DNA of 33,708 nucleotides from Bacteroidales bacterium (GTDB taxonomy: Bacteria; Bacteroidota; Bacteroidia; Bacteroidales; F082): NCBI GenBank assembly GCA_017548125.1, contig JAFYNK010000080.1, positions 1-33,708 of the forward strand, in the 5' to 3' direction. The notes beneath the pieces are model-generated. The model saw only the letters and a program-made list of their open reading frames with translations. It did not search any database and was not told where the DNA came from. Each line of letters opens with the position of its first letter. The first letter of the stretch is position 1. Both the position numbers and the translations under genes were made by a program. Shown one piece after another: positions 1 through 33,708 of the stretch.

Positions 1-13
1 AACTCTTCTTTGT
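1..13 (-). rRNA. 16S rRNA gene, extreme 5' end (partial)
   Basis: Read on the minus strand, the window ends in ACAAAGAAGAGTT, which matches the first bases of Bacteroidota 16S rRNA (followed in the full gene by TGATCCTGGCTCAG, outside the window). A typical rRNA leader and promoter lie directly upstream, which supports the call although only about 13 bases of the mature RNA are present. The exact mature 5' end is inferred from the E. coli numbering. Confidence 0.75.
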
Positions 14-191
14 AATCTGTATTTCTTTTCTTAAGTTTTTCTGTCTTGACTCGGATTTATCTTCAGAATTGATAAGGTCTTTTTTTTATCGTTCCTTACC
101 TTTCAGACTTTGCTTGGATCATTCTATCAAAGAACTTTGCTCAACAATCTCTCTCATTTTCCTCAGCACCGTTCCCGTTGTTTTGCGAGTG
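14..191 (-). promoter_or_regulatory. rRNA operon leader with boxA-like antitermination site
   Basis: This is the transcribed leader between the rRNA promoter and the 16S 5' end on the minus strand. It contains GTTCTTTGATAG (about 125-136), resembling the GTTCTTTGACATA box found in Bacteroides rRNA leaders and likely the antitermination boxA. No credible protein is encoded; the overlapping open frames on the plus strand look like chance. Processing sites cannot be placed from sequence alone. Confidence 0.6.
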
Positions 192-221
192 CAAAGGTAC
201 ATCTTTTTCCTTTCCCTCCAA
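192..221 (-). promoter_or_regulatory. rRNA operon promoter (Bacteroidota type)
   Basis: On the minus strand TACCTTTG (199-192) forms the -7 element. A TTG at 221-219 sits exactly 19 bases upstream as the -33 element. This is the canonical spacing for the Bacteroidota primary sigma factor. An A/T-rich stretch further upstream (222-300) could act as an UP element. Confidence 0.75.
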
Positions 222-566
222 CACTTTTTGAAAATATTTTTCACTTTTTTGAAACTTTTTTATTATACACTGAAAGTCAATGTGTTAAAAGAATATTTTT
301 ATGTATTTTTTCAGAAAAGACATGAAAAAAATGTCGGTTTTCGGGCAAATTACAGCGTTTTTAGGCACGGAATTGACGGAAAAATATCACAGAAAGGGAA
401 AAATCACGGAAAAACCGATGCGTTTTGAGACGGCCTTCAGGCACGGAAAACGGACTCCAGAGACGGTTTCTCGATATGTCGGCGGCATAGGACGGGCTTT
501 CATGCGTCAGGGTAAGCCTAGATTACGCGAACAAATGGTGGCGGCCTGTGAGCGGCGGCGCTCTCT

Positions 567-660
567 GCGTTAGGGATTGGAGCGGCATCCTTTGAGTGAT
601 GAGCGGCAGCGAAGCACGAAAAGATACAGCGGAAAGCCCGACGGCATAGCCGGAACGCAC
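567..660 (+). other. GC-rich structured intergenic element
   Basis: A GC-rich stretch in otherwise AT-rich DNA. It is closed by GCGTT (567-571) pairing with AACGC (654-658) and has an inner hairpin CGGC-ATA-GCCG (642-652). The core words GGGATTGGAGCGGCATCC and AAAGATACAGCGGAAAGCCC are, from memory, shared with many Bacteroidota intergenic regions, where a variable hairpin lies between them. An open frame crosses the upstream part (301-573) but has no recognisable protein features. Function unknown; a structured RNA or a dispersed element are both possible. Confidence 0.45.
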
Positions 661-666
661 AAAAAA

Positions 667-741
667 AAGTCTATAAGTCTATAAGACTACAAGACTATAA
701 GATTTTTTGAAATTAGGAATTAGGAATGAGGAATGAGGAAT
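667..741. repeat. Short tandem repeats: 8-bp then 7-bp units
   Basis: Four 8-bp units of the type AAGTCTAT/AAGACTAC/AAGACTAT run from 667 to 698 with a degenerate fifth. They are followed by four 7-bp units TAGGAAT/GAGGAAT (714-741). Both unit types recur elsewhere in the window. The remainder of 222-874 holds no gene that can be supported; 742-874 is plain AT-rich DNA leading into the next promoter. Confidence 0.8.
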
Positions 742-874
742 GAAGTTTATACCTTATTAATTAATATAGGAAATGGGAAAGATAATTAGTTTGTGGGATT
801 GGGTATGATTATGATTTAATCATTATAATTTATATCGCAATATTTACTTAATACACATACTATTAAAAAATTAT

Positions 875-882
875 TAAATTTG
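875..882 (+). promoter_or_regulatory. -7 element of the C10 peptidase gene
   Basis: TAAATTTG matches the Bacteroidota -7 consensus and ends 18 bases before the ATG at 901. It overlaps an in-frame ATG at 880, which would therefore lie upstream of the transcript start; this decides for the start at 901. No good -33 TTG is visible at the usual spacing. Confidence 0.55.
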
Positions 883-900
883 CGAATAAAATATAAAACA

Positions 901-3378
901 ATGAAAAAGAAGCTTTACTATATCTTTACACTTTTATTAGTCATCGTCTCATTTAACGATTTAAACTCTCAAAACACTGTAAACAAAGAACTTGCAAATA
1001 AAGTTGCTGCAAATTTCATTTCAAGCAACAGCAATAAATCTAATCCTATTCTTGATTTAATACACACAGAAAAAGGCTGCGATGATTTAGCCAATCTATA
1101 CATATTTAATATAAAGGACGGCGGTTTCGTTATAGTTTCAGCTTCCAAAGAATCAAAACCTATCCTAGCCTACTCTTTCACCAATAGTTTCAGCGAAGAA
1201 ATTCCGAGCACTGCAGCATATTTCATTAATAAATACAACGAAATAATCAATTACTTAAAAGTATCAGAGAATCCAGTCGATGAAAAGACATTGATTTTAT
1301 GGGATGAATTAGAAGCCAACAAATATAAAGACCGAGCTGTGGCTATCGTCAATCCACTCATAAATACAAAATGGAATCAGGATTGTTATTATAACGAATA
1401 CGCTCCTTACGACAATTATGGACCATGCAACAGAGCGTACGCCGGCTGTGTTGCATGCGCCATGTCACAAATCATGAAATACTGGAACTATCCAGAAAAA
1501 GGCAAAGGCTCACACGCATACAACCATTCTCAATACGGAAATTTATCGGCAGATTTCGGAAGCACATCATACAAATGGGACGAAATGCCAAACAGTATTT
1601 GGAGTCATAACGACGCGATTGCCACTTTGATGTACCAATGCGGCGTAAGTGTCAATATGAATTTCGGTCCTAGCGGCAGCGGCGCTCAATCGAAGGACGT
1701 CGAAACCGCCATGCGTTCATATTTCGGATATTCCGCTGCAAAATACGTGGAACGTTCAAGTTGCCAAGACGACGAATGGATAGCATTATTAAAAAGCGAA
1801 CTCGACAAAGAACAGCCGATGTACTTCTCAGGAATTGGAGAACCTGGCGGACACGCAATAGTTTGTGATGGTTACGACAACAACGACTATTTCCATTTCA
1901 ATATGGGCTGGAGCGGCATAAGCGACGGATTCTACAGTATAGATGACGTTTGCGGTTTCTACAAAAGCCAAGCTATCGTCATGAACATCATACCATTGCC
2001 AATAAACGCTGACGAAAACAACATTATTTATGTCGCAGCAGACGGCACAGGCGACGGTTCTTCATGGGAAAACGCAACATCAAAACTAGAATATGCCACA
2101 GCAATAGCCTCCGATGGCAACACCCAGATATGGGTTAAGGCAGGAACATATTATGGCGACACATCAGATGAAAACGGCGCAATAAACTTCTATTCTAAAA
2201 ACAGAATATACGGAGGATTCAGCGGCAACGAATCACCAGATTTCGACATCAACGACAGAGACTTTGAGTCAAACCCCACCATACTTGACGGCGAGAACCA
2301 ACGTCGAGTATTATATCAAAACGACCATTTCTCGACATCGACATATTCCATCATTGATGGTTTTATTATCCAAAACGGATATTCAGGATCTGGTGGTGCA
2401 TTATTACTCAGCTCAAACAGCCGTTTCTACAACTGCAAGTTCATAAACAACAGCACCAACGGTCAGGGCGGCGCCGTATATACGACATCTCCACTAAACA
2501 ACAGCACTCTTAACATTTTCGAGAACTGCTTGTTTGAAAGCAACGCTGCAGCCATTGGTGGCGCCATATTCGACATCAACGGACTTTCTTTGATAAACTG
2601 CAAATTCATCAACAATTCAGCCACAACAAAAGGCGGCGCCTATTACGTCTTCACCAACAAAAAGCCTAAACTTGCAAACTGCATATTCGCCAACAACAAC
2701 GCGACAGACGGAGGTGCCATCTACAACAGAGGCATCATGACAATGACAAATTGCAACATAGTAAGAAACGCAGCGCAAAATAATAGCGGCGGACTTTTCA
2801 ACGAAAGCAAATACAGCAAATTCTACAACTCCGTTTTCTGGAACAACTCAGCAAATGGCAAACCAAACCAGATTGAAGGCGAATCACAGCTGTTCAACTG
2901 CGCTGTAGAAGATGGCTTTGACGGAGACAACATCATAAACCTCTCCCCTATCAACGACGGAACAGACAGCCAAAACTATCCTAAGTTCAACAACCCTGAC
3001 AACTTTGATTATTATATCTTAGACGGCTCTGCTTTAATTGACGCTGGTAATAAAGATTTCGAAAATGTATTACAGAAAGACATCGACAATAAAACCAGAG
3101 TGAACAACGGACAAGTTGACATAGGCGCATACGAAAATCAAACAAGTGCAAGTATCAGCGAAACAACAGCTAATACCTTATTAATATATCCTAATCCTGT
3201 AAAAGACATACTTCAAATAATTGGCCAAGACGATTTAACAATCGAGATATACAACTCATTAGGTCAGAAAATACATTCCACAAAATGCGAAAACAGCATC
3301 ATAATAGAAACCAGCGACTGGAACAACGGAATATATTTCGTCAAAATAAACAATAAAGTTTTTAAAATTGTCAAATAA
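901..3378 (+). CDS. Secreted C10 (streptopain-type) peptidase with beta-helix and T9SS sorting domain
   Basis: An 825-residue secreted cysteine peptidase. Residues 1-24 are a signal peptide (MKKKLYYIFTLLLVIVSF, then NDLNSQ). Residues about 25-120 resemble the Spi-type inhibitory propeptide of the C10 family. The catalytic domain carries GCVACAMSQ with Cys183 and GGHAIVCDGYD with His318, followed by FNMGWSG, as in streptopain and interpain. From about residue 375 comes a right-handed beta-helix, seen as repeated NCKFINNS and GGAIY-type turns. The last about 75 residues form a T9SS type A sorting domain (YPNPVKD ... IYNSLGQKI ... GIYFVKI), so export to the surface or medium is expected. The start at 901 is chosen because the -7 element covers the alternative ATG. 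bcp follows 11 bp later and may be cotranscribed. Substrate unknown. Confidence 0.9.
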   Translation: MKKKLYYIFTLLLVIVSFNDLNSQNTVNKELANKVAANFISSNSNKSNPILDLIHTEKGCDDLANLYIFNIKDGGFVIVSASKESKPILAYSFTNSFSEEIPSTAAYFINKYNEIINYLKVSENPVDEKTLILWDELEANKYKDRAVAIVNPLINTKWNQDCYYNEYAPYDNYGPCNRAYAGCVACAMSQIMKYWNYPEKGKGSHAYNHSQYGNLSADFGSTSYKWDEMPNSIWSHNDAIATLMYQCGVSVNMNFGPSGSGAQSKDVETAMRSYFGYSAAKYVERSSCQDDEWIALLKSELDKEQPMYFSGIGEPGGHAIVCDGYDNNDYFHFNMGWSGISDGFYSIDDVCGFYKSQAIVMNIIPLPINADENNIIYVAADGTGDGSSWENATSKLEYATAIASDGNTQIWVKAGTYYGDTSDENGAINFYSKNRIYGGFSGNESPDFDINDRDFESNPTILDGENQRRVLYQNDHFSTSTYSIIDGFIIQNGYSGSGGALLLSSNSRFYNCKFINNSTNGQGGAVYTTSPLNNSTLNIFENCLFESNAAAIGGAIFDINGLSLINCKFINNSATTKGGAYYVFTNKKPKLANCIFANNNATDGGAIYNRGIMTMTNCNIVRNAAQNNSGGLFNESKYSKFYNSVFWNNSANGKPNQIEGESQLFNCAVEDGFDGDNIINLSPINDGTDSQNYPKFNNPDNFDYYILDGSALIDAGNKDFENVLQKDIDNKTRVNNGQVDIGAYENQTSASISETTANTLLIYPNPVKDILQIIGQDDLTIEIYNSLGQKIHSTKCENSIIIETSDWNNGIYFVKINNKVFKIVK

Positions 3379-3389
3379 AATTAAGAAAT

Positions 3390-3860
3390 ATGAACATAGG
3401 AGATAGAATACCAGAAATTTTAGGTACAGACCAAAACGGAAACGAAATAAAAAGCAGCGATTACAGAGGAAGAAAAATAGTTCTCTACAGTTATCCAAAA
3501 GCCAATACAAGCGGATGCACAGCAGAAGCATGCTCGTTGCAGGCTCATAAGGCAGAACTCGAAGCAGCAGGCTACGCCATCATTGGAGTAAGCAAAGACA
3601 AGAAAGAGCTTCAGAAAAAATTCGCTGACGCTCAAGGATTAGAATTTCCGCTCATTGCAGACACCGAAACGACATTACTTCAAGAGTTAGGCTGCTGGGG
3701 CGAGAAAGTTGCATGCGGACGCCGCACAATCGGAACGATAAGAACAACATATCTCGTAAACGAAGATGGCATCATTGAGAAAATTTTCAACGCAAAAGAA
3801 ATAAAGACAAAGATACACGCAGAACAGATACTTGAAGAAATAAAGACTAAAGTCCAATGA
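3390..3860 (+). CDS. bcp: Thioredoxin-dependent thiol peroxidase (Bcp/PrxQ)
   Basis: A 156-residue peroxiredoxin of the Bcp/PrxQ class, which reduces hydrogen and organic peroxides with electrons from thioredoxin in the cytoplasm. The segment YPKANTSGCTAEACSL holds the peroxidatic Cys (SGCT) and the resolving Cys five residues later (EAC), the arrangement of atypical two-Cys PrxQ enzymes. Length fits the family. It lies 11 bp behind the secreted peptidase gene with no promoter visible between them, so readthrough is likely although the functions are unrelated. Its last codons overlap the stem of a terminator-like hairpin. Confidence 0.92.
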   Translation: MNIGDRIPEILGTDQNGNEIKSSDYRGRKIVLYSYPKANTSGCTAEACSLQAHKAELEAAGYAIIGVSKDKKELQKKFADAQGLEFPLIADTETTLLQELGCWGEKVACGRRTIGTIRTTYLVNEDGIIEKIFNAKEIKTKIHAEQILEEIKTKVQ

Positions 3861-3885
3861 CTAAGGACAAGAGTCATTATTTTTT
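3856..3885 (+). terminator. Possible terminator between convergent genes
   Basis: AATGACT (3856-3862) pairs with AGTCATT (3872-3878) around a 9-base loop, followed by six T. It overlaps the bcp stop codon and the last codon of the convergent NhaC gene. The stem is only 7 bp and A/T-rich, so this is a moderate call. Confidence 0.5.
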
Positions 3886-5349
3886 CCTGTATATTTTCCA
3901 TCCAATGGCAGCGACGACTATCGACATAATCGGGCTTAGGATATTAAAAACACAATAAGGCAGATACGACAGCGTCGCCACATTTAAAACCGTAGCGTGC
4001 GTCATGCCGCAAGTATTCCACGGAACGAGAGGACTCGTCACAGTGGCTGAGTCCTCCGCGCTTCTGCTCAGAAGCCGAGGCTCGTATCCGTTTTTATCAT
4101 AATAATCCTTAAAGATATTACTAGTCAGAATTATCGAAAGATACTGGTCGCTGATACATACATTACTAAATATCCCAGCAAAGACCGTCGATGCAACGAG
4201 CGTAACAGTTCTTTTTATGAATCTCATAATCAGATTCGTGATATTCGCTATCATTCCGCTCGCCATCATCACGCCTCCGAAACACATAGCGCATATTATC
4301 AGCCAAATAGTATTCATCATTCCAGACATACCACGCGTCGCAATCAATTCCGTAAGCACGGCATTAGAACTTACAACAGATGTATTTCCATAACAGCTTA
4401 CCATCATCGCTTTTATAACATAAACAAAAGTCATTTTATCATTAATATTAATAAGGTGTGGTATTATCTGCGATTGCGCTATTGGTATGAACAAAGCCGC
4501 TATCACCGCAGAGAGGAACAAAACCACAAGCGACGGCAGTTTGAAAAGTATCATAACAAAAGTTGCAAGCGGAATAAGCATAAGCCACGGACTGATGTTG
4601 AAAGTAGATTTTAAGGCGTTAGAGAAATCGCTCACATCATAAATCGCGTCAGTTACGAACGTAAAACCTGCTATTAAAAACACTATCAGACTTATTATCA
4701 TTGACGGCACTGTCGTAATCATCATATATCTGATGTGCGTAAACAATGGCACTCCGACCGTCGATGAGGCGATGACGGTAGTATCTGACAGAGGAGAGAT
4801 TTTGTCGCCGAAGTACGCTCCAGAAATGACAGCGCCAGCAATCCATGAAGTCGAGATTCCATAGCTCTGCCCTATCCCTATAAGAGCGACGCCGATAGTC
4901 GCTATCGTTGTCCAGGAGCTACCCGTCACGATAGAGACGGCTGCCGAAACCAAACAACATATCACAAGAAAAATCTTAGGATTCACGATTTGCATCCCGT
5001 AATAAATCATAGTCGGCACCACACCGCTAAGCATCCATGTTCCGCCTATCGCGCCGATAAGGAGAAGCATCACGATGGCTGACGACACATTACCGATATT
5101 CTCTTTTATCCCATCTTCGAAAGACTGCCACGGGACTTTAAAAAACGACATTCCGATAAAGACACATACCGCAGAAGAGACGAGCAGTGCGATCTGGCTC
5201 GCGCCTTCCATCACGGAAGTGTCGAAAACTTTTACGACAAAGACAAGGCTAAATATAAGAATGACAATAGGTATGAATGAAAGTATGTATTTTGAACTCT
5301 GTAGCTTGAACTTTGATTCATATATATAATGCGTCTTCTTTTTCATCAT
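3877..5349 (-). CDS. nhaC: Na+/H+ antiporter NhaC family
   Basis: A 490-residue polytopic inner-membrane protein with about 11-12 hydrophobic segments. Family-typical sequence includes TGSSWTTIATIGVALIGIG and AGAVISGAYFGDKISPLSD. NhaC proteins exchange Na+ for protons, and some members couple to organic acids such as malate and lactate; the substrate cannot be settled here. Two consecutive ATG codons open the frame (5349 or 5346), both about 10-15 bases behind the expected transcript start. The gene is convergent with bcp. The -7 element just upstream and a distance of 83 bp from the next gene suggest it is transcribed alone. Confidence 0.88.
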   Translation of the reverse strand: MMKKKTHYIYESKFKLQSSKYILSFIPIVILIFSLVFVVKVFDTSVMEGASQIALLVSSAVCVFIGMSFFKVPWQSFEDGIKENIGNVSSAIVMLLLIGAIGGTWMLSGVVPTMIYYGMQIVNPKIFLVICCLVSAAVSIVTGSSWTTIATIGVALIGIGQSYGISTSWIAGAVISGAYFGDKISPLSDTTVIASSTVGVPLFTHIRYMMITTVPSMIISLIVFLIAGFTFVTDAIYDVSDFSNALKSTFNISPWLMLIPLATFVMILFKLPSLVVLFLSAVIAALFIPIAQSQIIPHLININDKMTFVYVIKAMMVSCYGNTSVVSSNAVLTELIATRGMSGMMNTIWLIICAMCFGGVMMASGMIANITNLIMRFIKRTVTLVASTVFAGIFSNVCISDQYLSIILTSNIFKDYYDKNGYEPRLLSRSAEDSATVTSPLVPWNTCGMTHATVLNVATLSYLPYCVFNILSPIMSIVVAAIGWKIYRKK

Positions 5350-5366
5350 CTTTGTAATTTTTATTG

Positions 5367-5374
5367 CAAAGATA
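5367..5374 (-). promoter_or_regulatory. -7 element of the NhaC gene
   Basis: TATCTTTG on the minus strand, 17 bases upstream of the first ATG. No TTG is visible at the standard -33 spacing, so the call rests on the -7 element and its position. Confidence 0.5.
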
Positions 5375-5432
5375 ATATCAAAGAAAAGGATTTATATCAG
5401 AGAAAAGGAGGTTTAACTTTTTATTAAAAAAC

Positions 5433-5738
5433 CTACAAGCCACACGTCGCAGATTGCGACTTCAAAGCTTCGACGAGAGTTTCCTGCACAGAAATCTCCA
5501 ATTCTGTCAGGAATGTATTTTTTATCTCAGCAATTATTTCGTTTCTTTCAAAAGTATCGCTTAAAGATACTATAATATTTTTTCTAGTCGCCTCATCATG
5601 ATGTTGGATAGCATTATAAACTTTAACAAAAGCTACAGTATCCGTTTTCAGGGACATCTGCACAAGATTCTGTTTCTTGACATTTGTCGCATCGATAGCG
5701 CAGAGCAGACAATAAATCAAATATTCTTCCCTATTCAT
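5433..5738 (-). CDS. Small conserved-looking protein of unknown function
   Basis: A 101-residue protein I do not recognise. It has no signal peptide or membrane segment, is predicted mostly helical, and ends in CGL. It starts 23 bp after the methyltransferase stop and no promoter lies between, so it is probably the last gene of the dnaA-methyltransferase unit. Codon use resembles its neighbours. A link to translation or replication is suggested only by position. Confidence 0.6.
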   Translation of the reverse strand: MNREEYLIYCLLCAIDATNVKKQNLVQMSLKTDTVAFVKVYNAIQHHDEATRKNIIVSLSDTFERNEIIAEIKNTFLTELEISVQETLVEALKSQSATCGL

Positions 5739-5761
5739 GATGGCTGATGACTAATAGCTAA

Positions 5762-6496
5762 TTAATATTTAGATTTATATATCAAGAAGACGGCTGGACG
5801 TTTATTCCAGTCTTTCTTGATTCGTTTCCATTCTGAAATCGGCTTGCTAACTATTTCTTCGTCAGGCATTGATATGTTACACGCGACGCACAACATTGTA
5901 TTAGGATGAAGAGTTTTTGTAAGTTCTTCTATCATTGCGTTATTACGGAAAGGCGTCTCTATGAACATCTGCGTCTCGTTATTTGTAGCGGAGCGTCGTT
6001 CAAGATTTTTTATGGCGTTTGTTCTTTCAGGAGATTTTATCGGGAGATAGCCATGAAAACAGAAAGCTTGTCCGTTAAATCCAGATGCCATCAGTGCGAG
6101 TATCATCGCGTTAGGACCAGTAAGAGGCACCACTTTAATTCCTGACTGATGTGCAAGTTCTACAATCAGCGAGCCAGGGTCAGCTACGCAAGGAGTTCCA
6201 GCTTCTGACATAAGACCGACATCATGGCCATCGAGTGCAGCGCTGAGGAATGTCATCAAATCAGGATTATGACTTTTATCATGTTTATCCAACTCCACGA
6301 AAGTCAGCTCGTCTATTGGGCATGGCATGTTCATTTTTGAGAGCATACGTCGTGCCGTACGGACATTTTCAACAACGAAAAAGCGTATTTTTCTAACTAT
6401 TTCCAGTGTTCCTTGGGGAATGACCTGCTCGGCTGTTGTTGCGCCAAGCAATGTAGGGATAAGATAAAGTGTTCCGAATTGACGATTCATCAGCAT
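5762..6496 (-). CDS. RsmI-like SAM-dependent methyltransferase
   Basis: A 244-residue protein of the tetrapyrrole methylase fold that includes RsmI, the 16S rRNA C1402 2'-O-methyltransferase. Seen are the N-terminal GTLYLIPTLLG strand, the glycine-rich SEAGTPCVADPG loop and PLTGPNAMILALMASGFNGQ. It is shorter than typical RsmI (about 285 residues) and matches the second, shorter paralogue carried by many Bacteroidota, so the exact substrate is uncertain. Two in-frame starts exist: ATG at 6496, overlapping the dnaA end by 7 bases, and ATG at 6490, where dnaA stop and start share TGATG. The second arrangement is typical of translational coupling and may be the true one. Confidence 0.8.
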   Translation of the reverse strand: MLMNRQFGTLYLIPTLLGATTAEQVIPQGTLEIVRKIRFFVVENVRTARRMLSKMNMPCPIDELTFVELDKHDKSHNPDLMTFLSAALDGHDVGLMSEAGTPCVADPGSLIVELAHQSGIKVVPLTGPNAMILALMASGFNGQAFCFHGYLPIKSPERTNAIKNLERRSATNNETQMFIETPFRNNAMIEELTKTLHPNTMLCVACNISMPDEEIVSKPISEWKRIKKDWNKRPAVFLIYKSKY

Positions 6497-7920
6497 ATAT
6501 TTTTCTCTATTTCAGTAGCCAATGTTCTAAATTGCTTGTCAGTCTCCAAAAGATTTGAAACGGTTTTAAGAGCGTGAATCACAGTCGCGTGATCTTTTCC
6601 ACCGCATTGCTGGCCTATCATAGCGAGCGAACATTTAGTGAATTTCTTCGCAAAATGCATCGCGAACTGACGAGCCTGAACCATCTCTCTTTTCTTGGAT
6701 TTTGAATAAAAGTCTTCTATAGAAATATTAAGATGGCTGCAAACCACATTGACGATATATTCGACGGAGACCTCTTGCGTTGAGTTATTCACAAAACGTT
6801 CAATGAGCTGACGTGCCAGGTCCATTGTGATAGCTTTCTTATTCAACGACGACTGTGCAATCAAAGAAATGAAAAGTCCCTCCATTTCACGGACATTAGT
6901 TTTCACGCGTGAAGCCACATAATCAACCACGTCGTCAGGAAGTTCTATTCCGTCGTTATAAGCCTTACGTTTCAAAATCTTGATACGAGTCTCAACATCA
7001 GGAGACTGCAAGTCGGCAGACAAGCCCCATTTGAAGCGAGAGAGAAGACGAGGCTCCATATCCTTAATATCTGCCGGCGCCTTATCACTTGTGAAGATAA
7101 GCTGTTTTCCGTTTTGTTGCAAATGATTGAATATATGGAAAAACGCGTCTTGTGTCTTAGCTTTTCCCGAAAGGAACTGAATATCATCAACGATAAGGAC
7201 GTCTATCATCTGATAGAAATGAACGAAATCGTTTCTTGTCTTGTTTTTACATGAGCTCATGAACTGTTGGATAAACTGCTCTGAGTTCACATAAAGCACT
7301 ATGAGATTTGGATGATACTTCTTTGTTTCGAGACCTATCGCATGACAGAGGTGAGTCTTGCCCAAGCCTGTCGGGCTATATATAAACAAAGGATTGAAAG
7401 CAGTCTTGCCCGGTTTCTCAGCCACCGCCATACCAGCAGAACGAGCCAAACGGTTGCAACTACCTTCTATATAATTATCGAACGAATAATTTTCATTAAG
7501 TTGAGATTCGACCTTTATCTTATTGATTCCTGGAAGCACGAAAGGATTCACGAACTTCTTTTCCGATTCCTCTTCAATATTAATAGGAACGCGTACAGAT
7601 GGATTTATGGTATTTGTCTTGTCTGTAGTAGGCACGCTAATTCCGTATGGGTTTTCTGTGCCATAATTATCCATCACGATGCTATACTGCAAACGTCCAC
7701 CACTTCCTAAAACCTTATTGATTGTAAGTTTCAACAAACTGATGTAATGAGTCTCGAGATATTCATAAAAGAACTGGCTCGGGACCTGAATAGTCAGAAC
7801 ATCGCCTTCATAAGCTATAGGCTTGATCGGTTCGAACCAAGTCTTATAACTCTGCGGCTGGGTATTCTCTCGTATCATTTTGAGACAATCACTCCATATT
7901 TCGACACAATGTCTGCTCAT
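6490..7920 (-). CDS. dnaA: Chromosomal replication initiator protein DnaA
   Basis: A 476-residue DnaA that binds origin DNA and ATP to open the replication origin. Domain I is residues 1-80 (WFEPIKP and a helix-rich end), followed by a variable linker to about 135. The AAA+ domain has Walker A SPTGLGKTH (about 182-190) and Walker B LIVDDIQF (about 242-249), with sensor residues near SRFKWGL. The C-terminal DNA-binding domain carries the signature CGGKDHATVIHALKTV. Length is normal. It overlaps the methyltransferase gene downstream. The 195 bp upstream are AT-rich, but I could not find clear copies of TTATCCACA, so an origin is not called here. Confidence 0.97.
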   Translation of the reverse strand: MSRHCVEIWSDCLKMIRENTQPQSYKTWFEPIKPIAYEGDVLTIQVPSQFFYEYLETHYISLLKLTINKVLGSGGRLQYSIVMDNYGTENPYGISVPTTDKTNTINPSVRVPINIEEESEKKFVNPFVLPGINKIKVESQLNENYSFDNYIEGSCNRLARSAGMAVAEKPGKTAFNPLFIYSPTGLGKTHLCHAIGLETKKYHPNLIVLYVNSEQFIQQFMSSCKNKTRNDFVHFYQMIDVLIVDDIQFLSGKAKTQDAFFHIFNHLQQNGKQLIFTSDKAPADIKDMEPRLLSRFKWGLSADLQSPDVETRIKILKRKAYNDGIELPDDVVDYVASRVKTNVREMEGLFISLIAQSSLNKKAITMDLARQLIERFVNNSTQEVSVEYIVNVVCSHLNISIEDFYSKSKKREMVQARQFAMHFAKKFTKCSLAMIGQQCGGKDHATVIHALKTVSNLLETDKQFRTLATEIEKNIC

Positions 7921-8115
7921 TTTATCAGTTAGAAAATTACAATGTTTTAAGAATCAAAAGATTAAAGATTTCAAATTCGTCTTCAAAATTTTCAACAAAA
8001 ATGAGCATAAAAAAGTTAATAAAAAAACGAAAATTATCTTGATTATTAATATTCTTTGATATAAATTACGAGGAAATACGACCTTTTATTTACTCAAATC
8101 ATAACTATCAGATTA

Positions 8116-8727
8116 TTAGACAGTTCGTAAATATTCCACATTAACACCGTACAATCTTTTGAGTTTCTCCACCACTCTATCAGCGTCTTTTTTTCGCACT
8201 GAAATTTCGAGATAACAATTCAATTCAAACCTAGGATTCTGTTGTTCAATGCCTTCGTCTTTCAGCACTCGCATCACTTCATTCATAAGCGGATAATCGA
8301 AGACCACGGAATATACTTCGTCGATAGTTTTTTCGATAATGGTTGCGTTGTCGAGCGCCTCTCGCGCCGCAGTCTTGTACGCGTTGATAAGTCCTGGAAC
8401 GCCCAGTTTTATTCCGCCGAAATATCGAACAACAACAACACACACATTAGTCACATCTTTGGAAAGAATCTGGTTCAATATCGGTTTACCCGCCGTTCCT
8501 GATGGCTCGCCGTCGTCCGCCGAACGATAACAAGACTTGTCGGGATTCATAATAAAGGCATAACAATGATGTCGCGCATCGAAATACTGTTTCTTGAACT
8601 CCGCCACGCGCGCTTTTACGTCATCTTCAGAATGCACCGCGAAAGCCTTGGCAATAAACTTACTGCCTTTCTCCTTGTACAAACCGTCGCCTTCCTCAAC
8701 CAATATTTTATATGTATCCTCGAACAT
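8116..8727 (-). CDS. YigZ/IMPACT family protein
   Basis: A 203-residue cytoplasmic protein of the YigZ/IMPACT (UPF0029) family. The N-terminal domain shows GSKFIAKAF, DARHHCYAF and DDGEPSGTAGKPIL, and VVVVRYFGGIKLGVPGL is diagnostic. The C-terminal part (about 140-203) fits the ferredoxin-like second domain. Eukaryotic IMPACT regulates the kinase GCN2; the bacterial role is unsettled. The gene is divergent from prmC. Its likely promoter lies about 136 bp upstream, so the transcript would begin with a leader containing the short tandem repeats. Confidence 0.88.
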   Translation of the reverse strand: MFEDTYKILVEEGDGLYKEKGSKFIAKAFAVHSEDDVKARVAEFKKQYFDARHHCYAFIMNPDKSCYRSADDGEPSGTAGKPILNQILSKDVTNVCVVVVRYFGGIKLGVPGLINAYKTAAREALDNATIIEKTIDEVYSVVFDYPLMNEVMRVLKDEGIEQQNPRFELNCYLEISVRKKDADRVVEKLKRLYGVNVEYLRTV

Positions 8728-8763
8728 TTTTTTGAACTTTGAGCCTTAAACTTTGAACCAACT

Positions 8764-8841
8764 CCTAATTCCTAATTTCCAACTCCCAATCATCTTGTTG
8801 TCTTGTTGTCTTGTAGTCTTATTGTCTTGTAGTCTTATTGT
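8764..8841. repeat. Short tandem repeats in the YigZ leader
   Basis: Degenerate 7-bp units of CCTAATT type (8764-8790) are followed by six 8-bp units from 8794 to 8841: CTTGTTGT twice, then CTTGTAGT and CTTATTGT alternating. Read on the minus strand these are the same AAGACTAC-like words found elsewhere in the window. They lie between the YigZ promoter and its start codon. Confidence 0.85.
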
Positions 8842-8862
8842 CTTTCACCAAATAATTAGGTG

Positions 8863-8893
8863 CAAAGATAAAATATTTTCAATATTTTTGCAA
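8863..8893 (-). promoter_or_regulatory. Likely promoter of the YigZ gene
   Basis: On the minus strand TATCTTTG (8870-8863) has a TTG 20 bases upstream (8893-8891), close to the standard 19. It overlaps the region of the divergent prmC promoter, so the two polymerases could compete. Confidence 0.55.
8883..8890 (+). promoter_or_regulatory. -7 element of prmC
   Basis: TATTTTTG ends only 5 bases before the prmC ATG at 8896. If used, the transcript would have almost no leader. No clear -33 element is seen. Confidence 0.4.
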
Positions 8894-8895
8894 GC

Positions 8896-9765
8896 ATGAA
8901 AGTACCATCTAATTTAGTCAGAGACATAAGGAAACATTATTGCGAACAGCTTTGTTCCGTTTACGGCAATGACGAATCAAGTGCGATGATTCTCATGCTA
9001 TTAGAACATTATTTCAACATCACACGCGTCAAAATGGCGCTGGAGCCAGACCTGCGTCTCAGCGAATCGGAGATGCTAACGTTCCATTTCGCCGTCAAAG
9101 ATCTGCTTAAAAACAAACCTATACAATATATAATAGGTGAAACAGAGTTCTGCGACTTGAAGTTCAAAGTCAACGAAAACGTCTTGATTCCAAGACCCGA
9201 GACATCCGAGCTGGTTATGAATATTGACAAAAGACAAAAGACACAAGACAAAAGACAACTTTCAATTATAGACATTGGAACAGGAAGCGGATGCATCGCG
9301 ATAAGTCTGGCGAAAAACATTCCCGACAGCAAAGTCCATGCTCTCGACATTTCCGAGAAAGCGCTTGAAGTCGCAAAAGAAAACGCCCTCAATAATAATG
9401 TAGATATCACTTTCATCCACGACGACATTTTATCTTTAAGGAATAAAATAGACACAAAATTCGACATTATCGTAAGCAACCCTCCATACGTCAGAGAGCT
9501 GGAAAAGGCAGAGATGCGCGACAACGTCTTGAACTGGGAACCACATAACGCGCTATTTGTCAGCGACAACGATCCATTGATTTTTTACAGAAAGATATTG
9601 AAATTTGCCAAAAACAATTTAAACGAAGAAGGCGAAGTCTGGTTTGAAATCAACGAATATCTAGGAAAAGAGATGACAGACCTTTGTAAAGAAATGGGAT
9701 TTTCTCAAGTGGAAATTATCAAAGACTTCAGAGGAAGAGAGAGAGTTGTCGGAGTAATGGAGTAA
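8896..9765 (+). CDS. prmC: Release factor glutamine N5-methyltransferase PrmC
   Basis: A 289-residue PrmC/HemK enzyme that methylates the glutamine of the GGQ motif in peptide release factors using S-adenosylmethionine. The N-terminal helical domain spans about 1-85. The methyltransferase domain shows PIQYIIGETEF, IPRPETSELV, the SAM loop IDIGTGSGCIAISLA and the catalytic SNPPYV. Odd: the linker between the PET motif and the SAM loop (KRQKTQDKRQ) is encoded by 7-bp tandem repeats, and the final codons and stop lie in a second repeat array that continues into the intergenic DNA. Both suggest that repeats have spread into the gene without breaking the frame. Confidence 0.94.
   Translation: MKVPSNLVRDIRKHYCEQLCSVYGNDESSAMILMLLEHYFNITRVKMALEPDLRLSESEMLTFHFAVKDLLKNKPIQYIIGETEFCDLKFKVNENVLIPRPETSELVMNIDKRQKTQDKRQLSIIDIGTGSGCIAISLAKNIPDSKVHALDISEKALEVAKENALNNNVDITFIHDDILSLRNKIDTKFDIIVSNPPYVRELEKAEMRDNVLNWEPHNALFVSDNDPLIFYRKILKFAKNNLNEEGEVWFEINEYLGKEMTDLCKEMGFSQVEIIKDFRGRERVVGVME
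9226..9259. repeat. 7-bp tandem repeat inside prmC
   Basis: Four units GACAAAA, GACAAAA, GACACAA, GACAAAA plus a partial GACAAC. The period is not a multiple of three, so gain or loss of one unit would shift the prmC frame before its SAM-binding motif. Confidence 0.85.
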
Positions 9766-9855
9766 TGGAGTAATGGGGTAATGAAGTAAACTGCATCACT
9801 ACATTACTACATTACTACATTACTACATTACTACATTACTACATCACTGTATCAC
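9754..9855. repeat. Inverted pair of 8-bp repeat arrays
   Basis: The left half is four units GTAATGGA/GTAATGGG/GTAATGAA (9754-9785). The right half is five perfect TACATTAC units (9800-9839) plus two degenerate ones. The right unit read backwards is GTAATGTA, so the halves are inverted relative to each other and could form a long imperfect hairpin. The array supplies the end of prmC on the plus strand and the end of the convergent membrane-protein gene on the minus strand. Confidence 0.85.
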
Positions 9856-10314
9856 TGTATTATTTTCTTCCATTGCGGTTTTTATTGCATTTAAAAGCCG
9901 GTTACAATCTTCCTTTTTAACTGAAGAATCCTTCCTTGACAGATAAAAATAAGTCTTATCATTTTCAACATAAACACCTTTTACAAAAAAAGAAATCAAT
10001 CCAAACATAAACACCGATAAAAGAAACGCAACAACGAAACAAATAGCAGTTTCAGTAAATTCTACAGAATTACCTTTATTTAATTCCGACAAAATATTAC
10101 CCACCACAACACCAAACGACACGAACAATGCATAAAACAAACCGTTTTTTAATATCGGTCTGATTCCAGGTCTTCTTGAAATCTTTGTAATAGATTTTAA
10201 CGGAATTGTCTTCTTTTTATCTTTTCTATAATTTTTACGATATTCTATGCAAGTGTCGGAAACCACTACTCTTTCACCTGATTTCAATGTTTCATCGTAA
10301 TAAACTTTGCTCAT
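9844..10314 (-). CDS. Small membrane protein, paralogue of the next gene
   Basis: A 156-residue protein of unknown function. The start MSKVYYDETL at 10314 is chosen because the upstream paralogue starts with the same residues; an in-frame ATG at 10350 would add 12 residues that overlap the neighbouring gene. After a charged N-terminal strand-rich part come two membrane segments (about 70-90 and 98-120), then a C-terminal part ending AMEENNTVIQ. The layout resembles bacterial PH-like membrane domains, but this is a guess. The final codons lie in the short tandem repeat. Confidence 0.7.
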   Translation of the reverse strand: MSKVYYDETLKSGERVVVSDTCIEYRKNYRKDKKKTIPLKSITKISRRPGIRPILKNGLFYALFVSFGVVVGNILSELNKGNSVEFTETAICFVVAFLLSVFMFGLISFFVKGVYVENDKTYFYLSRKDSSVKKEDCNRLLNAIKTAMEENNTVIQ

Positions 10315-10346
10315 AATTTTATTTTTTAGTAATGGGGCAAACTGCT

Positions 10347-10781
10347 TCACTGCATCACCGTATTATTTTCTTCCATTGCCTTAGCTATTGCACCCATAAG
10401 CAATTTAGGATCATTTTCTTTATCTTTAAATGATTTTCTTTTGATACAAATATCATAGCCCGAACTTGTACGGATAAATATAGCATAACGGGCATCAAAT
10501 ATCGGCGCAAACACTATTCCAAAGCTAACTAACAACAGAGAAATAGAGCCGACCATAAAACCTATTACCCTCAAAATCAAACACACTGTAACTAATATAC
10601 AAGATACAGCTCTCCATATCTCATACCTTGTATTATTATTCGCACCAACCGTAACATTATCAATAGATTTAAGGAGAATAATCTGATCTACAATTTTTCC
10701 ATTTGTGTACTTCACATACGAATCAGTAACTAAAACGGATTCGCCATTTTTCAATGTCTCATCGTAATAAACTTTACTCAT
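10347..10781 (-). CDS. Small membrane protein, paralogue of the previous gene
   Basis: A 144-residue protein sharing MSKVYYDETLK at the N-terminus, the pattern LKSI about 40 residues in, two membrane segments, and AMEENNTVMQ at the C-terminus with the gene just downstream. The two thus form a tandem duplication that has diverged in the middle. No enzymatic motif is visible. The spacing between the two genes is 32 bp, so they are probably cotranscribed. As in its partner, the last codons are encoded by a degenerate copy of the repeat family. Confidence 0.7.
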   Translation of the reverse strand: MSKVYYDETLKNGESVLVTDSYVKYTNGKIVDQIILLKSIDNVTVGANNNTRYEIWRAVSCILVTVCLILRVIGFMVGSISLLLVSFGIVFAPIFDARYAIFIRTSSGYDICIKRKSFKDKENDPKLLMGAIAKAMEENNTVMQ

Positions 10782-10799
10782 AACTTTTATTTTTTTAGC

Positions 10800-10933
10800 A
10801 ATGGAGTAATTTAGTAATGGAGTAATTTAGTAATGAGGCAACTTCATCACTACATTACTTCATCACTACATTACTTCATCACTACATTACTTCATTACTA
10901 CATTACTTCATCACTACATTACTTCATCACTAC
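10800..10933. repeat. Inverted arrays of 16-bp tandem repeats
   Basis: Left: two exact 16-bp units AATGGAGTAATTTAGT (10800-10831). Right: units TTCATCACTACATTAC at 10843, 10859, 10875, 10891 (one variant base) and 10907, with a partial sixth to 10933. The right unit reversed resembles the left one, so the block is again an inverted pair. It separates the start of the membrane-protein pair from rnpB. Confidence 0.9.
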
Positions 10934-10984
10934 AAATATAAAAAAACTTTAGTCTTTTACCATTAGTCTTTTGACTTTTTTTCG

Positions 10985-10992
10985 TATCTTTG
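10985..10992 (+). promoter_or_regulatory. -7 element of rnpB
   Basis: TATCTTTG ends about 8 bases before the predicted 5' end of the RNase P RNA. The usual -33 position holds TTA rather than TTG; a TTG is present at the shorter spacing of 11. Confidence 0.55.
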
Positions 10993-10999
10993 CCGCTCG

Positions 11000-11352
11000 A
11001 AAAGCGATTGTCGCAGGCAGAAGCTATTCTGCGTGAGGAAAGTCGGGACAGCACAGAGCGCCGTACTTCTTAACAGGAAGGTATCTGAGAAGATAACAGC
11101 AAGTGCCACAGAAAATTACCGCTCTTCGGAGTAAGGGTGAAAATGTGAGGTAAGAGCTCACGCGAAGTCATGGTGACATGGTTTCGGGGTAAACCTTACG
11201 GGCTGCAAAACCAAATATACCGACGATGGTCATTCGTGACCGTGAGGGCTGCTCGTCCGAGTCGGGAGGGTAGGTCGCTTGAGACTGCCGGCAACGTCAG
11301 TCCTAGAGAAATGACAATCACCTTGGAAACAAGGAACAGAATCCCGCTTATG
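11000..11352 (+). ncRNA. rnpB: RNase P RNA, class A
   Basis: The catalytic RNA that trims the 5' leaders of tRNA precursors. The conserved GAGGAAAGTCGGGAC appears at 11034, followed by CACAGAAAATTACCGC, AGGGTGAAAATGTGAGGTAAGAG-type core (about 11132-11158) and GGTAAACC. P1 can form between AAGCG (11002-11006) and CGCTT (11345-11349). The end positions are approximate and set by P1 and the terminator. The open frames crossing this region are chance. Confidence 0.93.
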
Positions 11353-11358
11353 CTTTTT

Positions 11359-11402
11359 TTGTTTTTTTTGGCCGTTTTTACGGTCAAAAAAAACAATTTT
11401 TT
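11359..11402 (+). terminator. Terminator of rnpB
   Basis: A long hairpin: TTGTTTTTTTTGGCCGT pairs with ACGGTCAAAAAAAACAA (one G-U pair) around TTTT, and a run of six T follows. It ends three bases before the next promoter element. Confidence 0.8.
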
Positions 11403-11404
11403 AT

Positions 11405-11412
11405 TACCTTTG
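11405..11412 (+). promoter_or_regulatory. -7 element of the TPR gene
   Basis: TACCTTTG directly after the rnpB terminator and 38 bases before the ATG at 11451. The -33 position falls inside the terminator stem and has no TTG. Confidence 0.5.
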
Positions 11413-11450
11413 TCGTTTACAAATTATTATCAATTTTATTATAAAAAAAT

Positions 11451-14400
11451 ATGAAATCCATCTTGAAAAATTTCATTTTCATCGCATTATTCATACTAGC
11501 AAGTAATTCTGTCTCAGCGCAGAAAAACATAAACCAATACGAACCAGAAGCCACCTTCGAAAGAGGAATGATGCTTTTTGAGAACAAGCATTACGCATCA
11601 GCACTAGAATGTTTTGAATATTACATAGCCACAGCCGATGACCAAAACGAACAGAACGTGATAATGGCAAAATATTACGAAGCCGTTTCATCATTATTCT
11701 TAGGCAACAGCAGCGCTGAAAGCAAAATCGTCGCTTTCGTTAACGAAAACCCGACAAGTCTCATGGCCGACCATGCTAATTTCTTGTACGCCAACAGCTT
11801 GTTCAAAGAAAAAAAATATCGCAATGCCGTAAAGGTATATAAAAACATCAACAAAGAAAGCCTAGGCAACGACGAACGTTACGAATGCAGCTTCAAGGAA
11901 GCTTATTGCTATTACCAGACAAACGAAGTCTCTAAGGCTATGCCAATATTCAGAGATCTAGCCAATTCCAACAATATGTTCCGCGATGACGCGCGCTACT
12001 ATTTCGCACACATCCTATACAACAACAACAAACAAGACGAAGCGTTAAAATATTTTAACGTCCTGACAAAAAGCAACAAATACAAAGACATCGCCAGCAC
12101 TTACATACTTCAAATCAACTTTGACAAAGGCAACTATTCAGAAGTGTCACAAAACGGCGATGATATCTTAAACAAATCAAAGAAAAAACGCAAGTCAGAC
12201 ATCGCTTTAATGTTGGCAGAATCGTGGCATCAACAAGGTGATTATTCAAAAAGCCTTGAATATTATAACATTGCATTAGAAAGCTCCAGCCGCAAGCTCC
12301 CAAGAGAAGTTGAGTTTAAAATTGGCTTCTGCAAAATGAAAACCAACGACTACAACGGCGCCATTGAACATTTCAAGAAAGTCACCGACAAAAACGACGA
12401 ACTCGGACAATACGGTTCGTATTATATGGCACAATGCTACACTTTTACAAAACAAGATAAATTTGCAAGAAACACCTTCTACAAAGCGTACAAGATGAAC
12501 TTCAACGACACTTTGAGCGAGAACGCTCTTTTAAATTATGCCGTCCTAAGCTTCATCCCTGGCATTGACCCTTTCAATGAAACAATAAGCGTCCTTAACG
12601 ATTATATCAAAAACAATCCTAATTCAAGCAATATCAGCGATTTACAAGATATAGTAATCCACCTTCTCCTCAACTCTAACGATTACAACAAAGCACTAAA
12701 AACCATAGACGAATATTCCAGAATAAGCCCTGAACTTGAAAACATACAGTCACAGCTAACCTATAACCTTGGCATTCAATATTATGAAGACAAGAATTAC
12801 AAAGAAGCGATAAAACATTTCAAGAAATCGGCTGAAAACAAAAACACAGATGCCAAAATAAAAGCAGAAGCTCTTTTCTGGCTGGCTGACTCATATTATC
12901 AAAACAAAGAAGAAGCCAACGCTTTAAAAGCTTTCCACACATTTATCAAGGCACCGACAGCAAGCAACACCGACGTTTATCCTTTAGCATACTATAATTT
13001 AGGCTATCTGTATATTGACCAAGGTGATTTTGAAAACGCATCTGCGAAATTCAAAGAATTCCTTAACATAGACAAATCCGACAAAGAACGCCAAAGCGAC
13101 TCCTGGCTAAGAATCGGCGACTGCTACTTCATACAACGCCAATATAACAATGCTATCACAGCTTACAGCAATGCAATAAAAACAAGCAATAAAAATATAG
13201 ACTACGCTTATTATCAACAAGCTATGGGCTATGGAGCTTTGGGAAAAACAAACGAAAAAATCAGCTGCCTGAACATCATAACAAGCAAATATCAAAAATC
13301 TCCGTTCTACGACAAGGCATTATACGAAATAGGAATGGCATATCTCGGAACAAAAGACAACCGCTCAGCAATTGCATCGTTCGATAAGATTGTCAACGAG
13401 AAACCACGCTCAACATACGCAAGAAAAGCCCTCTTGAAAACAGGCATGATTTATTATAATAACAACGAAAACGAAAAGGCTCTTGAAAGACTCAAAAACG
13501 TTGTTGCTCAATACCCTAACACCGACGAATCAAGAGAGGCTCTCAACATAATAAGCAACATTTACCGCGAAAACAACGACATCCAGGCTTATTTCAAATA
13601 TCTTGAAAAGAACGATCTAGAAACAATAAGCATTGACAAACAAGACTCATTGTCATTCAAGACTATAGAAGAGTTTTATTCAAAGAGAAATTATGCAGAA
13701 ACCATAAAAGGCGTTAATCAATATTTGGAAAACTATCCTAAGGGCGCATATTTATTAAAAGTACATTATTATGCGATGAAGTCAATGGAAAACAGCGACG
13801 ACAAAAACGGATTAAGAACACATATAGAATATATCATAAACCAAGCCGACAACGACTACACCGACAACGCGCTTCTTTTGATAGCAAGAATGGACTACGA
13901 TGACTCAGAATATTCTTCTTCTGCGGCATATTACGAAAGACTCATCAAAATCACAGAAAACCAACAGATTATGATGGAAGCCACAGAAGGCTGTATGAAG
14001 AGTTATTATTTCAATAACGAATATGATAAAGCCATCGAAAAAGCCAACCAGCTCATCGCAATTACGGAAGCATCTGTAAACCAGAAAAACCAAGCGAACT
14101 ACATACTTGGAAAGTCACATTTCGACAAGAAAGACTACGATGAAGCTTTGAAATATTTTGAAATATGCACAAACATCGACAACACCGAGACAGGAGCAGA
14201 ATGCGGCTATTACTCAGCTGTTTGTCTTTACAATTTGAACAAATATGACGAAGCGGAGGAAAAAGTCTTCGATGTGTCTGACAATTACAGTGCTTACATT
14301 TATTGGACAGCAAGAGCATTTATAGTTCTTAGCGATGTATATGTTGCAAAAGACAACGATTTCCAAGCAAAAGAAACATTGAAGAGCGTAATAGAAAACT

Positions 14401-14486
14401 ACCCTCAAGACGGCGACAATTACAACGATGTAATAAAAGAAGCCCAAGACAAATTAAACTTAATCAACAAAGAATCAAACGAATAA
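11451..14486 (+). CDS. Large periplasmic tetratricopeptide-repeat protein
   Basis: A 1011-residue exported protein. Residues 1-24 form a signal peptide (hydrophobic FIFIALFILASN, ending SVSAQ). The rest is built of many TPR helices, seen as repeated A-x-x-x-F/Y patterns such as YEDKNYKEAIKHFKKSAE, YNNNENEKALERLKNV and FDKKDYDEALKYFEIC. No enzymatic domain is visible, so it probably acts as a scaffold in the periplasm. The beta-barrel gene starts 13 bp downstream behind a Shine-Dalgarno that overlaps this gene's stop, so the two are very likely translated together and may form an envelope complex. The partner and exact role are unknown. Confidence 0.85.
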   Translation: MKSILKNFIFIALFILASNSVSAQKNINQYEPEATFERGMMLFENKHYASALECFEYYIATADDQNEQNVIMAKYYEAVSSLFLGNSSAESKIVAFVNENPTSLMADHANFLYANSLFKEKKYRNAVKVYKNINKESLGNDERYECSFKEAYCYYQTNEVSKAMPIFRDLANSNNMFRDDARYYFAHILYNNNKQDEALKYFNVLTKSNKYKDIASTYILQINFDKGNYSEVSQNGDDILNKSKKKRKSDIALMLAESWHQQGDYSKSLEYYNIALESSSRKLPREVEFKIGFCKMKTNDYNGAIEHFKKVTDKNDELGQYGSYYMAQCYTFTKQDKFARNTFYKAYKMNFNDTLSENALLNYAVLSFIPGIDPFNETISVLNDYIKNNPNSSNISDLQDIVIHLLLNSNDYNKALKTIDEYSRISPELENIQSQLTYNLGIQYYEDKNYKEAIKHFKKSAENKNTDAKIKAEALFWLADSYYQNKEEANALKAFHTFIKAPTASNTDVYPLAYYNLGYLYIDQGDFENASAKFKEFLNIDKSDKERQSDSWLRIGDCYFIQRQYNNAITAYSNAIKTSNKNIDYAYYQQAMGYGALGKTNEKISCLNIITSKYQKSPFYDKALYEIGMAYLGTKDNRSAIASFDKIVNEKPRSTYARKALLKTGMIYYNNNENEKALERLKNVVAQYPNTDESREALNIISNIYRENNDIQAYFKYLEKNDLETISIDKQDSLSFKTIEEFYSKRNYAETIKGVNQYLENYPKGAYLLKVHYYAMKSMENSDDKNGLRTHIEYIINQADNDYTDNALLLIARMDYDDSEYSSSAAYYERLIKITENQQIMMEATEGCMKSYYFNNEYDKAIEKANQLIAITEASVNQKNQANYILGKSHFDKKDYDEALKYFEICTNIDNTETGAECGYYSAVCLYNLNKYDEAEEKVFDVSDNYSAYIYWTARAFIVLSDVYVAKDNDFQAKETLKSVIENYPQDGDNYNDVIKEAQDKLNLINKESNE

Positions 14487-14499
14487 GGAGAATTATATA

Positions 14500-16191
14500 A
14501 TGAAGAAGATAAATATTTTCGTTGTTTTGACATTGCTTTTCACAAGCACATTATTGAATGCGCAGTCGCACAATGAAGAAGTAACAATCGAGGGCTCATA
14601 CATACCTAAGATTCAGAAATCTGAGCGTTTGATCAAGACACCGGAGATGCCTAAACGCGAGTTCAACACACCTGATTACAAAGTCAGCACACAAGACTTT
14701 TTCTATAATTATAAAGTCGAGCTGGAACCAATCAGTCCTTTACAATATACTCATAATCAAAAACAAAAAATTGCGAACAATTTCATCAAGGCTGGTTTTG
14801 GAACAAGATTATCGCCAGATTTTCTATTCCGCCATTACTCCGACTTATCAAACAAGACAAGCCTCGGAATAGGCTTAATGCATAACTCCACATGGCTCGA
14901 CATGAAAGGCTATGCGAATTCCAAATACATGAACAACGCCTTCAACATCTCAATGAGCAACCGTTTCTCAGGATTTCAACTTCATTCATATATCGACTAT
15001 CATTATGATATGTACAATTTGAGTCAAGACACTTTGAACTATGATTTGGAAAACAATATTGACAGCAAAAGAAACATTCATTCATTGAATGTCAAGCTGT
15101 TAGCCAACAACAACCAAAGCAGTTTCAAATCATTATACGATGAGTTTTTATTAGATTATTCATATTCAGGCATACAAGACGGCATACAAGAAAACCTTTT
15201 GAAACTCAAAGCACATCTAGAACACTCAAACTCATGGCTCAAAAAAAGCAGCGAGATACAAACATTGGCTATTGACGTCAATGCCGACATCGACAATATC
15301 AACCATAGCCTGTTCTTGATTTCCGCAAATCCTTACCTCTCTTTGAATGGAGAATACTACAACCTTCACCTCGGTTTTCGCGCAGATGCCAAGACTAACA
15401 GCACTAGCAAAGGCGGTATTTACCCAGACATCAAAGGAAGCTTATATCTCTTCAAGAGAAACTTCGAGCTTTACGCAGGACTCGGCGGAGAGACAAAAAT
15501 CAATACGTTAAAAGAGATACTCGCAGAAAATCCTTTCATAGTAAGCGACTTAACAAATTTAGGCGAGTTTGACTACGAAAAGACATGGATTTCATTCCAA
15601 GGAGGATTGAAATTCAAGGCTATGAATATGGTGAACGGACACATCGGAGTGAGATACAGAATAATAGACAACAAAGTATTTTATGTAAGCTCAACGACAC
15701 AGCCAGGAGCTTTCGACATCGTTTTGAACAACTGCAATGTATTTAATTTCAACGCCGATATACATGTAAAAATCAATGACGAGATAAAAGTAGTCGGTGA
15801 TTTCGCATACAACATTTATGATTTCATTAAAGCATACAACAAGACACATAATACAGACGATGTCCCTAGCACAATATTACACGCATGGTATATGCCAAAA
15901 GTAGAATTCACTTTAAAAGGAGTTTACAAATTAGATCAGAACTGGAACTTCAACATAGCAACATATTTTGAAGGCAAGCGTTATGCTTTGACTGACATCT
16001 ACAGCTATGTTGGAATCAAAGAGCTCAAGCCTTTCGCCGACATTCAATTAGGATGCGACTACAATCTCAACGAAAGCATTTCATTCTATGCAGAGATAAA
16101 GAATTTGATCCACAACAAATATCAGATGTACTACGGTTATCCAAGCTACGGATTCCAGATGTTTTTAGGATTTAAATACAGGTTTTTGTAG
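14500..16191 (+). CDS. Outer-membrane beta-barrel protein (TonB-receptor-like)
   Basis: A 563-residue predicted outer-membrane protein. A signal peptide (about 1-22, ending LLNAQ) is followed by a short region and then alternating hydrophobic strands typical of a barrel, for example KTSLGIGLMHNSTWLDMKGY and NISMSNRFSGFQLHSYIDYH. The C-terminal strand GFQMFLGFKYRFL has the aromatic pattern recognised by the BAM machinery. There is no plug domain and no recognisable TonB box, so it resembles the barrel part only; it may be a porin-like or assembly protein. AAGGAG at 14485-14490, 9 bases before the ATG, is a strong ribosome site, rare in this window. Its last 40 bases are duplicated downstream of the next gene. 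Confidence 0.75.
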   Translation: MKKINIFVVLTLLFTSTLLNAQSHNEEVTIEGSYIPKIQKSERLIKTPEMPKREFNTPDYKVSTQDFFYNYKVELEPISPLQYTHNQKQKIANNFIKAGFGTRLSPDFLFRHYSDLSNKTSLGIGLMHNSTWLDMKGYANSKYMNNAFNISMSNRFSGFQLHSYIDYHYDMYNLSQDTLNYDLENNIDSKRNIHSLNVKLLANNNQSSFKSLYDEFLLDYSYSGIQDGIQENLLKLKAHLEHSNSWLKKSSEIQTLAIDVNADIDNINHSLFLISANPYLSLNGEYYNLHLGFRADAKTNSTSKGGIYPDIKGSLYLFKRNFELYAGLGGETKINTLKEILAENPFIVSDLTNLGEFDYEKTWISFQGGLKFKAMNMVNGHIGVRYRIIDNKVFYVSSTTQPGAFDIVLNNCNVFNFNADIHVKINDEIKVVGDFAYNIYDFIKAYNKTHNTDDVPSTILHAWYMPKVEFTLKGVYKLDQNWNFNIATYFEGKRYALTDIYSYVGIKELKPFADIQLGCDYNLNESISFYAEIKNLIHNKYQMYYGYPSYGFQMFLGFKYRFL

Positions 16192-16202
16192 AGAGAAAAA
16201 AA
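16152..16202. repeat. 51-bp direct repeat, copy 1
   Basis: An exact 51-bp sequence that includes the last 13 codons and stop of the beta-barrel gene and the following GAGAG-A run. An identical copy lies 1335 bp further on, after the ATPase gene. Confidence 0.95.
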
Positions 16203-16254
16203 ATCTTTCACCCTTTGTTGTTAGTTTTTAACTTACAAATTTAAAATACAACTT

Positions 16255-16262
16255 TAAATTTG
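16255..16262 (+). promoter_or_regulatory. -7 element of the ATPase gene
   Basis: TAAATTTG ends 8 bases before the ATG at 16271; TTA sits where TTG is expected 19 bases upstream. It lies inside the inserted unit, so the gene brought its own promoter. Confidence 0.5.
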
Positions 16263-16270
16263 CCCAAAAT

Positions 16271-17473
16271 ATGAATAATCAATTGTTCGACAGAGAATTA
16301 TTAGATTCTATTAATAATGCTTTTCGATATTTTTCTGTACTGACGCTTACAGGGCCGAGACAATCAGGTAAGACAACGCTATGCAGGAAACTGTTTGCAG
16401 ATCTGCCATATTATAACTTTGAGGACATATCAACACTTTCAGCATTTCAGCAAGATCCAAAATCATTTCTAACGAAACATGAAGATGGAATGATTATAGA
16501 TGAGGCGCAGCGATTCCCAGATATTTTTTCTTATTTGCAAGTGCTAATTGACGAACAAAACTTCACAGAAAATAAAAAAAGAAAATTTATTATTACAGGC
16601 AGTGCAAATTTCTCATTGATGCAGAAAGCAACACAATCCATGGCAGGGAGAACAGCCGTAATGACATTGCTACCATTATCGACACAAGAAATCGACACCA
16701 TTTATCCTGACGCAAAAACCGATGTCCGCATTCTACGTGGCGGTTATCCTGCGGTTTGGAAAACAAATGATGAAGGACGCGGCTATTTGCTCAGCAATTA
16801 TTACACCACATACGTCGAACGTGATTTGCGCAGTTTGATAAACATCAAAGACCTCACTCAGTTTAACACATTCATCAGACTTTGCGCAGGACGCATAGGC
16901 TCAGAATGCAACGCATCAGCACTATCTGTAGAGGTAGGAGTCAGCGTCCCAACCATTCAGTCATGGCTTAGCATCCTTGAGGCATCTTATATAATATATC
17001 GTTTACATCCATATCATGCAAACATTGGCAAACGACTTACCAAAACACCAAAATTATATTTTTACGACACAGGCTTGGCAGCATGGTTAATGGGCATAAA
17101 CACTGAAGAGCAACTAGCAGTACATCCTCAGCGCGGAAACCTATTTGAAAACATGGTCATTAATGACTTACAAAAATATTATCTCAACAAAGCCGAACGT
17201 GCAGAATTGTTTTTCTACAGAGACAAAGGACAACACGAAGTCGATTTACTCCGAATGAATCCAGATGGAAGTCTGCACGCATACGAGATAAAATCATCCA
17301 TGACATATAGAAGCGACTATTTTGATGGTTTACATTACTTACAAAAACTAATCAAAGAACGTATTGCATCAAGCACGCTATTATATGACGGCACGCAAGA
17401 ATCTATTCAGCAGTATGATTCTTATTGCAATTACCGAAATTTACCAGAGCAAATTAAAGCATCAAACAAATAA
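16271..17473 (+). CDS. AAA+ ATPase with C-terminal DUF4143
   Basis: A 400-residue protein of the widespread AAA_14/DUF4143 family. Walker A is GPRQSGKTT (28-36) and Walker B GMIIDEAQR (73-81). A winged-helix-like segment near 215-235 (ALSVEVGVSVPTIQSWLSIL) is followed by DUF4143 with LYFYDTGLAAWLMG, and FFYRDKGQHEVDLL ... AYEIKSS resembles a PD-(D/E)XK nuclease core. The family is often present in many copies in Bacteroidales genomes and its role is unknown; links to defence or toxin-antitoxin function are speculative. The gene is complete, has its own promoter, and is bounded by a 51-bp direct repeat. Confidence 0.88.
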   Translation: MNNQLFDRELLDSINNAFRYFSVLTLTGPRQSGKTTLCRKLFADLPYYNFEDISTLSAFQQDPKSFLTKHEDGMIIDEAQRFPDIFSYLQVLIDEQNFTENKKRKFIITGSANFSLMQKATQSMAGRTAVMTLLPLSTQEIDTIYPDAKTDVRILRGGYPAVWKTNDEGRGYLLSNYYTTYVERDLRSLINIKDLTQFNTFIRLCAGRIGSECNASALSVEVGVSVPTIQSWLSILEASYIIYRLHPYHANIGKRLTKTPKLYFYDTGLAAWLMGINTEEQLAVHPQRGNLFENMVINDLQKYYLNKAERAELFFYRDKGQHEVDLLRMNPDGSLHAYEIKSSMTYRSDYFDGLHYLQKLIKERIASSTLLYDGTQESIQQYDSYCNYRNLPEQIKASNK

Positions 17474-17486
17474 TTCGATGTATCTT

Positions 17487-17537
17487 ATTCCAGATGTTTT
17501 TAGGATTTAAATACAGGTTTTTGTAGAGAGAAAAAAA
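17487..17537. repeat. 51-bp direct repeat, copy 2
   Basis: Identical over 51 bases to 16152-16202. Here the sequence is non-coding: a relic of the beta-barrel gene end lying between the ATPase gene and the terminator before gyrB. Confidence 0.95.
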
Positions 17538-17550
17538 GATAATTTTTTAA

Positions 17551-19614
<2,064 letters not shown>

Positions 19615-19632
19615 CAAACAAATACATCAGTT

Positions 19633-20247
19633 ATGGATAACAACGACAACAAATTAGACATCTTAACAAAAAAGATTTACGAAGAAGGTATCGAAAAAGC
19701 TCAACACGATGCTAACGATATTCTCGAAAAAGCTAAGAAAGATGCCGAAAATATCATCAAAGAAGCTGAAGCGAAAGCTAACAGTATCATAGCTAAAGCA
19801 AATGCCGACTCAGCCAACCTCAAACAAAAGACAGAAGCTGAACTAGGAATGAGCGTGAAACAGACTGTAGCATCTTTGAAACAACAAATAACAAATCTCA
19901 TTTCTAATAAGATTGCCGTTGACATGACAACAGCAGCGTTCAAAGATGAAGAGTTTGTCAGAGAACTCATGAGCAGAATCATAGAGAAATGGAATGCTGA
20001 AGGCAACGCAAGCCTTAACGTGATGATGAACGACAAAGAAAAAGAAGAGTTCGAGAAATTCCTTCTCGCAAAACATAAGAGTCTGCTTGACGGCAATCTG
20101 ACACTTATCACCAACACAGGTCAAAAAGATGGCTTCGTAGTCCAGCCGAAAGACGGAAGCTACAAAATAACATTCTCTGAAAAAGTGTTTGAAGAATTCT
20201 TCAATGCTTACATCAAGGAATATTCAAAGAAATTGTTATTTTCTTAA
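19633..20247 (+). CDS. atpE: V-type ATP synthase subunit E
   Basis: A 204-residue subunit E, which forms the peripheral stator stalk of V/A-type ATPases. The first about 100 residues are a charged coiled coil rich in Ala, Lys and Glu (EKAKKDAENIIKEAEAKANS), followed by a compact C-terminal domain with FVVQPKDGSYKITFSEKVFEEFF. It begins 18 bp after gyrB and is likely transcribed from the gyrB promoter. A terminator-like hairpin follows before the next subunit gene. Confidence 0.9.
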   Translation: MDNNDNKLDILTKKIYEEGIEKAQHDANDILEKAKKDAENIIKEAEAKANSIIAKANADSANLKQKTEAELGMSVKQTVASLKQQITNLISNKIAVDMTTAAFKDEEFVRELMSRIIEKWNAEGNASLNVMMNDKEKEEFEKFLLAKHKSLLDGNLTLITNTGQKDGFVVQPKDGSYKITFSEKVFEEFFNAYIKEYSKKLLFS

Positions 20248-20255
20248 TTTATATT

Positions 20256-20289
20256 AGATATATCTGTTTTTCAGGTATATCTTTTTTTT
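20256..20289 (+). terminator. Terminator-like hairpin inside the V-ATPase operon
   Basis: AGATATATCTG (20256-20266) pairs with CAGGTATATCT (20272-20282, one G-U pair) around TTTTT, followed by seven T. No TAnnTTTG promoter is visible between it and the next start codon, so it may act as an attenuator reducing transcription of the downstream subunits. Confidence 0.6.
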
Positions 20290-20318
20290 AACTTATTGTT
20301 AATAATAACATAAAGACT

Positions 20319-21152
20319 ATGAACATTGCAGGAGGAAATTATTATTGCCTGATAGCAGGACTACCAGAAATTAGTCCAGACGACAAAAAATTGAGTCTCT
20401 CAGTGCAAGAGTTACGCAGCTATCTCAGCGACTATCTTACAAAAGATGAGATGGATATAATCAATCTTTTCTTCTACCCTAACGACAACGCTCAGATATT
20501 GCGTCTTTTACAGAAACAAGAGCCTGATCCTACTCTACAGACTGTTTTCACAGCCTCTCAGTTGGAAGACGAAATCAACGACCCAATGTTCGTACCTTCT
20601 TATATCAAGGAATATCTTCTCGACTTGCAAAAAGAAGACAAAGAAAAGGACAATCGTCTTCCTGAAGTTGAACTAAGCGAGAGATATTGGAATTACATGC
20701 TCTCTCAAAAAGAGAGACTAGTGAAAAAATATGCAGAGTTTTCATTGAATATCAAGAATTTGATTACTGCGATCAACTGTCGCAAATATCAAATAGATAT
20801 AGAAAAAGAAGTCATTGGCAACTCATATTTCGTGAATCAATTAAAGACATCACGTGCCAAAGACTTTGAACTATCTGACGATTATCCTTACGTTGACAAG
20901 ATTTTGTCTTTGTTTGAAAAAGACAGCACAGCCGAAAGAGAATATAAAATAGACATGCTTTATTGGGAGTTTCTCGATGAAATGACAAGTCACAAATATT
21001 TTACATTCGACAACGTATTGGCATTCACGCTCAAACTGATGATTTTGGAACGCTGGAGCAATATGACTACAGAACAAGGAAAGAAGATTTTCCGCGAGTT
21101 GCTTGACCGTTTCAAGACAGAATTCCAGTTTGCCAAAGAATTTGATATATAA
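20319..21152 (+). CDS. DUF2764 protein of the V-ATPase operon
   Basis: A 277-residue soluble, helix-rich protein of the DUF2764 family, which occurs between subunits E and A in V-ATPase operons of Bacteroidota and Chlamydiae. Family-like parts include YYCLIAGLPEISPDDK at the N-terminus and FELSDDYPYVDKILSLFE. No gene for subunit C or F is seen in the operon, so this protein may stand in for subunit C, which links the central stalk to the rotor; that is inferred from position only. The subunit A gene begins 16 bp downstream. Confidence 0.82.
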   Translation: MNIAGGNYYCLIAGLPEISPDDKKLSLSVQELRSYLSDYLTKDEMDIINLFFYPNDNAQILRLLQKQEPDPTLQTVFTASQLEDEINDPMFVPSYIKEYLLDLQKEDKEKDNRLPEVELSERYWNYMLSQKERLVKKYAEFSLNIKNLITAINCRKYQIDIEKEVIGNSYFVNQLKTSRAKDFELSDDYPYVDKILSLFEKDSTAEREYKIDMLYWEFLDEMTSHKYFTFDNVLAFTLKLMILERWSNMTTEQGKKIFRELLDRFKTEFQFAKEFDI

Positions 21153-21168
21153 TAAAAAAACATATAAC

Positions 21169-22929
21169 ATGAATAAGACAATAGGAAAAGTAGTAAGTAT
21201 CATCTCCAACTTAGTTTTGGTTCGCATCGAAGGCGATGTTTTCCAGAACGAGATATGTTTCATCTTTTTAGGTGAAGAAAAATTGATGGCTGAAGTTATT
21301 AAGATTATTGGCGACATAGCATACGTTCAGGTTTTCGAAAGTACACGCGGACTCAAGCCAGGTTCAAAGGTAGAGTTTGAAGGACACATGTTGGAAGTTG
21401 AACTTGGTCCAGGCTTGCTCTCAAAGAACTTCGACGGACTTCAGAACGACCTCGACAAGATGGACGGTGTCTTCTTGAAGAGAGGTCTTTACACACCAGC
21501 TCTCGAAGATGATAAGAAATGGGCTTTCACTCCATTGGCCAAAGCAGGCGACAAAGTTGTTGCTGGCGACTGGCTAGGCAATGTGAAGGAAAACTGGCTC
21601 GACCACAAGATAATGGTGCCTTTCAAATTTGAAGGCGAATATACAGTGGCATCTGTCGCTGCTGAAGGCGAATACACTATCAACGATGTCGTTGCAACAT
21701 TGAAAGACAAAGAAGGCGACATTCACAATGTCACAATGGTACAGAAATGGCCTGTGAAACTTGCCGTCAAAGCATATAAGAGCAAACCACGTCCATTCCG
21801 TCTGCTAGAGACAGGCGTACGTGTCATCGACACCATGAACCCAATCCTTGAAGGCGGCACCGGTTTCATCCCTGGACCTTTCGGCACAGGCAAGACCGTT
21901 CTCCAACACTCATTGGCAAAGTATGCCGACGCCGACATCATCATCATGGCTGCCTGCGGCGAACGTGCTAACGAAGTAGTGGAAATCTTCGCCGAGTTCC
22001 CTCACCTCGAAGACCCTCGCACAGGACGTTCATTATATGAAAGAACAACAATCATCGCCAACACATCCAACATGCCAGTAGCAGCTCGTGAAGCTTCTGT
22101 TTACACTGCTATGACAATCGGTGAATATTACCGTGCTATGGGATTGAAAGTGTTCCTGCTGGCCGACTCCACTTCACGTTGGGCACAAGCACTCCGTGAG
22201 ATGTCAAACCGTTTGGAAGAACTACCAGGACAAGACGCCTTCCCTATGGACTTGTCAGCTATCATCGCTGGTTTCTACGCACGTGCAGGCATCGTTTATC
22301 TCAACAACGGCGCAACAGGTTCGGTAACATTCATCGGCACCGTTTCACCTGCTGGCGGTAACTTAAAAGAGCCTGTGACAGAGTCAACAAAGAAAGCTGC
22401 ACGTTGCTTCTATGCCTTGTCGCAGAACCGTGCCGACTCAAAGCGTTATCCAGCAATCGACACCATCGACTCATATTCAAAATATCTAGAATATCCAGAA
22501 TTCATCGATTATTCAAAAGAGAAGCTTGATGAGAACTGGGTCGAAATAGTTAGCGAAGCACGTAACATTTTGATTCGTGGTAAAGAAACAGAAGAACAAA
22601 TCAACATTCTCGGTGACGACAGCGTGCCAATCGATTACCATGTCACATTATGGAAATCAGAATTAATTGACTTCGTCATTCTTCAACAAGATGCATTCGA
22701 CAAGATTGACGCTTCAACATCATTGGAACGTCAAGAATATATGTTGAAAAAAATCATCGGCATAACTCGTTCTGACTTTGACTTTGAAAGCTTCGAAGAA
22801 GTTGGTATCTATTTCAAGAGACTCATCAACGTTTTCAGACAGTTAAACTACACCGTCTTCAAGTCAGAAGACTTCTACAACACTGAAAAGGAAGCAGATG
22901 CTATTCTTGAAGAAAGAATTATCAAATAA
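21169..22929 (+). CDS. atpA: V-type ATP synthase subunit A (catalytic)
   Basis: A 586-residue catalytic subunit that hydrolyses or makes ATP at three sites in the V1/A1 head. Walker A is GPFGTGKTVL, preceded by LLETGVRVIDTMNPILEGG. LADSTSRWAQALREMSNRLEELPGQ and the long insert typical of A subunits (FKFEGEYTVASVAAEGEY region) are present. The start at 21169 (MNKTIGKVVS) is chosen over an in-frame ATG at 21103, which lies inside the DUF2764 gene. Subunit B follows after 25 bp. Confidence 0.96.
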   Translation: MNKTIGKVVSIISNLVLVRIEGDVFQNEICFIFLGEEKLMAEVIKIIGDIAYVQVFESTRGLKPGSKVEFEGHMLEVELGPGLLSKNFDGLQNDLDKMDGVFLKRGLYTPALEDDKKWAFTPLAKAGDKVVAGDWLGNVKENWLDHKIMVPFKFEGEYTVASVAAEGEYTINDVVATLKDKEGDIHNVTMVQKWPVKLAVKAYKSKPRPFRLLETGVRVIDTMNPILEGGTGFIPGPFGTGKTVLQHSLAKYADADIIIMAACGERANEVVEIFAEFPHLEDPRTGRSLYERTTIIANTSNMPVAAREASVYTAMTIGEYYRAMGLKVFLLADSTSRWAQALREMSNRLEELPGQDAFPMDLSAIIAGFYARAGIVYLNNGATGSVTFIGTVSPAGGNLKEPVTESTKKAARCFYALSQNRADSKRYPAIDTIDSYSKYLEYPEFIDYSKEKLDENWVEIVSEARNILIRGKETEEQINILGDDSVPIDYHVTLWKSELIDFVILQQDAFDKIDASTSLERQEYMLKKIIGITRSDFDFESFEEVGIYFKRLINVFRQLNYTVFKSEDFYNTEKEADAILEERIIK

Positions 22930-22954
22930 TTGAAAACAAAAAATAACATATATC

Positions 22955-24277
22955 ATGAGTGCATTTCAAAAAGTTTATACAAAGATCAGTCAGGTCACGA
23001 AGGCGACATGCAGTCTGAAGGCTACAGGTGTCGGTTTCGATGAACTCGCATATATACACGGACGTCTGGCGCAGGTCGTTAAGATCTGGGGCGACGAAAT
23101 CACCTTACAGGTTTTCTCAGGAACAGAAGGCATCCCTACAAACGCTGAAGTCATTTTCTTAGGCAAGGCTCCTACCCTCAAGGTCAGCGACGAGTTATGC
23201 GGACGTTTCTTCAACGCATTCGGCCAGCCTATCGACGGCGGCCCAGAGGTAGATGGCGAAGAACGCGAGATTGGCGGACCATCTGTCAACCCGGTACAAC
23301 GCAAGCAGCCATCAGAGCTCATCGCCACCGGTATCGCTGGCATCGACTTGAACAACACCTTGGTCTCTGGACAGAAGATTCCATTCTTCGCCGACCCAGA
23401 CCAGCCTTTCAACCAGGTGATGGCTAATGTTGCGATGAAGGCACAGACCGACCGTATCATTCTCGGAGGCATGGGTCTCACCAACGACGATTATTTATAT
23501 TTCAAGAACTTATTCGAAAATGCCGGTATCTTAGACCATATCGTTTCATTCGTCAATACTACAGAAGCGCCTCCTGTCGAGCGTCTCCTCGTTCCAGACA
23601 TGGCGCTTACAGCAGCAGAATATTTCGCTGTAGATAAGAACGAAAAGGTATTGGTTCTCTTGACCGACATGACATTATATGCCGATGCCTTGAGTATCGT
23701 TTCCAACCGTATGGACCAAATCCCATCTAAAGACTCTATGCCAGGTTCTCTCTATTCCGACTTGGCTAAGATCTATGAAAAAGCGGTACAGTTCCCAAGC
23801 GGCGGATCTATCACCATCATCGCGGTTACAACATTGTCGGGCGGCGACATCACACACGCCATCCCTGACAACACAGGTTACATCACTGAAGGTCAGCTCT
23901 TCTTGCGTAAAGACACAGAAATAGGCAAGGTCATCGTTGACCCATTCCGCAGCTTGTCACGTTTGAAACAACTCGTTATCGGCAAGAAGACACGCGCCGA
24001 CCACCCTCAGGTGATGAACGCTTGTATCCGTCTGTATGCCGACGCTGCCAACGCTCGCACCAAACTTGAAAACGGCTTCGACTTGACAGACTACGACAAC
24101 CGCGTACTTGAATTCGCTAAAGAATATTCCAACGACCTGCTCGCTATCGACGTTGACCTCAAAATAGAACAGATGCTCGATACAGCATGGAACCTCTTCG
24201 GTAAATACTTCAACAAGTCTGAAGTGTCTATCAAGAAAGAATTCATGGATAAATATTGGAATGGTAAAGAAGATTAA
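22955..24277 (+). CDS. atpB: V-type ATP synthase subunit B
   Basis: A 440-residue non-catalytic nucleotide-binding subunit that alternates with A in the hexameric head. Typical features are the degraded P-loop region near ISGQKIPFFADPD, LVPDMALTAAEYFAVDKNEKVLVLLTDMT and PSKDSMPGSLYSDLAKIYEKA. The N-terminal beta-barrel domain covers about 1-75. Length is a little shorter than archaeal B subunits (about 460). It sits between A and D as in other Bacteroidota operons. Confidence 0.95.
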   Translation: MSAFQKVYTKISQVTKATCSLKATGVGFDELAYIHGRLAQVVKIWGDEITLQVFSGTEGIPTNAEVIFLGKAPTLKVSDELCGRFFNAFGQPIDGGPEVDGEEREIGGPSVNPVQRKQPSELIATGIAGIDLNNTLVSGQKIPFFADPDQPFNQVMANVAMKAQTDRIILGGMGLTNDDYLYFKNLFENAGILDHIVSFVNTTEAPPVERLLVPDMALTAAEYFAVDKNEKVLVLLTDMTLYADALSIVSNRMDQIPSKDSMPGSLYSDLAKIYEKAVQFPSGGSITIIAVTTLSGGDITHAIPDNTGYITEGQLFLRKDTEIGKVIVDPFRSLSRLKQLVIGKKTRADHPQVMNACIRLYADAANARTKLENGFDLTDYDNRVLEFAKEYSNDLLAIDVDLKIEQMLDTAWNLFGKYFNKSEVSIKKEFMDKYWNGKED

Positions 24278-24304
24278 TTGCCAATAAATTAAAATCTTAA
24301 AATT

Positions 24305-24904
24305 ATGGCAATAAAATTTCAATATAACAAAACATCGCTTCAACAACTGGAGAAACAGTTGAAGATACGAATGCGCACGCTGCCGACAATAAAAAGCAAA
24401 GAGTCGGCTCTGCGCCTCGAGGTGAAACGCTCCAAAGAAAAAGTCGAGGAGTTTGACGAGAAACTCGAGAGTATCTTGCAACAGTCAGGCGACATCCTAC
24501 GCTTATGGGGCGAGTTCAAGCCCGACCTCATCAGCGTGGAAGACGTGAAGTTCAGCATCAAGAAAATCGCCGGCGTCAACACTCCTGTGTATGAAGGAGC
24601 GACTTATAAGGTAAAGGAATTCAGCGTATTCAATATGCCATCATGGATTCTAGATGGATTAGAATATATGAAGTCGCTAATCGACATCACATTGGAACGC
24701 GAATTCTGGGTCCGTAAAATGGAACTGCTCAGCAAGGCAAGAAAGAAGACAACACAAAAAGTAAACCTTTATGAAAAGGTTCAGATACCTGGCTTCGAAA
24801 ACGCCATCCGTAAAATAAAACGCGTTATGGAAGACGAAGAAAACCTCGCTAAAGCAGCACAAAAGATAGTAAAAACGCGTCAAGAAAAGGAGGTAGCATC
24901 ATGA
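24305..24904 (+). CDS. atpD: V-type ATP synthase subunit D
   Basis: A 199-residue central-stalk subunit, an antiparallel coiled coil that turns inside the A3B3 head. KTSLQQLEKQLKIRMRTLP and LKS-like heptads at the N-terminus and KIKRVMEDEENLAKAAQKIVK at the C-terminus form the two long helices. The stop overlaps the ATG of subunit I as ATGA. The strong ribosome site AAGGAGG (24887-24893) for subunit I lies within the end of this gene. Confidence 0.92.
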   Translation: MAIKFQYNKTSLQQLEKQLKIRMRTLPTIKSKESALRLEVKRSKEKVEEFDEKLESILQQSGDILRLWGEFKPDLISVEDVKFSIKKIAGVNTPVYEGATYKVKEFSVFNMPSWILDGLEYMKSLIDITLEREFWVRKMELLSKARKKTTQKVNLYEKVQIPGFENAIRKIKRVMEDEENLAKAAQKIVKTRQEKEVAS

Positions 24905-26715
24905 TTACACCTATGACAAAATTGACGATGTTAATTTATCATCGCGATTACAAACAATTCCTCATCGACCTTCGCGAACACGGCGTCGTTCACATTCATG
25001 CAAAGAAACAGACTCTGCAAGATGAAGTCATGAAGGCTAAGTTGGCTGAGATGAAGCATGTTTCTAATACGATAAAATTATTAGAGAAAGACTACAAGAC
25101 TACAAGACTACAAGACTACAAGTCTATAGACTTGAAAAATGCCGAGTTGCTTGCTTTCATCGATAGTAAGTTTGCAGAAATTGATTCCATACAACAACAG
25201 ATTGTTTCTCTACAGAAAGATGATAACGTCTATAATGTTTGGGGCAACTTCCCTGAAGAAGAAATCAAGAAAATACAAAGCAATAACTGGGACTTGAGAT
25301 TCTTCAGCGTGCCTAACAACAAATATGACGAGAAATGGGAACAGGAATTCAACGCTTTCTTGATTAACGAAATATCTGGCTTCAAATATTTCACCACACT
25401 CACCGCTAAAGACAAAGACGTCAACATCGATGCTGAGAAATATCACTTTCCTTCATTGTCAAAGTCAGAGATAACTGCTCAGATTGAAGAATTGAAGAAC
25501 AAGTTGGAATCAACAAGACAATATCTCAGAGAAGTCTCAGCAGATGCCATAGCAAAACTCAACGAATATAAGAGACTTGTCACCAATGACGCTAACTTTT
25601 ATAAAGTGAGTGAGGCTGCCGACAAATTAGCCGACGACAAAATCATGATGTTAGAAGGCTGGGTTCCTACTGAAATAGAAAAAGACACAATAGCATGGCT
25701 CGAAGACAGAGATATTTATTTCGAAGCTAAAGAGCCAGAGAAAAATGTCGATAATCCTCCTATCAAACTCAAGAACCGACGTTTCGCGAGATTATTCGAG
25801 ATGATTGGCAATATGTATTCAATCCCGACATATTGGGAATTGGATATGACACCATTCTTCGCTCCTTTCTTCGTGATGTTCTTCGGTTTCTGTATGGGCG
25901 ACCTCGGTTACGGCGCATTGATTTGCATCATCACATTAGCATTGATATTAAGCAAGAAACTCAAAGGCATGAGCGACATCTTATGGCTCGGTTTCTTCTT
26001 AGGATTCGGTACTGTCATCATGGGAACCATCAGCGGCACCTTCTTCGGCGTTCCGTTGTTAGAAGTTGAGGGCATCCCTATCGTAGATAAACTCAAAGGT
26101 ATCATGTTCCAACCTGATGGCATCTATTCAGCATTCTATGTATCATTGATAATAGGTGTGTTCCAGATTTTATTTGGTATGTGCTTGAAGATCATCAACC
26201 AGATAAAACTCTTCGGATTCGGCGCAGCAGTATCGACAATAGGATGGGTAATCTTATTACTCGGCGGCATCGTCACATTCCTCATCGATGGCATTGGCAT
26301 TCCATTCTACGCATGTATGGGTGTCGGCGCAGTCCTCATCTATTTATTGAACGGTCCGCTCAATTCATTTGTAGCGCCTTTGAAAAACATCGGTTCTGGA
26401 TTGTGGGACACTTACAACATGGCAACAGGTCTCTTAGGCGACGTCCTTTCATACATCAGATTGTTCGCCTTAGGTTTGTCAGGTTCTATCTTAGGCTTAG
26501 TATTTAACGACTTAGCAATGAATATGAAACCAGACATCCCAGTCCTTGGCACCATAGTAATGCTCTTGATATTAGTTTTCGGTCACACCATGAACATCGC
26601 ATTGTCAGCATTAAGTGCTTTCGTTCACCCAATGCGTTTGACATTCGTTGAGTTCTACAAAAACTCAGGATTCGTTGGTGGAGCAAAACAATATGAACCG
26701 TTTAAGAAAAATTAA
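24901..26715 (+). CDS. atpI: V-type ATP synthase subunit I
   Basis: A 604-residue membrane stator subunit (eukaryotic subunit a). Residues 1 to about 310 form a soluble coiled-coil arm; the rest holds about seven to eight membrane helices, including PTYWELDMTPFFAPFFVMFF and GDVLSYIRLFALGLSGS, which carries the conserved Arg of the ion half-channel. AAGGAGG lies 7 bases before the ATG, and the start overlaps the subunit D stop, so translation is coupled. Odd: residues about 64-75 (KDYKTTRLQDYK) are encoded by four perfect copies of an 8-bp repeat found in intergenic DNA of this window. Losing or gaining one copy would break the frame early. Confidence 0.94.
   Translation: MITPMTKLTMLIYHRDYKQFLIDLREHGVVHIHAKKQTLQDEVMKAKLAEMKHVSNTIKLLEKDYKTTRLQDYKSIDLKNAELLAFIDSKFAEIDSIQQQIVSLQKDDNVYNVWGNFPEEEIKKIQSNNWDLRFFSVPNNKYDEKWEQEFNAFLINEISGFKYFTTLTAKDKDVNIDAEKYHFPSLSKSEITAQIEELKNKLESTRQYLREVSADAIAKLNEYKRLVTNDANFYKVSEAADKLADDKIMMLEGWVPTEIEKDTIAWLEDRDIYFEAKEPEKNVDNPPIKLKNRRFARLFEMIGNMYSIPTYWELDMTPFFAPFFVMFFGFCMGDLGYGALICIITLALILSKKLKGMSDILWLGFFLGFGTVIMGTISGTFFGVPLLEVEGIPIVDKLKGIMFQPDGIYSAFYVSLIIGVFQILFGMCLKIINQIKLFGFGAAVSTIGWVILLLGGIVTFLIDGIGIPFYACMGVGAVLIYLLNGPLNSFVAPLKNIGSGLWDTYNMATGLLGDVLSYIRLFALGLSGSILGLVFNDLAMNMKPDIPVLGTIVMLLILVFGHTMNIALSALSAFVHPMRLTFVEFYKNSGFVGGAKQYEPFKKN
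25091..25122. repeat. 8-bp tandem repeat inside subunit I
   Basis: Four perfect copies of ACTACAAG, followed by a related TCTATAGACTTG. The same unit occurs in the intergenic arrays at 667-698, 27281-27320 and 33484-33507. Confidence 0.92.
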
Positions 26716-26736
26716 GAATTAGGAGTTGGCTCTGAC

Positions 26737-26778
26737 AGCCCAGAAGGGCTAAATAGATATAAGACAGGCTATATGCCT
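26737..26778. other. Two small hairpins between subunits I and K
   Basis: AGCCC-AGAA-GGGCT (26737-26750) and AGGC-TATAT-GCCT (26766-26778) lie in the 113-bp gap. No T run follows, so they are not typical terminators; they could be mRNA processing or stability elements that raise expression of the rotor subunit, or a dispersed palindrome. A fragment AATTAGGAGTTGG before them resembles the 7-bp repeats. Confidence 0.45.
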
Positions 26779-26816
26779 ATTAGAAAAAGAAATTAAAATT
26801 AATAATTAACAAATAA

Positions 26817-27278
<462 letters not shown>

Positions 27279-27280
27279 TA

Positions 27281-27320
27281 AAGACTACAAGTCAACAAGA
27301 CTACAAGACCACAAGACTAC
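27281..27320. repeat. 8-bp tandem repeats after the V-ATPase operon
   Basis: Five 8-bp units: AAGACTAC, AAGTCAAC, AAGACTAC, AAGACCAC, AAGACTAC. They begin two bases after the subunit K stop codon and end just before the terminator. Confidence 0.9.
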
Positions 27321-27325
27321 AAGTG

Positions 27326-27356
27326 GGAGCGTCATGGAAAATGGCGCTCCTTTTTT
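27326..27356 (+). terminator. Terminator of the V-ATPase operon
   Basis: GGAGCGTCAT (27326-27335) pairs with ATGGCGCTCC (27341-27350, one G-U pair) around GGAAA, followed by six T. A strong intrinsic terminator. Confidence 0.88.
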
Positions 27357-27430
27357 GTTTTCTCCACGGATTGCTCACAACACACGGCCTTTTTAACATT
27401 TTTTAACTTTTTTATTTGAAAATGAAACTT

Positions 27431-27438
27431 TAATTTTG
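27431..27438 (+). promoter_or_regulatory. -7 element of the DUF1016 gene
   Basis: TAATTTTG lies 25 bases upstream of the ATG at 27464. No -33 TTG is present at the usual spacing. Confidence 0.45.
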
Positions 27439-27463
27439 CGGAGAAACTTTAAATCAAAATTTT

Positions 27464-28112
27464 ATGAAAAAAAGCAAAACTCATGATCCAAAAGAAATTT
27501 CTTTTGAATCAAATCAAGAAAACATCATTACATCCGAATACAAAAATTGGATTGTAGATTTGAAGCTTCGTATCCGTCAAAGTCAGATTAAAGCTGCAGT
27601 AAAAGTCAACACTGAATTGCTCAGACTCTATTGGCAGATGGGAAGCGAGATTGTTGAAAAACAGAAGAACGCTCATTGGGGCGACGGATTCTTAAAACAA
27701 CTCAGCAATGACCTCATGTCAGATTTTCCTGATATGAAAGGGTTTTCTTATAGAAATTTAAGAGCCATCAAACAATGGTTTTTGTTTTATTATGAATCAT
27801 TTATAAAATGGCAACAAGCTGCTGCTATTTTAGAAGACACATTTCTTTCCATTCCATGGGGGGCACCATCTCTTGATAATGCAACGCTGCAAAGACATCA
27901 ACAAGGCTGTCTTCTATATACAGCAGACTCTAGAGAACAACTGGAGCAGAAACGTATTGGACTGGCAAATTGACTCTAATCTAAAAGATCTGCAACGCAG
28001 TCTCGAAGACAACATCTATCGTTTTTTGCTAGAACTTCAGATCTTATCGTATCTATCCATATTATTTTACTACATCACTCCATTACTACATTACTACAAA
28101 AAAGTCACGTAG
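27464..28112 (+). pseudogene. DUF1016 (YhcG-type) protein, frameshifted and truncated
   Basis: The first 130 codons encode a typical DUF1016 N-terminal domain (VDLKLRIRQSQIKAAVKVN, LLRLYWQMGSEI, FSYRNLRAIKQW). At a run of six G (27858-27863) the frame changes: removing one G would restore IPWGHHLLIMQRCKDINKA and then FYIQQTLENNWSRNVLDWQI in the next frame, as in intact family members. After IDSNL the gene appears to lose an internal stretch, resumes with SLEDNIYRFLLEL, and stops at 28112 without the PD-(D/E)XK nuclease domain. The last part runs through an 8-bp repeat array. It is therefore a decayed gene even if the frameshift were a sequencing error. Confidence 0.85.
28068..28099. repeat. 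8-bp tandem repeats at the truncated end of DUF1016
   Basis: Units TACTACAT, CACTCCAT, TACTACAT, TACTACAA, related to the TACATTAC units at 9800-9855. They mark the point where the DUF1016 homology ends. Confidence 0.8.
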
Positions 28113-28316
28113 TGACGACAGTTCCCAGGCAGGCGGTGAAGTGCGAAGCACGAAACCCCTGCATTCATGACCAGAATGATATTAAAAGTGCTGAAGGCAC
28201 GACAGAGTTTTTTCTGTCGTGCCTTCAGCACTTTGATTAATTTGGCAAATCTTCTTTGCAGGGATTCCGCACTACGTGCTTCATCACCTGCCTGGGAACT
28301 ACCGTTCCTTCGGAAC
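28104..28316. repeat. Compound palindromic element with central 22-bp hairpin
   Basis: Two 43-bp arms (28121-28163 and 28257-28299) are inverted relative to each other with 34 of 43 positions matching. Between them is a perfect 22-bp stem (28185-28206 with 28213-28234) around GTTTTT. Outside the arms are 5-bp hairpins: GTCAC-GTA-GTGAC (28104-28116) on the left and GTTCC-TTC-GGAAC (28304-28316) on the right. Inside each arm is another hairpin, GTGC-GAA-GCAC on the left and GCAC-TAC-GTGC on the right. No open frame explains it. It could be a non-autonomous mobile element, a structured RNA or a very elaborate terminator. Confidence 0.8.
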
Positions 28317-28532
28317 TTCTGAAAAACTCCTCAAATCCTAACTTCTAATTCTTAACTCAAAAGACGCATCAACGACATATTGTTCATTTTTTATGTGTCG
28401 TGTGACACGTATCACCTTGCATCATTCATTCCGTTTCGCTTGCTTCGTTCGTCCCTCACTCGCTTGCTTCACTCCATCAATGACGCTCGGTTTTTTAGCT
28501 TAGGACAAATTTATGGAATGTAATTGTAGTTC
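28317..28532. other. Intergenic region without a recognisable gene
   Basis: Begins with repeat-like words (CCTCAAATCCTAACTTCTAATTC). It contains a small palindrome GTGTC-GTGT-GACAC (28395-28408) and a pyrimidine-rich stretch in which CGCTTGCTTC occurs twice (about 28436-28475). The latter can pair weakly with nothing nearby. I see no protein or RNA gene. Confidence 0.5.
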
Positions 28533-29867
28533 CTAAAGGGCAAGGCGCAGACCGAGGTTGTAGTACCTGTCGTCTGGACTGAAGTAGTAACGATAAGACA
28601 CCCGGCAGCTCCCCGCGCTGCCGCCCCAGCAACCGCCACGAAGAACACGGTAAGAGCCAGATGATGATCCTGTAGGATTGGTCTGCGAACTGCTACTATA
28701 ACTGCCATACCTGTCCTGGCACCATTCCCAAACATTGCCGCTCATGTCATAGATACCTAATTCATTGGATTGTTTGGTCTTCACGTCATGTGTCTTCGAA
28801 CCGCTGTTACTTGTGTACCACGCAACATTGTCTATGGTATTGCTGCCGCTGTATTTGTAGCCTTTAGACTTGTTTCCTCCTCTTGCTGCATATTCCCATT
28901 CCGCTTCTGTAGGAAGTCTGAAATTCATGCCAGTCAACTGATTTAATTTCCTTATGAATTCCTGACAGTCGTCCCATGAGACTTTCTCTACTGGTTTTTT
29001 GTTTCCTTTAGAATAGCTTGGGTTTGTTCCCATAACTGCTTGCCAGAGTTCCTGCGTCACTTCTGTCTCGCCAATATAATAATCTGAAAGCGTCACATTG
29101 TGTACTGGTTTCTCATCATCGCTGCCTTGTTCTGAGGTTGCGCCCATTTTGAAAGTGCCGCCTTCAACTGCTATCATCGTAAAGGAAACTCCCTTAACTG
29201 TAAATGTTTCCTTTGTTACACTAGATACTTGTTGTTTTTTATCAGCTTTATTACTTACAGCCTGCAATGTTTCATTAAGTTTCAATGTCTCGCCTTTGGT
29301 TGTGACAAAAGTTTTCGTAAGAGTTACATAACCTGCTTTTTCAAGTTGAAGTTCGTGAGTACCAACAGCAAGATCAGTTATCACATTATTAGTCTTTCCG
29401 TAATTCTTTCCGTCAATATAAATATCAGCATCTGTCGGTTCGCTGCTGACAGCGAGGAAACCTAATTCCGGTTGGCTATTCACATACTGCAACACCATCT
29501 CATAAACGCAATAGTCGCATAATTTTTCTGGAAGATAATATTTATAAGTTCCGTAGTCTGGATGTTTTATATCAATGAATGTCGCTGCTTCTGCAGAAAG
29601 ATAAATCCACATCTGGCCGGTCTTTGGTCTTTTAAGAATCTGAGTCTCTCTGTTGCCACTAAACACCAGCCGCAGCCTTTCCTGCTCTGGAATATTCTCC
29701 GTCGAGATTTTTATCAAAGCCATCGGCATCTCGTTGCCATCCACATACTCCGCCTTATCTTCAATAACACCGCCAGGGATATGCTTGAAACTTCCTTCTT
29801 TCACCTGAAGCTGAGAGAAAGCGTTTAACGAAATAAATGCAAATAATACAAGTAAAATTCTCTTCAT
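28533..29867 (-). CDS. Secreted PEGA and FGE/sulfatase-modifying-like domain protein
   Basis: A 444-residue exported protein. The signal peptide is MKRILLVLFAFISLNAFSQ; the ATG at 29867 is preferred to one two codons earlier because it begins the usual MKR. A beta-rich N-terminal part is followed by a PEGA domain (about 130-200: SSEPTDADIYIDGKNYGKT and GTHELQLEKAGY). The C-terminal half is an FGE-sulfatase (SUMF1) fold with GGTFKMGATSEQG, ETEVTQELWQAVMG, LPTEAEWEYAARGG and DMSGNVWEWCQDRY. In RVLRGGCWGGSAGSC one of the two catalytic cysteines of true formylglycine-generating enzymes is a Gly, so enzymatic activity is doubtful; a binding role at the cell envelope is more likely. Confidence 0.85.
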   Translation of the reverse strand: MKRILLVLFAFISLNAFSQLQVKEGSFKHIPGGVIEDKAEYVDGNEMPMALIKISTENIPEQERLRLVFSGNRETQILKRPKTGQMWIYLSAEAATFIDIKHPDYGTYKYYLPEKLCDYCVYEMVLQYVNSQPELGFLAVSSEPTDADIYIDGKNYGKTNNVITDLAVGTHELQLEKAGYVTLTKTFVTTKGETLKLNETLQAVSNKADKKQQVSSVTKETFTVKGVSFTMIAVEGGTFKMGATSEQGSDDEKPVHNVTLSDYYIGETEVTQELWQAVMGTNPSYSKGNKKPVEKVSWDDCQEFIRKLNQLTGMNFRLPTEAEWEYAARGGNKSKGYKYSGSNTIDNVAWYTSNSGSKTHDVKTKQSNELGIYDMSGNVWEWCQDRYGSYSSSSQTNPTGSSSGSYRVLRGGCWGGSAGSCRVSYRYYFSPDDRYYNLGLRLAL

Positions 29868-29889
29868 AACCATATTTTATATTGAATTA

Positions 29890-29918
29890 CAAAGATATGA
29901 AAAATGACTAAAGGTCAA
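29890..29918 (-). promoter_or_regulatory. Promoter of the PEGA/FGE-like gene
   Basis: On the minus strand TATCTTTG (29897-29890) has a TTG 18 bases upstream (29918-29916). The -7 element ends 22 bases before the ATG at 29867. Repeat-like GGCTAATGGCTAAAG sequence lies just beyond. Confidence 0.6.
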
Positions 29919-29963
29919 AGGCTAATGGCTAAAGTTTTTTTAACTTTGAACTAAGAACCATCA

Positions 29964-29984
29964 ATTCCTAATTCCTAATTCCTA
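29964..29984. repeat. 7-bp tandem repeats at the end of mntP
   Basis: Three units ATTCCTA, the reverse complement of the TAGGAAT units at 714-741. The array ends one base before the mntP stop codon. Confidence 0.85.
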
Positions 29985-29985
29985 A

Positions 29986-30555
29986 TCAAAGAACAAGGTG
30001 TTCCAAAAGAATCTTGACGCCTAAAACAATGAGAATGACGCCTCCTGTTATCTCAGCGATTTTGCTATATCGTGAGCCGAAGACATTTCCTATCCTGACG
30101 CCTACGAATGAAAACAGGAAGGTAGTGATGCCGATTATCATGACAGAGAACCAGATATTTACTTTGAGGAACGCGAACGACACTCCCACTGCCAAGGCGT
30201 CGATGCTTGTCGCTATGGCCATCATGAGCATGGTCTTGAATCCGCAGCCGCATGAGCTGTTGTCATCCTCTTCATCGTCGTCATCCGACAAGGCTTCTCT
30301 AATCATATTGACGCCTATGACAAGCAACAGACCGAATGCAATCCAATGGTCGAAGGCTGTGATGAGGTGTTCAAACTGCGCTCCGAGGAAATATCCTATC
30401 AAAGGCATGAGAGCCTGGAATCCGCCGAACCATAATCCGCACAACAAGGCTGTCTTGAAAGAGAATTTTCTCGTCGCCAAGCCTTTACAAATCGAAACAG
30501 AAAAAGCGTCCATTGAAAGAGCAACGCTTATTGCGAGTAAAGAGATAATATCCAT
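29986..30555 (-). CDS. mntP: Manganese efflux pump MntP
   Basis: A 189-residue inner-membrane protein with six membrane helices arranged as two repeats, exporting Mn2+. The conserved acidic motifs are SMDAFSVSICKG near the N-terminus and SIDALAVGVSFAF in the second half. The loop between contains a DDDDEEDDN stretch and a CGCG motif (SSCGCGFKT) that could bind metal. No yybP-ykoY riboswitch is visible upstream; instead the 5' side is an inverted short-repeat block that begins 12 bp before the start codon. Confidence 0.92.
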   Translation of the reverse strand: MDIISLLAISVALSMDAFSVSICKGLATRKFSFKTALLCGLWFGGFQALMPLIGYFLGAQFEHLITAFDHWIAFGLLLVIGVNMIREALSDDDDEEDDNSSCGCGFKTMLMMAIATSIDALAVGVSFAFLKVNIWFSVMIIGITTFLFSFVGVRIGNVFGSRYSKIAEITGGVILIVLGVKILLEHLVL

Positions 30556-30566
30556 TGTTTATTATT

Positions 30567-30655
30567 TAAGTCACCGAGTCTCCAAGTCACCGAGTCTCCA
30601 AGGACTTCCAAACACATCACTTGGCGTCTTGGTGTCTTGGCGTCTTGGTGACTTA
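30567..30655. repeat. Inverted 16-bp repeat pair, right of mntP
   Basis: Left: two exact copies of GTCACCGAGTCTCCAA (30570-30601). Right: four 8-bp units CTTGGCGT, CTTGGTGT, CTTGGCGT, CTTGGTGA (30620-30651). The ends TTAAGTCACC and GGTGACTTAA are perfect inverted repeats, so the block could fold as one long hairpin with a 20-base loop. It lies between mntP and the tRNA gene. Confidence 0.88.
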
Positions 30656-30663
30656 AAAAAATG

Positions 30664-30737
30664 TCGGGATGACAAGATTCGAACTTGCGGCCTCTTCGTC
30701 CCGAACGAAGCGCGCTACCGGACTGCGCTACATCCCG
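30664..30737 (-). tRNA. tRNA-Pro (anticodon CGG)
   Basis: 74 bases fold as a complete cloverleaf: acceptor CGGGATG/CATCCCG, D arm GCGC/GCGC, anticodon stem CTTCG/CGAAG with loop TTCGGGA, and T arm GCAAG-TTCGAAT-CTTGT with one G-U pair. The loop gives anticodon CGG, reading proline CCG codons. The CCA end is not encoded. Inverted short-repeat blocks flank the gene on both sides. Confidence 0.96.
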
Positions 30738-30744
30738 ATTTCTT

Positions 30745-30816
30745 AGGAACTAAGGAACTGAGGATCTAAGGAACTAAGACAAGAAATCCTCAAATCCTCA
30801 GATCCTCAAATCCTAA
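30745..30816. repeat. Inverted 8-bp repeat pair, left of fba end
   Basis: Left: AGGAACTA, AGGAACTG, AGGATCTA, AGGAACTA (30745-30776). Right: AATCCTCA, AATCCTCA, GATCCTCA, AATCCTAA (30785-30816), roughly the reverse complement. The array ends exactly at the fba stop codon. Confidence 0.88.
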
Positions 30817-31815
30817 TTAAAGTTTATCATTTGAACCTAACACGTTGATAATCTTATGCATGTAAAGTTGTTTCATGCTTTCGCGTGCTGGTCCTAAATA
30901 TTTACGTGGGTCAAATTCGCCTGGTTTTTCAGCTAATGTCTTACGTACTGCTGCTGTCATAGCGAGACGGCTGTCAGAGTCGATGTTGATTTTACATACA
31001 GCTGACTTAGAAGCTTTGCGGAGTTGTTCTTCTGGGATACCAACTGCTGCGACTAATTTACCGCCGTATTTATTGATTGTATCGACGTCATCTTGTGGAA
31101 CTGATGATGATCCGTGAAGCACGATTGGGAAGCCTGGAAGTTGTTCTTCGATAGCTGCCAATACGTCGAATGCCAATGGAGGAGGAAGGAGTCTGCCTGT
31201 CTCTGGATCTACTGTGCATTGTTCTGGAGTGAACTTATATGCTCCATGTGATGTTCCGATTGAGATTGCCAATGAGTCGCAGCCTGTCTTTGTAACGAAG
31301 TCAACGACTTCTTCTGGTTTTGTATAATGACTTTCTTCTGAACTTACTTCGTCTTCAACGCCTGCCAAAACGCCGAGTTCGCCTTCTACTGTAACATCAA
31401 ATTGATGTGCATATTCAACGACTTTCTTTGTCAAAGCCACATTTTCTTCGTATGGAAGATGTGAGCCATCAATCATGACTGAAGAGAATCCCATGTCGAT
31501 ACATGACTTGCATGTCTCGAAGCTGTCGCCGTGGTCTAAATGAAGAACGATTTCTGGTTTTTCGCAGCCTAATTCTTTTGCGTAACCTACAGCGCCTTCT
31601 GCCATGTAACGTAGCAATGTTTGGTTGGCGTAGTCACGAGCTCCTTTAGATACTTGCAAAATAACTGGAGATTTTGTTTCAACAGCAGCCATAACAATAG
31701 CTTGAAGTTGTTCCATATTATTGAAATTAAATGCAGGTATTGCATATCCGCCTTTTACAGCTTTCGCGAACATTTCACGAGTGTTAACAAGTCCTAAGGT
31801 TTTGTAACTTATCAT
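30817..31815 (-). CDS. fba: Fructose-bisphosphate aldolase, class II
   Basis: A 332-residue zinc-dependent aldolase that splits fructose 1,6-bisphosphate in glycolysis and forms it in gluconeogenesis. VLHLDHGDSFETCKSCIDMGF carries the zinc-binding His and catalytic Asp region (split here: LDHGDS, then SVMIDGSHLPYEEN). AISIGTSHGAYKF and VLHGSSSVPQ provide the other metal and phosphate ligands. The length and DSDSRLAMTAAVRK motif fit the class IIB type common in Bacteroidota. The gene is transcribed alone. Confidence 0.96.
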   Translation of the reverse strand: MISYKTLGLVNTREMFAKAVKGGYAIPAFNFNNMEQLQAIVMAAVETKSPVILQVSKGARDYANQTLLRYMAEGAVGYAKELGCEKPEIVLHLDHGDSFETCKSCIDMGFSSVMIDGSHLPYEENVALTKKVVEYAHQFDVTVEGELGVLAGVEDEVSSEESHYTKPEEVVDFVTKTGCDSLAISIGTSHGAYKFTPEQCTVDPETGRLLPPPLAFDVLAAIEEQLPGFPIVLHGSSSVPQDDVDTINKYGGKLVAAVGIPEEQLRKASKSAVCKINIDSDSRLAMTAAVRKTLAEKPGEFDPRKYLGPARESMKQLYMHKIINVLGSNDKL

Positions 31816-31850
31816 AATGTATTATTTTTTATTTATATTTTTTCGTTTTG

Positions 31851-31858
31851 CAAAAATA
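31851..31858 (-). promoter_or_regulatory. -7 element of fba
   Basis: TATTTTTG on the minus strand, 35 bases upstream of the ATG. No TTG at the standard -33 spacing. Confidence 0.45.
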
Positions 31859-31911
31859 AACAATAATAGTTGAAAAAATCATCTTTATTCAACAAAAATA
31901 TTTCTCTATTT

Positions 31912-33420
31912 CTAACGTTCCTTACTACGTTTTATAGAAATCATTTCCAACATATTATGAGTCTTCTTAGATTCGACCGTCTCATCATCTTTAGCAGAGA
32001 TAAGCAGCAGCTTATCGCCTTTCTTGAGCAACAGTTTTCCATTAGGAACAATATATTTCTGTTTGCGTTCGACTATCATGACCAAAGTGCCTTCGTTAAG
32101 AGGATAATCTTTCAGATAAGCGTCTTTCTGCACAACTTCCTGCTGCAAGATCGTATTCAATTCGTCAGGGATGTCAACGCCGAAGTTCTCAGGACCGTCG
32201 TCTTTCTTCATGCTTAATCTCAGCATATTTGCGACTTTTGTTATCGTCGTTCCTTGAATAAGCAATGATGTCAGTGTGATAAAGAACACCACATTAAATA
32301 TAAGTGAAGAGCCTTCAACGCCTTCAACCACAGGATATGTGGCGAAAATGATAGGCGCCGCTCCTCTTAGGCCGACCCATGATATGAACATCTTGGCTCT
32401 CTTGCCGATATTCTTGAACGGAAGAAGACAGAAGAAAACTGACAACGGACGTCCCACAAGAATAACGAATATCGCTATTATCAACGCTGGAACAGCTATT
32501 TTAAACATGTCACCAGGATTGACGAGAAGACCTAAAACCAAGAACATCACAATCTGAACAAGCCAGGTGACACCATCCAAAAACGAGCTTATGCTCTTGT
32601 TTTCCGTAAGCTTACAATTGCCCATCACTATACCTGCTACATAAACGGCAAGATAGCCGTTTCCTTTAAATAAATTAGTGAAAGAGAATATGAAGAAAAT
32701 AAAACTGAGCATCAAAATAGGATACAGCGACTTGTTCTGAAGATTGATTTTGTTGATAACCCAAACGCATAATTTGCCTAAACCAAAACCAAAAGCGAGA
32801 CCAAATCCGAACTGTACAATGAAGTTGACAATTATTCGCCACACTTCAACATCAGAGCCGTCACCGCCTTGGATAATCTGTATCATCACGATGGTGAGCA
32901 TATATGCCATCGGGTCATTACTGCCGCTTTCAAATTCAAGAAGCGGCTGCAAATTTTTACGCAAGCCCATTTTTTGCGACCTGAGAACATTAAACACAGA
33001 CGCCGAGTCGGTTGACGACATCGTGGCAGCAAGAAGAAGCGCCAATGTCAAAGGTATCTGTATCAGATGTGAGAAAGCGTGCGAGACACCCCAGATAAAG
33101 AATCCTGTGAATAATGTTGTGAGAAGAACTCCTAATGTAGAAAGCACCACGCCAGGTCCGAGAATAGGCTTGATGTCTGAGAATTTCGTATCCATGCCGC
33201 CAGAAAACAAAATGACGGTCAACGCCACCATACCTATAATCTGCGCGTATTTATAATTGTCAAACCCGATTCCCAATCCGTCAATGCCGAGCAACATACC
33301 AACCAACAAGAACACCAACAAAACAGGAACCCCAAAACGGTATCCTGTCTTACTCAACAAAATGCTCACAAACCATATCAGCGCTCCTATCAAAAGCACA
33401 TTTTCTGGAGTAAAAATCAT
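31912..33420 (-). CDS. K+/H+ antiporter, NhaP2 type (CPA family)
   Basis: A 502-residue membrane antiporter. About 12 membrane segments occupy residues 1-390, with GGMDTKFSDIKP, STDSASVFNVLRS and ESGSNDPMAYMLT, the acidic and neighbouring residues of the cation/proton exchange site. VGLRGAAPIIFATYP is typical of the NhaP2/CvrA group. Residues about 420-490 form a cytoplasmic TrkA-C (RCK) domain (EGTLVMIVERKQKYIVPNGKLLLKKGDKLLLI), which suggests control by ligand or potassium. Its promoter overlaps a short tandem repeat. Confidence 0.9.
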   Translation of the reverse strand: MIFTPENVLLIGALIWFVSILLSKTGYRFGVPVLLVFLLVGMLLGIDGLGIGFDNYKYAQIIGMVALTVILFSGGMDTKFSDIKPILGPGVVLSTLGVLLTTLFTGFFIWGVSHAFSHLIQIPLTLALLLAATMSSTDSASVFNVLRSQKMGLRKNLQPLLEFESGSNDPMAYMLTIVMIQIIQGGDGSDVEVWRIIVNFIVQFGFGLAFGFGLGKLCVWVINKINLQNKSLYPILMLSFIFFIFSFTNLFKGNGYLAVYVAGIVMGNCKLTENKSISSFLDGVTWLVQIVMFLVLGLLVNPGDMFKIAVPALIIAIFVILVGRPLSVFFCLLPFKNIGKRAKMFISWVGLRGAAPIIFATYPVVEGVEGSSLIFNVVFFITLTSLLIQGTTITKVANMLRLSMKKDDGPENFGVDIPDELNTILQQEVVQKDAYLKDYPLNEGTLVMIVERKQKYIVPNGKLLLKKGDKLLLISAKDDETVESKKTHNMLEMISIKRSKER

Positions 33421-33468
33421 AACTATAAAGATTTAAATTATAACGTTTTAAACTAAACAAGTGTTCTG

Positions 33469-33498
33469 CAAAGATACGAAAAAAAGACTACAAGTCAA
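33469..33498 (-). promoter_or_regulatory. Promoter of the K+/H+ antiporter gene
   Basis: On the minus strand TATCTTTG (33476-33469) has TTG exactly 19 bases upstream (33498-33496). The TTG comes from the second repeat unit of the array at 33484-33507, so the -33 element is part of the repeat. Confidence 0.72.
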
Positions 33499-33507
33499 CA
33501 AGACCAC
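33484..33507. repeat. 8-bp tandem repeats upstream of the antiporter
   Basis: Units AAGACTAC, AAGTCAAC, AAGACCAC, nearly the same series as at 27281-27320. Confidence 0.88.
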
Positions 33508-33566
33508 AAGCGTTTTTTAATGAGGACTTACAGGTCTTTAGCCATTTGCCATTAGACTTTAGCCAT

Positions 33567-33597
33567 AAAAAAAGGCCGCCCGAAGGCAGCCTTTTTT
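33567..33597. terminator. Terminator after the T9SS cargo gene
   Basis: An A run, GGC(C)GCC, loop CGAA, GGC(A)GCC and a T run form a hairpin that works in both directions. On the minus strand it lies 20 bases past the stop codon of the partial gene at the right edge and most likely ends that transcript. Confidence 0.75.
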
Positions 33598-33617
33598 ATC
33601 TTGAACTTAGAGTTCTA

Positions 33618-33708
33618 TTATTTTACAACAGTGATGCGTTCTACTGCAACGCCGTTTGCTGTTGTGATGCGTACCATGTAAACGCCTGCTTCATATTGTG
33701 ACATGTCA
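33618..33708 (-). CDS. T9SS sorting-domain protein, C-terminal end (partial)
   Basis: The last 29 codons and stop of a gene that enters from the right edge. They read MSQYEAGVYMVRITTANG followed by VAVERITVVK, the typical end of a type A sorting domain of type IX secretion cargo. The secreted domain itself lies outside the window, so its function cannot be told. Confidence 0.85.
   Translation of the reverse strand, partial: DMSQYEAGVYMVRITTANGVAVERITVVK

Follow-up and report, generated by a model that had tools for sequence, protein, structure and literature searches.

An ATPase gene of the DUF4143 family inserted in a Bacteroidales genome is bounded by an exact copy of its neighbour's end, a footprint that recurs around other members of the family

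An AAA_14/DUF4143 ATPase gene stands inserted between an outer-membrane beta-barrel gene and gyrB in a Bacteroidales bacterium of lineage F082, followed by a second, non-coding copy of the barrel gene's 3′ end, and direct repeats flank other genes of this family well in excess of the remaining genes in the same DNA. The sequence analysed, referred to here as the window, is contig JAFYNK010000080.1 (GCA_017548125.1) over its 33,708 nt. We give an even chance to an explanation in which a foreign, circularised piece of DNA, carrying the ATPase gene together with a copy of the end of the barrel gene, was integrated by a single crossover within that shared end.

Positions 16152–16202 and 17487–17537 are identical at 51/51 bases and lie 1335 bp apart (repeat search, rechecked); the recurrence of an exact, non-simple 51-mer within a 33.7-kb window is very unlikely to be accidental and, by judgement rather than computation, far beyond chance. 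The left copy takes in the final 40 nt of the barrel gene, stop codon included, and 11 nt more. The barrel ORF itself (14500..16191, + strand) is intact, and its product gave no Pfam hit, its weak matches to TonB-dependent receptors falling far under the cut-off. The right copy, on the same strand, begins 13 nt past the ATPase stop codon and is a relic of the barrel 3′ end to which no ORF of at least 60 aa is assigned. The inserted unit of 1335 bp (+ strand) can be written as 16203..17537 or, equivalently, as 16152–17486. The sole ORF of at least 100 aa between the copies (16271..17473, +) encodes a 400-aa protein with Pfam AAA_14 (PF13173) and DUF4143 (PF13635) domains; neither a recombinase (ORF list and Pfam) nor terminal inverted repeats of at least 20 nt (repeat search) were found at the unit. 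A preliminary description of this DNA had been accurate in all these respects: the exact repeat, the ATPase gene as the only gene between its copies, the whole barrel gene, the non-coding second copy, and a unit without a recombinase.

To the right of the unit, a hairpin, ATCGTGTAT/ATACACGAT (17561..17586, +), is likely to be the barrel gene's own terminator; it is adjoined by a gyrB promoter-like box, TATCTTTG (17595–17602), and then by gyrB (17647..19614, +; identified by Pfam), the native downstream neighbour. The earlier view that the barrel's original terminator now lies beyond the unit looks right, because a similar hairpin precedes gyrB in an ATPase-free relative (L009), where, on alignment, it follows a single barrel end, and also in two loci at which the site is filled (L108 and L110). 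The proposal that the ATPase gene has its own promoter fared less evenly. A palindrome, CAAATTTAAA-7nt-TTTAAATTTG (16236..16262, no strand assigned), noted by eye and putatively an operator, lies ahead of the start codon, and a palindrome-like box is kept at this place in 17/17 subfamily upstream regions inspected by eye, from among 33 loci, window included; however, a TAnnTTTG box, found in 15/16 of the other inspected regions, is not intact in the window.

Comparison with relatives, drawn from genome collections holding one genome per species, upheld the claim that the ATPase gene is an insertion that duplicated the end of the gene it joined. A search for the barrel protein across 60 genomes, among them the genome of the window, gave a match in 51; there were 34 other same-genus genomes with a barrel match, and 29 loci (L009–L037) were examined with flanks of up to 1.5 kb. 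A DUF4143 gene was present within those flanks in 0/29 same-genus loci, in keeping with the empty site that had been predicted for relatives, and gyrB came next after the barrel gene in 25/29. Within the examined stretch gyrB was not detected behind the barrel gene in the other four, where the barrel was followed by a 408-aa gene (L026), a lone 308-aa gene (L029), a 177-aa ORF (L020) or a reverse-strand 467-aa ORF (L037); the stretch examined held no barrel-end copy behind the lone 308-aa gene of L029.

The insertion had also been described as recent. One recent insertion is too simple an account, since the same site is occupied in two other MAG species. A scan of genome contigs returned 32 loci (L108–L139) encoding relatives of the window ATPase, and in three of these (L108, L109 and L110) an 86%-identical ATPase lies at the same barrel end and is followed on its right by the locus's own duplicate of the barrel tip. 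One MAG (RGIG4154, from roe deer) supplies both L108 and L109, on separate contigs, and another (SIG104) supplies L110; the examined stretches of L111–L139 contained no barrel or gyrB match. Right and left copies are identical over 32/32 positions in L108 and 30/32 in L110, where both continue into the same tandem-repeat stretch. L108 and L110 also carry an extra inserted gene after the ATPase unit (565 aa, PIF1-like helicase), followed by the gyrB hairpin. Between the window and L108, synonymous difference (pS) is 0.72 for the ATPase gene, set against 0.75 for a TPR gene, 0.77 for the barrel gene and 0.54 for gyrB, a range of neighbouring values that again does not suit a recent arrival.

Between L108 and L110, by contrast, the ATPase gene has a pS of 0.18 versus 0.54 for gyrB, and the last 33 nt of the two barrel ends are identical (the repeat being 32 nt) whereas the preceding 132 nt hold 21 differences. 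The ATPase gene therefore most simply moved between these two lineages at the barrel site, and the sequences are most simply read as a site that became occupied, or was reoccupied through transfer, on more than one occasion. A single ancestral insertion, passed down vertically with its copies kept identical by gene conversion and with no movement today, would account for the site shared by the window, L108 and L110 and for a window–L108 divergence resembling that of the neighbours, and the shorter tail of L108 and L110 could be one deletion. We nevertheless hold it to be quite improbable: it sits badly with the discordance between ATPase and gyrB in L108 and L110 and with the absence of the ATPase gene from all 29 same-genus loci, and the repeats, at 32–51 bp, are short for repeated conversion. 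Direct repeats of this length would recombine to deletion more often than they would undergo gene conversion again and again. Unless homogenised, the copies that are alike within each species are thus not the remains of a single old insertion.

The preliminary description had suggested that other DUF4143 genes might prove to be flanked by direct repeats, and this they are. PF13635 is present in 57/60 same-genus genomes, with at least 50 scored matches in 4/60, and in 74/148 genomes across the phylum, with at most 16 per genome. The survey covered 100 fetched regions, the window and L108–L139, the regions being a non-random choice of the best-scoring listed PF13635 matches, preferably away from contig ends. 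Within them, non-overlapping ORFs of at least 100 aa with 500-bp flanks were searched for a flanking direct repeat scoring at least 20; dropping those with a flank of <500 bp and duplicates reduced 162 DUF4143 hits to 145 genes and 1368 ORFs to 1105. Flanking repeats were found around 34/145 DUF4143 genes versus 20/960 other genes in the same DNA (Fisher 1e-18), and around 27/119 versus 17/801 when the window and L108–L139 were left out. Their lengths ranged from 20 to 212 bp across the survey. One locus (L113) contains two different DUF4143 genes in the order repeat–gene–repeat–gene–repeat. Outside the genus, repeats scoring at least 18 accompanied 4/28 DUF4143 loci, two of which (L390 and L391) are alike and may represent one event. 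Several of the 34 repeats, outside the eleven assigned below to a neighbouring gene, are palindromic and perhaps operators (L090, L092, L093, L095, L155, L158, L175 and L178).

Dispersed repeats do occur in the genus, and 16 of the 34 repeats around DUF4143 genes occur again elsewhere in the surveyed DNA, so that one might suspect an assembly artefact or a dispersed repeat in the window as well. We consider this extremely improbable, as the window repeat has no further copy elsewhere in the surveyed DNA and the architecture recurs in two other MAGs (L108/L109 and L110). Counting unique repeats only, to allow for dispersed repeats, lowered the survey excess without abolishing it (18/145 DUF4143 genes versus 11/960 others, p 5e-10). 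An effect restricted to DUF4143 is ruled out: under the same flank and duplicate rule, genes of three control accessory families show repeats too, at a lower rate (PF09820 2/36, AlbA_2 1/24, Fic 3/31; total 6/91). The excess of DUF4143 genes over these families together is 3.5-fold (p 6e-4), although Fic alone does not differ significantly from DUF4143 (p 0.096).

Eleven of the 34 repeats were resolved by hand to a neighbouring gene, so the repeat is an adjacent gene's end elsewhere too, as had been supposed from the window. In eight (window, L071, L077, L086, L108, L156, L157 and L192) the upstream gene's 3′ end is copied, the host genes including, by Pfam, an acyl-CoA dehydrogenase gene (L156), a Card1-like gene (L157) and dtd (L192); in the other three it is the downstream gene, copied at its 5′ end in L094 (an ETF gene) and at its 3′ end in L098 and L199 (convergent genes). 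The repeats differ with the host gene and measure 32–113 bp. In 10/10 cases of 3′-end copying their outer boundary lies between −11 and +11 nt relative to the host stop codon, and in the eight upstream-copied loci the other junction lies between −24 and +15 nt relative to the stop codon of the ATPase gene. Across the survey, 23/33 right copies begin no more than 30 nt away from the ATPase stop codon (p 7e-16 versus uniform spread), compared with 7/25 for other genes with repeats. The likeness to 3′-end integrases that had been drawn for the window is unsupported, because the repeats are specific to each locus and 3/11 loci copy the start or end of a downstream gene; site-specific integration into a gene's 3′ end is ruled out, the repeats varying by host gene and no recombinase being present.

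Differences between the two copies, present in nine of the 11 loci, comprise 22 synonymous and 4 non-synonymous changes, where 21% synonymous would be expected; this count leaves out L147 (1:4, a weak repeat) and L110 (1:1, by hand), and becomes 24:9 with both. A simple target-site duplication decaying in place is disfavoured by this synonymous excess. Allele-like differences between the copies, together with duplications that terminate at the host stop codon, argue for homologous recombination between lineages on one side of the unit. The allele argument is silent on the window itself, whose copies are identical, and it is weakened by the fact that later, ordinary recombination reshuffling the left copy would also give synonymous differences.

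A single crossover with a circularised fragment could produce this arrangement as follows. The incoming circle would carry the ATPase gene plus a copy of the host gene's end, and a crossover within that end would leave an intact host gene, then the ATPase gene, then the relic. The relic would start at the former joint of the fragment ends, and the duplication would stop where homology between donor and recipient stops, usually near the host stop codon. Through its repeat, the repeat–gene–repeat unit might exit this site and be taken up again at the same position in other strains, which would keep both copies alike within each species; the cuts may be supplied by the ATPase's predicted nuclease. 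The occupation of one barrel site in L108/L109 and in L110, each with its own copies, supports the crossover, and so does the same kind of product published for E. coli: in the sections of PMC3240628 cited here, linear plasmid DNA homologous at one end was recircularised and integrated by single crossover, which duplicated part of the homologous piece, over 109–950 bp in the 14 clones sequenced. If integration did proceed in this manner, host-gene ends beside these ATPases should hold an allele from another lineage, and the footprint would define the boundaries of the unit and predict a circular form with a defined junction.

Several observations count against the crossover. Its junction on the ATPase side is non-random, and random fragment ends would not hug a stop codon. 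It presupposes donors in which the ATPase already adjoins the host gene concerned, and such donors exist for the barrel site; behind dtd, the host gene of L192, the ATPase was found in 0/29 other dtd loci. The L110 duplication runs past the stop codon into the shared tandem-repeat stretch, and copy differences in L147 show the opposite trend, with those of L110 evenly divided. One-sided recombination of a linear fragment with no circle (homology-facilitated illegitimate recombination, HFIR) would likewise give one homologous and one non-homologous junction; it is known in naturally competent bacteria and, in the part of PMC5361080 that bears on it, is proposed for Vibrio effector-immunity arrays. 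We rate it very improbable given the E. coli test, where, in those same sections of PMC3240628, 56/60 clones gave a duplication PCR product ascribed to recircularised molecules versus 4/60 that were HFIR-like.

The encoded protein suggests a further mechanism. The ATPase matches the PADLOC PDC-S01 HMM (E 4e-103), which makes it by sequence a candidate defence protein PDC-S01, a common, unproven phage-defence candidate. Residues E323, D325, E339 and K341 are invariant in 36 sequences, and the same four in a set of 17. In a predicted model (pLDDT 88), the C-terminal core runs helix–three strands–helix–strand and matches Can2, Card1, Cdn1, Hjc and McrC (best E 2.5e-3, none at E 0.001). The C-terminal E-x-D...E-x-K domain is predicted to be a PD-(D/E)XK nuclease. 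Searches by sequence gave no relative of solved structure at E 0.01, and no PD-(D/E)XK entry was seen among the 50 VIA-align matches listed for the ATPase, which the ATPase domain fills.

Such a protein could in principle transpose its own gene, the ATPase-nuclease nicking the target strands tens of bases apart, the single-ORF unit becoming joined at the nicks, and fill-in yielding the long duplication. We think this fairly unlikely. It is kept alive mainly because the crossover leaves the junction at the ATPase stop codon unexplained; the variable length of the repeats, the close subfamily members at other loci, the predicted PD-(D/E)XK domain and the excess over the three accessory families would all agree with it. 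Yet the copies differ mostly synonymously, which is not the pattern expected of a non-coding relic left to decay in place; most duplications stop at the host stop codon; and the footprint can also be seen around lone AlbA_2 and Fic genes, so that it requires no DUF4143 function. It is unlikely, too, that DUF4143/PDC-S01 genes at large are one-gene mobile elements in which the protein cleaves a host gene at its end and places there the complete gene that encodes it, promoter through stop codon. Were that true, the duplication of some 30–115 bases would keep the host gene whole, transposition would be achieved by an AAA+ ATPase and a PD-(D/E)XK nuclease alone, and the presence of at least 50 copies per genome would be explained.

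Among known systems, an integrase element in a gene's 3′ end encodes a recombinase and has a constant att core, both missing here, and a DDE transposon or IS makes a short target duplication of fixed length, whereas the repeats described above are variable. The Rpn/YhgA proteins, in the part of PMC5350276 concerned with them, offer a parallel, as nucleases of the PD-(D/E)XK kind linked to RecA-independent horizontal transfer; they are, however, another family, and donor-DNA additions made up <4% of recombinants there. According to the portions of PMC12988326 and PMC13356809 that deal with it, PDC-S01 ranks fourth in frequency among defences across prokaryotes and first among individual loci in a bovine rumen genome set; the window protein shares with it the HMM match and the fusion of an ATPase with a domain of the PD-(D/E)XK superfamily, but those portions report abundance and cross-domain transfer and no insertion footprint. 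In the open-licence literature we found no paper describing an insertion footprint for DUF4143 or PDC-S01, and the footprint makes the travel of lone PDC-S01 genes without a transposase testable.

The crossover preferred above is alike to the E. coli integrations of PMC3240628, as set out in its cited sections, in that a homologous segment is duplicated on either side of foreign DNA; those concerned laboratory plasmids with 1 kb of homology and duplications of 109–950 bp, compared with 32–113 bp in the natural cases resolved here by hand. The window unit fits the pattern called insertion with long target duplication, which Nobusato et al. (2000) described for restriction-modification genes, as relayed in passages of PMC1643837, PMC3031569, PMC3154945 and PMC4978471, and carries a different cargo. 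In those passages the target is repeated directly on both sides of one or more genes of defence type, over a long and variable length; here the 51-bp repeat, the ATPase-free relatives, and the variety of repeat lengths and host genes are all found. The original cargo was restriction-modification, whereas here it is a single AAA_14/DUF4143 gene; here, too, the junction lies near the ORF stop, the copies behave like host-gene alleles, and the family reaches the numbers given above in four of 60 genomes. What is new is the DUF4143 gene family as cargo and a unit trimmed to the ORF, which suggests that the long-target-duplication mode of restriction-modification genes is common to other lone defence-like genes.

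Between the barrel gene and gyrB, additional single inserted genes (a 565-aa gene and one for a PIF1-like helicase) were present in two other loci carrying the ATPase at the same barrel end (L108:7200-9640, on a contig of MAG RGIG4154, and L110:1770-4540, from SIG104), and the interval therefore looks like an insertion hotspot. The same barrel-ATPase stretch occurred on two contigs of RGIG4154 (L108 and L109), the junctions examined being identical; the stretch is present twice, or the bin mixes two strains.

Repeats of other kinds were also seen. Within the window, tandem repeats of 8-bp period (ACTACATT / GACTACAA) recurred, largely in intergenic sequence, at 9774-9872, 10817-10942, 25082-25128, 27283-27321 and 28052-28106, with one array contained in an ORF (24901-26715). 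Two adjacent small ORFs at 9844-10781, which match each other at 73-76% identity in their start and end segments, are an old tandem duplication. A DUF1016_N gene of only 169 aa (27464-27973), apparently without the C-terminal nuclease part, is followed by inverted repeats (28102-28318). By eye, window positions 28052-28090 are similar to part of a 97-bp repeat (92/97 identical) that lies on both sides of an ORF6N gene in another locus (L079:5848-6288).

Palindrome-like sequences of 20–115 bp, possibly operators or element ends, flanked some DUF4143 genes or their neighbours on either side, near start and stop (L090, L092, L093, L095, L141, L142, L155, L158 and L175); these form a class separate from the copied gene ends. 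At L113:4400-7260, two differing DUF4143 genes in tandem alternate with three copies of a 53–61-bp repeat in the cassette-like order repeat-gene-repeat-gene-repeat; the repeat contains a TTTG box as well as a hairpin.
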